Assembly: GCF_008195825.1 (NCBI RefSeq)
Contig: NZ_CP043329.1
Coordinates: 3,410,001-3,474,000 of the forward strand
Direction: 5' to 3'
Source of the DNA: Pedobacter aquae
Lineage (GTDB): Bacteria > Bacteroidota > Bacteroidia > Sphingobacteriales > Sphingobacteriaceae
DNA: 64,000 bases
Below, in pieces: positions 1 through 64,000 of the stretch (within the stretch, counting starts at the first letter, position 1; each line of letters begins with the position of its first letter). The notes beneath the pieces are model-generated. The model made no database searches. It was not told the DNA's origin and saw nothing but the letters and a program-made list of their open reading frames with translations. A program made the translations under genes and the position numbers.

Positions 1-221
1 GAATTACAGTTAAAGATACAGGCATTGGCATGTCTGCAGATAAGCAAAGTCGAATTTTTAATTTTGAAAACATCAGCTTAGCAGGCACAGGTAATGAAAA
101 AGGAAATAGCTTAGGCCTCATCTTGTGTAAAGAGTACGTTTTAGCAAATAAAGGCACCATAAGTGTAAAGAGTAAAAAAGGCGAAGGTTCTGAGTTTAGT
201 TTTACCTTACCTAAGGCTTAA
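1..221 (+). CDS. Sensor histidine kinase, C-terminal ATPase end (partial)
   Basis: The reading frame is open from the window edge (frame of base 3) and ends at 221, so only the last ~72 residues are present. It reads through the G1 box DTGIGM and then GNSLGLILCKEYV, the G2-type glycine box of HATPase_c domains, ending in the usual GSEFSFTLP strand. Proteins of this family bind ATP here and autophosphorylate on a histidine in an upstream domain that lies outside the window, so the stimulus and partner cannot be named. The internal ATG at 30 falls inside the G1 box and is not a plausible start. Confidence 0.85.
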   Translation, partial: ITVKDTGIGMSADKQSRIFNFENISLAGTGNEKGNSLGLILCKEYVLANKGTISVKSKKGEGSEFSFTLPKA

Positions 222-247
222 ATCACGTAATTTTAATAGAGAACATC

Positions 248-1135
248 ATGCAATTTGGAAAAGTAGAAGATCCATCAATCATAAATTTCAGCCTTCCGGC
301 TGATGCTCCTGAAACTAAAGACTTACTAAAAAACACTTCAAAAAGTACTTTTGAAGCCTATGTAGGATGCGCAAAATGGAATAAAGCCGATTTAAAAGGA
401 TTTTATCCAAGAGGTACAAAAGACGAGCTAACTTACTACGCCACGCAGTTTAATAGTATTGAGCTAAATGCTACTTTTTACAATTTGCCAAGTAGCGCAC
501 AAGTAAGCAGTTGGAGAGATAAAACACCCGATGATTTTAAGTTTTTCCCTAAAATAACCAACTCGGTGAGTCATTACCGCAGGTTAATAGATGTTAAAGA
601 ACCTGTTACTTTATTTTGCGATGCCATTAGCCATTTTGAAGAAAAATTAGGGATGGCTTTTTTGCAACTGCATGATAATTTTAAGCCTAAAGATTTTGAC
701 CGACTTAAAACTTTTGTTGAAGATTTTCCAAAGGTAATTCCACTGGCTATAGAGGTTAGAAATGAGGAATGGTTTACCAATAAGGCTATTGCCGATGAAC
801 TTTACCAATTGTTAAAAAAGCATCATATCACCAATGTTTTGGTAGATACAGCAGGCAGAAGAGACATGATGCACATGAAATTAAGCACACCTATTGCTTT
901 TATTCGTTATGTAGGTGCTAATCATGAATCTGATTATAGCAGATTAGACGAATGGGTAAAACGCATTGTTGATTGGAAAGCGGCTGGTTTACAGAAACTG
1001 TATTTCTTTGTTCACCAAAATGTAGAGCTGGCATCGCCTTTATTGTCTGCTTATTTTATAGAAAAATTAAATAAAGCTATAGGTATAAAGCTTCATATTC
1101 CTGTAATGGCAACGGAAAATCCTACTTTATTTTAA
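248..1135 (+). CDS. DUF72 (YecE-like) protein
   Basis: This 295-residue protein carries the hallmarks of the DUF72/YecE TIM-barrel family: YVGCAKW at residues 38-44, IELNATFYNLP at 71-81 and FKFFPKI at 97-103. No biochemical role is established for the family, and I do not propose one. The length is slightly above usual because the first ~35 residues precede the conserved barrel start. The gene starts 26 bp after the kinase fragment and is followed after 11 bp by a DUF1801 gene, so the three could be cotranscribed. Confidence 0.85.
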   Translation: MQFGKVEDPSIINFSLPADAPETKDLLKNTSKSTFEAYVGCAKWNKADLKGFYPRGTKDELTYYATQFNSIELNATFYNLPSSAQVSSWRDKTPDDFKFFPKITNSVSHYRRLIDVKEPVTLFCDAISHFEEKLGMAFLQLHDNFKPKDFDRLKTFVEDFPKVIPLAIEVRNEEWFTNKAIADELYQLLKKHHITNVLVDTAGRRDMMHMKLSTPIAFIRYVGANHESDYSRLDEWVKRIVDWKAAGLQKLYFFVHQNVELASPLLSAYFIEKLNKAIGIKLHIPVMATENPTLF

Positions 1136-1146
1136 ACGTTTAACAG

Positions 1147-1509
1147 ATGGAAAATTTCGAATCTGTTGAGGCATATATAGCCCATTTCCCTGAAGAAGTG
1201 CAAAATCTACTTAAGCAAATAAGGGTCATCATTAAAAGGATTGCGCCTGATTCGGTAGAAGGCATCAGCTATGGTATGCCAGCTTATAAGCTTCATAAAA
1301 AGCCATTGGTTTACTTTGCGGCTTTTAAAAAACATATCGGTTTTTATGCAACACCTAGTGGGCATACTGCTTTTTCTGTAGAGTTGGCTGCTTACAAACA
1401 AGGAAAAGGCTCAGTACAGTTTCCTTTAAACAAGCCTATTCCTTATGCTTTAATAGAAAAGATGGTAGCTTTTAGGGTAGAAGAAAATAGGGCAATCCGT
1501 TACCGTTAA
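1147..1509 (+). CDS. DUF1801 family protein (YdhG/frataxin-like fold)
   Basis: A 120-residue protein typical of DUF1801: the motif YGMPAYK at residues 42-48, then KPLVYFAAFKKHIGFYATP (52-70). Relatives are described as small frataxin-like iron-binding or chaperone proteins, but direct evidence for this branch is thin. There is no signal peptide, so it is cytoplasmic. It follows the DUF72 gene by 11 bp, and its last bases overlap by 4 bp the 3' end of the convergent dehydrogenase gene, leaving no room for a terminator between them. Confidence 0.8.
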   Translation: MENFESVEAYIAHFPEEVQNLLKQIRVIIKRIAPDSVEGISYGMPAYKLHKKPLVYFAAFKKHIGFYATPSGHTAFSVELAAYKQGKGSVQFPLNKPIPYALIEKMVAFRVEENRAIRYR

Positions 1510-2489
1510 TCCACCTTGTTTTTTAGTTCTTCGCCATTGCAAAATGCATCAATATTAGCAAAAGAAACTCTTGCTATTTCGCCTATAGCTTCTTGCGTAA
1601 AAAATCCTTGATGTGAGGTGATTAAAACATTAGGAAAAGAAATTAAGCGGGTAATCAATTCATCTTGTATAATTCCTTCTGATAAATCATGGAAAAATAA
1701 ATCTCCTTCTTGTTCATAAACATCTAAACCTAAAGCCCCTAATTGGCCGCTTTTTAAGGCTTTTATAGCATCTTTGGTATGTACCAAAGCGCCTCTACTG
1801 GTATTAATCAGCATGGCGCCATGCTTAAATAGTTTTAATGTTTTTTGGTTGATTAAGTATTGCGTTTCTGGCGTTAAAGGGCAATGTAGAGATACAATAT
1901 CAGCATCGCATAAGGTTTCTTCTAAAGTGCCGTATTGTACGCCCATGGCTTTAACTTCGTCTTGCGGGTACAAATCATAAGCACTTATTTTACAGCCAAA
2001 ACCACTTAATATTTTACAAAAAGCTTTACCAATATTACCTGTGCCAATAACTGCTACTTTACGGTTGTGTAGGTTAAAACCCATTAATCTTTCTAAAGAA
2101 AAATTACCCTCGCGTATGCGGTTATAAGCTTTATGTGTTTTGCGGTTTAAAGTTAAAATCAATGCCATAGCATGCTCTGCAACGGCTTCTGGTGAATATG
2201 CAGGCACTCTTACTACGGTTATGCCCATGGCTTTTGCATCGGCTACAGCCACATTATTAAAGCCAGCACATCTTAAAACAATTAATTTAATGCCTGCAGC
2301 TTTTAATATTTCTAATACCGCTTTATCTACTTTATCATTTACAAAAATACAAATGGCATCAAAACCATTAGCCAAAGGGGCGGTATCTGCATGAAGCGCT
2401 AGGGTGAAAAAAGTAAGCTCATGACCGGTATTGTATCTGTTTAAAAATTCTTCATCGTAATGGTAGGTGCTAAAAACGGCAATTTTCAT
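1506..2489 (-). CDS. D-2-hydroxyacid dehydrogenase (D-lactate dehydrogenase type)
   Basis: A 327-residue NAD-dependent D-isomer 2-hydroxyacid dehydrogenase. The Rossmann motif GTGNIG lies at residues 149-154, and the catalytic Arg-Glu-His set is visible as R232 (NTSRG), E259 (LDVYEQ) and H293 (TSHQGF). The N-terminal MKIAVFSTYHYDEEF and the C-terminal SHQGFFTQEA resemble fermentative D-lactate dehydrogenases (LdhA), which reduce pyruvate to D-lactate, so that is the best substrate guess. It is convergent with the DUF1801 gene (4 bp overlap) and its promoter side faces a long repeat region. Confidence 0.85.
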   Translation of the reverse strand: MKIAVFSTYHYDEEFLNRYNTGHELTFFTLALHADTAPLANGFDAICIFVNDKVDKAVLEILKAAGIKLIVLRCAGFNNVAVADAKAMGITVVRVPAYSPEAVAEHAMALILTLNRKTHKAYNRIREGNFSLERLMGFNLHNRKVAVIGTGNIGKAFCKILSGFGCKISAYDLYPQDEVKAMGVQYGTLEETLCDADIVSLHCPLTPETQYLINQKTLKLFKHGAMLINTSRGALVHTKDAIKALKSGQLGALGLDVYEQEGDLFFHDLSEGIIQDELITRLISFPNVLITSHQGFFTQEAIGEIARVSFANIDAFCNGEELKNKVD

Positions 2490-2820
2490 ATTGTTAAGCG
2501 TATTTTTATGAGTGTAAGCTAAATCTTATTTTTTTAAATGATGATGCAAGATACATATTTGTATACTGTAGGATAAATGATCTTGATTACAAAATGGAGG
2601 CTTTTCATTAGTAAGTTAGTTTTGTTGGATAAAAGATTTGTAAGCTAAGTGATGAATGGGCCCTGCCGGCTCTTGAGGCGGATATTTATTGTTTTATGGG
2701 GATTGTTAACTAATTGGCTATTGCGCACAAGGCTTTCCGGCCTCATAGGCGGCCTGCCCTATTTACTTTTTTCTTGATAAAAAAGTAAACAAAAATTCCT
2801 ACCTACCGGCAGGCAGGCAA

Positions 2821-2996
2821 GGCTGATGAATATTTGTCGTTTCGCCTAAATAAATCTTCATCCACAATCCTGAGTGGTGTGAATGGTTTTGCTAAATGAT
2901 AGCTTCTACAACACCCGTCGGATTGTTTCCCGATACTGCTTCATGAAAGTTTTTGCAAAAGATTTATTTGCCTACACTTCCAAATATTCATAGGCC
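2821..2996 (-). repeat. 176-bp palindromic element, copy 1
   Basis: It runs from GGCTGATGAATATTTGTCG to CTTCCAAATATTCATAGGCC. The outer arms are imperfect reverse complements: GGCTGATGAATATTTG pairs with CAAATATTCATAGGCC, and TAAATAAATC pairs with GATTTATTT. Inner arms around CAATCCTGAGTGGTGTG and CAACACCCGTCGGATTG also pair, so the whole unit can fold into a long bulged hairpin. It is in the opposite orientation to copies 3-6. Confidence 0.85.
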
Positions 2997-3647
2997 ATCT
3001 TTCGTTCTTCGGAAAAGTATTGTTTGGTTTTTAGAGGTAGCACCTAAATATTTGCTCTTTGGAGTCTTTATACTCTGTACTTTCTACCGATAGAAAGGAA
3101 CAACCATTCATAAGAAAACAGCCTAAACCGAAGTGCATGAGCAATCCCCCAGAGCTGGGAAGACGAAAAAACAGCAGCAGAAATTAAAAAATCTTGCACA
3201 ACCAAGCCTATAGCGAATGCGGTTTTGCGTTCGAGTTTATACTAACATTGAAAAACCACATCCGAGCAAAAATAAGCACTCACTGTTTTTGAGTGTGGGA
3301 GAGCTTTGTGCGGCAAAGGCTCCAGCGGGGATTGTTCAGGACTTTATTCATTATTTTTTATTGATTTTTAAAGGTATTCATGAATTCGCTAAAGCTTCAT
3401 TTTGGTTCCTTTTGGTCCCTCAAAAGGAACGAGCCCCGCCGGCGATAGAGGCGGATGAATATTATTTTTAAAAATAGCTTGACTAATTGACCGTATCACA
3501 CAAGTCTTTCCTGCCTCATAGGCGGCCAACCCTATTTACTTTTTTCTTGATAAAAAAGTAAACAAAAAACGAGGAACGAGTTCATGAATGCCTAAGAAAA
3601 ACCATAAATAAAAAATGAATAAATCCTGCCTACCGGCAGGCAGGCAA

Positions 3648-3823
3648 GGCTGATGAATATTTGTCGTTTCGCCTAAATAAATCTTTATCCACAATCCTGA
3701 GTGGTGTGAATGGTTTTGCTTTGCGTAGGCATCTACAACACCCGTCGGATTGTTTCCCGATACTGCTTCATGAAAGTTTATACAAAAGATTTATTTACCT
3801 ACACTTCCAAATCTTCATAGGCC
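3648..3823 (-). repeat. 176-bp palindromic element, copy 2
   Basis: It has the same outer ends (GGCTGATGAATATTTG to ATCTTCATAGGCC) and the same inner CACCACTCAGG/ACACCCGTCGG hairpin as copy 1, with scattered substitutions and identical length. It is preceded by the palindrome CCTGCCTACCGGCAGGCAGG and followed by TTCGTTCTTCGG, as in other copies. Confidence 0.85.
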
Positions 3824-3948
3824 ATCTTCGTTCTTCGGAAAAATTTGATTTAATATTATTGGAAGTCCCTAAATATCGCTTTTTAGAGTCTTCATACTTT
3901 AGACTCTGTACTTTCTACTATTCAATATCCGCTCTTTAAGATCTTTTT

Positions 3949-3976
3949 ACTTTCTACGCTGTACTTTCTACTTTAA
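3949..3976 (-). repeat. Heptamer array, 4 units
   Basis: Period-7 tract ACTTTCT ACGCTGT ACTTTCT ACTTTAA, the complement of (AGTANAA)n. It runs into the 3' end of the FAD oxidoreductase gene (stop near 3973). Confidence 0.7.
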
Positions 3977-5100
3977 AACCTTTCCCCATGCGTCTTACTT
4001 ATCAAAAAAGAAAAAACTTTAGGAAAATGGTTAAGACCACCAATAGCCATTTCTGATAATACATTCTGACCAAATAGTTTTTGTATGGTTCTGCCTATAA
4101 ATAATCTTTGTGCAAATTCTTGCTGCCATGTTTGGCTGTAAGCTTTTTCTAGTTGGGCTCTTTTAGTTGGGTTAATGCCATCAGGGCAAATATCAATAAT
4201 GCAAGAGCTTAAAATTTTTGCCGAGTGTATGGCTATAGCCATGCCGTTTCCGCAAAGTGGAGCAATCATACCGGCAGTATCGCCACACATCAAGATATGG
4301 TTTTCTATCAATGTTTTGCGCTCAAAAGCAATTTCATTAATGGTTTCTGGCTTATCCCAAATAAACTCGGCATGGCGAAATACTTCTTTTAAAAAAGGGT
4401 TTTTGCTTAACACTTGCTCTTCTACAGCGGCTATAGAACCATATTTTTTTAAATGCTTATTTTCTGATAGGTAACACAAGCAATAGCTATCTGTACCGAT
4501 GCTGTTTAGGCCACAATAACCACCTTCAAAATTATCTAAGCGGATGGTATCTTTAGGGAAATCTAACTTTACGTGATATTTAACACCCATATAAGGGCTG
4601 CGCTTATAAAAGGAGGAACGTTGGAGTTGCTTATCTAAGTTAGAGCGTTTGCCAAAAGCACCAATCACCAAATCTGCCTGATAGGTTTTACCAGCTAGCA
4701 AGATATTAAACTGTTCATCATGATATTGGATATCCGTAATTTTTTCGCCCAAAAGAAATTCCACACCTTGTTGTTTAGCGATGAGGTAAAGCTGCTCATC
4801 TAGCGTATATCGGCTGATGCCAAATCCGCCCAAGTCTAAAGGGGCAAGAATGGTTTTTCCTGAGGGCGCAGCAATAATTAACTTTTCTAGTTTACTCGCC
4901 TGCAAATCCTCGGGGTTTAACCCCAAACTTTTTAAAAAAGGTAAAGCTTCATTGCTTACATACTCGCCACATACCCTATGGAAAGGGTAAAATTTACGCT
5001 CGGCAAGGCAAACTTCAAAACCTGCTTTGCTTAATAAAATGGCGTTGGTAAGGCCTGCTAAACCCCCTCCGGCAATAAATATTTTTGGTTTTTTGCTCAT
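3973..5100 (-). CDS. FAD-dependent oxidoreductase, geranylgeranyl-reductase-like, of the type III PKS cluster
   Basis: A 375-residue flavoprotein with the dinucleotide motif GGGLAG at residues 11-16, the conserved HRVCGEYVS (41-49), which corresponds to the CGG/CGE signature of geranylgeranyl-reductase-like enzymes, and the second FAD motif GDTAGMIAPL at 273-282. Family members hydroxylate aromatic rings or reduce isoprenoid double bonds. The start overlaps the preceding methyltransferase by 4 bp (ATGA), indicating translational coupling. It is therefore probably the third enzyme in a PKS, methyltransferase, oxidase pathway. Whether it hydroxylates the polyketide or reduces a prenyl chain cannot be decided from sequence. 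Confidence 0.8.
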   Translation of the reverse strand: MSKKPKIFIAGGGLAGLTNAILLSKAGFEVCLAERKFYPFHRVCGEYVSNEALPFLKSLGLNPEDLQASKLEKLIIAAPSGKTILAPLDLGGFGISRYTLDEQLYLIAKQQGVEFLLGEKITDIQYHDEQFNILLAGKTYQADLVIGAFGKRSNLDKQLQRSSFYKRSPYMGVKYHVKLDFPKDTIRLDNFEGGYCGLNSIGTDSYCLCYLSENKHLKKYGSIAAVEEQVLSKNPFLKEVFRHAEFIWDKPETINEIAFERKTLIENHILMCGDTAGMIAPLCGNGMAIAIHSAKILSSCIIDICPDGINPTKRAQLEKAYSQTWQQEFAQRLFIGRTIQKLFGQNVLSEMAIGGLNHFPKVFSFLISKTHGERF

Positions 5101-5810
5101 TTATAAATGATGATTTGCCAGCGAAAGGCCCACATCCATTTAATACTATACTTCTTAATACCCATTTGCGCTAATAATGTTTGCAACTCTTTTCTGGTAA
5201 AACTTCTCAAGACTGATAGTTTGCTATCGTGTTTTACCATGGGCGATTTAGAAAATAGCTGGGTAAGCCAGCCAATGGAATAATAAGCAAACCAATGGCG
5301 GTGCAAATCATTAATAATCACAGCTTTTTTAGAGGTATACAACATTCTTGCTACCAGCTGTTTCCATTCATCATTGTTAAAATGATGGGTAAACAAGCTG
5401 CTGATGACATAATCAAACTCTTCGCTTAAAAAAGGCTCTTCCAAAACATCTGCCAACCTAAAGTGAATATCTGCTGTTTCATGATGTGCCTTGGCAAAAC
5501 TAATGGCACTGGGGGTGGCATCAATCCCGATAAAGTGGGGGTATATTTTTCTTTTATGGAAGTACTTTTTTAAAACTTTTAGGCTATCGCCACCGCCACA
5601 ACCCCAATCGCAAATGATATCTTTATTACGGATTGGTAATTTCTTAAAAGCATTGTAAAATACCTGAAAACCGCCTAGCAATTGGTTAATAACTTCCAAC
5701 TCTTTCAATACAGGATGGATGGCTTGTTGGTCTAACGAGAAATCATCCATGATTTCTAACGCTGTACTTCTATGGTTAAAACTAGGCATATGTAAGTACC
5801 ATGCTTTCAA
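5097..5810 (-). CDS. Class I SAM-dependent methyltransferase of the type III PKS cluster
   Basis: A 237-residue methyltransferase. Motif I is DWGCGGGDS (68-76), followed by an acidic residue in GIDATP and by the post-motif segment DYVISSLFTHHFNNDEW. It overlaps the PKS gene upstream by 29 bp and the FAD oxidoreductase downstream by 4 bp, so the three form one tight minus-strand operon. The likely substrate is the polyketide product or a quinol/phenol derived from it, by analogy with UbiE/UbiG-like enzymes. The start at 5810 is the annotated ATG; M8 would remove most of the overlap and is an alternative. Confidence 0.8.
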   Translation of the reverse strand: MKAWYLHMPSFNHRSTALEIMDDFSLDQQAIHPVLKELEVINQLLGGFQVFYNAFKKLPIRNKDIICDWGCGGGDSLKVLKKYFHKRKIYPHFIGIDATPSAISFAKAHHETADIHFRLADVLEEPFLSEEFDYVISSLFTHHFNNDEWKQLVARMLYTSKKAVIINDLHRHWFAYYSIGWLTQLFSKSPMVKHDSKLSVLRSFTRKELQTLLAQMGIKKYSIKWMWAFRWQIIIYK

Positions 5811-6885
5811 AAGTTAAACCAGGACCAAAAGCAAAGCTCAATATTTTTTCTTCCTGTTGTTTGGTTTTGAGCTTTTTACTGAGTGCTGCTAATACAAAAA
5901 GTACCGTTGCAGACGACATGTTACCAAAATTACGTAATACCTCATAAGCATGCTCATTTTGGTGGGAATGGAGTTGAAAAGCATCATCGCAAACTTCTAA
6001 AATTCTTCTGCCACCGGGGTGGATGGCATATTGCCCAATATCATCAAAAGCTAATTGGGCTTTTTTCAATAATTTTTGGGCAATGTCTTTAATGCCACTT
6101 CTTATTTGTTTAGCAACTTGGCTGGTAAGCTGCATTTCGTAGCCAAAATCGCCAATTCGCCAGGCCATTTCATTTCTTGCCTTGCTAATCAGCTCGCTGT
6201 AAAAAGAATTGATATGGAAAAGTTTATCATCAGTTTGTGCTTCATGTTGTACCAAAACAGCCGCTGCTCCATCGGCAAATAAAGAATTTGCCAACCAGTT
6301 ATCTAAAGTATTTTCCTTTTGGAAATGGAGGGTGCAAAGCTCTACATCAACAATTAAAACTTTAGCTGTAGGCTGCGCTCTGCAAATATAATCGGCCACT
6401 TTAAGCGCATTAAAAGCACCATAACAACCCATAAAATTTATACAAGTACGTTCGGTATCGGGCTTTAAGCCTAGTTTTTCTACCAATTCTATATCTAAAC
6501 CTGGGGCATACATTCCTGTACAACTTACCGTAATTAAATGTGTGATATTTTGAGGATTAAAGTCGAGCTGTTTCAAACAATTTTCAACCGCTTTTAAAGC
6601 AATTTGTAAAGCATTTTGCTCGTATATAAAACCTCTGCTGGCGGTTGTAGGGAAAGGGTTAAGGCCATCATCATTACCAAAAAAGCTATAATTGCCTTTT
6701 TGCTTACCAAAATCTTGCAGTACCGAGTGCCTGTAATCTATTCCAGATACTTGATATAATTTTTCTAATCTACGAGCTTGATTGCTATCCAACTGATGCG
6801 CTTCTTTCATAAATTCCAGTATGCGACTTTGCGCAAACTGATTTGATGGATTACTGGTACCAATTGCCGATATAACACTGCTCAT
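5782..6885 (-). CDS. Type III polyketide synthase (chalcone/stilbene synthase-like)
   Basis: A 367-residue thiolase-fold synthase with the complete type III PKS catalytic triad in context: Cys154 in NFMGCYGAFNALK, His289 in AIHPGGRRILE, and Asn322 in RNFGNMSSATVLF. The C-terminal SFAFGPGLTFESMVL is the usual GFGPG loop. These enzymes extend an acyl-CoA starter with malonyl-CoA and cyclise the chain to alkylresorcinols, pyrones or related aromatics. The first gene of a three-gene operon, it is divergent from a UbiA prenyltransferase with a 47 bp gap, suggesting a prenylated or quinone-like product. The starter unit and product are not predictable here. Confidence 0.92.
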   Translation of the reverse strand: MSSVISAIGTSNPSNQFAQSRILEFMKEAHQLDSNQARRLEKLYQVSGIDYRHSVLQDFGKQKGNYSFFGNDDGLNPFPTTASRGFIYEQNALQIALKAVENCLKQLDFNPQNITHLITVSCTGMYAPGLDIELVEKLGLKPDTERTCINFMGCYGAFNALKVADYICRAQPTAKVLIVDVELCTLHFQKENTLDNWLANSLFADGAAAVLVQHEAQTDDKLFHINSFYSELISKARNEMAWRIGDFGYEMQLTSQVAKQIRSGIKDIAQKLLKKAQLAFDDIGQYAIHPGGRRILEVCDDAFQLHSHQNEHAYEVLRNFGNMSSATVLFVLAALSKKLKTKQQEEKILSFAFGPGLTFESMVLTYA

Positions 6886-6932
6886 TCAAAAAAATTAAAT
6901 ATTTTTACCTTCATGCTAAACATAACAAAGAA

Positions 6933-7781
6933 ATGAAGTCTACCTTATTACACCTACGCCTTCCCTTTTCTTTGTTGTTGCTTCCTGTTTATTTGTTTGC
7001 TTATAGCGAAGTACCTAATCCTAACATTTACAATGCCATAGTAGTTTTTATAGTTTGGCATTTATTTGTGTATCCGGCAAGTAACGCTTACAATAGCTAT
7101 TTTGATAAGGATGAAGGCAGTATTGCGCTTATAAAAGAACCGCCAAAAGTGCAAAAATCTTTATTGGTAACGGCTTATGTATTAGAGTGGACAGGTTTAT
7201 TGATGGCTTTTTTAGTGAGTTTTGAGTTTGCTTTGGCAGTTGCCATTTATAATTCTTTTTCTAAAGCTTACAGTCATCCTCGTATCCGCATCAAAAAATA
7301 TCCTATTTTAAGTTTTTTGGTGGTTTTTATTTTTCAAGGATTTTTTATTTACTACAGTTGCTACCAAGCCATAGGCCAATATGATTTGGGGCTTAATGCC
7401 GATGTCATCCAAGCCGGATTGATTTCTTCCTGCTTAATTGGGGCTTCTTATCCGCTAACGCAAGTGTACCAACACGAAGAAGATAACAGGCGTGGTGATA
7501 AAACTTTAAGTCTTTTACTAGGTGTAAAAGGCTCTTTTTTATTTTCAGGCTTTGTATTTTTTTTGGGTTTTGCCCTGATGTTTGATTATTGGAACAGGCA
7601 AAATGAACTCCATAATTTTTGGGTTTTTGCCCTTTGCTGCTCCCCAATATTAGGCTATTTTTTATGGTGGTTTAAACAGTGTTTAAACCGAGTTGAAGCT
7701 GCATCTTTTAAAAACGCAATGGGTATGACGCTTATTAGCGGTTTAATGATGTTGCTGTATTTTGGCTGGCTATGGCTCTAA
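6933..7781 (+). CDS. UbiA-family membrane prenyltransferase
   Basis: A 282-residue polytopic membrane protein with about eight hydrophobic segments. The first Asp-rich motif is NAYNSYFDKDEG (51-62) and the second is YQHEEDNRRGDKTLSLLLG (179-197). Both bind Mg-prenyl diphosphate in the UbiA superfamily. Known members attach prenyl chains to aromatic acceptors. It is divergent from the type III PKS operon with only 47 bp between starts, so a shared regulatory region is likely, and the aromatic polyketide is the obvious candidate acceptor (inference). The first motif is somewhat divergent from NDxxDxxxD. It converges with the GGCT-like gene, 4 bp apart. Confidence 0.82.
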   Translation: MKSTLLHLRLPFSLLLLPVYLFAYSEVPNPNIYNAIVVFIVWHLFVYPASNAYNSYFDKDEGSIALIKEPPKVQKSLLVTAYVLEWTGLLMAFLVSFEFALAVAIYNSFSKAYSHPRIRIKKYPILSFLVVFIFQGFFIYYSCYQAIGQYDLGLNADVIQAGLISSCLIGASYPLTQVYQHEEDNRRGDKTLSLLLGVKGSFLFSGFVFFLGFALMFDYWNRQNELHNFWVFALCCSPILGYFLWWFKQCLNRVEAASFKNAMGMTLISGLMMLLYFGWLWL

Positions 7782-7785
7782 AAAC

Positions 7786-8238
7786 CTAGTCTTCTGCCTT
7801 AAAATTAGCTTTGTGTTTGATGTAGGAAATATAATTTTCTGGCAATTGGTGTTGTGTAGCACCTTCTAATAAGGTATTTAGATATTCTTCTTCTGGTGAT
7901 AGCTCTTCTGCTTCATCTACACAAATAAAAGCATAAGCTTGATGTATGCCTGTATCGCTTTCAAGCTCAAATTCTTGTAATTGGTATTGAGGTTCTGTTT
8001 GTTGTAATAATTCAAAATGTTTGGCATGTACTTGATACAAAACACCATGTACATTTTCACTTTCAGAAACTACCAAATTGGCTCTGGCACTACCATCGGC
8101 GTTAAGCTGATGAAAGCATAAACCATAACCATATAAAACGGCTGACCCAACAACTGTTACAGGGTCATTAACCCTAAATTCCATTAATGCTTTATTAAGA
8201 TTACTACCGTAAGCGAAATATAAAAAAGTGTTTTCCAT
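7786..8238 (-). CDS. Gamma-glutamylcyclotransferase-like protein
   Basis: A 150-residue protein with the signature FAYGSNL (8-14) of the GGCT/AIG2 fold and the following VLYGYGLCFH strand. Enzymes of the family release 5-oxoproline from gamma-glutamyl compounds, but many bacterial members have unproven substrates. It is the last gene in a minus-strand series and starts 3 bp after the HD hydrolase stop, so it is probably cotranscribed with it. Confidence 0.8.
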   Translation of the reverse strand: MENTFLYFAYGSNLNKALMEFRVNDPVTVVGSAVLYGYGLCFHQLNADGSARANLVVSESENVHGVLYQVHAKHFELLQQTEPQYQLQEFELESDTGIHQAYAFICVDEAEELSPEEEYLNTLLEGATQHQLPENYISYIKHKANFKAED

Positions 8239-8241
8239 GGT

Positions 8242-8889
8242 TTATTTTTCTCCGTTCCATTCTGCATAGAACTGAGTCAAATATTGAACCATAAAATCAT
8301 GTCTTTGGGCTGCCAATTTTTTGCCTGTTGCGGTGTTCATCTTATCTTTCAATAAGAGTAGTTTTTCATAAAAATGGTTGATGGTTGGAGCGGTAGATTT
8401 TTTATAAGCCTCTTTACTTTGGTTAGGCTCGGGTTTAATCTCAGGGTTGTAAAGTTCTCTGTTTTTATAACCGCCGTAAGTAAAAGCTCTGGCAATTCCA
8501 ATAGCACCAATGGCATCTAGCCTATCAGCATCTTGTACCACCAACATTTCTGCTGAAGTAAAAGTAACATCGCCTAAGCTAGCTTTAAAAGACATGTTTT
8601 TGATAATTTGCTGTACGTGGATAATAGTTTCATCATCAACAGCTAAAGTTTTTAAAAAATCGCCCGCTTTTCTTGGTCCTATTTCTTCATCGCCATCATG
8701 AAATTTAGCATCAGCAATATCATGTAGCAAAGCGGCAAACTCTACCACCAGTAAATTCACTTTTTCCTCTGCTGCGATGTATTTAGCAGTTTTCCAAACA
8801 CGTTCTATATGAAACCAATCATGCCCGGCCTCGGCATTTTGTAGTTCTTGCTTTACAAAAGCAATGGTTTTGTAAATGAGTTCTTGCAT
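8242..8889 (-). CDS. HD-domain phosphohydrolase
   Basis: A 215-residue HD-superfamily protein: His27 in HDWFHIERVW, the metal-binding pair HD at 56-57 (ALLHDIADAKFHDGD), and a later aspartate in VQDADRLDAIGA. This arrangement matches YpgQ/YedJ-like nucleotide or phosphate-ester hydrolases. The substrate is not established from sequence. Its ATG overlaps the stop of the MazG-like gene by one base (TAATG), indicating coupled translation of two putative nucleotide hydrolases. Confidence 0.85.
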   Translation of the reverse strand: MQELIYKTIAFVKQELQNAEAGHDWFHIERVWKTAKYIAAEEKVNLLVVEFAALLHDIADAKFHDGDEEIGPRKAGDFLKTLAVDDETIIHVQQIIKNMSFKASLGDVTFTSAEMLVVQDADRLDAIGAIGIARAFTYGGYKNRELYNPEIKPEPNQSKEAYKKSTAPTINHFYEKLLLLKDKMNTATGKKLAAQRHDFMVQYLTQFYAEWNGEK

Positions 8890-9215
8890 TATTTTAATTT
8901 CTCGTTGTTACGATGTCTGTCTGCATCTCTAATACTTTTCTTCTCCAAATTTTTCTCTAGTGCAGCAGTTAAATCAATACCAGTTTGGTTGGCTAGGCAA
9001 ATCAAAACAAAAAGTACATCGGCCATTTCATCGCCTAAATCAACTTTTTTATCAGATTCTTTAAAAGACTGCTCGCCATATTTACGAGACATGATACGGG
9101 CAACCTCACCCACTTCTTCCATTAAAATAGCCGTATTGGTAAGCTCATTAAAATACCTTACACCAGTAGTTTTAATCCAATTGTCTACCAGTTGTTGTGC
9201 TTCTTTAATTTCCAT
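8889..9215 (-). CDS. MazG-like nucleotide pyrophosphohydrolase
   Basis: About 108 residues from the chosen start. The frame extends upstream to an ATG at 9242, but the conserved core begins at MEIKEAQQLVDNWI, so I prefer 9215. The Mg-binding motif EEVGEVARI and the second motif DLGDEMADVLFVL match all-alpha NTP pyrophosphatases of the MazG/RS21-C6 type, which hydrolyse (d)NTPs to monophosphates for pool sanitation. It lies between the metallophosphoesterase (37 bp upstream) and the HD hydrolase (1-base overlap). Confidence 0.85.
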   Translation of the reverse strand: MEIKEAQQLVDNWIKTTGVRYFNELTNTAILMEEVGEVARIMSRKYGEQSFKESDKKVDLGDEMADVLFVLICLANQTGIDLTAALEKNLEKKSIRDADRHRNNEKLK

Positions 9216-9252
9216 GATGCTAAAATCAGGAATCTTTAGCAATAAATAAGGG

Positions 9253-9999
9253 CTATGCTGTTATTTCATATAAAAAATAGGGGCAATCATAACCATCGCG
9301 TAAAAGCAGAGGTTTGGCAACATTAAAAACCTCTATACCGTCTTGTGTTTTGCCTTTTAAAGTACCAATGTGGGCATGGCCATGAAAAGCAACATCAACA
9401 TTTCTTCTGCTGAGGGGTTCTGCCAATCTGGATGAACCTAAAAACGGAAAAATAGCTTCAGCTTCGCCTTTTACGGTTTCAACGATGGGCGAATAATGTA
9501 ACAAAGCCACTTTTTTAATATCTTGATGGTCTGATTCTAATCTTGCTAAGGCTCTTTCTAATTGTAAGGCTTCATTTACGGCTTCTTGTACAAAATCTTT
9601 CATGCCTTTTTCGCCAAACATAGATAGCATGTGCTTATCAAAACCGCCACCAAAGCCTTTGATGCCTGCAAAGCCAATGTTATGGATAACGATAGCTTCT
9701 CCATCTAAAACATGAACATGGTCTTTTAACAAAAGCTGACGAATCATTTTCTCTCTGCCTTTCTCGTAATCGTGATTGCCTAAAACCATCACTACGGGGA
9801 TGCTGCATGCTTTTAATTCTTCGGCTAAAACGGCTGCTTCAGACTCGTCGCCAGTATCGGTTAAATCGCCACAGATAACCAAAACATCCGCTTTTTCTGA
9901 TATTTCTTTAAAATAGGCAGTCCATTTTCCTTTGTCAGATTCTTTTACATGGATATCGGCAACGGCAGCTATTCTAGTATTTTTTGTTGTATCTGTCAT
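9253..9999 (-). CDS. Calcineurin-like metallophosphoesterase
   Basis: A 248-residue cytoplasmic phosphoesterase with all canonical metal-binding blocks: D15-x-H17 (AVADIHV), GD at 44-45 (ICGDLTDTGD), LGNHDYE, LLHYSPI and FHGHAHIGT. The family hydrolyses phosphomono- or diesters with a dinuclear metal centre, and this sequence does not reveal the substrate. It starts 12 bp after the nucleotidyltransferase gene. The pairing of a nucleotidyltransferase-fold gene with a phosphoesterase could mean they act on the same phosphoester, but this is only context. Confidence 0.85.
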   Translation of the reverse strand: MTDTTKNTRIAAVADIHVKESDKGKWTAYFKEISEKADVLVICGDLTDTGDESEAAVLAEELKACSIPVVMVLGNHDYEKGREKMIRQLLLKDHVHVLDGEAIVIHNIGFAGIKGFGGGFDKHMLSMFGEKGMKDFVQEAVNEALQLERALARLESDHQDIKKVALLHYSPIVETVKGEAEAIFPFLGSSRLAEPLSRRNVDVAFHGHAHIGTLKGKTQDGIEVFNVAKPLLLRDGYDCPYFLYEITA

Positions 10000-10011
10000 G
10001 GTATGAGAAAT

Positions 10012-10761
10012 TTAGGTAGTCATGATGGTAGATACTTTATAGTTCCAATCTTTAATATCTACGCTGTATTGGGTTTGGTCTATAACGGGGCCTCTACAAA
10101 CTTTCACTACCGTAGCGGGCAATTGGTATTGGTTATTGGCTCTTTTTATCAATTCATCAAACAACCATTGGGGGATGATTTCATGAAAATCAGACGGGTA
10201 AACAAACTGAAACATAATGATTTGAGCCAATAATAAATGCCAGTGGTTATGTTGGTCTAATCGGGAAAGTAACCTTTCCCAGTCTAATTCTTTACCTTTT
10301 TTAAGAATAACATGGTTGATATCTGCCCCATCAAAACGTTCACGATTTTGGACATATATTTTACACCAAATAAGTTCCTCGGGAGATAAAAACTTCACTT
10401 CTTCACCAGCAAAAGTACCAGGGGTAGCGTGTTCAAACCAGCTATCATCAACCGTACAAATGTTATTTACAGTATCAAAAATAATATCGATGAAATAATC
10501 TCCTTTAAAAACTTTGGCCAACCAGCGGATGTCTGTTAATTGGGTTTTATAACCTTTATCGGCAAAAAATTGTAGTATTTTGCTATAGTCTGATGGTTTA
10601 CAAAAGATATCTAAATCTTTAGTATCGCGGTAAATATCAGTATGTGCAAAGAGGGAAAAGGCACCTCCTAGCATAAAATCTACACCGCACTCTTTTAGTA
10701 ATTGTAAGGCTTCTTTATAGAATTCTTGAGCTTCTTTTTTCTCTTCTTCGGTTGTAATCAT
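10012..10761 (-). CDS. Nucleotidyltransferase-fold protein
   Basis: The frame is open from 10806, but the residues before MITTEEEKKEAQEF look non-conserved, so the ATG at 10761 is preferred (about 249 residues). The segment FMLGGAFSLFAHTDIYRDT followed by KDLDIFC is the GG...DxD signature of pol-beta-type nucleotidyltransferases (AbiEii/DUF6036-like group). A third acidic position is probably the FIDIIFD segment. No AbiEi-like antitoxin partner gene is visible. The following gene is a metallophosphoesterase 12 bp downstream. The function is unknown; it could modify a nucleotide or RNA end. Confidence 0.7.
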   Translation of the reverse strand: MITTEEEKKEAQEFYKEALQLLKECGVDFMLGGAFSLFAHTDIYRDTKDLDIFCKPSDYSKILQFFADKGYKTQLTDIRWLAKVFKGDYFIDIIFDTVNNICTVDDSWFEHATPGTFAGEEVKFLSPEELIWCKIYVQNRERFDGADINHVILKKGKELDWERLLSRLDQHNHWHLLLAQIIMFQFVYPSDFHEIIPQWLFDELIKRANNQYQLPATVVKVCRGPVIDQTQYSVDIKDWNYKVSTIMTT

Positions 10762-10834
10762 AGGGTTTTTAATAAGGTAGAAAACTGCTACTAGGCAGTT
10801 ATTCATTATCCTTATTCAAAAACCAAACCTAAAA

Positions 10835-11293
10835 TTAATGCCTGTCTTTATCCTTGGTATCCATCATGATGGTAACGGGGCCATCATTTAAGAGTTCTAT
10901 TTTCATATCGGCACCAAAAATGCCGGTTTCTATTTTGGTATTGCTTAATTGAGCTAGCTCTGCAATCATTTTTTCATAAAGCGGAATAGCCTGGGCAGGT
11001 TTGGCAGCTCTGATAAATGAGGGGCGATTTCCCTTTTTTGTTTGTGCGAAGAGTGTAAACTGAGATATCAATAAAATACGGCCATCAACATCAGCTAAAG
11101 ATTTATTCATTAAGCCATTTTCATCATTAAAAATGCGCATGTTCACAATTTTTTGCGCCAGCCAAGTTAAATCTTCTAAAGTATCAGCCTCCTCAACACC
11201 CAATAAAACCAAAAATCCGGTGTTTATTTTACCTGTAATTTCTCCGTTTACGGTGCATGATGCTTGACTTACTCTTTGGATAACGGCTCTCAT
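10835..11293 (-). CDS. dtd: D-aminoacyl-tRNA deacylase
   Basis: A 152-residue DTD: MRAVIQRVSQASCTV at the N-terminus, the SQFTLFAQTKKGNRPSF motif in the middle, and the Gly-cisPro motif as NDGPVTIMMDT near the end. It removes D-amino acids (and glycine mischarged on tRNA-Ala) from tRNA in the cytoplasm. Length and motifs are standard. It lies downstream of rsgA on the same strand but is separated from it by ~120 bp of repeat-like DNA (octamer tract and a small hairpin). Confidence 0.95.
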   Translation of the reverse strand: MRAVIQRVSQASCTVNGEITGKINTGFLVLLGVEEADTLEDLTWLAQKIVNMRIFNDENGLMNKSLADVDGRILLISQFTLFAQTKKGNRPSFIRAAKPAQAIPLYEKMIAELAQLSNTKIETGIFGADMKIELLNDGPVTIMMDTKDKDRH

Positions 11294-11297
11294 ATTT

Positions 11298-11352
11298 TAG
11301 GTTAGGTGCTTAGTAATTAGTTGGTTAGTTTGTTAGGTTTCTAGTTTGTTAG
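11298..11352. repeat. TTAGTTTG-type octamer tract
   Basis: Low-complexity DNA built from TTAGTTTG/TTAGGTTT units directly upstream of the dtd start. It is the complement of the (CTAACNAN)n octamers found at 16043-16082 and 60282-60465. Confidence 0.6.
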
Positions 11353-11383
11353 ACTTTTTAAACGGCTGATTATTAATGGAAGT

Positions 11384-11415
11384 CCTTCTCCTTCGGAGAA
11401 GGATTTAGGATGAGG
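11384..11415. repeat. Small palindromic element, half copy
   Basis: CCTTCTCCTTCGGAGAAGG (11384-11402) is a perfect 8-bp-stem hairpin followed by ATTTAGGATGAGG. It resembles one arm of the element inserted in miaB (43723-43855, CCTCTCCTTTGGAGAGG then GGGTGAGG). It abuts the rsgA stop codon (11418-11420). Confidence 0.6.
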
Positions 11416-11417
11416 CT

Positions 11418-12338
11418 CTATGCCCTCGTATCGTTTTTATGATAAATACTTAAATAGCTATCATATCTTGTGGGTTCAATATTTCCTTCGTCTAAGGCTT
11501 TTAAAATGGCGCAACCGGGTTCGTTAATGTGTACGCAGTTATGAAATTTGCAGCCATGCATACGGCTTCGCATCTCTGGAAAGAAATGAGCAAGTTCCTC
11601 TGGTTCTATATCGGCAATGCCTAATTCTCTAATGCCTGGGGTATCAATTAATTTTCCGCCGAAAGGCAATTCAAACATTTCTGCAAAGGTGGTGGTGTGT
11701 TTTCCCATATCGCTCCAATCAGAAATTTCGCCAGTTCTTAAAGCAATACCCGGTATGATCTGATTGATTAAGCTTGATTTTCCAACGCCAGAATGTCCAG
11801 AAAATAAACTAGTCTTATCTTTCAGCAATTCTTTAATGGTATTCACATGGGTGCCTTCTATGGCAGATACCGCATAACATTTATAGCCTATACCTTCATA
11901 CAAATCCATATAATTGGCTAGGATTTCTAGGCCTTCATCGCTAAATAAATCTAGCTTATTAAAGATTAAAATAGCAGGAATTCCATAAGCTTCAGCAGTA
12001 ACCAAAAAACGGTCTATAAAGCCTAAAGAAGTTCTTGGAGAAGCCAAAGTTACCACCAAACAAGCCTGGTCTAAATTAGCAGCAATAACTTGTACTTGTT
12101 TAGATAGGTTGATAGATTTTCTGATGATATAGTTCTTACGGTCATGAATTCTATTGATGACAGCAGTTTCTTGCTCGGGTTCTAGCTCAAAATCAACAAA
12201 ATCTCCAACAGCAACAGGATTGGTGCTTACCAGACCTTTCATCCTGAGTTTGCCTTTTATCCTGCATTCATATTTGTGCTGATTTTCACCTAAAACAGTG
12301 TACCAGCTTCCTGTTGATTTAATAACTAATCCCTGCAT
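11418..12338 (-). CDS. rsgA: Ribosome small subunit-dependent GTPase A
   Basis: A 306-residue circularly permuted GTPase. The order OB-fold, G4 (FNKLDLF), G1 (GHSGVGKSSL), G3 (DTPGIRELG) and the C-terminal zinc site C-x5-H-x-C (CKFHNC...EPGC) is diagnostic. RsgA binds the 30S subunit late in maturation and releases assembly factors on GTP hydrolysis. It is the first gene of the minus-strand series that continues with dtd. Its start is ~290 bp from thrA in the opposite direction, with the thr leader between. Confidence 0.95.
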   Translation of the reverse strand: MQGLVIKSTGSWYTVLGENQHKYECRIKGKLRMKGLVSTNPVAVGDFVDFELEPEQETAVINRIHDRKNYIIRKSINLSKQVQVIAANLDQACLVVTLASPRTSLGFIDRFLVTAEAYGIPAILIFNKLDLFSDEGLEILANYMDLYEGIGYKCYAVSAIEGTHVNTIKELLKDKTSLFSGHSGVGKSSLINQIIPGIALRTGEISDWSDMGKHTTTFAEMFELPFGGKLIDTPGIRELGIADIEPEELAHFFPEMRSRMHGCKFHNCVHINEPGCAILKALDEGNIEPTRYDSYLSIYHKNDTRA

Positions 12339-12393
12339 ACCGTTGTAAAGATAATTATAGGCTAAATGAATTTCCTATTTTCTGTGAAAAATG

Positions 12394-12424
12394 TTTGTAT
12401 TTAAAAAATGAAAGCTTAGATTTG
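12394..12424 (+). promoter_or_regulatory. Bacteroidota-type promoter of the thr operon
   Basis: TTTG at 12394-12397, a 19 bp spacer, then TAGATTTG at 12417-12424. This matches the Bacteroidota housekeeping consensus TTTG-N19-TAnnTTTG exactly. Transcription would start around 12430, about a dozen bases before the leader peptide GTG. Confidence 0.75.
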
Positions 12425-12441
12425 GCACATAATTTAAAAAC

Positions 12442-12495
12442 GTGAATAATAACTATGCAACTACAATTACTTACACCATGACGCTCTGCGCATAG
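12442..12495 (+). CDS. thrL: Threonine operon leader peptide (GTG start)
   Basis: A 17-codon frame reading VNNNYATTITYTMTLCA and ending in TAG at 12493-12495. Five of 17 residues are threonine and one is isoleucine, clustered at codons 7-14, as in the thr leader peptides of other bacteria. It starts with GTG. The only upstream in-frame ATG (12391) is cut off by a stop at 12409. It sits between a strong promoter match and an intrinsic terminator upstream of thrABC, so ribosome pausing on Thr codons is the likely sensor. Confidence 0.75.
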   Translation: MNNNYATTITYTMTLCA

Positions 12496-12496
12496 A

Positions 12497-12540
12497 GGAA
12501 GGTAATTATAGGCTTATATAAAACATACAAAGCGCCTTCC
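12497..12540 (+). promoter_or_regulatory. Candidate antiterminator of the thr attenuator
   Basis: GGAAGG at 12497-12502, two bases after the leader stop codon, is complementary to CCTTCC at 12535-12540 in the 5' arm of the terminator. A ribosome paused at the Thr codons would leave GGAAGG free to pair. One that reaches the stop codon would cover it and let the terminator form. Confidence 0.55.
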
Positions 12541-12566
12541 GACAAAACGGAAGGCGCTTTTTTTTA
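12529..12566 (+). terminator. Intrinsic terminator of the thr attenuator
   Basis: Stem AAGCGCCTTCC / GGAAGGCGCTT with loop GACAAAAC, followed by an unbroken T run. This is a textbook rho-independent terminator only 60 bp before the thrA start, on the same strand, so it must be conditional. Confidence 0.9.
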
Positions 12567-12626
12567 AATTTTAATATCAAATCCAAAGCTGCGTGTCAGT
12601 AAAAGATTTTTAGCTGTAGAAAGAAA

Positions 12627-15080
12627 ATGAAAATTTTAAAATTCGGAGGAACTTCTGTTGGGTCTGTAGATGCTTTAAAAGCGTTAATAGACGTGGTTAA
12701 AACTAACCTTGATAAGCAAGAACAAATGGTCATTGTTGTTTCTGCTATGGGAGGTGTTACCAACCAATTAATCACGACGGCAGAGAACGCTATAAAAGGA
12801 ATTGATTTTTCTGAAGCTTTGGCTGATATAGAAAAAAGACACTTTGAAGTGGTAAAAGCGTTAATTCCTGTGCAACAACAAAATCAGGTTTTAACCAAAT
12901 TAAAATTATTTTTTCAAGAGCTGGAAGATTTAATGCAAGGTGTTACGGCCTTACAAGAGCTAAGTCCAAAAACTCGTGATGCTATTTTAAGCTATGGCGA
13001 GCAATGCTCGGCTTTTATGATTTCTAGAATCTTAAAAACCATACATGAAGGTGCTGATTACCTAAACACCACAGAAATTATTAAAACTGATAGTACTTTT
13101 GGTAATGCCCGTGTAGATTTTGAACAAAGTAATTTCTTGATCAAGAACTACTTTGAACATCATAAAGATAGTTTAATTGTGGCTACAGGTTTTATAGCTA
13201 GCGATGACCAAAACAGGGTAACAACTCTTGGTCGTGGTGGTAGTGATTATACTTCTGCCATCATTGGTGCGGCTTTAAATGTATCGCAAATAGAAATCTG
13301 GACAGATGTTAATGGCATGATGACTGCCGATCCAAGAAGGGTAAAAAAAGCATTTTCTTTAGAAGAACTTTCTTATACCGAGGCTATGGAGCTTTCTTTC
13401 TTTGGGGCAAAGGTGATTTATCCGCCAACCATGATTCCGGCTTTCTTAAAGAAAATTCCAATTGTTATTAAAAATACTTTTGATGCTAGTTTCCCAGGAA
13501 CTTTTATCAAACATGATATCAAGCCATCATCAACCGTTATCAGAGGGATTTCTTCTGTAGACCATATCAGCATTATCAATTTGCAAGGTAGTGGCATGGT
13601 TGGTAAAGCGGGTTTTAGCGGCAGGTTATTCTCTTTACTGTCTAGAGAGCAGGTAAACGTAGTTTTAATTACACAATCATCATCAGAGCACTCTATCACT
13701 TTTGCGGTTAACCCTGAGGATGCTAAAAAAGCACAAGCTTTAATTCAGCAAGAGTTTGAGTTAGAATTACAAGCCGGAAAATTAGAGCCTATCACCATAG
13801 AACATGATCTTTCTATTTTAGCCATCGTAGGCGAAAATATGAAGAAAACACCGGGTATTGCCGGAAAACTTTTCCATGCTTTAGGTAGAAATGGTGTTAA
13901 TGTGGTTGCTATAGCGCAAGGTTCATCAGAATACAATATCTCGGTAATTATTTATAATTCCGATTTGACAAAAGCTTTAAATACCGTACACGATGCGTTT
14001 TTTGCACAATTGCAAAAGAACTTAAACGTATTTATTGTTGGTGTGGGTAATATCAGTAAAGAATTGCTTTCGCAGATAAATGCTCATCATGCTTATTTAG
14101 TAGAAAATAATCTCATCAATATCAAAATCATCGGTTTAACCAACACTAAAAAAATGTTGATAGAGCCAGCTGGTATAGATTTAGCTAATTGGCAACAAAG
14201 CTTAGATGAATCAACCGAGCCTGCAGATTTAAATAAATTTGTGAGTGAGATGAAGAGCTTAAACCTACCAAACTGCGTATTTGTAGATAATACTGCAAGC
14301 CCAATTCCAAGTACTTTATATAAAGATATTTTCAAGTCGAATATTTCCGTGGTTACTTGCAATAAAATTGCTAACTCTGGCGATTATAAGCAGTTTGCAG
14401 ATTTAAGAAGTACTGCTCAGAAATACGGAGTAGATTTCTTGTACGAAACCAACGTAGGTGCTGGTTTACCTATCATCACCACATTACATGATTTAATCAT
14501 CAGTGGCGATAAAATCACCAAGATAGAAGCTATTCTTTCTGGTACCATCTCTTTCATTTTTAATAATTTTAAAGGTGATGTTACTTTCCACGATGTAGTT
14601 AAGCAAGCACAAGAAAAAGGTTATACAGAGCCAGATCCTCGTGATGATTTAGGTGGGATTGATTTTATGCGTAAAATATTAATCTTAGCCAGAAATAGTG
14701 GTTTAGCAATGGAAGCTGCTGATGTAGATTTAGGAGCTATTTTACCAGAAAATTGCGCTAAAGCACCAACTGTTGAAGCTTTTTATCAAGAGCTAAAAGT
14801 TTCTAACGATTATTTTGAACAGCTTAAAAAAGATGCTGAAAAACAAGGTAAAGTACTTCGTTACATTGGAAAATTAGAAAACGGTAAAGCAAGCATTAGC
14901 CTGCAAGCAGTAGGTATGGATCATCCTTTCTACGCTTTATCTGGTAGCGATAACATTATAGCTTTCACCACCGAGAGGTATTGTGAAACACAAATGGTAG
15001 TAAAAGGGCCTGGTGCTGGTGCTGCGGTTACCGCTGCTGGTGTATTTGCCGATTTAGTTAAAGTAGGAGCTAACCAGTAA
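12627..15080 (+). CDS. thrA: Bifunctional aspartokinase I / homoserine dehydrogenase I
   Basis: A full-length 817-residue fusion. Residues ~1-290 are the aspartokinase (KFGGTSVGS at the N-terminus, TLGRGGSDYTSA in the nucleotide site). Residues ~305-455 hold tandem ACT domains. Residues ~465-815 are homoserine dehydrogenase (FIVGVGNISKELL Rossmann start, EANVGAGLP equivalent as ETNVGAGLPII, then GTISFIFN). It catalyses the first and third steps from aspartate to threonine and methionine, and the ACT domains normally mediate feedback inhibition by threonine. It shares one base with thrB (TAATG). Expression is probably controlled by the upstream leader/terminator. Confidence 0.97.
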   Translation: MKILKFGGTSVGSVDALKALIDVVKTNLDKQEQMVIVVSAMGGVTNQLITTAENAIKGIDFSEALADIEKRHFEVVKALIPVQQQNQVLTKLKLFFQELEDLMQGVTALQELSPKTRDAILSYGEQCSAFMISRILKTIHEGADYLNTTEIIKTDSTFGNARVDFEQSNFLIKNYFEHHKDSLIVATGFIASDDQNRVTTLGRGGSDYTSAIIGAALNVSQIEIWTDVNGMMTADPRRVKKAFSLEELSYTEAMELSFFGAKVIYPPTMIPAFLKKIPIVIKNTFDASFPGTFIKHDIKPSSTVIRGISSVDHISIINLQGSGMVGKAGFSGRLFSLLSREQVNVVLITQSSSEHSITFAVNPEDAKKAQALIQQEFELELQAGKLEPITIEHDLSILAIVGENMKKTPGIAGKLFHALGRNGVNVVAIAQGSSEYNISVIIYNSDLTKALNTVHDAFFAQLQKNLNVFIVGVGNISKELLSQINAHHAYLVENNLINIKIIGLTNTKKMLIEPAGIDLANWQQSLDESTEPADLNKFVSEMKSLNLPNCVFVDNTASPIPSTLYKDIFKSNISVVTCNKIANSGDYKQFADLRSTAQKYGVDFLYETNVGAGLPIITTLHDLIISGDKITKIEAILSGTISFIFNNFKGDVTFHDVVKQAQEKGYTEPDPRDDLGGIDFMRKILILARNSGLAMEAADVDLGAILPENCAKAPTVEAFYQELKVSNDYFEQLKKDAEKQGKVLRYIGKLENGKASISLQAVGMDHPFYALSGSDNIIAFTTERYCETQMVVKGPGAGAAVTAAGVFADLVKVGANQ

Positions 15081-16012
15081 TGAGCAGTAAATCAATAAAA
15101 GTATATGCCCCAGCTACTGTTGCTAATGTGGTGTGTGGTTTTGATATTTTGGGCTTCGCTGTTAATGAACCGGGCGATGAACTCATCATGGATCTATGCG
15201 ATAAACCTGGCGTAGTCATAAGCTCTATAGAAGGCGATGGTGGTAAATTACCTCTCGATGCCGACCGTAACACAGTAGCTGCAGGTGTTAAAAGCATATT
15301 AAAACAACTTGGTCGTGAAGACATCGGCGTTAAGCTAAAACTAAAGAAAAAAATGCCTTTAGGTAGTGGCTTAGGTTCTAGTGCAGCTAGTTCTGTAGCG
15401 GGTATATTTGCTATTAACGAATTATTAGACAGGCCTTTAAGCAAAGAAGAATTACTGCCTTTTGCTATGGAAGGCGAGGCTTTAGCTTGTGGCCATGGTC
15501 ATGCCGATAATGTTGCACCTGCTTTATTTGGCGGTTTTACCCTCATTAAAAGTTATGAGCCTTTAGAGGTGATAGCTTTACCAGTGCCAAATTTATATTG
15601 CGCTTTATTGTATCCGCATGTTGATGTACCTACTAGAGATGCCAGACAAATTATACGTTCTAAAGTATTGTTAAAAGATGCAGTTACCCAATGGGGAAAT
15701 ATTGCTGGCCTAATAAGTGCTTTATATCTGGGAGATTACGATTTACTTGGACGTTGTATGAAAGATGTTATTGTAGAGCCCATACGCTCTATGTTGATAC
15801 CAGAGTTTTATAAAATGAAGGAAATAGCCATGCACCACGGTGCTTTAGGTTTTGGTATCTCGGGTTCGGGACCAACTGTTTTTTCTTTATTCCGTTCGCC
15901 GGATGACGCACAAAGGGTATTATTAACCTTACAACAAGTGCTTTTAGACAAAGGTATCGCCAGTAACATATATTTATCAGAAATTAATAAAAACGGACCA
16001 GTTATACTATAG
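15080..16012 (+). CDS. thrB: Homoserine kinase
   Basis: A 310-residue GHMP-family kinase with the ATP-binding loop PLGSGLGSSAASSVAG, the N-terminal APATVANVVCGFDILG and the C-terminal FGISGSGPTVFSL motif. It phosphorylates L-homoserine to O-phosphohomoserine in the cytoplasm. The start codon overlaps the thrA stop by one base, so translation is coupled. It is followed after 73 bp, including an octamer repeat tract, by thrC. Confidence 0.96.
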   Translation: MSSKSIKVYAPATVANVVCGFDILGFAVNEPGDELIMDLCDKPGVVISSIEGDGGKLPLDADRNTVAAGVKSILKQLGREDIGVKLKLKKKMPLGSGLGSSAASSVAGIFAINELLDRPLSKEELLPFAMEGEALACGHGHADNVAPALFGGFTLIKSYEPLEVIALPVPNLYCALLYPHVDVPTRDARQIIRSKVLLKDAVTQWGNIAGLISALYLGDYDLLGRCMKDVIVEPIRSMLIPEFYKMKEIAMHHGALGFGISGSGPTVFSLFRSPDDAQRVLLTLQQVLLDKGIASNIYLSEINKNGPVIL

Positions 16013-16013
16013 T

Positions 16014-16082
16014 AGTTTGTTAGGTATTAGTTTGTTAGGAATCAACTAATCATCCAATCAACTAACCATCCAACCATCTAAA
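16014..16082. repeat. Octamer repeat tract between thrB and thrC
   Basis: TAGTTTGTTAGG units are followed by five period-8 units (AACTAATC, ATCCAATC, AACTAACC, ATCCAACC, ATCTAAAG; 16043-16082), ending 3 bp before the thrC start. It belongs to the same octamer class as 60282-60465. The first half has the complementary strand bias. Confidence 0.65.
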
Positions 16083-16085
16083 GAA

Positions 16086-17390
16086 ATGAAACTATACAGT
16101 ACCAAAAACCATCATTTATCGGTTGATTTTAAGACAGCAGTTTTCAATAGCCTTCCGGCAGATAATGGTTTATATATGCCTACCACTATCCCAGTTTTAG
16201 ATGAAAATATCATTGCTGGTTGGGATAAGAAATCTTTACCAGAAATTGCTTTCGATTTAGCCTATGCTTTATTAAAAGATGATATTTCTGCCGAAGCTTT
16301 AAAAGCTATTGTAGATGATGCTGCAAATTTTGAGGCTCCTTTACATCCTTTAGCTGATGATGTTTTTATTCTAGAGTTATTCCATGGTCCGTCTTTAGCC
16401 TTTAAAGATTTTGGAGGGCGTTTCATGAGCCGTATCATGGCGCATTTCTTAAAGGAAGAGGAAAAAGAAATCAGGATTTTAGTAGCTACCTCTGGCGATA
16501 CAGGAGGTGCAGTAGCCTTAGGTTTTTTAAATGTACCGGGTATAAAAGTTACCATTCTTTACCCAAAAGGTAAGGTAAGTTTAATACAAGAATTGCAATT
16601 AACTACCAATGGTAATAATATAGAAGCCGTAGAAATTGATGGTACTTTTGATGATTGCCAAGCTATGGTAAAGCAAGCTTTTCATGATGAAGAGTTAAAT
16701 GCTAAGTTTAATCTTACCTCTGCAAATTCTATCAATATCAGCAGGTTAATACCTCAAATGTTTTACTATGCCAATACTTATGCCCGCTTAAAGCAACAGT
16801 TTGAGCATATTACTTTTGTTACGCCAAGTGGTAACTTCGGTAATATAGCGGCTGGTATGTTAGCTTCTAAAATGGGTGTGCCTATAAAACAATTTATAGC
16901 AGCTACAAATAGTAATGATATTGTTCCTCAGTATTTAAAAACTGGCGTTTATACGGCAAAACCTTCCGTACAAACCTTAGCTAACGCTATGGATGTTGGT
17001 AATCCTAGTAATTTTGTAAGGATACTAGATATGTTTGATAAGGATAAAACTAAACTAGAAGCAGCATTTGATGCTGTAGCATTTGATGATGATGCTATCA
17101 AAGTGGCAATCAAAGAAGTTTATCAGGAAAAGCAATATATCATGTGCCCACATACGGCTACTGGTTATTTAGCAGTAAAAGAGGCCAAGGCAAAAAACCA
17201 ATTAGATAAGCATGCTTATGTAGTTTTGGCTACGGCACATCCTTGCAAATTCCCTGATGTTTTTGAGGAATTGCACATTCCTTATGAAGTACCTGCACAA
17301 GTAGCAGAGCTATATCATAAAGCAAAACATCAAATTGTGATGGATAACAGCTATCAAAACTTTAAGGATTATTTGTTATCGCAATCATAA
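16086..17390 (+). CDS. thrC: Threonine synthase
   Basis: A 434-residue PLP enzyme. The lysine that binds PLP lies in SLAFKDFGGRFMSR, and the phosphate-binding region is ATSGDTGGAVALGF. It converts O-phosphohomoserine to L-threonine, the last step of the operon's pathway. The size fits the shorter bacterial (E. coli-like) class. The stop codon TAA at 17388-17390 lies inside the first unit of the CCCTGAAAGGG repeat array, so the repeat begins exactly at the end of the gene. Confidence 0.97.
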   Translation: MKLYSTKNHHLSVDFKTAVFNSLPADNGLYMPTTIPVLDENIIAGWDKKSLPEIAFDLAYALLKDDISAEALKAIVDDAANFEAPLHPLADDVFILELFHGPSLAFKDFGGRFMSRIMAHFLKEEEKEIRILVATSGDTGGAVALGFLNVPGIKVTILYPKGKVSLIQELQLTTNGNNIEAVEIDGTFDDCQAMVKQAFHDEELNAKFNLTSANSINISRLIPQMFYYANTYARLKQQFEHITFVTPSGNFGNIAAGMLASKMGVPIKQFIAATNSNDIVPQYLKTGVYTAKPSVQTLANAMDVGNPSNFVRILDMFDKDKTKLEAAFDAVAFDDDAIKVAIKEVYQEKQYIMCPHTATGYLAVKEAKAKNQLDKHAYVVLATAHPCKFPDVFEELHIPYEVPAQVAELYHKAKHQIVMDNSYQNFKDYLLSQS

Positions 17391-17784
17391 CCCTGAAAGG
17401 GTTCAATACTGATAACCATAGGTATATCCTATGGAGATAACCAAGGCGCAGCCTACGGAGATAACCCCAACCCTGAAAGGGTTCAATACTCATAACCATA
17501 GGTGCATCCTATGGATTGACACATATACAAAGTCTGAGTGATGGGATAAATGCCCAACCCTGAAAGGGTTTAACACACCTAACCATAGGCGTCGAGCCTA
17601 TGGATTGACACATATACAAAGTCTGAGTGATGGGATAAATGCCCCAACCCTGAAAGGGTTCAATACTCATAACCATAGGTGCATCCTATGGATTAAAACA
17701 CACGTACAACCTAGTAAATGATAGATACGCAACCCTGAAAGGGTTTAACACACCTAACCATAGGTGTACACCCTATGGATTAAC
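17389..17784. repeat. Five-unit CCCTGAAAGGG palindromic repeat array
   Basis: AACCCTGAAAGGGTT occurs at 17389, 17469, 17556, 17646 and 17731 (80-90 bp spacing). Each is followed ~12 bp later by a second hairpin, CCATAGG...CCTATGG, with a variable loop. Two spacers also share a ~43 bp direct repeat (17514-17555 and 17602-17645). The array fills the thrC / receptor intergenic region and contributes the stop codons of both convergent genes. It is neither CRISPR-like nor coding. Confidence 0.85.
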
Positions 17785-20232
17785 CCTCTTTTTAGGGATA
17801 ACCGCTTTGGTGTTACCGCCATTTATTTTAGTAAAGCGATAGCTTAAGGCCGCCATAAAATTACGGGTTCTTTGAAGCGAAAAGCTTTCTTGGAAAAAAG
17901 TTTGCCCTTGGGTGATAGAACTAAAATTACGCTCGCTAAATGGGTCTACCATGGTTACGCGGGCACTCATTCTATTCTTTAAGAAATTACGTTTAAAACC
18001 AAACTGACTTTCTAAATAGCCATTTACTATGCCCTGTGCAGAAACATTTCTGATATAGTTAAGATTAGCTTCCATGGCTGTAGATTTATCAAAACTATAG
18101 CTCATGCCTGCATTAGCTCTTACCGCTATACCTGTATTATTTAAACGCGAATTAGCAGCCGATTCATAACTTACCCTACTCACCGTAAAGCCGGCATTCA
18201 TATTCTTGGTTTTATCTATTTGGTAATTTGCGAAAGTGTTGAAATTTATAGAGCTGCTATTTCCTAAGTTTAAATAAGTAGTCTCTGTACCATTGGTACC
18301 TGCAATAGGGGTTTTAATACGCTCTATAATCCTGCTAGAAATGGCATAACTAATTCTTGGCGAAACCGACCAGCCTTTACCAAAAAAGGTAATATTAGCT
18401 TCGTATTGGTCTGTAAAAGAAGGTCTTAAATTGATATTTCCGAAACGGATATTTAAAGAGTCAGAATTATCTATCAAAGGGTTTAGGGCAAAAGCTCTGG
18501 GTCTGGTAATTCTTCTGCTGTAATTTAAACCACCACGCATGGTTTTAGAAAAACTCCGGGTAACGGCTAAACTTGGGAAAAAGCTCATGTAAGGTTTAAA
18601 ATCAGCATTAGGCATATTTTCTTGTATAAAGTTGATATTGGTAAGCTCAGCTCTTGTTCCAGCTCTTATACTCCATTTTTTTATCCTAAATCTGGCTGTT
18701 AAATAGCTGGCGTAAACATTTTGCTTAAACAAAAAGGCATTGGTTAAAGCATCATTTACCACATATTCATTCACATCATAATCAAAGCGTTGCGCTAACT
18801 GATTTTCGTCTGAGTTGTTAAGGTTGATTTTAAAACCCGTTTCTAAACGCGTATTTAAAAATTTAAAAGTCTTATCGTAATCAAGGTTTAGTTCTAGGTT
18901 AGAGCCTACATTGTTGTTGCTATTTTGTTGTAGGGTAGGTTCTGGATTCCTTAAAGTTCCATCTGGTCGGTAAGAAAATCTAGAAAAGTCTCTTAAATCA
19001 GTATAGTTATTTCTATTGTAATTGATGCCTACGGTATAATTCTGTTTGTTTTTTCCTCTTAGCGTATAATCGGCATCCATCACAAAATCATAACTATTAT
19101 TTCCATTAGTATTATTTTGCCTTAATAGATTTCTTTCTATTCTTTCTTCTGTAAGAGATAAGTTATCAGAAAAACTTTCGCTAAAACCATCATTATAACT
19201 ACCTCTAAGGGTTGCCTTTAAAACTTGTGCAGAATCTGGTTGGTAAGTTATAGATACTCTACTGTCTACACCATCAGTAATACGCTCTGCATTATTTGTT
19301 TGGTCGTTAAAAAAAGTAGTATCAATAGCGCCATTAGTATCAAAAACATTATTGGTTCTGTTAGAATTGGCATCAGATAATCTTAAAGCATGTGAATAAC
19401 CTGCATTGGCATTAAAAGATAATTTTTTGCCTTTTGAAGATAAAAAAGCACCTGCATTATGATTTCCTAAAGTGCCAAATCTGGAAGATAAAGTGCCTGT
19501 TAAGCCCACTTTACGACCTTTTTTCATCACAATATTGATGATACCATCGCCATCAGCATCAAATTTAGAAGAGGGGTCTGTAATAACTTCTATACTTTCT
19601 AAAGCGTCTGAAGGTAAAATACTCAATAACTCGCCTATACTATTTGCAGAATAATCTGAGGGTTTGCCATCAATAAAAATCCGGGTATTTCTTCTGCCGG
19701 CAATGGTAGCTTTTCCATCTATATCCACACTCACCATAGGTACGTTTTTCAAAACATCGGCGGCAACGCTACCCTCACCAGCTATGGTTTCAGAGATGTT
19801 ATAAACCAATTTATCGTCATGCATTTCAACCACAGGTTTTTGATAGGTTACCACAACCTCATTCAATAGTTTATCATTAGCATTGAGGAGGATATCGCCT
19901 AAATCAATCTCGAAACGGGTATCAGTAATGGCTATTTGGGTAATGGCTTTATTCTGATAGCCCACATAAGATATTTTTAAAGTATAGCTACCAGGTTTTA
20001 AATTATTGATCGTGAAATTACCTTCCAAATCATTCTGTAATGATTTTGGCGTAGAAACGCTATCGGTTAAGCTTAATGCAGCAAAAGGAATAGGAAGATT
20101 GGTTTTAATATCTAAAACTCTTCCTTTAATAATACCTGGTGCATTTACTGGTAAATTTTGCGAAAATACCTGTAAACTAATCGTAATAATAGAAAGTATC
20201 AGCCAAAAACGTATAGGTTGAAGCAATTTCAA
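17773..20232 (-). CDS. Outer-membrane beta-barrel receptor (TonB-dependent-receptor-like)
   Basis: An 819-residue protein with an N-terminal signal peptide ending near VFSQNLP. A carboxypeptidase-regulatory-like domain follows (GRVLDIKTNLPIPFAALSL, ~38-125), then a plug (VLKNVPMVSVDIDGKATIAG), then an OMP_b-brl_3-type barrel ending in the aromatic strand ALSYRF. It probably imports a ligand or scaffolds across the outer membrane; no substrate is indicated. The last residues VNP and the TAG stop are encoded by the palindromic repeat array, suggesting that the original C-terminus was altered when the repeat arrived. A paralogue lies 52 bp upstream. Confidence 0.85.
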   Translation of the reverse strand: MKLLQPIRFWLILSIITISLQVFSQNLPVNAPGIIKGRVLDIKTNLPIPFAALSLTDSVSTPKSLQNDLEGNFTINNLKPGSYTLKISYVGYQNKAITQIAITDTRFEIDLGDILLNANDKLLNEVVVTYQKPVVEMHDDKLVYNISETIAGEGSVAADVLKNVPMVSVDIDGKATIAGRRNTRIFIDGKPSDYSANSIGELLSILPSDALESIEVITDPSSKFDADGDGIINIVMKKGRKVGLTGTLSSRFGTLGNHNAGAFLSSKGKKLSFNANAGYSHALRLSDANSNRTNNVFDTNGAIDTTFFNDQTNNAERITDGVDSRVSITYQPDSAQVLKATLRGSYNDGFSESFSDNLSLTEERIERNLLRQNNTNGNNSYDFVMDADYTLRGKNKQNYTVGINYNRNNYTDLRDFSRFSYRPDGTLRNPEPTLQQNSNNNVGSNLELNLDYDKTFKFLNTRLETGFKINLNNSDENQLAQRFDYDVNEYVVNDALTNAFLFKQNVYASYLTARFRIKKWSIRAGTRAELTNINFIQENMPNADFKPYMSFFPSLAVTRSFSKTMRGGLNYSRRITRPRAFALNPLIDNSDSLNIRFGNINLRPSFTDQYEANITFFGKGWSVSPRISYAISSRIIERIKTPIAGTNGTETTYLNLGNSSSINFNTFANYQIDKTKNMNAGFTVSRVSYESAANSRLNNTGIAVRANAGMSYSFDKSTAMEANLNYIRNVSAQGIVNGYLESQFGFKRNFLKNRMSARVTMVDPFSERNFSSITQGQTFFQESFSLQRTRNFMAALSYRFTKINGGNTKAVIPKKRVNP

Positions 20233-20284
20233 TTTGGTTATTTATAGTGATTGAGTTTTTTAGACTCTTTTATCTGTTAAAGGT

Positions 20285-22777
20285 TTAAAAGCTTTCTTCG
20301 CCCATGCCACCTCCGGTATTTTCTGGTCTTTTGTTATTTCTTCTTTGGTTATTTTCCATTTTACCAAAACGATAGCTAAAGCTTAAATTATACATTTGGC
20401 CTTGTCTTCTACGCTCAAATTCTTGTATAAACTGGCCGTTATCTGTTAACATGCCAAATCTTCTGCTGTTAAAAACGTCTTGCAAGTTAAGGCCAATACT
20501 TCCTTTTTTATTCAACACATCGTATTTGATACCGGCATCCATGGCAATCATTTCCTTCATTCTGCCTTGCGACATTACCCTTGGAGCCATGTAAAATAAA
20601 TTGGCTTGCGCCGATAGCTTTTTGGTAATGGTCATTTGCGATGTTAAATTACCATTCCAGTTAAAGCCATCGTTATCATTAATACCTAAACTAGCATCGC
20701 CCGTAAAATAGGTTTGGAAGAAGTTTAAGTTACCGGTAATATTAAAGCCTTTAGCAATATCAGCCCTGCTGATTAATTCTAAACCAAAAGATTGATTTCT
20801 GGCAATGTTAAACCATCTGGAAATAGTACCTCCATTTTGATCAGGGTTTTGTTGTCTGATACTTTGTACAACATCATTTACCTGTCTGTAATAAAGGGAA
20901 GATGTTAAGGTAACAGCTTTCCAAAATTTAGCATAACCAAACTCGAAAGAATGAATGTCTTCTGGTCTTAAATTAGGATTTCCGATTCTGATGTTATACC
21001 TGTCTGCAACATCTGGGAAAGGGTTAATTTGCCAGCCTCTTGGCCTGTTTACTCTTCTAGAATAACTTAGCTGTAATTGATTATTTCCTTTAAGTTTTTG
21101 AGTTAAAAATATACTAGGATACAGTCTGAAATAATCTAACCTGCCGGGTGCAGAATTTGGCGTTCCATTAATATCTGCTCTGCTAAAATTGGTGTTTAAA
21201 TAAGCTTGTTCTGCCCTTAAACCAACTTGTGCTCCAAAATTTTCAGTAAATTGTTTTTGATAATTACTATAAACAGCATGTACAAATTCTTCCATCTCAA
21301 ACAAACTAGTTAAATCAAAATCTCTGTTATAAGAATTGAAATTAGCCACTAAAGTGTCTGATACTTGGTCTTCATCACTATATCTTAAGGTGGTGCGGTA
21401 GCCCGCTTCTAGCTTACTGGTTTTAGAAAATGGTTTGATATAATCTAGCTGAATATTAAAATTTCTATTGTCTTGTGCAACATCGTTACGACGGTTAACG
21501 CCTAGCCTATCAGAAAGTCCGCCTTGACTATTGAAAAACTGTTGCACAATGTTTTCAAAATCATTTTCATTGCTTTTTCCGTAGGAGAAATTGGTACTTA
21601 GTTCCTCACCAGGGTTTTTAAACTTATGGAAAAAATCAACATTTAAATCATAACCATAACCATCTTCTGTATTGATGTTTTCACCTGGTCCGCGGTCTTG
21701 TAAATCTCCGTTGCTATTAAAGAAAAACTGGTTAAGCGTTTCCCTAGCATCTTCATTTCCTACGTTAAGATTCCCAGAAATAGCTAAGCTAGTTTTTGGG
21801 GTAAAGTATCTTTCTACACCTAGTTTTAGAGTGTTTGTTAAGTCTGATCTTAAAGTGTTTTGGCTAGCAGTAGTAAATGCGCTGGTATTATTGGTGCTCA
21901 AAAATCTGGTGTTATTAGAGCCAAAACCAATTCTATCTCCGCTTCTTAAAGAGTAATTACCAGAGAAGTTCCACTTTTCATTTCTAAAGTTTAAACCTGT
22001 ATTAAAGTTGTAATTATTAAACCTACCTGCAGATGTATTAACATTACCATTAACACCCAAACGCTGGTTCTTTTTAAGTACGATATTGATAATTCCAGAT
22101 TGCCCTTCTACGTCATATTTAGAAGAAGGATTGGTAATCAATTCAACTTTGTCTATCGCATTAGCGGGTAAAGATTGCAGGATAGCATTAACATCGCTAC
22201 CGCCAAAAGTAGATGGTTTACCATCAATAAGAATACGCACATTACTTGTGCCTCTTAAACTTACATTACCATCTAAATCTACTTGTACAGAAGGTACAGT
22301 AGCCAATAAATCTGCGGCAGTACCACCTTGTGTAGCCAAACTTTGGTCGGCATTAAATACTTTCCTATCTATACCTAATTGTATAACATCTTTTTTACCC
22401 GTTACAACAACTTCATTAAGCACAGCATCAGCATTTTTATTAAGTTTTAAAATACCTAAGTCAATTACTTTTTGATTGGTGATGGTAATAGTTCTACTAA
22501 GCGTATTATAACCTACAAAGCTAATGCTGATTTTAAAATTGCCTGCCTCATTAATATCGTTAAAAGTAAAATTACCTTCTAAGTTGCTTTGTGTAGCTTT
22601 GAAAGGGTTATTATCTGCTTTTAAAAGTTTAATAGTGGCAAAATCTAATATGGCAGAAGATTTAGCATCTACAACTTTACCTTTTATCTGAACAGAAATG
22701 GGTGTTTGAGCAAAAATTTGTGTAGTAAGCGCAATAAATACTAAGATTAGAACAAATAATGGAGAGTAAAAACGCAT
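20285..22777 (-). CDS. Outer-membrane beta-barrel receptor, paralogue
   Basis: The frame opens at 22882, but a clear signal peptide (MRFYSPLFVLILVFIALTTQ, cleavage after IFAQ) begins at codon 36, so the start is set at 22777 (830 residues). The domain order equals that of the downstream gene: carboxypeptidase-like domain, plug (LLATVPSVQVDLDGNVSLRG), barrel, with a C-terminus rich in Asn/Arg/Gly after SFSYRFGK. The polar tail past the last beta strand is unusual, because barrels normally end in an aromatic residue. The tandem pair probably arose by duplication. Confidence 0.85.
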   Translation of the reverse strand: MRFYSPLFVLILVFIALTTQIFAQTPISVQIKGKVVDAKSSAILDFATIKLLKADNNPFKATQSNLEGNFTFNDINEAGNFKISISFVGYNTLSRTITITNQKVIDLGILKLNKNADAVLNEVVVTGKKDVIQLGIDRKVFNADQSLATQGGTAADLLATVPSVQVDLDGNVSLRGTSNVRILIDGKPSTFGGSDVNAILQSLPANAIDKVELITNPSSKYDVEGQSGIINIVLKKNQRLGVNGNVNTSAGRFNNYNFNTGLNFRNEKWNFSGNYSLRSGDRIGFGSNNTRFLSTNNTSAFTTASQNTLRSDLTNTLKLGVERYFTPKTSLAISGNLNVGNEDARETLNQFFFNSNGDLQDRGPGENINTEDGYGYDLNVDFFHKFKNPGEELSTNFSYGKSNENDFENIVQQFFNSQGGLSDRLGVNRRNDVAQDNRNFNIQLDYIKPFSKTSKLEAGYRTTLRYSDEDQVSDTLVANFNSYNRDFDLTSLFEMEEFVHAVYSNYQKQFTENFGAQVGLRAEQAYLNTNFSRADINGTPNSAPGRLDYFRLYPSIFLTQKLKGNNQLQLSYSRRVNRPRGWQINPFPDVADRYNIRIGNPNLRPEDIHSFEFGYAKFWKAVTLTSSLYYRQVNDVVQSIRQQNPDQNGGTISRWFNIARNQSFGLELISRADIAKGFNITGNLNFFQTYFTGDASLGINDNDGFNWNGNLTSQMTITKKLSAQANLFYMAPRVMSQGRMKEMIAMDAGIKYDVLNKKGSIGLNLQDVFNSRRFGMLTDNGQFIQEFERRRQGQMYNLSFSYRFGKMENNQRRNNKRPENTGGGMGEESF

Positions 22778-22909
22778 GTTAAGTTTAAGTTTTCTGTTTA
22801 GAACTCGAAAGTTAAGCCAGTGTTTAACCAAACCTGCTAAGGTAACCGCATTATTACATAAAGTGCTGCTTTTCAGCAACACATAAAAAAGGTTTTAGGT
22901 AAGATTTGT

Positions 22910-23194
22910 TTAATCAACAGAAACGGTTAAACCTTCCTGTTTTAAGATTTTACGGTAAACTTCCATCTCTGTTAAAGAACCTTCCAAAATAGCACATTTA
23001 CCTTCGTTGTGTACCGTCCATGCAATTTTATCGGCTTGGTTTTCAGAATAATCCAGATATTTCATCAAGCAATAGATAACGTGGTCAAAAGTATTCACCT
23101 CGTCATTCCATAATATTAATCGGTGTACCGTTTTTAAAGAGCTTAAAATCTCGTCAAGGGTAAAGGTCTCTTCTTGTGTTTGTGTACCTGCCAT
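22910..23194 (-). CDS. clpS: ATP-dependent Clp protease adaptor
   Basis: About 94 residues. The core LILWNDEVNTFDHVIYCLMKYLDYS and KIAWTVHNEGKCAILEGS is the ClpS fold, including the ND...H residues that hold N-degron side chains. ClpS delivers N-end-rule substrates to ClpAP. The frame also has an ATG at 23203; MAGTQTQEE (23194) is preferred because it matches the usual short N-terminal extension. Confidence 0.93.
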   Translation of the reverse strand: MAGTQTQEETFTLDEILSSLKTVHRLILWNDEVNTFDHVIYCLMKYLDYSENQADKIAWTVHNEGKCAILEGSLTEMEVYRKILKQEGLTVSVD

Positions 23195-23675
23195 ACAAAT
23201 CATCCTGCAAAAATAATTATTCGTAGTTAAAAGCTTTCAAAAAAAATGATAAGAAATTGTTAGCCAAATATTTTTAGAGTTTTTCAATCTCTATGCGCTT
23301 ATTCCCTTTTAGGTTTTTAAAGAAACTTGGTGTTAGACCAGTTACTTTTTTAAACTGGCTACTTAAGTGCGCCACGCTGCTATAATTTAGTTGGTAAGCT
23401 ATTTCAGAAAGCGATAATTCATCGTAAATCAATAGCTCTTTAACTTTTTCTATCTTTTGGGTGATGAAGTATTTTTCTATTGTAATGCCTTCTTTCTCAG
23501 AAAATAAATTACTCAGGTAACTGTAATCGTGTTTCAATTGTCTACTTAAAAAATCGCTTAAGTTTATGTGTAAGGCTTCCTTTTGGTGATGTATCAATTC
23601 AATAATTTGTGTTTTAATAGCATCAATCAATTTGCTTTTTTTATCATCAATAATTTCGAAACCTAAATTTTCTAA

Positions 23676-25012
23676 CAATAGCGTCCTAAACGAATAAAAA
23701 AGGAGAAAGGAAAGTTTTAACTCATCGTTACCTTTGAGGTTGCACAAAAACAAACCCTTTCTCAATGGTAAATGTAACACTATTCTCCCAAATCATATCA
23801 AAACTTGAGCGTTCAAAGTTCAACAAACTGGTATCTACATCTCAGAGCGACAAACATAATAAAGGTTATACAAGCTGGACACATCTAGTATCGATGTTGT
23901 TCTGCCAGTTTGCCAAAAGCCAATCGGTACGTGATATTAGTAACGGTCTTCGTTCAGCTACTGGCAACCTCAATCATTTAGGTATTCAAAAAGCTCCATC
24001 TAAATCTAGTGTAAGCTATCAGAACAAGCACAGGGACTATAACATCTTCAAGTCCTATTATTTCATACTGTTAGAAAGTTTGGGACAGCAGGCAGGCTTT
24101 AAACAAATAAAGTTCAGGATTAAGTCCAAAATCTTCCTGTTAGACTCCACTACTATCAGTCTGTGTCTTTCTCTATTTGATTGGGCCAGGTACAAAACAG
24201 CTAAAGGAGCGGTTAAACTGCATACTCTGCTTGATTATGATGGCAATCTACCAGCATATGTCAATATTACCAACGGCAAAACTGCGGATAACAAAGGAGC
24301 TTATGATGTGCCTTTACACAAAGGAAGTGTTATTGTTGCAGACCGATTCTATAATGACTTTGCCCTGCTGAATGTTTGGGACAGCAACGGCGTATTTTTT
24401 GTGATCAGACATAAAGAAAACCTCCAATATACTACAGTTAAGGAAAATATATTGCCGGAGAACAGGCATAAGAATATCCTGATTGACGAGATTATTGAGC
24501 TTAAAACCACAAAATCAAAGGACAGCTATCCCAAAAACTTAAGAAGAGTGGCTGTTTGGGATGATAAAAATGAACAAACTATAGAAATTATTACCAATCA
24601 AATGTATTGGACAGCAAACACCATCAGTGAGCTTTATAAAAGCAGATGGCAGATTGAAATCTTTTTTAGAGAGATCAAACAGAACCTGCATATCAAATCA
24701 TTTATCGGAACCACAGAAAATGCCGTGATGATACAGATATGGACAGCGCTAATTACCATCCTCATCCTTAAAGCACTTAAAGCAATGGCTAAATATGGAT
24801 GGCAGCTCTCCAACCTTATCGCATTTATCAGACTTAACATATTTGTGAAAATAAATCTACAGAATTGGCTCGATAGGCCTTTTGAAGAACCCGATGAGCT
24901 AAAAGATAAACAAGTTATTCAAGGGGTTCTTTTCTGAAATCTATTTTTATCTCATAAATTTTAAGCTATTGCGTTACTTTTGATGTTTTCATAAACGTTT
25001 AGGACAGTATTG
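23676..25012 (+). mobile_element. IS4-family insertion sequence, 1337 bp
   Basis: The left end CAATAGCGTCCTAAACG (23676-23692) and the reverse complement of the right end, CAATACTGTCCTAAACG (24996-25012), are 17 bp inverted repeats with two mismatches. A 9 bp direct repeat ATTTTCTAA flanks the element (23667-23675 and 25013-25021). The single transposase gene is intact, and the target gene shows no other damage, so insertion is probably recent. Confidence 0.92.
23765..24937 (+). CDS. IS4-family transposase
   Basis: A 390-residue transposase with an N-terminal DUF4372-like segment (FSQIISKLERSKFNKLV), the first DDE aspartate in KIFLLDSTTISLC, the second in IVADRFYND, and the IS4 signature Y-x2-R-x3-E-x6-K as YKSRWQIEIFFREIKQNL. 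It is complete and starts ~90 bp inside the left inverted repeat. It catalyses cut-and-paste movement of the 1337 bp element that splits the AraC-type regulator. Confidence 0.95.
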   Translation: MVNVTLFSQIISKLERSKFNKLVSTSQSDKHNKGYTSWTHLVSMLFCQFAKSQSVRDISNGLRSATGNLNHLGIQKAPSKSSVSYQNKHRDYNIFKSYYFILLESLGQQAGFKQIKFRIKSKIFLLDSTTISLCLSLFDWARYKTAKGAVKLHTLLDYDGNLPAYVNITNGKTADNKGAYDVPLHKGSVIVADRFYNDFALLNVWDSNGVFFVIRHKENLQYTTVKENILPENRHKNILIDEIIELKTTKSKDSYPKNLRRVAVWDDKNEQTIEIITNQMYWTANTISELYKSRWQIEIFFREIKQNLHIKSFIGTTENAVMIQIWTALITILILKALKAMAKYGWQLSNLIAFIRLNIFVKINLQNWLDRPFEEPDELKDKQVIQGVLF

Positions 25013-25260
25013 ATTTTCTAACTCTAATTTTAGGGTATTTACTTGTTTTTCTGTTGGTGCTTCTTTCAAATGTACTTCGCCAAGCAGTACTTGTTCGGGC
25101 TGTAAATTTAGTTCCTGAAACACCTGCTCAACCACCATTTTACAGCGGCTGCAAACCATATTTTTGATGTAGATGACCATAGTTGATGCTCTTATTACAA
25201 ATATGCTATTTTATAATGGCTAAAATGATAATTAAATAGGGCTATGTTAAAGGGATATAT

Positions 25261-25268
25261 TATTTTTG
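25261..25268 (+). promoter_or_regulatory. Possible -7 box immediately before purD
   Basis: TATTTTTG matches TAnnTTTG and ends 4 bp before the purD ATG. A convincing TTTG box ~19 bp upstream is not seen. If real, the transcript would be leaderless. Confidence 0.35.
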
Positions 25269-25272
25269 GGCC

Positions 25273-26547
25273 ATGAATATCCTAATCCTTGGTTCTGGCG
25301 GAAGAGAGAGCACCTTCGCCTGGAAAATTTCTCAAAGTCCTTTATGTGAAAAATTATTTATTGCACCCGGAAACGCCGGTACACAGCAATATGGCAAAAA
25401 TGTAAACATAAAAGCTACAGATTTTGACGCTATCAAAGCTTTTGTACTTCAAAATGAGGTAAACTTAGTATTGGTTGGACCAGAAGAACCCTTAGTAAAA
25501 GGTATTCACGATTATTTTTTAGCCGATGAGGATTTAAAAAACATCCCTGTTATAGGGCCTAAAAAAGATGGTGCACAGCTAGAAGGCAGTAAAGATTTCT
25601 CTAAAAACTTTATGGAGAAATATAAAATCCCAACTGCCGCTTCTCATACTTTTACAGTTGATACTTTAAAGGAAGGTTTAACTTATCTAAAGCACCATCC
25701 ACTACCAGTAGTTTTAAAAGCCGATGGCTTAGCGGCTGGTAAAGGCGTTTTAATTTGCAGCACTTTAGAAGAAGCACAAACAGAATTAAAACTGATGCTG
25801 GAAGATGCTAAGTTTGGCGAAGCCAGCTCTAAGGTAGTGATAGAAGAATTTTTAACAGGTATAGAGCTTTCTGTCTTTGTTTTAAGTGATGGTAAAGATT
25901 ATATCGTTTTACCAGAAGCTAAAGATTATAAGAGAATAGGCGAAGGAGATACAGGTTTAAATACAGGCGGAATGGGTTCTGTATCGCCAGTACCTTTTGC
26001 TGATGCAACTTTTATGAAAAAGGTAGAGGATAGCATTGTTATCCCTACGGTAGACGGATTAAAAGCAGAAAATATTGACTACAAAGGCTTTATATTTATT
26101 GGCTTAATGAATGTAAACGGAGAGCCTTATGTGATAGAATATAATTGCCGTATGGGCGACCCAGAAACAGAAAGTGTTTTCTTAAGAATAGAAAGCGATG
26201 TAGTAGAGATGCTAAAGGCTGTTGCCGAGGAAAGAATTGCCGGATATGAGTTAAAAATCTCTCCGAAAACAGCTGCTACTATCGTGGTTGTTGCGGGTGG
26301 TTATCCCGGCGAATACCTTAAAGGAAAAGCTATTACAGGGATAGAAAACGTAGAGGAGTCTATGGTGTTTCATGCTGGTACCGAATTAGAAAACGGAATC
26401 ATTAAAACCAATGGAGGTAGAGTATTAACCGTTAGTACTTTACAGGATGATATTTTTACCGCTTTACAACAAGCTACCGCAGATGCTGGAAGAATTTACT
26501 TTGACGCTGCTAATTTTAGAAAAGATATAGGTTTTGATTTGATATAG
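25273..26547 (+). CDS. purD: Phosphoribosylamine-glycine ligase
   Basis: A 424-residue ATP-grasp enzyme: the N-terminal MNILILGSGGRESTFAWKI, the PVVLKADGLAAGKGV nucleotide loop, and the YNCRMGDPETE metal site. It joins glycine to 5-phosphoribosylamine in step two of purine synthesis. Length is standard. It is monocistronic, followed by an intrinsic terminator-like hairpin, and divergent from the interrupted regulator. Confidence 0.97.
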   Translation: MNILILGSGGRESTFAWKISQSPLCEKLFIAPGNAGTQQYGKNVNIKATDFDAIKAFVLQNEVNLVLVGPEEPLVKGIHDYFLADEDLKNIPVIGPKKDGAQLEGSKDFSKNFMEKYKIPTAASHTFTVDTLKEGLTYLKHHPLPVVLKADGLAAGKGVLICSTLEEAQTELKLMLEDAKFGEASSKVVIEEFLTGIELSVFVLSDGKDYIVLPEAKDYKRIGEGDTGLNTGGMGSVSPVPFADATFMKKVEDSIVIPTVDGLKAENIDYKGFIFIGLMNVNGEPYVIEYNCRMGDPETESVFLRIESDVVEMLKAVAEERIAGYELKISPKTAATIVVVAGGYPGEYLKGKAITGIENVEESMVFHAGTELENGIIKTNGGRVLTVSTLQDDIFTALQQATADAGRIYFDAANFRKDIGFDLI

Positions 26548-26610
26548 AGGTATAAAATCAACAATTTTACCCATATTTACTCAACATTACACAGTGTTGG
26601 GATTGTTAAT

Positions 26611-26645
26611 AAAATCCACTGTTAATTTTACAGTGGATTTTGTTG
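26611..26645 (+). terminator. Hairpin after purD
   Basis: Stem AAAATCCACTGT / ACAGTGGATTTT with loop TAATTTT, followed by GTTGT. The stem is long but the T run is interrupted. It lies ~65 bp after the purD stop. Confidence 0.65.
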
Positions 26646-26732
26646 TATAAGGGGGTATTTTTCTTTGAAAATTATCCACAATAGCTCAATCTGGCACAAT
26701 ATTCCCTCCTGTGGGGATGATATACATACTAA

Positions 26733-27608
26733 ATGATTAAAGGGTTTAAAATAGTTTTTACATTTCTACTGATACTAAGTATAGCTGGCTGTACTAGTAA
26801 AAGGTATGAATGGGTAAAAGTTAATCCCGAAAAGCTTCATTTAGCCAAAACAGCTAAACCTTATAGCGAAAGTGTAAGAAGAGTTAATATTTATATCAAT
26901 GCCAAGCACAAGGCAGAGTTGCTGGTTTATGAGGACGCTGATACTTTCTTACAAAAGAATATAGTTCCTTCTGCTCAGCCTATTTCAAAGGTTAATCGAC
27001 CAATAAAACAAAATAAAATCGCTAAGCTTAGTACTACAAAGAAGATTGTGGCTAAGAAATCTCCAGCTATAGCGCTAGTAAAACCAGCTCCAGCTGTTAA
27101 AGCAAATAAACAGGTTAAGCTCACTAAGCCAGCAGTTAAAGAAAAAACTGATGAAGAGGAAGCATTATCTAAATTAAATAGTGCCTTAATCTTACCAAAA
27201 AAGAAGCCTAAGCAAACAATTCAGCCAAAAGAAACAGCAGTTGAAAGTGTAACTCAAAAAGAGCAAGCAAGGCAGCAAGCTGGTGTTTCTCCAATGTTTT
27301 CAGATCAAGCTGATAGCAAAACACAAGAGGCAACACAAAAAAGTCCTAAAGCGGTAGAGGATCAAGAAGTAACAAGTTCTCCCGCAGAAGAAAAGTTAGA
27401 AGAAACTCAGGCAGACAATTTAAATAATCCGGAAGAAGAAGTTAAAAACAGTGAAGAAGGAGCCTTCAAGCGTAATAATTACATGTGGGTAGGCTTAGTT
27501 CTGATTATTATAGGTTTGATTATTGGGCTTGTATTTGGCGGCATGGCTTATTTCATCTCAGTGGTAGGTGTTATTTTTCTTTTGATAGGCTACTTCTACA
27601 AGGTATAA
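26733..27608 (+). CDS. Lipoprotein with Lys/Ala/Pro/Gln-rich linker and C-terminal membrane segments
   Basis: A 291-residue protein. The N-terminal signal has a lipobox (SIAGC, Cys at ~20). It is followed by a short conserved-looking stretch (RYEWVKVNPEKLHL), then ~150 low-complexity residues rich in K, A, P, Q and E. At the end, two hydrophobic helices (YMWVGLVLIIIGLIIGLVF and YFISVVGVIFLLIGYFY) could span a membrane. The combination of a lipid anchor and C-terminal transmembrane helices is unusual. I do not recognise a family. It faces the TlpA gene convergently. Confidence 0.7.
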   Translation: MIKGFKIVFTFLLILSIAGCTSKRYEWVKVNPEKLHLAKTAKPYSESVRRVNIYINAKHKAELLVYEDADTFLQKNIVPSAQPISKVNRPIKQNKIAKLSTTKKIVAKKSPAIALVKPAPAVKANKQVKLTKPAVKEKTDEEEALSKLNSALILPKKKPKQTIQPKETAVESVTQKEQARQQAGVSPMFSDQADSKTQEATQKSPKAVEDQEVTSSPAEEKLEETQADNLNNPEEEVKNSEEGAFKRNNYMWVGLVLIIIGLIIGLVFGGMAYFISVVGVIFLLIGYFYKV

Positions 27609-27610
27609 AC

Positions 27611-27646
27611 AAAAATGTCTGAAGATTTTCATCCCCAGACATCTTC
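27611..27646 (-). terminator. Terminator of the TlpA-like gene
   Basis: On the minus strand ATGTCTG...CAGACAT is followed by a five-T run (27611-27615 on plus), just after the stop at 27650. An alternative GAAGAT/ATCTTC stem overlaps it. Confidence 0.6.
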
Positions 27647-27649
27647 AAC

Positions 27650-28765
27650 TTATTTCTTATCAAAAATCTCTTTGAGTTTATCTTCTAAAGCTCCGCCTCT
27701 TAAATTTTTAGCTACTATTTTACCGCTAGGGTCTATCAAAAAGTTCTTAGGAATAGCATCAATACCATAAATTTTAGAAATCTCTGTAGTAGAATCTATC
27801 AGTTGAGCCCACATCAAATTATCTGTTTTAATAGCTTTTTGCCATGCATTTCTATCTGTATCTATAGAAACACCTAAAATAGTAAAGCCTTTATCTTTAT
27901 ACTTTTCGTAAGCGCTCACTACAAAAGGATTTTCTTTGCGACAAGGGCCACACCATGATGCCCAAAAATCTAATAATACATATTGACCTTTGTAGGATGA
28001 TAATTTAAGCGGGATACCTTCAGGTGTTTTTTCCTCAAAATCTGTTGCCATAGCGCCAATGCCAGTTACCTTCGCAATGTCTAATTTCTGCTTGATAACA
28101 GCAGCTAAAGCATATTTCTTAACCTTATCTTGTAAACCACTAAATAAGCTTTCTGCTTGGCTATACTCCATATCATCAATACCCAAATCCTGATTAAAAG
28201 CATACAAACTGATGTAAGATTGAGGATTTGCTTTTATGAAGTTGATGATTTGCGCTTTTCTCTCTTCCAGCAGATTTAAATAGCGCCCTTGGAAACTTTC
28301 AATGGTTTCTTGTTTGGCTTTTTTCTCTGGTGCTAAAGCTGCAAACTCTTTATTTAAAGCAATTAATTTGCTTTCTGATGCCTGTGTAGCAGTTTTGTAA
28401 GCCACATCTTCCTTAAAAATGGTTAAGCCATTTACCTTAGCTTGTGCAATAGAATCTTTTGCGGTAAGGGTGGCATTTCCTGGCTCAATAAAAAAGCGGT
28501 AAACGTCTTTTGGTCCTTTATCTTTTAAAGCATTTCCTTCATGCTGTAATAGTAAAACGGCAACACTAGGTTCTTTTAAATCAAGATTGAAACTAAATTT
28601 CCCGTTATTAACCACGGCCGAATCTATCACCTCTGCATTATTTTGGATATGGATAAAGTATAGCTTCTTATTTTGACTCGCAGCAGAAAACTCGCCTTTA
28701 AGGCTAAACTGTGCAAAAGCTAAAACCGGAACCTGCAATAGCAAGCCTAAGAGTATTTTTTTCAT
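27650..28765 (-). CDS. TlpA-like thiol-disulfide oxidoreductase with DUF4369 domain
   Basis: About 371 residues from the ATG at 28765, where a signal peptide starts (MKKILLGLLLQVPVLAFAQ). The longer frame to 28801 adds only non-signal residues. The N-terminal half resembles DUF4369 (FSLKGEFSAASQNKKLYFIH). The C-terminal half is a thioredoxin fold with active site WASWCGPCRKENP. Such Bacteroidota proteins sit in the periplasm and reduce disulfides, for example in cytochrome maturation, but the partner here is unknown. Its ATG lies 5 bp after the stop of the arginase-like gene, so the two are probably cotranscribed. Confidence 0.88.
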   Translation of the reverse strand: MKKILLGLLLQVPVLAFAQFSLKGEFSAASQNKKLYFIHIQNNAEVIDSAVVNNGKFSFNLDLKEPSVAVLLLQHEGNALKDKGPKDVYRFFIEPGNATLTAKDSIAQAKVNGLTIFKEDVAYKTATQASESKLIALNKEFAALAPEKKAKQETIESFQGRYLNLLEERKAQIINFIKANPQSYISLYAFNQDLGIDDMEYSQAESLFSGLQDKVKKYALAAVIKQKLDIAKVTGIGAMATDFEEKTPEGIPLKLSSYKGQYVLLDFWASWCGPCRKENPFVVSAYEKYKDKGFTILGVSIDTDRNAWQKAIKTDNLMWAQLIDSTTEISKIYGIDAIPKNFLIDPSGKIVAKNLRGGALEDKLKEIFDKK

Positions 28766-28770
28766 GCTTT

Positions 28771-29955
28771 TTAATTTAATTTTTGATATGTGCGCCACCA
28801 TAAATCGGGCATTTCTCCGCTAACGGCCAATTGATAATCTTCATATAAGCAAGGCACAAAATGAAACCTTTCATTTTTAGAACCTGCCGATGGATAAGGA
28901 ACTTGCATCCACCAACGGTCTGTTTTTTTACTTTTAACAAATATCAACTCATGTCCGTCTTCTTGTAAACTGGTCTTATATACGATATAGTCTGATTTAG
29001 GGTTCATCGGGAAATCTTTCTTGCGGTTATAAAAACCATCTAAGAAACACCAAATCATTTGCGCCATCAACATCGCCGATTGCCCGTTTTGGTCATAAGC
29101 CGGGTTAAATTCGTAAAAACCTATAGAACTTAATTTATCGCTATAACCTGCGTATCTGCAAAGCTGACAAGCTTCTTCGCCGTAAAAACCATTAGGTGCA
29201 GCATTTCCATTAGCTACCGCATCAGAAGAACGTATGCTACTGATATCAAAACTGATCATATTAGCATTTCTGATAGCAGGTTCTGCCAAGTGTACTGCTC
29301 CGCTAATTTCTCCTAAGCGTTGTGCATCAAAAAACAGCTTATCCATCACCCTTAAACTATCCTGACTAACAAAATAAGTTTGGTAGCCTAGGTTGCTAAA
29401 GTTGAATAGGTAATTAGGCTGGTGCAAGAAAATCTTGTTCAGGTAGGAAATAGCATCCGTAGCTACAGCCTCATCTTCCTCAGCCTCATTCATATCAAAA
29501 TGAGAATCTATCACCAATAAATCTACCTTTTGCTCTAAATCTTCATAACCTAGGTATTGGGCATAGGTTAAATCTTGGCTTCCGCCGATGATAAGGGGTA
29601 AAATATTTAGCTTTATAAGCTCGGTAGTAACAGTTTTTAAGGCAATATAAGTGTCTGATAACTGATGGCCGGGTAAGATATTCCCTAAATCAACAATTTT
29701 AGATTTATATGCACCTTCATTGAGGCTGTATAATTTCTCGCGAATATAATCTGGCCCCAAGGCACAACCTTGGTTGTTGATAGCGCCTCTATCATCGCAA
29801 ACACCAATAATGGCTACATCAAAACTAGCATCTTCTAAAACAGGAAAATCTGTTTCATAAGCAGTAATTTTCATACCTAAATGGCTGGTATAAAAACCAG
29901 TTTTAGGCTTAAGTTTTTCAATATTGATGGGAGAGAAAAAATCTGCTAAAGACAT
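28771..29955 (-). CDS. Arginase/agmatinase-fold protein with altered metal ligands
   Basis: About 394 residues from the ATG at 29955 (MSLADFFSPINIEKLK); the frame continues upstream to 29973. Ureohydrolase motifs can be followed but are degenerate. The GGDHS block reads GGSQDLT, DAHxD is kept as DSHFDM, and SxDxDxxDP reads SFDISSIRSSD. Two of the six usual manganese ligands (the His of the first block and the second Asp of the last) are therefore replaced. Catalysis of the arginase or formimidoylglutamase type is doubtful. Related proteins are widely annotated in Bacteroidota as arginase family. It precedes the TlpA-like gene by 5 bp. Confidence 0.75.
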   Translation of the reverse strand: MSLADFFSPINIEKLKPKTGFYTSHLGMKITAYETDFPVLEDASFDVAIIGVCDDRGAINNQGCALGPDYIREKLYSLNEGAYKSKIVDLGNILPGHQLSDTYIALKTVTTELIKLNILPLIIGGSQDLTYAQYLGYEDLEQKVDLLVIDSHFDMNEAEEDEAVATDAISYLNKIFLHQPNYLFNFSNLGYQTYFVSQDSLRVMDKLFFDAQRLGEISGAVHLAEPAIRNANMISFDISSIRSSDAVANGNAAPNGFYGEEACQLCRYAGYSDKLSSIGFYEFNPAYDQNGQSAMLMAQMIWCFLDGFYNRKKDFPMNPKSDYIVYKTSLQEDGHELIFVKSKKTDRWWMQVPYPSAGSKNERFHFVPCLYEDYQLAVSGEMPDLWWRTYQKLN

Positions 29956-30091
29956 ATTGTTGGTATAAATCAAATCAAATATCTAATTTTTATGTTAATA
30001 GATATTAAAAATTACGATTAAACATTTAATATCATCTTTAGCTGTTATTAATCAGTTAAGAATATTTAATTTGCCTTTTTAAATTAGCGGC

Positions 30092-31066
30092 ATGATTTTA
30101 ATTACAGGAGCAACAGGATTTTTGGGCGCACAATTAACCAAGCAACTTTTAGCAAAAAGTATTAAAGTTAGGTGTATCAAAAGAGCGTCTTCTGTAATAC
30201 CTGAAGTTTTAAAACCTTATGAAAGCCAAATAGAGTGGTTTGATGCCGATATTTTAGATGTTTCTGATTTAATAGATGCCTTTGAGGGCATTACCCATGT
30301 TTACCATTGTGCGGCTTATGTTTCTTTAAATAATTACAATGAAAAGGAAATGATGGCCATCAATGTTGATGGAACAGCTAATGTGGTAAACCTATGTTTA
30401 AGCTTTGGCATAACAAAGTTGGTTTATGTAAGTTCTATTGCGGCATTGGGGCAAGTTAAACCCGGCGAAACCATCACAGAAAATAATTATTGGGATGCTT
30501 ATGATAAAAATGGCGCTTATGCTATCTCTAAATACAGGGCAGAAATGGAGGTTTGGCGTGGTGTAGAGGAAGGCTTAAAAGCAGTTATTGTAAATCCTTC
30601 TGTTATTATTGGTGCAGGTATTGGCAAACAAGGCAGTGGTAAAATATTTGAAACCGTAAAAAAAGGTTTAAACTACTACACATCAGGTGGTACAGGCTTA
30701 GTAGATGTAGAAGATGTGGCCTGTTTAATGATTAAGCTGATGGAGCATGAAGTGATAAATGAGCGTTTTATCATCAATGCAGAAAATTACAGTTTTAAAC
30801 GTTTATTTACAGAAATTGCTGTGGCCTTAAACTTAAAAGCCCCAGAAAAAGAACTAAAAGAATGGCAAGCAAGATTGTTTTGGCGCTTAGCTTCTTTTTT
30901 ACGTTTGCTTAAAATTAAAATACCTGTGGTGTCAAAAGATTTGCTAAAAGCAGCATTTCAAACCCAAGAGTATAGTAATCATAAGGTTTCTTCCTTGCTC
31001 TCTTATCACTTTACCCCGGTAAACATGAGCATTACCAAAAGTGTAAATGGTATAAAATCATTTTAA
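30092..31066 (+). CDS. NAD-dependent epimerase/dehydratase (extended SDR)
   Basis: A 324-residue extended short-chain dehydrogenase. The nucleotide motif is GATGFLG (6-12), and the catalytic Tyr-x3-Lys is in NGAYAISKYRAEMEVW with the preceding VYVSSIAALG serine. It resembles 3-beta-hydroxysteroid dehydrogenase/dihydroflavonol reductase-like proteins, but no substrate can be assigned. It is divergent from the arginase-fold gene and followed 64 bp later by the phosphatase fusion. Confidence 0.83.
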   Translation: MILITGATGFLGAQLTKQLLAKSIKVRCIKRASSVIPEVLKPYESQIEWFDADILDVSDLIDAFEGITHVYHCAAYVSLNNYNEKEMMAINVDGTANVVNLCLSFGITKLVYVSSIAALGQVKPGETITENNYWDAYDKNGAYAISKYRAEMEVWRGVEEGLKAVIVNPSVIIGAGIGKQGSGKIFETVKKGLNYYTSGGTGLVDVEDVACLMIKLMEHEVINERFIINAENYSFKRLFTEIAVALNLKAPEKELKEWQARLFWRLASFLRLLKIKIPVVSKDLLKAAFQTQEYSNHKVSSLLSYHFTPVNMSITKSVNGIKSF

Positions 31067-31130
31067 TTTCTCTAATTTTCCATTTTTTTAAAATCATTTA
31101 TGCATTTTTGGGCTTAAAATTTTTTAAGCT

Positions 31131-32423
31131 TTGAATCAGTATTTTATCATAGATTTCGATAGTACTTTCACACAGGTGGAAGCATTAGATGAACTGGCAA
31201 GAATATCTCTAAAAAATCATCCAGATAGAGAAGCCATCTACAAAAAAATAGAAGACCTTACCAATTTAGCTATGGAAGGTAAACTTTCTTTCTCCGAAAG
31301 TTTAGAAGGCAGGGTTAAATTATTAGAGGCTAATAAAGACGATTTAAAAAAGCTGATCAAACATCTAAAAACCAAAGTATCTTCTTCTTTCTCTAGAAAT
31401 AAGGTGTTTTTTAAGAAGCATGCTAAAGAAGTATTAATCGTTTCTGGTGGTTTTAAAGAGTTTATTACACCTGTAGTAACGCCTTACCATATCAAAAAGG
31501 AGAATATTTATGCCAATACCTTCATCTTTGACGAGCAAGGTAAAATCATCGGTTACGATAAAGCTAACCCACTATCAGAAGAAGGGGGTAAAGTAAAACT
31601 TTTACAAAGGATGTCTTTGAAAGGTGATATTTATGGTATTGGCGATGGTCATTCTGATTTCCAATTGAAAGAATCGGGCTTAATTAAAAAGTTCTTTGCT
31701 TATACCGAAAATATTGAGCGTAAAGCAGTTGCCGAAAAGGCAGACCATGTAACCCCAAGTTTTGATGAGTTTCTTTATGTAAGCGATTTACCAAGAGCTA
31801 TCTCTTACCCTAAAAACAGAATTTTATGTTTAGTGGTAGGTAATGTGCCAGAAGAAAGTATTCAATTACTTAAAAAGGATGGTTTTTCTATCAGACACAA
31901 AGAAACCTTTGAAGATAAATACGTACAAGATGTAGGGATGCTGCTTTTGGCAGATGGTGAGAAGGTAGATAAAGCTACACTTAAAAAAGCTGTAAAACTT
32001 AAAACCATAGGCTATTTTGGTAATGCAAAAGGCAATATAGATTTTGATGTATGTACCGAAATGGGTATTGTAGTTTTTGATAGTGTAAAGAGCAATCTTA
32101 CCCACAAAACGCTTATAGCTCGCCGTATGGCCGATTTTATCAATACCGGAACCACCTACATGAGTAGTAATTTTCCTAATCTGCAATTGCCAAAAATTGC
32201 AGGTTCGCACAGGCTTATCCATATTCATGAAAACGTACCGGGTGTAATGGCTAAAATCACCAAAGTATTGGCTAAACACCAAATCAATATTGTGGGGCAG
32301 TTCTTAATGACCAACCCTTTAATTGGATATGTAATTACCGATACCGATACAGAATACGATAAAGCCTTACTTAAAGAAATGCGTAAGGTAGAAAATACCA
32401 TTAAGTTTAGGGTCTTGTATTAG
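31131..32423 (+). CDS. Phosphoserine phosphatase fused to a SerA remnant with ACT domain
   Basis: A 430-residue protein beginning with TTG (no in-frame ATG precedes the conserved start). Residues ~1-215 are a HAD phosphatase: FDSTFTQVE (motif I), SGGFKEF (motif II) and GDGHSDFQLKESG (motif IV). Residues ~225-325 look like the N-terminal substrate-binding half of phosphoglycerate dehydrogenase (LKTIGYFGNAKGNIDFDVC). The sequence then jumps to the SerA C-terminal region (FINTGTTYMSSNFPNLQLP) and an ACT domain (HIHENVPGVMAKITKVLAK). The NAD-binding domain is absent. It is probably a serine-responsive phosphoserine phosphatase. Its 3' end overlaps the convergent membrane-protein gene by 4 bp. Confidence 0.8.
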   Translation: MNQYFIIDFDSTFTQVEALDELARISLKNHPDREAIYKKIEDLTNLAMEGKLSFSESLEGRVKLLEANKDDLKKLIKHLKTKVSSSFSRNKVFFKKHAKEVLIVSGGFKEFITPVVTPYHIKKENIYANTFIFDEQGKIIGYDKANPLSEEGGKVKLLQRMSLKGDIYGIGDGHSDFQLKESGLIKKFFAYTENIERKAVAEKADHVTPSFDEFLYVSDLPRAISYPKNRILCLVVGNVPEESIQLLKKDGFSIRHKETFEDKYVQDVGMLLLADGEKVDKATLKKAVKLKTIGYFGNAKGNIDFDVCTEMGIVVFDSVKSNLTHKTLIARRMADFINTGTTYMSSNFPNLQLPKIAGSHRLIHIHENVPGVMAKITKVLAKHQINIVGQFLMTNPLIGYVITDTDTEYDKALLKEMRKVENTIKFRVLY

Positions 32424-32635
32424 GCCCTAAGCTGCTTTTTTAGTTTCAAGTAGTTCATCACAAAGTAAATAAACAAGGCAACTATACTTAAAAGCATTAA
32501 TATGTAGGCGAAAGCACCAATATGAACCCACAATTTAGCTCCCGGAATATGGTTGAATTTATAGAAGAAACCAATCAAGAAAAAAGTTAATCCTACTAAA
32601 AAGCCAGTTAAAGCAGTATATTTAAGAGTTTTCAT
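32420..32635 (-). CDS. Small two-helix membrane protein, GldL-like motif
   Basis: 71 residues with two hydrophobic helices (ALTGFLVGLTFFLIGFFY and AFAYILMLLSIVALFIYFVM) separated by KFNHIPGAKLWVHIG. The F-K-x-x-H-x-PGA pattern resembles the N-terminal FKIMHWPGA motif of the gliding/secretion protein GldL, but the large GldL C-terminal domain is missing, so a role in type IX secretion should not be assumed. It is convergent with the phosphatase fusion and divergent from yceH with 38 bp between starts. Confidence 0.65.
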   Translation of the reverse strand: MKTLKYTALTGFLVGLTFFLIGFFYKFNHIPGAKLWVHIGAFAYILMLLSIVALFIYFVMNYLKLKKQLRA

Positions 32636-32673
32636 AGCTAAAAATTTATTCTAATTTAATAAACATTCTTTTT

Positions 32674-33354
32674 ATGAGCAATAGCCAAACATTACCCATT
32701 CTAAATGCTGAAGAGATAAGAGTTTTAGGTGCTTTGATGGAAAAGAGTAAAACTACTCCAGATTATTACCCTATGACGCTGAATGCTTTAACAGCAGCTT
32801 GTAATCAGAAGACATCGCGTAAACCTGTTGTTGCTTATGATGAAGAAACGGTAGTGATGACTTTAGACTCATTAAAGAAAAAGGGCTTAATTTCTACTGC
32901 AACAGGTGGTGGTAGCAGAACGGTAAAGTACAAACATAATTTTGCTATTGTTTTTCCGGTTGTGCCACAAGAAGTGGCTTTAATTTGCTTGTTGTTTCTA
33001 CGCGGTCCGCAAACACCTGGCGAACTAAATACCAATTCTGGTAGATTATATGAGTTTGAATCTATAGAAGATGTACAGCAAACTTTAGAAAAACTAGCTA
33101 CAGAAGAACCTGCTTATGTAGTACAATTACCCAAAAGAGCCGGACAAAAAGAAGCCAGATATGCCCATCTATTTGCTGATGTTGTATTAGATGAAGATGA
33201 TGATTTACCTGAGGAACCTGCTCGCAAATCAGTTGGTGAGTTGGAAGCTCGTTTAGCTAAAGTTGAGGATGAACTAGCCGAGTTAAAAGCTGCTTTTGAT
33301 AAGCTGATGAAAGAATTGATGGATAGTTATAGCGTAGTAAGTAGTTATAAGTAG
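32674..33354 (+). CDS. YceH (DUF480) family winged-helix protein
   Basis: A 226-residue protein with the family hallmark EIRVLGALMEKSKTTPDYYPMTLNAL followed by CNQKTSRKPV, then a second winged-helix segment (LLFLRGPQTPGELNTNS) and a C-terminal coiled coil (VGELEARLAKVEDELAELKAAF). YceH proteins are DNA-binding-like but no target is established. The stop codon TAG (33352-33354) falls in the first unit of a heptamer repeat (AGTAGAA), indicating that repeat DNA abuts the gene end. Confidence 0.88.
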   Translation: MSNSQTLPILNAEEIRVLGALMEKSKTTPDYYPMTLNALTAACNQKTSRKPVVAYDEETVVMTLDSLKKKGLISTATGGGSRTVKYKHNFAIVFPVVPQEVALICLLFLRGPQTPGELNTNSGRLYEFESIEDVQQTLEKLATEEPAYVVQLPKRAGQKEARYAHLFADVVLDEDDDLPEEPARKSVGELEARLAKVEDELAELKAAFDKLMKELMDSYSVVSSYK

Positions 33355-33446
33355 AAAATACAGAGTATAAAGATGCCTAAATAGCCGATATTGATGTACA
33401 AGAGAGTATAGCGTAGAAATGGCCTCCCCCTACGCCCCTCGAGAAG

Positions 33447-34875
33447 CTACCGTGTACCCACAAAAAAGGTAGATATTTGGATAATGGAAAGATCAACCTA
33501 TTCGGGATATTTTGGTGATAAGCGCTTAGAACACCGGGGTTACATGCTTCGTCAGCGTTTGTTCAGTAGTTGTACCCAGAGTATTCAGGCCCTATCACTT
33601 AATAGAGCAGAACAAAAAGCATATTACCGTTTTCTACATAATTCCCGTACAGCTGAATCAAAATTAATAGCAGAACTGATGAAGCGTTGTTCTATACAGA
33701 GCAAAGGAAGAGTGGTTTTGTCTATCCAAGATACCACAGAAGTAAACCTAAGTAGGCATAAAGGGCGCTTACAAGCATGTAGCGGTCTAGGAGGGATCGA
33801 TGACAGTAAGGGAATCGGCTTTAAGCTTCATCCTTCATTAGTAGTAGATGCAGAAACTTGTTTTCCATTAGGTTTTTCCTCTATCAGGATGTGGGGGCGT
33901 GAGCAGGATAAGGGAAATAAAACCGAGCGCAGATACATGAATTTACCGATAGAAGAGAAAGAATCCTATAAATGGATAGAAGCCAGTAAGCAGAGTCAGG
34001 AAACACTTCATCAGGCAAAAGCTGTTGTTATCGTTCAGGATCGTGAAGGTGATATTTTTGAACAGTTTCTTCGGATACCTGATGAAAACACCCACTTACT
34101 TATTCGTTCCTGTTTCAACCGCCAAACCAATGATGAGGAAGGGAAACTCTGGGATCAGCTTTCTGCTTCAGAAAAACTGGGTGAATATCAGATTAAAGTG
34201 GATAGCGACAGTCATGGAGGTACTCCAGCCCGGCAAGCAAGCCTGGAGGTTAGAAGTATAAAAACAAATATCCGTCCCCCAAAAGAAGGTAAAGGTAAAT
34301 GTGTTCAAGTCTATGCTGTTGAAGCTATGGAGGCATCTACAGAGAATTATCAGGGAATACACTGGCGCTTACTAACCACCTGGCCAGTAGAAGATTTTGA
34401 CCAAGCCCGTTTAATTATTGAATGGTATAGCTGGCGCTGGGTGATAGAAGAGCTTTTTCGCATGCTCAAAAAAGAAGGTTTCAATATAGAAGGAAGTGAA
34501 CTTGAAACAGGGTGGTCCATCAGAAAACTTACAGTGATGCTACTGGATACCATTATGAAACTGATGCAGATGCATATAGCATATAGTGAACCCGAAGAAG
34601 CCAATATACCAGATACAGATTTAGTGTTCTCAGAAGATGAACAGGAATGTCTGTTGGCACTGAACAAGGCTAATGAAGGAAAAACACAGGCTTTGAAAAA
34701 TCCTTTTCAAGCAGGAAAACTCAACCACGCAGTATGGATTATATCCAGAATAGGTGGCTGGAAAGGATATAGGTCTCAAAGAAAACCAGGTATGACTACT
34801 ATGTTCAAAGGATTAAACAAATTCTATAATATTTATGATGGTTGGATACTCCAAAAAGATGTGGGTACACGGTAG
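33447..34875 (+). mobile_element. IS4-family (Tn5-like) insertion sequence, 1429 bp
   Basis: It has perfect 16 bp inverted repeats CTACCGTGTACCCACA (33447-33462) and its complement (34860-34875). The 10 bp CCTCGAGAAG is duplicated at 33437-33446 and 34876-34885. The paralogous empty site near 50770 (CCACCTCGAGAGGGGGATACTTTGC) confirms the borders. The host sequence is a dispersed repeat, not a gene. Confidence 0.93.
33484..34875 (+). CDS. IS4-family transposase (IS50/Tn5-like)
   Basis: A 463-residue transposase with a Tn5-type N-terminal region (GDKRLEHRGYMLRQRLF...KAYYRFLHNS), the first catalytic Asp in VLSIQDTTEVNLSRH, the second in VVIVQDREGDIF, and the Y-x2-R-x3-E block as YSWRWVIEELFRMLKKEG. 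The stop codon TAG is the last three bases of the right inverted repeat, so the final residues (VGTR) are encoded by the repeat itself. It appears intact and probably active. Confidence 0.95.
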   Translation: MERSTYSGYFGDKRLEHRGYMLRQRLFSSCTQSIQALSLNRAEQKAYYRFLHNSRTAESKLIAELMKRCSIQSKGRVVLSIQDTTEVNLSRHKGRLQACSGLGGIDDSKGIGFKLHPSLVVDAETCFPLGFSSIRMWGREQDKGNKTERRYMNLPIEEKESYKWIEASKQSQETLHQAKAVVIVQDREGDIFEQFLRIPDENTHLLIRSCFNRQTNDEEGKLWDQLSASEKLGEYQIKVDSDSHGGTPARQASLEVRSIKTNIRPPKEGKGKCVQVYAVEAMEASTENYQGIHWRLLTTWPVEDFDQARLIIEWYSWRWVIEELFRMLKKEGFNIEGSELETGWSIRKLTVMLLDTIMKLMQMHIAYSEPEEANIPDTDLVFSEDEQECLLALNKANEGKTQALKNPFQAGKLNHAVWIISRIGGWKGYRSQRKPGMTTMFKGLNKFYNIYDGWILQKDVGTR

Positions 34876-34885
34876 CCTCGAGAAG

Positions 34886-36094
34886 GGGATACTTTGCATT
34901 TCGGTTAGGATTTATCTTTTAATATCAGATTTCTCTTTATAATCCACTTGATAGGTATGCCGCCAGTATCTCCCTCTGGAGGGAGAATTAAAGAGGGAGG
35001 ACGTTTTTGAGTAAAAAGTGTTTCTTCTTGCGCTCGTTTGCAACGAGTGTTTAACATGGCTTTTCGATTGTATCGATTATTATTAAATCCCTAAACCATA
35101 TGAGGCCGGAAAGCCTTGAGCGAAAATGCTATTTCCAAAAGCTTCACTTAGCTCAGTAATCTTTAATGATAATAATTATCCGCCTCAAGAGCCGGCGGGG
35201 CCCATTACTTTTTAGAGGAAAAAAGTAATCAAAATCCTTGAACAATCCCGCTGGAGCCTTTGCCGCACAAAGCTCTCCCACACTCAAAAACAGTGAGCGC
35301 TTATTTTTGCTAGCAAGCGGTTTATGAACGTTAGTGTAAGCTCGAACACAAAACCGCATTCGCTATAGGCTTAGTAGTGCAAGATTTTTTAATTTCTGCT
35401 ACTGTTTTTTTCGTTTTTCTGGCTCTGGGGGATTGCTCATGCGCTTCGGGATAGGCTGTTTTTTTATCAAAGTTTGTTCCTGTCTAGCAGTAGAAAAATA
35501 CAGAGTATAAAGTATGAAGAACCTAAAAAGCGGATATTTAGTATCTGCCTTTTAAGTATAAAGATGCCTAAAAGCGATATTTAGAGACTTCCAATAATAT
35601 TAAACAAAACTTTCCTAAGAACGAGGGATGGCCTATGAAGATTTGGAAGTGTAGTCAAATAAATCTTTTATAAAAACTCTCATAAAGCAGTATCAGGAAA
35701 CAATCCAACGGGTGTTGTAAATACTTTCATCAAGCAATAGCATTCACACCACTCAGGATTGTGGATAAAGATTTATTTAGACGCAACGACAAATATTCAT
35801 CAGCCTTGCCTGCCTGCCGGTAGGCAGGATTTATTCATTTTTTGTTTATGGTTTTTCTTAGGTATTCATGAACTCGTTCCTCGTTTTTTGGGGACTTTTT
35901 TTTCAAGAAAAAAGTGCCTAGGGTTGGCCGCCTATGAGGCCGAAAAGCCTTGAGCGTAATAGCCAATAAAAGAAAAAAGCCGCTACCTAGCTAGAGCGTA
36001 AAAGCCCATTTACACAAACACTAGTTAAGTTAAGGATGCCCTTCACAAACACCCCAAACTTAAACTCTTTTAAAAGCAATGAAAAGTAAATAAA
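34886..36094. repeat. Gene-free repeat region, inverted composite block
   Basis: After the rest of the CCTCCCC element come, in order, GC-rich modules (TGAGGCCGGAAAGCC near 35101; GCCGGCGGGGCCC near 35190), the module with GGAGCCTTTGCCGCACAAAGC and CACTCAAAAACAGTGAGCGC (35235-35460), heptamers and CCTAAAAAGC...TTTAGG hairpins (35480-35590), the palindromic element at 35630-35805, the CCTGCCTGCCGGTAGGCAGG palindrome (~35808-35827) and a further GC-rich module (35890-35960). The order is the mirror image of 2.6-3.9 kb. No convincing gene is present; short ORFs here are repeat-derived. Confidence 0.75.
35630..35805 (+). repeat. 176-bp palindromic element, copy 3
   Basis: It runs from GGCCTATGAAGATTTGGAAG to AAATATTCATCAGCC with the same internal CGGGTGTTG and CACCACTCAGGATTG arms as the other copies, reverse oriented relative to copies 1-2. 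Confidence 0.85.
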
Positions 36095-36562
36095 CTATTT
36101 ACACTCACTCTCTTCAAAAACAAAACCTTTATCAAAACTGATGGCAGCATGATCTTTAAAATAGGTTTTTCCTAAATAAGATTCTATCTCGCCATAACCT
36201 TGATATAATTTTCCGTCTTTTTTCAAGAAAGCTAATGGATTTTTAGAAACCGTACCTTCTGCCTTAAAAGTATAATCAACAAAAAGTGTATCGCCTTTAA
36301 ACTCTCCTTTTATTTCTCCCTGACTATCATCTTTCTCAAAGAAATTAAAAGCCAACTCGCCTGTTATTTTACCATCAAGGTTGTTTATTTTAAGACTGGC
36401 CGAGTCTTTTCCTACAAGCGCTGTGAAACATTGCGAGGCTAAAGCATCTTCGCTTTCTGCTACTACGGCAGAATCTGTTTGCGTTGTTTGAGGTTGATTT
36501 TGATTACAAGCCATCCATACAGAGGCCGAAATAAATAAAGCTGCAAATACTGATTTTTTCAT
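36095..36562 (-). CDS. Small predicted lipoprotein
   Basis: 155 residues with a lipoprotein signal (SVWMACNQ, Cys at 19), then a Gln/Thr-rich spacer and a mixed alpha/beta-looking body of unknown family (NLDGKITGELAFNF...). Alternating strand-like segments resemble small Bacteroidota lipoproteins that form beta barrels or lipocalin-like folds, but I cannot assign one. The gene starts 13 bp after the CLC transporter stop on the same strand, so the two are probably cotranscribed. Confidence 0.75.
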   Translation of the reverse strand: MKKSVFAALFISASVWMACNQNQPQTTQTDSAVVAESEDALASQCFTALVGKDSASLKINNLDGKITGELAFNFFEKDDSQGEIKGEFKGDTLFVDYTFKAEGTVSKNPLAFLKKDGKLYQGYGEIESYLGKTYFKDHAAISFDKGFVFEESECK

Positions 36563-36575
36563 GGTTTTGATAATT

Positions 36576-37886
36576 TTAATTAAATGTACTTAAATTTTTT
36601 CCGCTTTGTCTTATCCAGAAGGGATGTTTTGCGCTTCCTATTTTTTGTGAGCCATAAATACCGTTATGACCAGAAAACAAGTAAGCCACCACACAACTGA
36701 TAGCTATATAAACGGCAGAAGATGCTCCAAAAAGCTCAATCCCCATTAAAATACAAGCTAAAGGGGTATTGGCAGCAGCAGTAAATACGGCTACAAATCC
36801 CATTCCGCTTAATAAATCTATAGGTAAAGGTAATATGCCTGATAAGGCACTTCCTAAAGTAGCTCCAATAAAAAACAAGGGTGTAACTTCCCCACCTTTA
36901 AAACCTGCGCCTAAGGTTATAGCTGTTAACAAAATCTTGATGATGAAGCCATAATAAGGCTGCTGTATATGAAAGGCATTTTCTATCGTATCTAAACCTA
37001 AACCAATGTATTGTGTATCGCCCCAAATTAATAAAAAGCAAATTACCATACAGGCACCTATTACAGGTTGGGCGTACATATTGGGTATATATTGTTTAAA
37101 ACAGCTACTTATATAATGAGTGGTATTGGCAAATAATCTTCCGGTTAAGCCGAATAAAATACCGGCTAATACAGCTATCAAAATATTTAGTACATTTAAA
37201 TCTGGGATATTCTGAATGATGTAATGACTATGCCCAGGGTCCCACAGATTACAAACCCAATAGGCAATAACAGCAGCAAGAAGGCAAGGTAAAATAGCTT
37301 CGTAAATAATTGTACCAATCAAGAATACTTCTAGGGCGAATAATGTTGCTGCCAGTGGTGTACCAAATAAAGAGGCAAAACCGGCACTTACACCACACAT
37401 CAATAAAATTCTGCGGTCTCTTTTTTTAAGTTTTAGCCAGCTATTGGTTTCATCTGCCAAGGCTGCACCCATTTGTACGGCAGAGCCTTCTCTGCCTGCC
37501 GAACCTCCGAATAAATGCGTTGCCACTGTGCCGATAAAAATAAGAGGCGCCATCCAGAAAGAGATTTTCTTTTTGGGTTGATGTATTTCCTCGATGATGA
37601 GGTTATTTCCTCTCGATGCTTCCTTATTTAGCTTCTCATATAAAAAGATGATGAGCATCCCCGCTAAGGGTAAAAAAGCAATTATCCATACATGTTGTTC
37701 CCGAAAGTTAGTGGCCCAATTTAAAGCCATCAAAAACCAGGCTGATGCTGTTCCGCTTAAAGCGCCAACAATACTACAAATGAACAACCATTTCAATAAA
37801 AACCTAAAGCCAAGGAAATTATCCAAAAAAGTAAGTTGCTTTAACTTTTCTATCTGATTAAGCTTGGGTTTGGTATCGTTCATCAT
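36576..37886 (-). CDS. CLC-family anion transporter, probably CLC-F-like (fluoride/proton)
   Basis: A 436-residue protein with ~10-12 hydrophobic helices. The gating region reads GGSAGREGSAVQMG (127-140) with Glu133 at the proton-glutamate position. The usual GSGIP selectivity block is replaced by SRGNNLIIEEIH (91-102), the GNN-type variant I associate with fluoride-exporting CLC-F antiporters. Fluoride export is therefore the favoured role over chloride channel. No fluoride riboswitch is seen upstream. A small lipoprotein gene follows closely. Confidence 0.75.
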   Translation of the reverse strand: MMNDTKPKLNQIEKLKQLTFLDNFLGFRFLLKWLFICSIVGALSGTASAWFLMALNWATNFREQHVWIIAFLPLAGMLIIFLYEKLNKEASRGNNLIIEEIHQPKKKISFWMAPLIFIGTVATHLFGGSAGREGSAVQMGAALADETNSWLKLKKRDRRILLMCGVSAGFASLFGTPLAATLFALEVFLIGTIIYEAILPCLLAAVIAYWVCNLWDPGHSHYIIQNIPDLNVLNILIAVLAGILFGLTGRLFANTTHYISSCFKQYIPNMYAQPVIGACMVICFLLIWGDTQYIGLGLDTIENAFHIQQPYYGFIIKILLTAITLGAGFKGGEVTPLFFIGATLGSALSGILPLPIDLLSGMGFVAVFTAAANTPLACILMGIELFGASSAVYIAISCVVAYLFSGHNGIYGSQKIGSAKHPFWIRQSGKNLSTFN

Positions 37887-38069
37887 TAAAATGAAAGTTT
37901 ATTTTAAGCTTCTGACCTTTTAAATTTCAAAAAGCAATAAAACTTACCTGTTACTGCTCAAAAATAAAACAAATTCGTTCAAAACCTAATGTACGCTTAA
38001 GGCCTAACATCAGTATTAACAAATTTAAATTTTATGACGTTTAAGAAATTCTTAATCAAACAAATATTG

Positions 38070-38077
38070 TAATTTTG
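38070..38077 (+). promoter_or_regulatory. -7 box of ilvE
   Basis: TAATTTTG matches TAnnTTTG. The implied transcription start (~38083) lies between the two in-frame ATGs and favours the start at 38105 over 38075. A clear TTTG box at -33 is not seen. Confidence 0.5.
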
Positions 38078-38104
38078 CGAGCTATATATTTAGAAAGGAA
38101 GATT

Positions 38105-39169
38105 ATGTTGGAAACACTCGATATTAAGATAACTAAGGTTAAAGCGTCTAGATTGCCACAGGTTGATTTTGATAATTTACCTTTTGGTAGGGTATTTACA
38201 GACCATATGTTGGTTGCTGATTATGTAGATGGGCAGTGGCAAAATTTTGAGATTGTACCTTACGGTGATATAAGTGTGAGTCCGGCTATTTCTTCTTTAC
38301 ATTACGGACAGTCTTTTTTTGAAGGCTTAAAAGCCTATAAACATGCTGATGGAAAGGTTTCTGTTTTCCGTCCGGATAAAAATGCAGTACGTTTCAATAA
38401 ATCTGCAGAGCGTATGTGTATGCCTACTTTACCAGAAGAGGTTTTTGTAAAAAGCATTGCAGCTTTGGTAGATGTAGAAAGAGATTGGATTCCTACTAGA
38501 GAAGGATATTCTTTATACATCAGACCTTATATGTTTGCTACCGATAGGTTTTTAGGTGTAACGCCATCAGAAACGTATAAGTTTATGATATTAACCTGCC
38601 CTGTTGGTGCATATTTTTCTAAAAACTTAAATGTTAAAGTAGAAACCGAGTTTTCTAGAGCTTGCGAAGGTGGTTACGGCTATGCTAAAGCAGCCGGAAA
38701 TTACGGCGGCTCTATGTATCCGGCTAAAAAAGCTTTGGAGCAAGGTTATGACCAATTGATTTGGACAGACGCCAAAAACCACGAGTTTATTGAAGAAATG
38801 GGTGCAGCAAACATCGCTTTTGTGATTAACAATAAAGTGGTAACGCCTTCAACCCGCGACTCTATTTTAAATGGTGTTACCAGAGATAGCGTTTTAACTT
38901 TAGCTAAAGATTTTGGTTATGAGGTAGAAGAAAGAAGAGTTTCTGTTACTGAGGTTTTAGAAGCTATCCAAAACGGAACTTGTAGCGATGCTTTTGGTGC
39001 TGGTACTGCCGCTACCATTGCACAAATAGCTAGCATTACCCATGAAGGTAAGGTTTACGAATTGCCAAACCCATCAGCAAGTGTTTTTGCAAATAAGATG
39101 AGAAGCACTTTAGATGATCTTAAATGCGGTAGAATTGAAGATGCCAGAGGCTGGAATTATATAGTTTAA
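38105..39169 (+). CDS. ilvE: Branched-chain amino acid aminotransferase
   Basis: About 354 residues from the chosen ATG (MLETLDIKITKVKASR). The frame extends to 38075, but that ATG overlaps the promoter box. It is a fold-type IV PLP enzyme of the BCAT1/2 type: VSPAISSLHYGQSFFEGLKAY, the PLP lysine in GYGYAKAAGNYGGS, EEMGAANIAF and the C-terminal GTAATIAQIASI. It interconverts Leu, Ile and Val with their 2-keto acids. No other ilv or leu genes lie nearby, so it is monocistronic here, followed by a long hairpin repeat. Confidence 0.94.
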   Translation: MLETLDIKITKVKASRLPQVDFDNLPFGRVFTDHMLVADYVDGQWQNFEIVPYGDISVSPAISSLHYGQSFFEGLKAYKHADGKVSVFRPDKNAVRFNKSAERMCMPTLPEEVFVKSIAALVDVERDWIPTREGYSLYIRPYMFATDRFLGVTPSETYKFMILTCPVGAYFSKNLNVKVETEFSRACEGGYGYAKAAGNYGGSMYPAKKALEQGYDQLIWTDAKNHEFIEEMGAANIAFVINNKVVTPSTRDSILNGVTRDSVLTLAKDFGYEVEERRVSVTEVLEAIQNGTCSDAFGAGTAATIAQIASITHEGKVYELPNPSASVFANKMRSTLDDLKCGRIEDARGWNYIV

Positions 39170-39202
39170 GCTCTGATTATTATAAAACGAATAAAGAAAG
39201 AA

Positions 39203-39325
39203 GCTGTCTCAAAAATAGTATCTGTCACATTGAGCGGAGTCGAAATGTTCTCTGATATGCTTAGAAAAGGCTTCGACTCCGCTCAGCCTGACACAAAATG
39301 GTAATTTGAGACAGCCTCTTTTTGG
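39203..39325. repeat. Long imperfect palindrome after ilvE
   Basis: Outer arms GCTGTCTCAAA (39203-39213) and TTTGAGACAGC (39305-39315), with inner arms TGTCACATTGAGCGGAGTCG and CGACTCCGCTCAGCCTGACA. The unit is followed by CTCTTTTTGG, so it may also terminate ilvE transcription. It looks like a MITE-type element. Confidence 0.75.
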
Positions 39326-39765
39326 TTTTTATGGATGGGTTTAAAAACCTTAATGATACACTAAGCTACCTGCTTCGGAGCTATTTCGGGCTTTGTTCAG
39401 AACCTAAGGAACATTTCTCGAAGAAGTCTCGAAGCTGTCTCGAAGAAGGTCCCTACCTATTTTAGTGAAATTTAGTCTCGTAAAATCACCAGCTTCTTTG
39501 TGTTTTAGAAACACCTATTAAAATTTTCATATCCCAATGTGGGTGTTTTAATGGCTTTAAAAGCTTTTTATCTATATGGGCTTTGTAACTGTACTCTGGA
39601 AACTTAAAATATAACTGGTTTTTTAAAAACACAATAAATCAGCAATTACAAGAATTTAAGGTGAAATGAAAGAAATTTGAGGTGGTTTTTTGGGGAGAGG
39701 ATACACGAAGTAACTCATGTATTCCTTATCAATAAATTGTAGTCAATCCAACATCCTTTTTACCC
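39326..39765. other. Intergenic stretch without a gene
   Basis: About 440 bp between the palindrome and the serine hydrolase stop. Apart from a short local direct repeat (TCTCGAAGAAG at ~39416 and TCTCGAAGAAGG at ~39439) I see no ORF, RNA or known repeat. Confidence 0.5.
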
Positions 39766-41070
39766 TCAATCTTTCTCCTTCAAACCTCTATCTAACGCAT
39801 CATTTACCAAAGTTTCAAACTTGTTATAAAATTCTCTTTTATGGATGGCAGGGTAAACCTGAGTCATTAAAACGGCTATAGCATTTCTTTGGGGGTCTAT
39901 CCAAAACATCGTATTAAAAGCTCCGCTCCAGCTTAATTTACCCACTTTAGCGCCGTTTGCCAAGCCTTGTTCGGTAGCAATCTCGAAACCTAAACCAAAC
40001 TTATTTTTACCTACTTGTAAATCTCCAATATGGTTTTGGGACATCAGCTCTATGGTTTCTGCTTTTAAAATTCTTTTACCTCCATAAGTGCCTTTATTTA
40101 AAATCATTTGTAAAAACAAGGCATAATCTTCTACGGTAGAGCATAAGCCAGAACCTCCCGAAAGGTAAGTTTTAGCACCTCTAATAGGGTAATTGATGTT
40201 GAATTTACCACTGATAGGGTAAGTTTTTATTAATCTGCCTTCTGGCGTTTCGCTGTACATAGCTGCTAAACGGTAAGTGCTTTCCGGAGGCAAGAAAAAG
40301 TAAGTACTATTCATCCCTATCGGGCTAAAAATATATTCTTTCAAGAAGAAATCTAGCTTTTTACCAGAGGCAACTTCTATCACATATCCTAAAACATCGG
40401 TACTTAAACCATAATAAAACTTAGCATCCGGCTGTACGCCTAAAGGCAAAGTACCTAGCTTTTTCATGCTTTGTTCTATCGTGATATTTTTTACCGTGGC
40501 TAAATCTGGGATATCATGTTTATCATATATTTTTTTTAGGGTAGAATCTGCAAAGCCATAACCAATACCCGATGTATGGGTAAGCAAATGCTTAATGGTA
40601 ATTTCTTTATTTGCAGGTACGGTGGTATAAGTGGTATCGGTAGCGTTAAAACTGGCTAAAACTTGTGGGTTTTTAAACTCGGGGATGTATTTAGAAACAG
40701 GGTCATCTAATTTCAATTTTCCTTGTTCAACCAAAATCATGGTGGCTACAGAAATAATTGGCTTACTCATAGAAGCGATTCTGAAAATATCTGTTGGGCG
40801 CATTAAGGATTTAGTTTCGCGGTCTTTAAATCCAAAGCCTTTATCATAAATAACCTCACCATTTTTTGCCACCAAAGCGGTTGCACCGGCCGTCCAGTTA
40901 TTGATAAGGGCCGAGCCTATTAGGCTATCAATCCTCTCAAGATTCGTTCCCTCAATCTGTAATTTTTTAAGATTTTGGCTAGCTACCAGTTTATCTGTAA
41001 TCTGTTCTGAGCAGGCACTTGTTAACCATAATGCTGCTATAAAACTGAAGTATTTAATGCTCTTAAACAT
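39766..41070 (-). CDS. Serine hydrolase, class C beta-lactamase fold (lipoprotein)
   Basis: 434 residues with a lipoprotein signal (WLTSACSEQ, Cys20) and the SxxK catalytic motif S100-M-S-K103 (IASMSKPIISVATM). The second motif position reads FYYGLSTDVLG in place of the canonical YxN, and LSWSGAFNTMFW corresponds to the KTG-side strand. Such proteins act as esterases or peptidases of the EstB/PBP4* type rather than true beta-lactamases. Probably surface or periplasmic. It starts 1 bp after the upstream AsmA-like gene's stop region, suggesting one operon. Confidence 0.85.
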   Translation of the reverse strand: MFKSIKYFSFIAALWLTSACSEQITDKLVASQNLKKLQIEGTNLERIDSLIGSALINNWTAGATALVAKNGEVIYDKGFGFKDRETKSLMRPTDIFRIASMSKPIISVATMILVEQGKLKLDDPVSKYIPEFKNPQVLASFNATDTTYTTVPANKEITIKHLLTHTSGIGYGFADSTLKKIYDKHDIPDLATVKNITIEQSMKKLGTLPLGVQPDAKFYYGLSTDVLGYVIEVASGKKLDFFLKEYIFSPIGMNSTYFFLPPESTYRLAAMYSETPEGRLIKTYPISGKFNINYPIRGAKTYLSGGSGLCSTVEDYALFLQMILNKGTYGGKRILKAETIELMSQNHIGDLQVGKNKFGLGFEIATEQGLANGAKVGKLSWSGAFNTMFWIDPQRNAIAVLMTQVYPAIHKREFYNKFETLVNDALDRGLKEKD

Positions 41071-41071
41071 A

Positions 41072-42867
41072 TTAATCTTGTTTATCTCTTCTTCTTTGTT
41101 GTCTTTCTGCTTTTCTTTTTTCTCTACGTATTTTAGCTTCTTTTAGTTTAGAAGCCTTTTCTGTAATTTTTTCTTCTTGCTCTTTACTAATGCCTACACT
41201 CTCTTTTAGGCCCATAAAGATAACTTTCCACATCAAATTAAAGAAAGAGCCATCGGCTGGTCTGCTATAAGTTGGGTAAGAAACCCTCAAGGCTTCATTC
41301 TTAGACGGATTACTTTGTTTCAACAATAAAGCATTGGCTACCAAAGAAATTAAACCCATTTTTTTAAGGTTATTATCCTCATCTTTTTTCATGAGGGTAA
41401 CGCTTAAATCATGATAATTAATTTTAACAAAACCACTAGCACTACGGATATTTCCTTTTGCAGAAAAATCTAAACTGTTAATCGTTCCAGACCTAATCAT
41501 CACCATAGCCAAAGGCCTAGTAATGGGGTTTATAGTTTCAATAGGCATTTTTCCTAAAGAACCTTTATAGCTAAAAGCGCCTAATTTATCTGTCAAATCA
41601 AACTTAATATGGATGTTTAAATCGCCACGCCCCAATAATTTAGTTTGTAAATGGGCATCTGCAAAATGGTTTTTGGCAAGAAAGGCCTCGGTATTGGTTA
41701 CATTAAGTAAATAACCTCTTAGTTGATGGAAAGTAATGGTTCCTTTAGCACCAGTTTTAGGGTTATACTCGGCATAAGCAATTTTAGTATTGTTTAGCTC
41801 TACACTATCTGTATGGATAGACCAATTTACCCTTTGCAAAGCTAAATGAGGGAAGTTTTTACCCTTATCAATACCTTTTGGTGCTTTCCCACGGTTTAAG
41901 AAAACAGAAACATCGCCGTTTTTAAGCAGTACCTTTTGTGCCGATACTAATCTTTCATCAATAAGCGAAGGGTAATTGATGTTTTTAAGACTGATGGTAT
42001 CAAAGCTAATTTTATAACGTTCATGCTGTTTCACAAATAAATTAGAAAAATCCATTTCGCTGTAGCGTGGAATTAACCTGAATTGAGTAACTAAAAACTC
42101 CTTTTTCAAGGTAGAAAACTGCATTTTAGCTAGCCTGATATAGTATAAAGAGTCGGCCGTTGAGTAGCTGTAATCTTTCAGTTCTGCAATAATATCTTTG
42201 CTTGTAAAAATTCTGGTACTATCGTATTGTGCGGCAGAATCAATCAAAATATCATTCAATCTAATATTGAGATTATCCAGATTGGTGATATCTGGCTTAT
42301 TTAAAGACAAAGATTTATCAATGTATTTAAACTTTATATTATTCAAGAAAATAGACCCTACCCTTGCCGATTTTAACAAGTGTTTTATCTTTTGGTAAGT
42401 GGTTCTATTATCCTCAAGCCTCTTTTTAGGATATTTTAAACGAGTATAGATGATGTTTAATTCGGGCCGGGTGATGGTTATGGCATCCATATCCAATTTT
42501 CTATCAAAATATATTTTAGATGGATGGACATTTTTAAGCCTAAATTACTGATTTTAAGCTCAAAAAGGTTCTCCGGAGCTTTTTTCTGGGCAATAAGTTT
42601 ATTGTAAACACTCGTATCTGGGTAGATATGAATACTGTCTAAATAAGCGCTTCCGGTTAATACATTGATACGGATATCACTAAACTTTACCTTGTATAAG
42701 CTATCAGAAACATCGGTAACGGCTTTCTGTAAAGCATCAGTAAGTAAAGGTTTCCATTGTTTATTTAGGTAATAAGCACCTACACCTAATAAAAGTATCA
42801 CTACTAAAAATACGCCTAGCAGCCACTTTAAAATCAGAAATTTTTGAGGTTTTGGGCCTGTATCCAT
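41072..42867 (-). pseudogene. AsmA/DUF748-like membrane-anchored protein, frameshifted
   Basis: Two overlapping frames (42867-42478 and 42496-41072) join into one protein of ~598 residues if one A is restored in the AAAAA run (plus-strand T5 at 42531-42535). The joined sequence reads ...ISNLGLK-NVHPSKIYFDRKLDMDAIT.... The N-terminus has one transmembrane helix (FLILKWLLGVFLVVILLLGV), followed by repeated beta-rich AsmA-like segments (KFSDIRINVLTGSAYLDSIHI) and a basic Arg/Gln tail. AsmA-type proteins are implicated in lipid transport or outer-membrane biogenesis. The frameshift may be a real mutation or a sequencing error. Confidence 0.8.
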
Positions 42868-42951
42868 GTTGCATAAATATAAACATTATAAAGGTACCCA
42901 ATTATACAGCCAGAAATATTGTTTACGAAAGGGTTAAATAAATTTAAAGGC

Positions 42952-42964
42952 TGACAAACTGTCA
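42952..42964. promoter_or_regulatory. TGACA-N3-TGTCA inverted repeat upstream of miaB
   Basis: TGACAAACTGTCA is a perfect inverted repeat with a 3 bp centre, positioned about where the -33 element of the miaB promoter would be. A near copy, TGACAAGCTGACA, lies upstream of groES (48316-48328). Confidence 0.45.
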
Positions 42965-42981
42965 TTTTACTAAAAAAATCT

Positions 42982-42989
42982 TAATTTTG
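42982..42989 (+). promoter_or_regulatory. -7 box of miaB
   Basis: TAATTTTG matches TAnnTTTG and lies 19 bp before the miaB ATG. The -33 region carries CTGTCA rather than TTTG. Confidence 0.55.
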
Positions 42990-43008
42990 TAATCCTAAAA
43001 ATGTTTAG

Positions 43009-44544
43009 ATGTTAGAATTGAATATACCTTCTAAAGAGCATGATGAAGCCAGGCAGGGTGAAGCTCTTGTAATAGAGGCAACAAAAAATAACAACGGCCG
43101 CAAATTATATATAGAAAGTTACGGTTGTGCCATGAACTTTTCTGATAGCGAAATAGTAGCTTCTATTCTTGCTGATGATGGTTTTGTAACCACAGCAGAT
43201 TTTACAGAAGCAGATATTGTATTTATCAATACCTGCTCTATACGTGAAAATGCTGAAGTAAGAGTAAGAAACAGACTGAAACAGTTTAGCGCTTCTAAAG
43301 CTAAAAATCCAGGGATGATTGTGGGCGTTTTAGGCTGTATGGCAGAGCGCTTAAAAGCAAAATTCTTAGAAGAAGAAAAACTGGTTGATGTGGTGGTTGG
43401 CCCAGATGCTTACCGCGATTTACCTAATCTCATTAATAAAGTTGATGATGGTAACAAAGCCGTAAACGTATTATTAAGTAGAGAAGAAACCTATGCAGAT
43501 ATCAATCCGGTGAGGTTAAACTCCAACGGAATTTCTGCTTTTATCTCTATCATGAGAGGTTGCGATAATATGTGTTCTTTCTGTGTGGTGCCTTTTACCA
43601 GAGGTAGAGAGCGCAGCAGAGACGCACATTCTGTAGTAAAAGAAGCACAAGATTTATATGCTGCCGGCTACCGCGAGGTTACTTTATTAGGACAAAATGT
43701 TGATTCTTATAAGTGGAAGAAGCCTCACCCTCAATCCCTCTCCGAAGGAGAGGTAAGCGCAGGAGATAGCTTAGAAGCCTTAGATAATAAAGTTATAATA
43801 CAAGAAGAGCCACTAGATAGGAGCTCCCTCTCCTTTGGAGAGGGCGGGGGTGAGGTCGTAAACTTTGCACAATTGCTAGAAATGGTAGCTTTGGTAAGTC
43901 CGGATTTAAGAGTGAGATTCTCTACATCGCATCCAAAAGATATTACCGATGAGGTTTTACACACCATAGCTAAATACGATAATATTTGTAATTATATTCA
44001 CCTTCCAGTACAATCTGGTAATTCTAGGGTGTTAGAAATAATGAACCGTACTTACGACCGCCAGTGGTATATGGAAAGGGTAGAAGCTATCAGACGCATT
44101 ATTCCGGAGTGTTCAATTTCTACAGATATCATTACAGGTTTTTGCTCAGAAACAGAAGAAGAGCATCAAGATACTTTAAGCATGATGGATTTTGTGAAGT
44201 ATGAGTTTGCTTATATGTTCTCTTATTCTGAAAGACCAGGTACGCCAGCGGCTAAGAAATTTAAAGATGATATTCCAGAAGAGGTTAAGCAAAGAAGACT
44301 AGAAGAGGTTATCGCTAAACAACAAATAAACAGTCATTACAGGGCGCAAAGAAGAATAGGTAAGGTAGAGAAAGTTTTGATTGAGGGTTTCTCTAAAAAA
44401 TCTAAAAATGACTATTGCGGTCGTAGCGATCAAAACTTCATGGTTATTTTCCCTGTTGGGGATGCTTATAAACCAGGAGATTATGTGAACGTTTTAGTAG
44501 AAAAAACAACAACAGCAACATTAATTGGTAAAGTGGTTGAATAG
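43009..44544 (+). CDS. miaB: tRNA-2-methylthio-N6-dimethylallyladenosine synthase with an in-frame repeat insertion
   Basis: 511 residues, longer than the usual ~440-480. It has the UPF0004 N-terminal cluster (Cys40, Cys76, Cys110), the radical-SAM motif CDNMCSFC (C185, C189, C192), and a C-terminal TRAM domain. It adds the methylthio group to i6A37 of tRNAs reading U-starting codons. Residues ~238-283 ([13 protein letters not shown]...[12 protein letters not shown]) have no place in the family. They are the translation of a ~133 bp palindromic repeat inserted in frame between YKWK and [10 protein letters not shown], inside the radical-SAM barrel. The frame remains open, so the protein may still work. 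Confidence 0.92.
43723..43855. repeat. Palindromic element inside miaB
   Basis: Terminal inverted repeats CCTCACCC (43723) and GGGTGAGG (to 43855), each with an adjacent hairpin (CCTCTCCGAAGGAGAGG on the left, CCCTCTCCTTTGGAGAGGG on the right), and a ~60 bp AT-rich centre. It is a MITE/REP-like unit read through by miaB. Confidence 0.8.
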
Positions 44545-44630
44545 ATTTTAGATGCGAGATTTGAGACGCCGGACAAGAACTCATATCTCAATCTTCATAC
44601 TCAAATCTTAAGATAAGGTAGCAAGCATAT

Positions 44631-44665
44631 ACTCAGTACTTTCTACTTTGTACTTTTTACTTAAA
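44631..44665 (-). repeat. Heptamer array, 5 units, before the sigma-54 activator
   Basis: ACTCAGT ACTTTCT ACTTTGT ACTTTTT ACTTAAA in exact period 7, ending 4 bp before the ATG at 44670. It is the complement of (AGTANAA)n. Confidence 0.75.
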
Positions 44666-44669
44666 AAAA

Positions 44670-45899
44670 ATGGATATACAAGAAATTAAACAACGGTTTG
44701 GTATTATAGGAGCTTCGCCCCTGTTGCACCGAGCTATTGATATAGCCAGACAAGTTGCGCCTACAGATATTACGGTATTAATTACTGGCGAAAGCGGTTC
44801 TGGTAAAGAAGTTTTTTCGCATATTATACATCAACTAAGCGCTCGTAAACACGGACCTTTTATTGCCGTAAACTGTGGCGCTATACCAGAAGGAACCATA
44901 GATTCTGAACTTTTTGGTCACGAAAAAGGCTCTTTTACAGGTGCCCATGAAGCCAGAAAAGGCTATTTTGAAGTGGTTAACGGTGGTACTATATTTTTAG
45001 ATGAAGTTGGCGAGTTACCTTTAGGCACACAAGCTAGGTTGTTGCGTGTGTTAGAGTCTGGCGAGTATATCCGCGTGGGTTCTTCCAAAGTGCAAAAAAC
45101 CGATGTTAGGGTTGTTGCAGCTACCAACGTAGAAATGTATGAAGCTGTAAAGGCGGGTAAGTTTAGGGAAGATTTATACTACCGTTTAAATACCGTACCA
45201 CTTAAAATACCTCCTTTAAGAGATAGAAGAGAAGATATTCATTTATTATTTAGAAAATTTGTCGCCGATTTTTCTGATAAATACCGCTCGCCAAATGTTA
45301 CTTTAGATGAAGGTGCGGTACAAGTTTTAACCAATTTCAACTGGCCAGGAAACGTAAGGCAGCTTAAAAACATTGCCGAACAAATAGCGGTTTTAGAGAA
45401 AAACCGACATATTACCGCTCAAACCTTGCTTTCTTATATTCCGCAAGACCAGCAATCTTCTTTACCTATGCGTTTAGATAATGGTAAAAAAGAAGATTTC
45501 TCTGAGCGTGATATCCTCTACAAAGTTCTTTTTGATATGAAAAAGGATATGGTAGAGCTTAAAAAATTAGTGGCCGATATTATTCAGAGTGGCGATAACG
45601 TTTCTAGTTATGCCGCTTCACATCCGCAAATATTAAATTCTTTATATCAGGATTTAGATGTACAGCATGTAGAGCCACAATTAACCATACAACAACCTGT
45701 CGTAAACCGTCAGGATGATTTTCATATCACTCAAGATGCAGAGGAAATAGAAGAATCTTTATCTTTGATAGACAAAGAAGCTGATATGATTAAGAAAGCG
45801 CTAAAAAAGCATAAAGGTAAACGTAAATCGGCAGCAGAAGAGTTAGGAATATCAGAACGTACTTTGTACAGAAAAATTAAAGAATTAAATCTCAATTAA
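44670..45899 (+). CDS. Sigma-54-interacting transcriptional activator without receiver domain
   Basis: 409 residues: an AAA+ domain from the N-terminus with Walker A GESGSGKE (40-47), the sigma-54 contact loop GSFTGA (87-92; canonical GAFTGA with Ala to Ser), Walker B GGTIFLDEVG (105-114), and a C-terminal Fis-type helix-turn-helix (KRKSAAEELGISERTLYRKIKEL). No receiver, GAF or PAS domain precedes it, so activity must be set by expression or partner proteins. It begins the run with lptE (4 bp downstream), a TPR protein and secG, so it may belong to a cell-envelope operon. Confidence 0.92.
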   Translation: MDIQEIKQRFGIIGASPLLHRAIDIARQVAPTDITVLITGESGSGKEVFSHIIHQLSARKHGPFIAVNCGAIPEGTIDSELFGHEKGSFTGAHEARKGYFEVVNGGTIFLDEVGELPLGTQARLLRVLESGEYIRVGSSKVQKTDVRVVAATNVEMYEAVKAGKFREDLYYRLNTVPLKIPPLRDRREDIHLLFRKFVADFSDKYRSPNVTLDEGAVQVLTNFNWPGNVRQLKNIAEQIAVLEKNRHITAQTLLSYIPQDQQSSLPMRLDNGKKEDFSERDILYKVLFDMKKDMVELKKLVADIIQSGDNVSSYAASHPQILNSLYQDLDVQHVEPQLTIQQPVVNRQDDFHITQDAEEIEESLSLIDKEADMIKKALKKHKGKRKSAAEELGISERTLYRKIKELNLN

Positions 45900-45903
45900 A
45901 GAC

Positions 45904-46416
45904 ATGAGAAAAAGAGCTTATATCTTATTATGCGCCATGCTGATGCTGTTAAATGCTTGCGGTATTTATTCCTTTACAGGAGGGTCTATATCTGCCGGGA
46001 TGAAAACCGTATCTGTAGCTTTATTTGAGAATAATGCTCCCTTGGTGGTTCCAATTCTTAGTCAGAGTTTTACCGAGGCTTTAAAAGACCGTATCAGAAC
46101 GCAAACATCCTTAAGTTTTTTAAGAACCAATGGCGATGCAGATTTTCAAGGTCGTATTACAGATTACAATATACAACCCGTTGCTATACAGGGCGACCAG
46201 CAGGTATCAGCTGGTTTAAATAGATTAACCATTACCGTACAGGTAAAATATACCAACACCATAGAGCCAGATAAAAGTTTCGAACAATCTTTTACCCGTT
46301 TTAGAGATTTTTCTACGCAAGGAAGTGCATTTGCCAGTCAAGAGCAGGCTTTAATAAAAGATATTAATGCACAACTAACAGAAGATATTTACAATAGGGC
46401 TTTTGCCAATTGGTAA
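45904..46416 (+). CDS. lptE: LptE-like LPS-assembly lipoprotein
   Basis: 170 residues with a lipoprotein signal (MLLNACGIYSF, Cys19) and the LptE-type core (GMKTVSVALFENNAPLVVPILSQSFTEALKDRI). In the known system LptE plugs the LptD barrel and helps insert LPS into the outer membrane. Bacteroidota LptE sequences are divergent, so the assignment rests on this core plus location between a sigma-54 activator and secG, a common arrangement in the phylum. Confidence 0.83.
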   Translation: MRKRAYILLCAMLMLLNACGIYSFTGGSISAGMKTVSVALFENNAPLVVPILSQSFTEALKDRIRTQTSLSFLRTNGDADFQGRITDYNIQPVAIQGDQQVSAGLNRLTITVQVKYTNTIEPDKSFEQSFTRFRDFSTQGSAFASQEQALIKDINAQLTEDIYNRAFANW

Positions 46417-46453
46417 GGTTTTTTAAATTCACAGGTTATAATAGAAAGAAATT

Positions 46454-47869
46454 TTGGAGCAATTAGAATATAAGCATATTAAAGAATTAAAATTTTCTGA
46501 TTATCTGTTTGATTTAAATCAGCTTGATGAAGGTAAGCTTGCAGATTTAGAAATCTTAATCAATAAATATCCTTATTGCCAAACCTTATACCTACTTGCG
46601 GCTAAGACTGCACAAAATACTCCTAATTTTACTCAAAAGTTAGCTCAGGCAGCGGCTATGCTGCCAGATAGAACTGTATTATATCATGTTATTCATCATC
46701 CTGATAAGCTCAACAAAGACTATACTGTTGCTGCAAGCCAGGAAAAAGAAATACAGCCAGAAGCATTGGTCTCTATCATAGAAGAAGATGTAACGCTTCC
46801 TCATGCTCTTGTAGACGTTCCTTCTGAAACTGAAAGTGAAACAGCGCTAGAAGCAGATAGCTTTAATCATGATGATGAAGTGTATGAAGAGATTGCGGAT
46901 GTAGTGGTTGAGCATATTTCACCTGCTGATGAAGAAGTAAAAGATGAACATGATTTGAATTTTGATACTTCAACACCATCAGAATTTATTATTGAAGAAG
47001 AAACAGAAGAAGTTGTTGAAAGTGCGCAAGAAGAAGCACCTAATGCTATAGCGGAAGATGTTATAGAAAGTAAGGAAGAAACAGCAACAACTGAGGAAGT
47101 GAATTTAGAACCTGTATTTGTAGAAATAGAAACACCAGATCAAAATACATTACCTTTTGAAAGTATCATAAGGACAGGGGAAGTAACAGTAACTACAGAA
47201 CAAGTTCCGGAAAATGATATAACAGAAGAAGAACAGCCTATTGTAGAAACTGTAGCAGCACAAGAGCCTTATATAGAGAACATAGCGCAGGAAATAGAAG
47301 AGCCAGAACATAGCACTAAAAGCGAGCAAATAAAGGCTCTACAAATCTCTCAGCAAAAGAATTATATTTCTAAATATGATGATGAGCGTTTGCCTTATAC
47401 CTTTTTATGGTGGTTAGCTAAAACCCGTAAAGAGTATGAGAATATACAGCCATACGCTAGTTTTAAACTAGATACTAGCAAAGAAATAGCTGTAAAAGAG
47501 GATGTATTAAGTCATCAAATAGCAGAGAATATTTTCCACTTACGTACTGTTGATGATCTTACTCATCAGCAAACTCAAACTGTTCCGTTTGATTTTAGAA
47601 GAAAAGAATATCAGATTATTGAGCGTTTCATTAAAGAGGAGCCTCAGATAAAGCCACCTCCGGCAAATAAGATAGATACCGAGAATAAAGCAAAAAGAAG
47701 TTCAGAAGATAGTCATGAATTAGTTTCAGAAACTTTAGCTAAAGTTTATGTAGAACAAATGCTATATCATAAGGCATTAGAGGTTTACAAGAAATTAAGT
47801 TTGAAATATCCGGAAAAAAGCACTTACTTTGCGAGCCAAATTAAATACTTAGAATTAAAAGTTAATTAA
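46454..47869 (+). CDS. Conserved hypothetical with acidic linker and C-terminal TPR-like end
   Basis: 471 residues from a TTG codon (MEQLEYKHIKELKFSDYLFDL). The first ~90 residues look folded (LADLEILINKYPYCQTLYLLAAKTAQ). Residues ~95-285 are a low-complexity stretch rich in Glu, Val, Thr and Ala, likely disordered. The end (LAKVYVEQMLYHKALEVYKKLSLKYPEKSTYFASQI) is a helical TPR-type repeat. I do not recognise a named family. Its position between lptE and secG (7 bp gap) suggests an envelope or secretion-related role by context only. No ATG near the 5' end competes with the TTG. Confidence 0.72.
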   Translation: MEQLEYKHIKELKFSDYLFDLNQLDEGKLADLEILINKYPYCQTLYLLAAKTAQNTPNFTQKLAQAAAMLPDRTVLYHVIHHPDKLNKDYTVAASQEKEIQPEALVSIIEEDVTLPHALVDVPSETESETALEADSFNHDDEVYEEIADVVVEHISPADEEVKDEHDLNFDTSTPSEFIIEEETEEVVESAQEEAPNAIAEDVIESKEETATTEEVNLEPVFVEIETPDQNTLPFESIIRTGEVTVTTEQVPENDITEEEQPIVETVAAQEPYIENIAQEIEEPEHSTKSEQIKALQISQQKNYISKYDDERLPYTFLWWLAKTRKEYENIQPYASFKLDTSKEIAVKEDVLSHQIAENIFHLRTVDDLTHQQTQTVPFDFRRKEYQIIERFIKEEPQIKPPPANKIDTENKAKRSSEDSHELVSETLAKVYVEQMLYHKALEVYKKLSLKYPEKSTYFASQIKYLELKVN

Positions 47870-47876
47870 GATATAT

Positions 47877-48218
47877 ATGACAACGTTTTTAATCATACTA
47901 GCAATTGTTATTTGTGTACTGCTGGTTTTAATTATTTTAGTACAAAACCCTAAAGGTGGAGGTTTATCTTCAGGTTTTTCTTCATCAAACAATATCATGG
48001 GCGTACAACGTACCGGAGATTTCTTAGAAAAAGGAAGCTGGGGTTTAGCTATTGCTTTAATGGTAATTGCTTTATTAATAAATGTAAGTTCTCCTAGCGC
48101 TACTACGGGTAGTGGGCCGGCAAGAGATTCTAAAATTCAAGAACAAATTGATAAAACAGCTGCACCATCTGCATTGCCATCATTACCACAAGGTAAACCA
48201 GCAGATACAGCTAAGTAA
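47877..48218 (+). CDS. secG: Preprotein translocase subunit SecG
   Basis: 113 residues with two transmembrane helices (FLIILAIVICVLLVLIILV and WGLAIALMVIALLINV) flanking the conserved loop NPKGGGLSSGFSSSNNIMGVQRTGDFLEKG. This is the SecG component of the SecYEG channel. A hydrophilic tail rich in Pro/Ala/Gln follows. It lies 7 bp after the TPR protein gene and is followed by an intrinsic terminator. Confidence 0.94.
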   Translation: MTTFLIILAIVICVLLVLIILVQNPKGGGLSSGFSSSNNIMGVQRTGDFLEKGSWGLAIALMVIALLINVSSPSATTGSGPARDSKIQEQIDKTAAPSALPSLPQGKPADTAK

Positions 48219-48237
48219 TTAAATAAGAATTTTATTT

Positions 48238-48272
48238 GAAGCCACTCTTTCTTAAGGGTGGCTTTTTTTATA
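48238..48272 (+). terminator. Terminator after secG
   Basis: AAGCCACTCTTTCTTAAGGGTGGCTT followed by TTTTT. The stem has a G-T mismatch, but the T run is good. It ends the activator-lptE-secG run before groES. Confidence 0.8.
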
Positions 48273-48315
48273 GATTTTATTTTTGGGTGGAGAGAGAAAA
48301 AAATTGCAGCACTTC

Positions 48316-48328
48316 TGACAAGCTGACA
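48316..48328. promoter_or_regulatory. TGACA-N3-TGACA motif upstream of groES
   Basis: TGACAAGCTGACA resembles the miaB upstream repeat (TGACAAACTGTCA) in sequence and spacing, about 125 bp before the groES ATG. Neither a CIRCE element nor a complete TTTG/TAnnTTTG promoter was found here. Confidence 0.4.
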
Positions 48329-48454
48329 TTTAAAAATTATCAGAAATACGCTCTTAGAGCGGTTAAAAATGAAAAAATGACAATTATTGCCTTTGGCATA
48401 CTCTATGAGTAGTGTAGAACAAACGATAAAAAATTAAAATCATAAAATAGAACT

Positions 48455-48730
48455 ATGGCATTGAATATTAAACCTATCGCAGACAGAGTAGTGGTAGAAG
48501 CTGCTCCTGCAGAAGAAAAAACTGCATCAGGTATTTACATTCCTGACACTGCTAAAGAAAAACCCCAAAGTGGAACTGTTGTAGCCGTTGGTAACGGTAA
48601 AGTTGATGAGCCAATGACTGTAAAAGTTGGTGATCAGGTTTTATATGGAAAATATTCTGGTACTGAAATCACTTACGAAGGTAAAGAGTATTTAATCATG
48701 CGTGAGTCTGATATTTACGCTGTTCTTTAG
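48455..48730 (+). CDS. groES: Co-chaperonin GroES
   Basis: 91 residues matching GroES throughout: the N-terminal [23 protein letters not shown] (mobile loop ~16-32), then [14 protein letters not shown] and the C-terminal [16 protein letters not shown]. It caps GroEL in protein folding. It is separated from groEL by 164 bp, with no clear terminator between, so the two are probably one operon. Confidence 0.97.
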
Positions 48731-48822
48731 TACCAAGTATTTAGACTATAGTATCAAGATGATGGCAGCAGTGTAACTTATATCTGCTATGCCCGAATCT
48801 AAAAATTTGAAAAATAAATTAA

Positions 48823-50532
<1,710 letters not shown>

Positions 50533-50566
50533 TCAAAAACATCAGGCGCTTGCCTTCCTTATATAA

Positions 50567-50604
50567 AAATCCCTGCTCAAATTTTACTGAGCAGGGATTT
50601 CTTG
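50567..50604 (+). terminator. Terminator after groEL
   Basis: Perfect 12 bp stem AAATCCCTGCTC / GAGCAGGGATTT with loop AAATTTTACT, followed by CTTGTTTT. Confidence 0.85.
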
Positions 50605-50741
50605 TTTTATGGGCTTGTTTTAGAGTATAAAGTATAGAGTACAAAGTAGAAAGAGCCTAAATGTTGGCTAAGAACTTTTAAAAGTAAAAAGTCAAAAGAA
50701 CTTAAATAGCGGAAATTTAGATATACTAGAGGGTATAGTGT

Positions 50742-50887
50742 AGAAAGAGCCTCCCCCTATACCACCTCGAGAGGGGGATACTTTGCAAATGGGTGAGGAA
50801 TTGTCTTTTACAATGAGAATTTATTTGATACGCTTGGTAAGTATGCCGTTAGTGTCTCCCTTTGGAGGGAGAATCAAAGAGGGAGGG
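50742..50887. repeat. Uninterrupted CCTCCCC...GGGAGG element
   Basis: It runs from CCTCCCCCTATACCACCTCGAG to AATCAAAGAGGGAGG. It is the sibling of the element split by the IS at 33447-34875 and shows the empty junction CCTCGAGAGGGGGATACTTTGC. Confidence 0.8.
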
Positions 50888-50893
50888 ATATTG

Positions 50894-50935
50894 AGTACCA
50901 AGTATATAGTAGAAAGTAAAGAGTATAAAGTAAAA
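50894..50935 (+). repeat. Heptamer array, 6 units
   Basis: AGTACCA AGTATAT AGTAGAA AGTAAAG AGTATAA AGTAAAA in exact period 7, followed by AGATGCCTAAAAAGC. Confidence 0.75.
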
Positions 50936-51069
50936 AGATGCCTAAAAAGCGATGTTTAGGGACTGCCTTTTAAGTAGAAAGTACAGAGTACAAAGTATAA
51001 AGATGCCTAAAAAGCGATATTTAGGAACTTCCTTTAAACATAAAACCCATCTTTCCTAAGAACGAGTAC

Positions 51070-51246
51070 GGCCTATGAAGATTTGGAAGCGAAGTCAAAT
51101 AAATCTTTTGCATAAACTTTCATGAAGCAGTATCGGAAAACAATCCGACGGGTGATGTAGAAACCTTCATAAAGCTATAACCATTCACACCACTCAGGAT
51201 TGTAGATAAAGATTTATTTAGACGGAGCGACAAATATTCATCAGCC
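51070..51246 (+). repeat. 176/177-bp palindromic element, copy 4
   Basis: It runs from GGCCTATGAAGATTTGG to AAATATTCATCAGCC with the same internal arms as copies 1-3. Confidence 0.85.
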
Positions 51247-51933
51247 TTGAATTATTCATTTTCTGGTTATGGTTTTTCTTAGGCATTCATGAACTCGTTC
51301 CTCGTTTTTTGTTTACTTTTTTTTCAAGAAAAAAGTGCCTAGGGTTGGCCGCCTATGAGGCCGGAAAGCCCTGAGCGAAATAGCCAATTAATTCACAATC
51401 TCTATAAAACAATAAACATCCGCCTCTATCGCCGGCGAGGCTCGTTCCTTTTGCGGGACCAAAAGGAACCAAAATGAAGCTTTAGCGAATTCATGAATAC
51501 CTTTTAAAATCAATAAAAACTAACGAATAAATCCTTGAGCAATCCCGCTGGAGCCTTTGCCGCACATCCCCTACCCACGCTCAAAAACAGTCAGCGCTTA
51601 TTTTTGCTCGCTTGTAGTTTAAAAATCTTTTTAAAAAAGCAAAAAAACCTGTTTAAACAAGCTTTTCAAATATGTACTTTATAGCATATACCTTCATGGA
51701 GTATATAACATACAGCTAATTTTTAAAGATTTACTTATGATTTCATACCTTTTTTATCAGGTTAATTTTTAATGATGGATATATAATTTGCCTCTTTACT
51801 GGAAGGGAAAGTAATAAATGAGGCTGGCACTGGCTTTGTAAATACCTTATCGGAATTTACATCTACCTATGTTAAATTTCTACCTATGCGAAACAAAAGG
51901 ATGTTAAGACATTCGGTTTGGGTAGTCAAGAAA

Positions 51934-51963
51934 GCACCTCAAAAATTATGGGTTTTGAGGTGC
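51934..51963 (-). terminator. Terminator downstream of the FGGY kinase gene
   Basis: Stem GCACCTCAAAA / TTTTGAGGTGC with loop ATTATGGG, about 50 bp after the kinase stop (52014). On the minus strand it is followed by TTTCTTG. Confidence 0.7.
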
Positions 51964-52013
51964 CTTCCACTGGCTACATTTCTTTTCTTAATAGGCTAAA
52001 CTTACCGCTGAAC

Positions 52014-53507
52014 TTATGAAGGATGATTTGCTAAAGCAGCATGCTCTTTATACAAAGGACCTAAAGTTTCACGTAGCTTTTTGAAAAATTGATAACGTTG
52101 ATGATGAACTTCTACAGCAGCAGCATCGGGATAGATGGTCATATTATTTCCAAGACCATGTGAACCTATGGTATTGATGTTTTTATCCTTATCCTCGGCT
52201 GCAAAAGCAAGCATAGCACTACCAACTATACCCAATTCATCCCCGGAAGGGATATGAATAGGTAAACCCATGATATTGGCAAAAATTTGTACCCATGGTT
52301 TTATATTGGTTCCGCCGCCACCCATACGCAACTCGGTAATAAGAAGCTGATTTTCTTTTAAGGCATCAAAAATATAACGCATAGAATAAGCTACCCCTTC
52401 TAATACAGAGCGAGCCATGTCTGTTTTGCTGTGGTATTGGCGTAAGCCGAAAAATACTCCAGAAGCATAAGGACCTGTTTTAGAGTCCCTTTCACTGGTT
52501 AAATAAGGCAAGCAAATTAAAGGCGCTGTTGTGCCTAAGTTAAGCATGGCTTCATCATGTAAATCAACATCAAACAAGCTATTGCGCAACCAATTAATAG
52601 GTAAGGCGGCATTATTAAGAGCCCCACCATTTAAAAATAGCTGCTTGTTTAGTGCATAAGGTTGTATACGCTTATTATCGTCTTGGTCAAAAGCAGGTAT
52701 TTGACCAGCTACGCGAAGCATCGCGGATGTACCCACATTCATGATACCAACACCTTTTTGTAAAGCTCCAGAGCCTATAGCTAAAGCTGCGCCATCATAA
52801 ACACCTAGTAAAACTTTAACACCTTGTTTTAGTCCTAATTCGGTCCTGATGTCTTCCTGTAAAGAGGAAAGATAAGAGGTGCCATCTTTAATTTCTGGAA
52901 ATTGTTTTCCTTCTAAACCTATATGGCCTAATAAAGTATCATCCCAAGTTCCGTTTGTGATATTATAGGCCTGGCTTGCTGCTGCGGTACTCATATCAGT
53001 AGTGAATTCGCCTGTTAACCAGTTGAATAAAAACGATTTACTGTCTGAGAAATATTGAGCCTTCTTAAATAAGTCTTTTTCTTGGGTAGAGAAATAAAAT
53101 AACCTAGCCAATACATAAGGACTTATAAGCGGGCAGCCAGTTTGCGCATAAATATCAAAGGCAGAATAACTTTCTAAAAAAGCATCAAAAGTTTTTTGAG
53201 ACCTGATATCTGAAAGTAAAGTAATACCTGTAAGCGGCTTTTTATGCGCATCTAATAGCATTAAGCCAAACTGATAAGTAGAACTTACGATATATGCTAC
53301 TTGGTTTTTAGTATCACCAACCAGCAACTCTTTACATAAACCCAGGATAAGTTTTTTAAGCTCCTCTGGGTCGTGTTCTGCTTCTCCTTTTTGATTACTT
53401 TTTACGGGTACCGCTACGGAGCGTATACTGATGATTTCTCCGCTCTCATTTACCAGCCCTACTTTAAGATTTGTTGTACCTAAATCAATGGCTAGTGAGA
53501 GGACCAT
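52014..53507 (-). CDS. FGGY-family carbohydrate kinase
   Basis: 497 residues. The ribonuclease-H-like fold begins LAIDLGTTNLKVGLVNE, and the second half carries NVGTSAMLRVAG and GGGGTNIKPWVQIFANIMG near the ATP and sugar sites. FGGY kinases phosphorylate sugars or sugar acids (xylulose, gluconate, erythronate and others); the specificity is not visible. It overlaps the dehydrogenase gene upstream by 16 bp, so the pair probably acts on one compound, for example an aldonate. Confidence 0.87.
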   Translation of the reverse strand: MVLSLAIDLGTTNLKVGLVNESGEIISIRSVAVPVKSNQKGEAEHDPEELKKLILGLCKELLVGDTKNQVAYIVSSTYQFGLMLLDAHKKPLTGITLLSDIRSQKTFDAFLESYSAFDIYAQTGCPLISPYVLARLFYFSTQEKDLFKKAQYFSDSKSFLFNWLTGEFTTDMSTAAASQAYNITNGTWDDTLLGHIGLEGKQFPEIKDGTSYLSSLQEDIRTELGLKQGVKVLLGVYDGAALAIGSGALQKGVGIMNVGTSAMLRVAGQIPAFDQDDNKRIQPYALNKQLFLNGGALNNAALPINWLRNSLFDVDLHDEAMLNLGTTAPLICLPYLTSERDSKTGPYASGVFFGLRQYHSKTDMARSVLEGVAYSMRYIFDALKENQLLITELRMGGGGTNIKPWVQIFANIMGLPIHIPSGDELGIVGSAMLAFAAEDKDKNINTIGSHGLGNNMTIYPDAAAVEVHHQRYQFFKKLRETLGPLYKEHAALANHPS

Positions 53508-54514
53508 ACTCTGCGTTTTGTTTGTAAAACTTCAGGATTAGCCAACTCGCCTGCAACTCCATTATTTTGGAAAACCGAAACAGCATCATCAACACAAGTT
53601 TGACCCATACCATGCAAAGATTCCCAGCTATAACCACCTAGGTGAGGTGTAATAATGGTGTTTTCTAATTTTGCTAATCTGTGGTTTCCATCTATAGGCT
53701 CGCCTTCTACCACATCTGTTGCGTAAACGCCCAGTGGTCCGTTTTGTAAAGCCGCATATAAAGCGTCTTCATCAACCAATTCTCCACGACAAGTATTTAC
53801 CAAAACGGCATCTTTTTGCATGCTATCAAACTGCGCCTTACCTAACATTCTTTTAGTTTCATCTGTTAGTGGGCAGTGGAACAAAATAGCACTAGAAGTT
53901 TTAATCAACTCGTCTAAAGAAACTTCTTTAGCACCAAATTGGGCAAATCTTTCTTTAGCGATATATGGGTCTGATGCAACTACATTTGCTCCAAAACCTT
54001 TAGCCAATATTTCTGAGCTACGAGAGCCAATATTTCCTAAACCAATAATACCAATGGTTTTGCCTTTTATCTCCATACCAATCATTCCGGCTCTTTTACT
54101 CCAATCGCTATTTCTTACCGCTCTTGAACCCGAAACTAATTTTCTAGACCCAGCCATCAATAAAGAAACAGCGTATTCTGCAACAGCTTCTTTCTCAATA
54201 ATACCTTTAACTCTGGACACCATGATGCCTAATTCTGTAGCGGCTTCTAAATCTACATTATCACAACCAATACCATGACGTACTAAAAGGACTAAGTTTT
54301 TACACTTTTCTAAAGTTGCTCTAGGAATTTTTGGCGTAACGCTGGCAATAATACCATCAGCGTCTTTTAAATATTCTGCAAGGGCATCGCCATCAATATC
54401 TGCTGGTACGGTAATATGTTTAATATCGGCAAAGGCTTCTAAGGTGCTCATGTGGTCAGCAAAGTGTTTACCGAAGGTGCTAGAGTTAAGAATTGAAATT
54501 AATGGTCTTCTCAT
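53492..54514 (-). CDS. D-2-hydroxyacid dehydrogenase (PGDH-like)
   Basis: 340 residues with the NAD motif GLGNIGSR and the substrate/NAD contacts VNTCRGELVDE (Arg), DVVEGEPIDG (Glu) and TPHLGGYSWES (His). It is a stand-alone dehydrogenase without an ACT domain, so it is not the biosynthetic SerA. Its coupling to an FGGY kinase (16 bp overlap) suggests sugar-acid catabolism. The promoter must lie in the 167 bp before lipB's end. Confidence 0.85.
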   Translation of the reverse strand: MRRPLISILNSSTFGKHFADHMSTLEAFADIKHITVPADIDGDALAEYLKDADGIIASVTPKIPRATLEKCKNLVLLVRHGIGCDNVDLEAATELGIMVSRVKGIIEKEAVAEYAVSLLMAGSRKLVSGSRAVRNSDWSKRAGMIGMEIKGKTIGIIGLGNIGSRSSEILAKGFGANVVASDPYIAKERFAQFGAKEVSLDELIKTSSAILFHCPLTDETKRMLGKAQFDSMQKDAVLVNTCRGELVDEDALYAALQNGPLGVYATDVVEGEPIDGNHRLAKLENTIITPHLGGYSWESLHGMGQTCVDDAVSVFQNNGVAGELANPEVLQTKRRVWSSH

Positions 54515-54681
54515 TTTTAAATGTGTTGGGTTTAAGAATTTTACGCGACTAAAATATGCATTAATACACGTATATGGAAAGAAAATAAATAATTGTTTAA
54601 GTGTAAATTATACATCTAAAACCAGAGAAATACAGAACTTTAGGCTGTAAAATAAAAGGGCTTAGTGTATGACTAATAGAA

Positions 54682-55389
54682 TTATGTATTGGATAAGTCC
54701 ATTTCAAATAAGTTTGCTATATGCTGTTTAAGTTTGGCTTTAACTTCATCCATGTCTATGGCTTTACCTAATTCTCTTTGCATAGAGGTAACGTCTTTGT
54801 CATCTATCCCGCAAGGGACAATATTTTTAAAGTAATCTAAGTTGGCATTAACATTAAAAGCAAAGCCATGCATGGTTACCCAGCGACTGCATCTTACGCC
54901 CATAGCACAAATTTTACGAGCTTTTTCATTATCGGCATCTAGCCAAACGCCGGTATAACCTTCGTATCGGCCGGCTGTAATGCCATAATCTTTTAAAGTT
55001 AAAATAACGGCTTCTTCTAAAGTGCGAAGGTAGAGGTGTATATCGGTAAAGAAATTATCTAAATCTAAAATAGGGTAACCAACCAATTGACCAGGGCCAT
55101 GGTAGGTGATATCTCCGCCCCTGTTTATCTTATGGAAGCTAGCTTCTTTCTCTATAAGCGCCTGTTCGTTTAGCAAAAGATTTTCTGCCTTACCGCTTTT
55201 TCCTAACGTATAAACGTGAGGGTGTTCTACAAAAATAAGGTAGTTAGGCGTTTGTTGCGCTGTTTCTGGATGGTTCCTGTTGACCGTTTTTATAGCAACG
55301 GTTTCTGCAAAAACAGCCTCTTGTTTATCCCAAGCTTGTTGGTAAGGTACTAAGCCCCAATCCTGAAAAAATACTTTATTATTCTTCAT
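54682..55389 (-). CDS. lipB: Octanoyltransferase
   Basis: 235 residues of the LipB family: the GGDITYHGPGQLVGYPILDL block, the lysine in ARKICAMGVRCSRWVTMHG and the acyl-cysteine in NIVPCGIDDKDVTSM. It transfers octanoate from octanoyl-ACP to lipoyl domains. It overlaps the upstream PPTase gene by 11 bp, consistent with both using acyl-carrier-protein chemistry. Confidence 0.95.
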   Translation of the reverse strand: MKNNKVFFQDWGLVPYQQAWDKQEAVFAETVAIKTVNRNHPETAQQTPNYLIFVEHPHVYTLGKSGKAENLLLNEQALIEKEASFHKINRGGDITYHGPGQLVGYPILDLDNFFTDIHLYLRTLEEAVILTLKDYGITAGRYEGYTGVWLDADNEKARKICAMGVRCSRWVTMHGFAFNVNANLDYFKNIVPCGIDDKDVTSMQRELGKAIDMDEVKAKLKQHIANLFEMDLSNT

Positions 55390-56029
55390 CTTCTTCGTAA
55401 ACGTAACCTAACATGTAATCCTCAAACTTGCGATATGCTATTTTATAATTTTTAACTAAAGGCTCTTTATGGATACTACCTTTTAACACCCCTTTTGTTT
55501 GGTATGGAAACTCTTCTAAATGAATATCGTCTTTAAAAGATGTTTCTTTTTTACCGTTAAGTTTATAAAGTGCTTCTTTAGCACACCAGCAAACGTATAA
55601 ATGTTCTATGGCGTATTGTTCATCCATAAAACTAAGCTCTTGTGGGCTCATAAATTTTTGCTGAACTCTGGTGATTTTATCTTTAATGATTTCAATATCA
55701 ATACCTACTCTTTTGTCTTTACTAATTATAACTGCCGCATAATCATAAGAATGGCTTAAAGAAATATGATGCGGCATATTTAATAAAACAGGTTTGCCGT
55801 TTTCATCGGGTTGGCAATCTATATACTCCTCGGTGTTCAGCATTTTTCTTAAGAGCACTCGGGTAGCCAGCCAATGCAGATTTCTTTTTTGGGTATTTAA
55901 GCCTTTTAAAACCTCTTTTTCATGATCTTTTAGTTGTAACTGTTTTTCTAAAACAGCAGGTTCTTCTTCTATTTTCCAAAGTCCTATATAAGTATTTGGA
56001 TGTATTTCTTCCAAAAAAGTAAGAGGCAT
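55379..56029 (-). CDS. 4'-phosphopantetheinyl transferase
   Basis: 216 residues of the Sfp/AcpT type: RVGIDIEIIKDK with the metal-binding Asp/Glu pair, KFMSPQELSF and the WCAKEALYKLNG motif. It loads phosphopantetheine onto carrier proteins. It overlaps lipB by 11 bp and is divergent from dcd with 75 bp between starts. Whether it serves the fatty acid ACP or another carrier is unclear; a type III PKS does not need one. Confidence 0.9.
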   Translation of the reverse strand: MPLTFLEEIHPNTYIGLWKIEEEPAVLEKQLQLKDHEKEVLKGLNTQKRNLHWLATRVLLRKMLNTEEYIDCQPDENGKPVLLNMPHHISLSHSYDYAAVIISKDKRVGIDIEIIKDKITRVQQKFMSPQELSFMDEQYAIEHLYVCWCAKEALYKLNGKKETSFKDDIHLEEFPYQTKGVLKGSIHKEPLVKNYKIAYRKFEDYMLGYVYEEDEE

Positions 56030-56104
56030 CTATTTAATTTCTAATACGGTACAAAATTATTTTAAATAAATCATATTTTAGGCAAAGTAAAACCATATTA
56101 AATC

Positions 56105-56641
56105 ATGATTCTTTCAGACCAACGTATCTTAGAAGAAATTGAGAAGGGCACCATCATTATAGAGCCTTTTAAAAAAGAATGTTTAGGTACTAATTCTTAT
56201 GATGTTCATTTAGGAAAATATCTGGCTTGTTATACCGATAGGATACTAGATGCTAAAAAACATAACCAAATAGAACACTTTGAAATTCCTAAAGAAGGCT
56301 TTGTCTTGCAACCCAATACCTTATATTTAGGAGTAACTTTAGAATATACAGAAACACATCAGCATGTACCTTTCTTAGAGGGAAAATCAAGTACAGGTAG
56401 ATTGGGTATTGATATACATGCAACAGCAGGTAAAGGTGATGTTGGTTTTTGTAATACCTGGACACTTGAAATATCTGTAGCACAGCCAGTTCGTATTTAT
56501 GCTGGAATGCCTATTGGACAGTTGATTTATTTTGTAGTAGAGGGCGATATCCAAACCCTATATAATACTAAAGGAAACGCTAAATACAATAATAAAACCA
56601 CCAGACCTGTAGAAAGTATGATGTGGAAAAATAACTTTTAA
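56105..56641 (+). CDS. dcd: dCTP deaminase (Dcd/DUT family)
   Basis: 178 residues with the dUTPase-like trimer fold: FLEGKSSTGRLGIDIHATAG is the conserved Ser/Arg nucleotide site and FCNTWTLEISV contains the catalytic Glu. It deaminates dCTP to dUTP; bifunctional DCD-DUT enzymes exist, but I cannot separate the types here. It is divergent from the PPTase and followed by a terminator. Confidence 0.9.
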   Translation: MILSDQRILEEIEKGTIIIEPFKKECLGTNSYDVHLGKYLACYTDRILDAKKHNQIEHFEIPKEGFVLQPNTLYLGVTLEYTETHQHVPFLEGKSSTGRLGIDIHATAGKGDVGFCNTWTLEISVAQPVRIYAGMPIGQLIYFVVEGDIQTLYNTKGNAKYNNKTTRPVESMMWKNNF

Positions 56642-56649
56642 AATCTTAC

Positions 56650-56684
56650 AGCGTTAAGGAACTAAACTTTCTTAACGCTCTTTT
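56650..56684 (+). terminator. Terminator after dcd
   Basis: Perfect 9 bp stem AGCGTTAAG / CTTAACGCT, loop GAACTAAACTTT, followed by CTTTT. Confidence 0.8.
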
Positions 56685-56716
56685 GTCTTACCTATAAAAC
56701 AATCCGAAATAACCTA

Positions 56717-59422
56717 ATGAGAAAGTTTCATTTCCTTTTCCTCCTCTTTATTGCATCAATTTTTGTGGCTTTTGTGGCCCAAGATGATAAACTAAAGCAA
56801 GTGATGGCTAATTTTAACAAGTTTCATACATCACACACACAGGAAAAAATTTATTTACATACCGATAAACCTTATTACGCTACTGGCGACCAAATTTGGT
56901 TTAAAGCCTATGTGGTTGATGCGCAAACCATGCGACCATCAGCGCTGAGCAAAATCATGTATGTAGATTTAATCAATCAGAAAAATCAAGTTAAAAAAAC
57001 CCTTCGTTTACCTTTAACAGCTGGTTTTGGCTGGGGAAATATAGAGCTGGCAGATTCTTTAAAAGAGGGGAATTACAGGCTAAGAGCCTATACCAATTGG
57101 ATGCGTAATTTTGATGAAGCTTTTTTTTACAACCAAACTTTTAAAGTTGGCGATATTCGTTCTAGCCAGGTAATCACCCAAACCAATTATGAGTTTAGCA
57201 AAGCCGATGGTAAAGAGTTGGTGGTAGCAAAAATCAATTTTAAAAATGTTGATGGTTTTCCTTATGCCAACAGAGAGGTAGAGTATACCGTAGAGCTTGA
57301 TGGCCGGCAAACAGAAAGAGGAAAAGCAAATACTGACGATAAAGGCAATGTTATCATCAACATCACCAATAATAAGCCAGAAATTATCAAATCGGGTATG
57401 TTAAGTACAGCCTTAAAAATTTCTGAAGGCACATTAGTGAATAAGTTTATCCCAATTATCAGCACCAGCAACCAAATAGATGTTCAGTTTTTCCCTGAAG
57501 GCGGAGACATGATTACCCAAGTAAGATCAAGGGTTGCCTTTAAAGCTGTAGGTAGTGATGGCTTAGGAAAGGCTATCAAAGGTTATGTACAAGATAACAA
57601 TGGAAAAAGAATTGCCAACATCACTTCCAGATATGCGGGTATGGGCTATTTTTCTATCTATCCGGAAGCTAATTTAACTTATGAAGCAGTTGTTACTTTT
57701 GATGATGGCTCTGAGAAGAAATTTCCACTTCCGGCGGTTAAGCCAGAAGGGATTGTACTTAGCGCTATAGATAGAGGGCAGGATTCTTTATTGTTAAGGG
57801 TACAAACCAATGATGCTTATAGCAGCACTCATTTAGGTAAAAATTTTACCGTTGTGGCGCAATCTTCTGGTAATATCATTTACTCGGCAGTAGCCAAACT
57901 TTCAAAAAATGGTTTTGCTGCTTACATACCTAAAGTGCAATTTCCAACAGGCATCATTCAGTTAACACTTTTTAATGATCAAATGCAGCCTTTATCAGAA
58001 CGTTTGATATTTCATGCTCATACCAAAGATTTTTTAAACATCGAGGTTAAACCTGATAAAGAAGTTTATACCAAAAGAGGGAAAGTGAATATAGCTGTTA
58101 CAGCTAAAACCAATGAGAATAACCCAATGGTAAGTTCTTTATCTATGTCTGTTATTGATGAAGGTAAAGTGCCTGTTAAGCCAGAAGAAGAGCATACCAT
58201 TTTATCAGAACTGTTATTAAAATCAGACCTTAAAGGCCATATAGAAAATCCAAATTATTATTTTCATGAGGTAGATGATAAGAAAAAAGGAGATTTAGAT
58301 GTGCTACTGATGACCCAAGGTTGGAGAAGATTTAACTGGCAAAACCTCATCACCAACACCTTACCAAGTTTAGCTTTTAAACCAGAAAAAACTTTAAGCA
58401 TAGCAGGTACAGTTACCAATAATAAAAAGCCTGTAGTTAATGGTAACATTACTGTTTTTAGTTCTTCTGGCGGTACCTTTATTATTCAAGCTAAAACAGA
58501 TGAAGCAGGAAAATTTGAGATAGACAGTTTACTATTTCCTGATAGCACCAAGTTTGTAGTACAAGCTAGGACTATAAAAGATAGAAAATTTGTGGAGATT
58601 GTGATGGATGAATTTGGTAAACACCCCGTACAAACGCCTTTTGCAAAATCAGAACTTTCGGCCAATATCAATTCTTCTATGGCAGCCTACATCAAAAACA
58701 GCAAAAGTCAATATGAAGAATTATTAAAAAATGGATTAATCACCCGCTCTATCATGTTAGACGAGATAAGTGTAATAGAAAAAAGAGAAAAACTACAAAA
58801 CTCTAGCAATTTAAATGGCGGTGGCAATGCAGACAGGGTTATTACAGCAGAAGAGCTACAAAATGCACCCAATTTAGAGTTTGCCTTACAAGGAAAAGTA
58901 GCTGGGATGATGATACAAAACGGAGAAATATTTTTCATGAGAAATATGGGTGGTCCGCCGGCTCAAATTATTTTAGACGGTATTTTTGTAGAAGCAGATT
59001 TCTTAAACACCATAGCCCCGCAAGATGTAGAAAGTATAGAGATTATGAAACCAGGAGCCTTAACCTCTATTTATGGCTCAAGAGGAGGGTCTGGTGTAAT
59101 TGTCATCAATACCAAAAGAGGTGGCGGTAATTATACGTCTACCAATACTTATACGCCAGGTTTAATTGCTTATCAACCGATAGGCTTTACTGCCATGAAA
59201 CAATTTTATGTGCCTGCTTACGATAAGGCAGAAACAAAAAAAGATATGGCCGATTTTAGAAGCACCATTTACTGGAACCCTACCGTGATAACAGATACCA
59301 CCGGAAATGCAAAAGTTAATTATTTTAATGCCGATGGTACAGGAACCTACCGCGTAGTTGTTGAAGGTTTAGATATTTATGGGCGTTTAGGCAGAAAAGT
59401 TATCAGATATAAAGTAAATTAG
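56717..59422 (+). CDS. MG2-domain protein with C-terminal TonB-plug domain and no barrel
   Basis: 901 residues with a signal peptide (FHFLFLLFIASIFVAFVA). The N-terminal part (YLHTDKPYYATGDQIWFKAYV) is a macroglobulin MG2-like domain. A carboxypeptidase-like segment follows (SIAGTVTNNKKPVVNGNITVF), then a TonB-receptor plug near residues 700-815 (EELQNAPNLEFALQGKVAG, DVESIEIMKPGALTSIYG). A short tail remains after the plug, far too short for a 22-strand barrel. Proteins of this shape recur in Bacteroidota without a settled role. It is periplasmic or surface-exposed and is followed 3 bp later by the enoyl-CoA isomerase gene. Confidence 0.83.
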   Translation: MRKFHFLFLLFIASIFVAFVAQDDKLKQVMANFNKFHTSHTQEKIYLHTDKPYYATGDQIWFKAYVVDAQTMRPSALSKIMYVDLINQKNQVKKTLRLPLTAGFGWGNIELADSLKEGNYRLRAYTNWMRNFDEAFFYNQTFKVGDIRSSQVITQTNYEFSKADGKELVVAKINFKNVDGFPYANREVEYTVELDGRQTERGKANTDDKGNVIINITNNKPEIIKSGMLSTALKISEGTLVNKFIPIISTSNQIDVQFFPEGGDMITQVRSRVAFKAVGSDGLGKAIKGYVQDNNGKRIANITSRYAGMGYFSIYPEANLTYEAVVTFDDGSEKKFPLPAVKPEGIVLSAIDRGQDSLLLRVQTNDAYSSTHLGKNFTVVAQSSGNIIYSAVAKLSKNGFAAYIPKVQFPTGIIQLTLFNDQMQPLSERLIFHAHTKDFLNIEVKPDKEVYTKRGKVNIAVTAKTNENNPMVSSLSMSVIDEGKVPVKPEEEHTILSELLLKSDLKGHIENPNYYFHEVDDKKKGDLDVLLMTQGWRRFNWQNLITNTLPSLAFKPEKTLSIAGTVTNNKKPVVNGNITVFSSSGGTFIIQAKTDEAGKFEIDSLLFPDSTKFVVQARTIKDRKFVEIVMDEFGKHPVQTPFAKSELSANINSSMAAYIKNSKSQYEELLKNGLITRSIMLDEISVIEKREKLQNSSNLNGGGNADRVITAEELQNAPNLEFALQGKVAGMMIQNGEIFFMRNMGGPPAQIILDGIFVEADFLNTIAPQDVESIEIMKPGALTSIYGSRGGSGVIVINTKRGGGNYTSTNTYTPGLIAYQPIGFTAMKQFYVPAYDKAETKKDMADFRSTIYWNPTVITDTTGNAKVNYFNADGTGTYRVVVEGLDIYGRLGRKVIRYKVN

Positions 59423-59425
59423 GAT

Positions 59426-60196
59426 ATGAATACATTAAGCGTAACCATAAGAGAGAAAGTGGCTATTATAGCATTAAACAGAGGAAAGTCTAACGCTATG
59501 AACGCCGAGTTGGTAAAAGAATTAAAAAGCCTCATCAAAAATATAGAACAAGACGACCAAATTTTAGGTGCTATATTAACAGGTAAAGAGGGCTTTTTTA
59601 CAGCAGGTTTAGACTTAATAGAGCTTTATGCTTATGATGAAAATCAAATCAAAAGCTTTTGGGTTGATTTTCTAGACTTAGTTAAAACCTTAACCCTATT
59701 TAAAAAACCTTTGGTAGCAGCTATCAGTGGGCATAGTCCAGCAGGTGGCTGTGTAATGGCGCTCTGCTGTGATTATAGAGTCATGGCAGAAGGGAAATAC
59801 ATCATCGGTTTAAATGAAGTGCCCGTAGGTATCATCGTACCCGATAGTATTTTCCATTTGTATGCTTTTTGGCTGGGGCAAGCAAAGGCCTATCAAAGCC
59901 TATTAGAAGGCAAACTTTTCTCGGTTGATGAAGCTAAGCAAATAGGCTTGCTAGATGCCACTTCAGACATCAGCAGCTTAATGAGCCATGCACAAAAGAA
60001 AATACAAAGCTACTTACAGTATGATGCTACCACATGGCAGCAATCAAAACTAAATTTGCGTAAAGAATTGATAGCAAAAGTATCGGCTGACCAAACTTCT
60101 ACGCTAGATATTATGTTAAAACAATGGTGGGCGCCATCAACAAGATCCATCTTAAAAACAATTATAGAAAACCTTAAAGGGGGAAGTGAAAAGTAG
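59426..60196 (+). CDS. Enoyl-CoA isomerase-like crotonase (ECI type)
   Basis: 256 residues of the crotonase superfamily. AAISGHSPAGGCVMALCCDY and IIGLNEVPVGIIVPDSIF track the delta3,delta2-enoyl-CoA isomerase pattern (PAGGC, GLNE) more closely than that of hydratases. It would shift double bonds of unsaturated acyl-CoAs for beta-oxidation. A dienoyl-CoA reductase-like gene lies ~280 bp downstream, which supports this. The stop codon TAG is inside a heptamer repeat (AGTAGAA at 60192). Confidence 0.8.
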   Translation: MNTLSVTIREKVAIIALNRGKSNAMNAELVKELKSLIKNIEQDDQILGAILTGKEGFFTAGLDLIELYAYDENQIKSFWVDFLDLVKTLTLFKKPLVAAISGHSPAGGCVMALCCDYRVMAEGKYIIGLNEVPVGIIVPDSIFHLYAFWLGQAKAYQSLLEGKLFSVDEAKQIGLLDATSDISSLMSHAQKKIQSYLQYDATTWQQSKLNLRKELIAKVSADQTSTLDIMLKQWWAPSTRSILKTIIENLKGGSEK

Positions 60197-60219
60197 AAAG
60201 TATGGAGTATAAAGTAGAA
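60192..60219 (+). repeat. Heptamer array, 4 units
   Basis: AGTAGAA AGTATGG AGTATAA AGTAGAA in exact period 7, beginning in the last codons of the isomerase gene. Confidence 0.75.
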
Positions 60220-60281
60220 AGATTTTACGAGAGTTTTCATACTAAACACACCAATGAACTAATACACTAATGAACAAATGG

Positions 60282-60465
60282 CTAACCACCTAACAAACTA
60301 ACAACCCAACCAACTAACCACCTAACAAACTAACAACCCAACCAACTAACAAACTAACCAACTAACAACCCAACCAACTAACAAACTAACCAACTAACAA
60401 CCCAACCAACTAACAAACTAACCACCTAACAACCCAACCACCTAACAAACTAACCACCTAACAAA
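60282..60465 (+). repeat. Octamer minisatellite, 23 units
   Basis: Twenty-three consecutive 8 bp units of the form CYAACMAM, with the types CTAACCAC, CTAACAAA, CTAACAAC, CTAACCAA and CCAACCAA in a partly ordered succession. It ends 8 bp before the ATG of the dienoyl-CoA reductase gene. Confidence 0.9.
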
Positions 60466-60473
60466 CTAATATT

Positions 60474-61349
60474 ATGTACAACCAACCCATGTTAAGAGAC
60501 AATGCCTTAGAAGGAAAAACTTTCGTTGTAACAGGCGGCGGAACCGGTTTAGGCAAAGCCATGAGCACTTATTTATTAGAGTTAGGTGCGCAAGTAGTTA
60601 TTACCTCCCGTAAGTTAGAAGTACTGCAAAAAACAGCTCAGGAGTTAGAAGCTAAAACAGGTGGTAAAGTTTTACCGCTAGCTTGCGATGTTAGAAATGC
60701 CGAGCAAGTAGATGAAGTTTTAGCAGCCAGTTTAGCAGCCTTTGGTAAAGTAGATGGTTTATTAAATAATGCAGCTGGTAATTTTATATCGCCAACAGAG
60801 CGCTTATCTGCCAACGCATTCTCAACCATTATAGATATCGTTTTAAAAGGTACTGTAAACTGCACTTTGGCCTTTGGCAAGCATTGGATAAAAGAAAAAC
60901 AAGCAGCAAGTATCCTCAATATCGTTACCACATACGCTTTTACAGGCTCTGGTTATGTAGTGCCATCGGCATGCGCTAAAGGCGGTGTTTTGGCCATGAC
61001 AAAATCTTTGGCCGCAGAATGGGGTCGTTACCAAATCAGATGTAATGCCATAGCACCTGGTCCGTTCCCCACAAAAGGCGCATGGGAAAGATTATTACCT
61101 GGAGACATGGCCAAAAAGTTCGATTTTAAAAATCGAGTGCCCTTAAAAAGAGTTGGCGAACACCAGGAATTAGCAAATTTAGCAGCCTATTTACTATCAG
61201 ATTTTTCTAATTACATCAACGGAGAAATCATCACCATAGATGGCGGCGAGTGGTTACAAGGTGCTGGCCAGTTCAATGGCCTAGAAATGATAAGCCCAGA
61301 AATGTGGGACGCCCTAGAAGCTATGATTAGAAATACCAAAGGCAGCTAA
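60474..61349 (+). CDS. 2,4-dienoyl-CoA reductase (SDR, DECR1 type)
   Basis: 291 residues: the SDR cofactor motif TGGGTGLG, NNAAGNF, and GSGYVVPSACAKGGVLAMTKSLAAEWGRY. In place of the usual YxxxK the site is SxxxK, exactly as in mitochondrial 2,4-dienoyl-CoA reductase, where another Tyr serves. It reduces dienoyl-CoA with NADPH in unsaturated fatty-acid oxidation, fitting the isomerase gene upstream. The start follows a 23-unit octamer array by 8 bp, so transcription probably comes from before or within that array. Confidence 0.86.
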   Translation: MYNQPMLRDNALEGKTFVVTGGGTGLGKAMSTYLLELGAQVVITSRKLEVLQKTAQELEAKTGGKVLPLACDVRNAEQVDEVLAASLAAFGKVDGLLNNAAGNFISPTERLSANAFSTIIDIVLKGTVNCTLAFGKHWIKEKQAASILNIVTTYAFTGSGYVVPSACAKGGVLAMTKSLAAEWGRYQIRCNAIAPGPFPTKGAWERLLPGDMAKKFDFKNRVPLKRVGEHQELANLAAYLLSDFSNYINGEIITIDGGEWLQGAGQFNGLEMISPEMWDALEAMIRNTKGS

Positions 61350-61381
61350 TTTAGCCCCCATACTAAAATAAAATAAATTTT

Positions 61382-61427
61382 GTAAAGCCAGGTTCTTCGC
61401 CTTTATTTGCGGATAGTCTGGCTTTAC
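61382..61427. terminator. Hairpin after the dienoyl-CoA reductase gene
   Basis: Perfect 10 bp arms GTAAAGCCAG and CTGGCTTTAC with a 26 bp loop. There is no T run, so termination is uncertain. Confidence 0.4.
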
Positions 61428-61520
61428 GCTTATACTGCTTCAGGCCTTAGCCACAAAGCCGGTATCCGCTGCAATCCAGTTTATTTTTCAAATACATTGC
61501 TAAAAACTTAAACACATAAA

Positions 61521-61907
61521 ATGACAAACAGACAAAATTTTACTACAGGTTCTCCTTGGGAAGATATTATTGGTTATTGCAGAGCAGTAAAAGTGGGTAA
61601 CACCATAGAAATTGCAGGTACAACCATGGCTAAAGATGCAGACGGAAACGCTATCACTACTTTATACGGACAAACAAAAGCCATTTTAGAAAAACTAAAA
61701 AGCGTTTTAGAAGATGCCGATGCCTCTTTAGAAAATGTAGTGCGTACCCGTATGTTTTTAACAGATATTTCGCAGTGGGAAGAAGCTGCAAAAGCACATG
61801 GCGAGTATTTTAAAGATATCAAACCTGTAACCACTATGGTAGAAGTATCAAAATTGATAGATCCAGAAATTCTTATCGAAATAGAAGTTACGGCTATTTT
61901 AGGATAA
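61521..61907 (+). CDS. RidA family (YjgF/YER057c/UK114) protein
   Basis: 128 residues with the conserved VRTRMFLTDISQWEEAAKAH and the C-terminal VEVSKLIDPEILIEIEVTA, where the family uses an acidic/Arg pocket to hydrolyse 2-aminoacrylate-type imines. Trimeric fold by homology. The substrate spectrum is not predictable. It has its own upstream region of ~170 bp with a hairpin. A heptamer array starts 10 bp after its stop. Confidence 0.88.
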   Translation: MTNRQNFTTGSPWEDIIGYCRAVKVGNTIEIAGTTMAKDADGNAITTLYGQTKAILEKLKSVLEDADASLENVVRTRMFLTDISQWEEAAKAHGEYFKDIKPVTTMVEVSKLIDPEILIEIEVTAILG

Positions 61908-61916
61908 TTTTAATAA

Positions 61917-61944
61917 AGTATAAAGTAAAAAGTATAAAGTAAAA
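61917..61944 (+). repeat. Heptamer array, 4 units, after the RidA gene
   Basis: AGTATAA AGTAAAA AGTATAA AGTAAAA in exact period 7. Confidence 0.75.
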
Positions 61945-62080
61945 AGAACCTGAAAGGTGGTTATTTTTAGAACTGCCTTTTGGGTTAAATAGTATAAAGT
62001 ACATAGTACAAAGAACCTAAAAAGCGGATATTTAGGAACTTCCAATAATATAAATCAAACTTTTCCTAAGAACGGGGGCC

Positions 62081-62256
62081 GGCCTATGAAGATTTGGAAG
62101 CGAAGTCAAATAAATCTTTTGCAGAATCATTAATAAAACACTGTGAGAAAACAATCCGACGGGTGTTGTAGAAGCTATCATTAAGCAAAAACATTCACAC
62201 CACTCAGGATTGTGGCTAAAGATTTATTTAGACGTAACGACAAATATTCATCAGCC
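62081..62256 (+). repeat. 176-bp palindromic element, copy 5
   Basis: It runs from GGCCTATGAAGATTTGG to AAATATTCATCAGCC with the shared internal arms. The central part differs most (AGAATCATTAATAAAACAC), as in copy 6. Confidence 0.85.
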
Positions 62257-62787
62257 TTGATTTTTTGTTTACTTTTTTATCAAGAAAAAAGTAAATAGGG
62301 CTGGCCGCCTATGAGGCCGGAAAGCCTTGTGCGAAATAGCCAATTAGTTAACAATCCCCATAAAACAATAAATATCCGCCTCAAGAGCCGGCGGGGCTCA
62401 TTACTTTTTAGAGGAAAAAAGTAATCAAAATCCTTGAACAATCCCACAGGAGCCTTTGCCGCACAAATCTTACCCACACTCAAAAACAGGGAGCGCTTAT
62501 TTTTGCTCGGATGTGATTTTTCAATGTTAGTATAAACTCGAACGCAAAACCGCATGCGCTATAGGCTTGGTTGTGCTAGCTTTTTTGTTTCTGCTCCTGT
62601 TTTTGAATTTTTACCGGCTCTTGGGGATTGCTCATGCGCTTCGGTTTAGCCTGTTTTTATGAATGGTTGTTCCTTTCTTGAAGTAGAAAAGTATGGATTA
62701 TAAAGTAGAAGTAAAAAGAACCTAAAAAGCGGATATCTATGGAGACTACCTTAAATATAAAAACTCATCTTTCCGAAGAACGAGGAT

Positions 62788-62963
62788 GGCCTATGAAGAT
62801 TTGGAAGCGAAGTCAAATAAATCTTTTGCAGAATCATTAATAAAACACTGTCAGGAAACAATCCGACGGGTGATGTAGATACTTTCATTAAGTAAAACCA
62901 TTCACACCACTCAGGATTGTGGATGAAGATTTATTTAGGCGAAACGACAAATATTCATCAGCC
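62788..62963 (+). repeat. 176-bp palindromic element, copy 6
   Basis: It has the same ends and internal arms, shares the AGAATCATTAATAAAACAC variant with copy 5, and is followed by the CCTGCCTGCCGGTAGGCAGG palindrome. Confidence 0.85.
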
Positions 62964-63255
62964 TTGCCTGCCTGCCGGTAGGCAGGATTTATTCATTTTT
63001 TGTTTATGGTTTTTCTTAGGTATTCATGAACTCGTTCCTCGTTTTTGTTTACTTTTTTTTCAAGAAAAAAGTGCCTAGGGTTGGCCGCCTATGAGGCCGG
63101 AAAGCCTTGTGCACAACAGCCCATCATAATATCTTTAAATAATAATCATCCGCCTCTATCACCTGCAAGGCTAGTTCCTTTTGAGGGTACAAATAAGAAC
63201 CAAAGTTTCATCATCCCAAGCTAGCAGCTCATCAATAATCATTATCTTCGTTTCA

Positions 63256-64000
63256 ATGAAAATCAAAGTAGATAAGTTTGTTATAGCTGTATTCATAGCC
63301 ATTATCATTGCTTATTTTATACCACAATGGGGCGTTAAAGAAAGTAAAATACCTTTAGCCGCTATTTCATCTATAGGTGTATCCTTAATTTTCTTTTTTA
63401 TGGCTTAAAATTAAGTGCCGATAAATTAATAGCAGGGCTAAAAAACTGGAAACTTCATGTTCTTGTTCAGCTATCTACCTTTTTGTTATTCCCATTATTG
63501 GTTTTGCCCTTTTATCCATTAGCGCTTGCAACCAAGCAGGAACTATTATGGCTATCTATGCTTTTTCTTGCAGCCTTACCTTCTACAGTTTCCTCATCAG
63601 TAGTGATGGTAAGTATGGCGAAAGGCAATTTGCCAGCAGCCATCTTCAACGCCAGTATTTCCGGAATTATAGGTATAGCTATTACGCCATTATGGATGGG
63701 GATGTTTTTACAACAAACATCAGGAGATTTCAATTTAGGAGCTGTTTACTTACAGCTGATAGTAGAAATTATTTTACCCGTATTAGTAGGCATTCTTTTA
63801 CAACGCTATTGGGGTAAATTTGCTATCCAGTACAGCAAGCAGCTAACACTTTTTGATAAAACAGTCATCCTCATCATCATTTACAAAAGTTTTGCGCAGT
63901 CTTTTGCCGATGGCTTATTCGCAGAAATATCTCTAAGAGATTTAATACAACTATCCGGTTTAACCGTTTTACTATTTTACAGTATGTATTATTTGGTTGG
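63256..64000 (+). pseudogene. SBF-type (bile acid:sodium symporter-like) transporter, frameshifted, 3' partial
   Basis: The frame starts at ATG 63256 (MKIKVDKFVIAVFIAIIIAY) and stops at 63408. One missing T in the T6 run at 63394-63399 explains it: with seven T the frame reads ...LIFFFYGLKLSADKLIAGLKN... and stays open to the window end. The joined sequence shows ~7 hydrophobic segments, and SMAKGNLPAAIFNASISGI resembles the SBF/YfeH crossing motif. It would be a sodium-coupled organic anion transporter. It may be a real mutation or a base-calling error, since it is a homopolymer like the one in the AsmA-like gene. Confidence 0.8.

Follow-up and report, generated by a model that had tools for sequence, protein, structure and literature searches.

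The window, a stretch of 64,000 nucleotides (G000:C1:3410001-3474000), is part of the 3.85-Mb genome of Pedobacter aquae (G000). It carries the genes thrA, thrB, and thrC in the order observed in E. coli and on one strand (+). thrA (12627-15080) encodes a fused aspartate kinase/homoserine dehydrogenase and is the first gene under the proposed control. Its product is 97-99% identical to ThrA of Pedobacter puniceum and P. glucosidilyticus and is collinear with E. coli ThrA, with 37% identity in an 817-column alignment. The products of thrB (15080-16012) and thrC (16086-17390) match their E. coli counterparts at 38.8% and 43.9% identity, respectively. The nearest upstream ORF listed (11418-12338) is on the minus strand, so no plus-strand gene seen there needs the terminator stem found at 12529-12560.

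Upstream of thrA, on the same strand, TTTG (12394-12397) and TAGATTTG (12417-12424) are separated by 19 nt; the pair fits the Bacteroidota promoter consensus and is taken as a promoter of that type. A putative promoter at 12394-12424 had been claimed in the original prediction and is present there; it is presumably the one used in vivo. Of 90 related loci, 83 have a TAn(1-3)TTTG/A match no more than 70 nt 5' to their leader start, and two of the seven misses (L040, L073) offer less than 15 nt of sequence in that place.

The leader peptide ORF (12442-12495, + strand) has a GTG start, encodes VNNNYATTITYTMTLCA, with five Thr and one Ile, and ends in a TAG stop at 12493-12495. The Thr-rich frame of 17 codons with a single Ile, as first proposed, is thus found at 12442-12492. 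An internal ATG at 12454 was considered as the leader start and rejected. The three nearest relatives (L002-L004) have ATA in its place, so it is not conserved, leaving the GTG frame as the conserved one. In the same three relatives, Ala6 of the window leader is replaced by Thr.

The region between the leader and thrA contains segments that can pair in mutually exclusive ways. Segment 1 is the Thr codon block (12465-12495), in which AATTACTT at 12465-12472 pairs with 12500-12507; the minimum free energy (MFE) fold of the leader region also has a small hairpin at the end of the ORF (12477-12495). Segment 2 (12497-12507, GGAAGGTAATT) has either the codon block (helix 1:2) or the 5' arm of the terminator (helix 2:3) as its partner. 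It begins with GGAAGG at 12497-12502, right after the leader stop and able to pair with the terminator arm, as had been claimed. In the antiterminator 2:3 (12497-12540), GGAAGGT at 12497-12503 pairs with 12534-12540, and GCTT at 12512-12515 forms inner pairs with AAGC at 12530-12533; the MFE of the stretch that runs from the Thr block as far as the terminator loop is -14.2 kcal/mol. The terminator 3:4 (12529-12565) has 13 pairs, 12529-12541 with 12548-12560, and a U-tract that runs to 12565. Its stem ends 66 nt before the thrA ATG, close to the distance of about 60 bp originally given for the intrinsic terminator. All elements described are on the plus strand. The order of the four parts in the original prediction therefore stands, while the 1:2 protector formed by the codon block and the GGAAGG segment, which the switch needs, had been left undescribed.

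An alignment of thrA upstream regions from relatives had been proposed as a check. In 90 of 90 distinct loci with ThrA identity of at least 61% (L001, L031-L110, L006, L021, L022, L025-L030), the Thr-rich frame is kept, and thrA is preceded by a leader ORF rich in Thr and Ile and, after it, a terminator. The leaders were located by rule in 85 cases and by hand in five (L058, L090, L098, L099, L029); the duplicate locus L020 passed the rule too, and for L049 the terminator was reset manually. On non-redundant upstream regions, the ORF-plus-terminator rule accepts 54 of 58, and the remaining four were found by hand. For comparison, the same rule accepts 8 of 1160 dinucleotide-block shuffles and, among 464 windows taken from within thrA, five. 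The leader was not found at the two aspartokinase paralogues of the P. aquae genome (L119, L120), and it is also absent from three family members with a more distant ThrA of 48-51% identity (G021, G024, G025).

Three helices were tested on alignment A1, which is made up of 58 non-redundant leaders. All three were defined by eye and by folding on the A1 sequences themselves, which favours them over slid controls. The terminator helix 3:4 has 93.6% of cells paired and eight pairs changed on both sides. Its covariation is 0.290, versus 0.158 (sd 0.010) for shuffled and 0.033-0.147 for slid controls, and the covariation score of each of 1:2, 2:3, and 3:4 was reached by 0 of 500 shuffles. Leader and hairpins could, instead of causing termination, act on the translation of thrA or the stability of its mRNA, and the hisG leader of the P. 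aquae genome, which has no U-tract terminator, indicates that leader control without termination may exist in the lineage. The thr leader, in contrast, possesses a covarying 13-bp hairpin with a U-tract that passes the automatic rule in 54/58 regions. The stem also stops short of the thrA start, by 66 nt in the window and by 16 to ~200 nt in relatives, and control at these other levels is considered very improbable.

The leader frames are 16-27 codons long across the 90 loci, and Thr and Ile make up 26-63% of the codons in every one of them, with a mean composition of 30% Thr and 19% Ile. By rule, the start is ATG in 76, GTG in 12, and TTG in two, and all four Thr codons occur. The GTG start of the window leader was counted against attenuation. 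On the frame core, the synonymous share of differing codon pairs is 29% in frame (1446/4925), versus 17% (706/4092) and 21% (879/4254) in the shifted frames; five codons were compared in frame and four in the shifted frames, and the pairs are not independent. This excess of synonymous change is a mild mark of translation. It bears on the idea that the leader is an untranslated RNA sensor (a T-box, a riboswitch, or a protein-bound leader) in which the ORF is incidental. Terminator/antiterminator switches are indeed common to all three. However, the window has no match to any Rfam family at or above gathering score, a Thr/Ile-clustered coding frame with more synonymous change than shifted frames is found in 90/90 loci, and the position of the leader stop codon is kept at the antiterminator arm. 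Such a sensor is scarcely to be expected here.

For the antiterminator 2:3, in which GGAGGAAG pairs with the 5' arm of the terminator, 75.6% of A1 cells are paired and nine pairs are changed on both sides. Covariation is 0.197, versus 0.151 (sd 0.010) shuffled and 0.072-0.134 slid. When arms were swapped between species, own arms had a mean of -15.4 versus -13.9, and 0 of 5000 permutations were as good. The GGAAGG/CCTTCC pairing, for which covariation had been suggested as a check, thus does covary. In L027, the terminator arm is GCGTCCCGAT and CGGGGC takes the place of GGAAGG; L028 is changed on both sides too. The antiterminator of the window is short and among the weakest of the set; the average foreign arm would pair with its segment 2 better, by 3.1 kcal/mol, than its own arm does.

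The protector 1:2, formed by the codon block with the GGAGGAAG segment and beyond, has 74.5% of A1 cells paired. Its covariation is 0.238, versus 0.182 (sd 0.011) shuffled and 0.079-0.133 slid; for the core hairpin alone, it is 0.265 versus 0.181 shuffled. In the arm swap, own arms gave -17.8 versus -14.2 (z -9.1), with 0 of 5000 permutations as good. The number of 1:2 pairs changed on both sides does not go beyond controls (77/500 shuffles as high; 12-16 in slid controls versus 12), nor does the number of further pair types (168/500 shuffles as high), and the same two counts for the core hairpin are likewise within controls (395/500 and 253/500). The protector is therefore beyond controls in its covariation score and swap test, and two of five count measures are not. 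In 54 of the 58 leaders, 4 nt or more of the antiterminator arm are paired to the codon region upstream in the MFE fold. An Ile/Thr switch at codon 49-51 (second base U/C) tends to match column 91 (Fisher p 0.002), with 21 UA, 17 CG, 9 UG, 6 CA, and 5 other pairs, while the second Ile/Thr column pair tested (53/88) has no association (Fisher p 1). That the hairpin is a constitutive terminator, which ends a stand-alone sRNA or insulates thrABC and leaves the Thr-rich frame as a by-product, would fit a promoter and a terminator within ~135 nt, but neither a plain terminator nor an sRNA needs 1:2 and 2:3 to covary, the leader-terminator unit tracks one thrA clade, and this explanation has next to no probability.

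In many relatives, the antiterminator arm is GGAGG(AAG), a Shine-Dalgarno-like word that adjoins the leader stop (A1 columns 80-88; 12497-12502 in the window). Such a word may be usable as a structural arm, as ribosomes of Bacteroidia reportedly ignore such words (PMC9976891).

The spacing of these elements can be compared with the reach of a ribosome. Across the 58 leaders, a median of 12 nt (range 0-17) separates the end of the last Thr codon from the antiterminator arm, and the start of the stop codon is at -1 to +22 nt relative to the arm start (median +9). In the window, the last Thr codon is ACG at 12481-12483, the stop is at 12493-12495, and the arm is at 12497-12503. The footprint of a ribosome usually extends ~12 nt beyond its A site. 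In most leaders, stalling on the last Thr codon would thus break 1:2 but keep the arm accessible, and a ribosome at the stop codon would cover all or part of the arm. In 7/58 leaders, the last Thr codon is less than 9 nt from the arm, which a stalled ribosome might reach. In 9/58, the stop is 21-22 nt past the arm start, and the arm would be covered partly, by the trailing side of the ribosome.

The thrABC leader is, with a probability of about 0.9, a complete ribosome-mediated transcription attenuator that senses charged tRNA-Thr, and Ile as well in relatives. Attenuation by stalling at Thr codons, the core of the original prediction, is supported by frame conservation, covarying helices, and spacing. 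The leader has clustered end-product codons, a terminator before the first gene, an exclusive antiterminator, the protector 1:2, and a stop codon placed to mask segment 2. These parts, their order, conservation, covariation, and spacing are read directly from the sequence and its comparison. What the RNA and the ribosome would do with them, namely dependence on tRNA-Thr, ribosome-polymerase coupling, and the actual fold changes, we infer from that arrangement.

In the proposed switch, RNA polymerase would start ~10 nt 5' of the 17-codon leader ORF. When charged tRNA-Thr is plentiful, the ribosome at the stop codon would mask segment 2, segment 3 would be free, and 3:4 would form, stopping transcription before thrA. 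When it is scarce, the ribosome would stall on the Thr codons in segment 1 and break 1:2; the 2:3 antiterminator could then form and polymerase would enter thrABC. If the leader is untranslated, 1:2 would form, segment 2 would be hidden, and the terminator would form. With five Thr codons and one Ile codon, Thr is predicted to be the main signal in the window. Ile is probably sensed too in many Mucilaginibacter-type relatives, as their Ile codons are about as many as their Thr codons. Attenuation by a stalled ribosome needs ribosome and polymerase moving together.

The reach of the thr leader was followed with R1, a Sphingobacteriaceae model made up of helices 1:2 and 3:4. The window, one of the training rows of R1, scores 77.8 bits. 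In a 296-genome sample of the phylum, matches before thrA score 77.8-127.3 bits in the eight family genomes it includes, and the next match anywhere scores 54.0. R1 is a clean phylum detector only at 77 bits or more. Matches at 38-54 bits comprise both ordinary terminators and leaders that belong to other amino-acid operons, so the R1 tally of 143/296 genomes is no count of thr leaders. By eye, 12 loci among the lower matches are leaders of other amino-acid operons, with one ilv leader in the P. aquae genome; of nine secondary matches in other family genomes (38-42 bits), none is leader-like. The pattern CCCC..GGGG..CATATMAT was discarded as a general signature, as it occurs in 24/295 genomes and 8 of its 27 matches are known thrA leaders.

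R1 was also run on 63 stretches, most of them from upstream of thrA outside the family, and has five matches there at E <= 1: the two strands of L127, two in L140, and one downstream of thrA in L143. The L140 match (28.6 bits) is the terminator of the gene upstream and was rejected as a thr leader. At L127:1363-1473 (G071, family f36; ThrA 60% identical), a similar leader is found at thrA with 30.8 bits. It contains Thr, Ile, and Met codons (MTTIMSIMGDVQSWR) and resembles the Sphingobacteriaceae leaders, here called the first type. In the ThrA tree, 16 leader-bearing ThrA lie on one side of a branch (96/93) and L127 is their sister; the leader tracks the ThrA clade. At L127, gene and leader may have moved together.

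Other leaders were observed in the same genome. Before ilvE-ilvD (L228:508-633), there is an Ile/Val/Leu leader, MILTALITVIIFLPILLGMQLKACFN, with a GAAGGCATG arm and a terminator TGCCTTC...GAAGGC followed by a U-tract; it is a candidate branched-chain amino-acid attenuator and a lead to follow. The hisG leader (L245:1365-1427, outside the window) encodes MKKFLTTVHHHIHHHLGGAL and has a codon hairpin, CACCAC-TTAG-GTGGTG. In His leaders of the family, a long-range helix joins the bases immediately 5' of the leader start to those immediately 5' of hisG, and 36/41 regions were used for it. In its arm swap, own arms gave -12.3 versus -9.4 swapped, with 0/5000 as good; RNAalifold gives no consensus structure on the his-leader alignment, and the helix rests on inspection and the swap test. 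The U-tract terminator rule accepts 2/41 hisG upstream regions, both of them the codon hairpin itself. By rule, only 14/41 hisG regions contain a codon hairpin that is perfect over 5 bp or more, so that for his the case for the hairpin is weaker than that for the helix. The hisG leader is possibly a case of translational control.

A second type of Thr leader is seen outside the family, in which the last Thr codons and the stop form a perfect GC hairpin of 4-7 bp, e.g., CCCC/GGGG, GGGG/CCC, or ACAACCC/GGGTTGT. A Thr/Ile-rich ORF with such a stop hairpin occurs in 23/54 thrA upstream regions versus 2/1080 shuffles, 54 of the 57 regions outside the family having been used. These loci belong to other families (L135, L136, L138, L143, L145, L146, L147, L150, L151, L153-L157, L161, L162, L164, L166-L169, L174, L178). 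A U-tract terminator is found in 0/23 of them by the rule that finds 54/58 first-type leaders. In several, CATATAAT is seen by eye ~10-15 nt downstream.

Further leader ORFs with terminators were seen in other Bacteroidota families among the weaker R1 matches (L216-L219, L221, L222, L224-L227), with gene names read from translations. Ile/Val leaders precede ilvD in L216, L218, L222, L225, and L227 and ilvE in L219 and L221. His leaders are found in L217 (HHHHHH) and L224 (hisG), and a Thr/Lys leader in L226 (asd). In L220 and L223 (family f54), two Ile-rich leader ORFs stand in tandem before an ilvN-like gene, each with its own terminator, a possible double attenuator. The second-type Thr, hisG, and ilv leaders beyond the window are leads and not conclusions.

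Taken more widely, leader-peptide control of amino-acid operons may have arisen independently in Bacteroidota and be standard there in at least two forms, a tentative reading to which we give somewhat less than even odds. One form would be the classical terminator, as for thr in Sphingobacteriaceae and for ilv and his in other families. The other would have no U-tract terminator: at thrA in many families, the last regulatory codons and the stop would build a short GC hairpin, and at hisG of the P. aquae genome, codons and stop would lie within a long-range helix ending directly upstream of the gene. If true, the latter would represent a new kind of leader-peptide switch. Working leaders would also demonstrate ribosome-polymerase coupling in Bacteroidota, whose ribosomes are described as making no use of Shine-Dalgarno pairing (PMC9976891), and would provide a simple reporter for it. 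In this soil group, thrABC and ilvE-ilvD, and probably hisG, are predicted to respond to amino acids.

Among known elements of the phylum, Bacteroid-trp (RF01692) presumably belongs to tryptophan genes. Like the thr leader, it is cis-regulatory in Bacteroidota; no match in the window comes up to its gathering score. The Bacteroidetes/Chlorobi are reportedly touched on in a 2004 survey by Vitreschak et al. Table 1 of PMC2864571 lists Bacteroid-trp as a Bacteroidota cis-regulatory motif. For Flavobacterium psychrophilum, "strong clues" for leader-peptide attenuation before amino-acid operons and conserved 5' elements before pheA and hisG are described (PMC9723704). These elements resemble the thr leader in preceding Bacteroidota amino-acid operons without Rfam hits. 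They differ in that the relevant passages of that paper contain no comparative test of alternative helices, and the words threonine and thrA are absent from its main text. Short ORFs of B. thetaiotaomicron have also been called reminiscent of leader peptides (PMC7366714). The original statement that no characterised example was known in the phylum is thus too broad, as PMC9723704 shows that the phylum is not blank, but it holds for threonine to the extent that no description of a Bacteroidota Thr leader was found among the matches listed in the open-licence literature, mostly titles and abstracts. A gammaproteobacterial origin of amino-acid attenuators with very few transfers has been suggested (PMC3766115).

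Against the Rfam family Thr_leader (RF00506), the window scores 31.6 bits, versus a gathering cut-off of 55, which is exceeded in 0/61 family genomes and 1/14 control genomes; membership was rejected on this score. Weak RF00506 matches are unspecific, with some at E <= 1 in 61/61 family genomes, and two other places in the P. aquae genome score higher than the window (35.3 and 34.6 bits). The current Rfam model thus overlooks this class of leader.

The E. coli thr attenuator works by the classical 1:2/2:3/3:4 logic. Its 21-codon leader thrL has Thr/Ile codons, a terminator before thrA, and the thrABC order, all in common with the window. On 5.1 kb of E. coli sequence, R1 finds exactly thrL and its attenuator (190-310, 35.6 bits, E 1e-5), a weak match given that ordinary terminators score 38-42 bits in whole genomes. 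Similarity of the RNA by itself does not distinguish descent from convergence. In the ThrA tree, E. coli is on a very long branch of its own, far from all Bacteroidota ThrA, and the tree lends no support to the reading, held to be the less likely, that leader and ThrA share their origin with those of E. coli. Since E. coli ThrA is far outside and many Bacteroidota ThrA have another leader type or none found, a separate origin of the Pedobacter-type thr leader is likelier than descent from a shared one. The presence of the attenuator in 90/90 close relatives checked, with a ThrA of a distant lineage and a score below the Rfam cut-off, likewise argues for independent origin. By its predicted pairings, the thr leader follows the classical attenuator logic already known from E. 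coli and is placed outside RF00506 by the cut-off.
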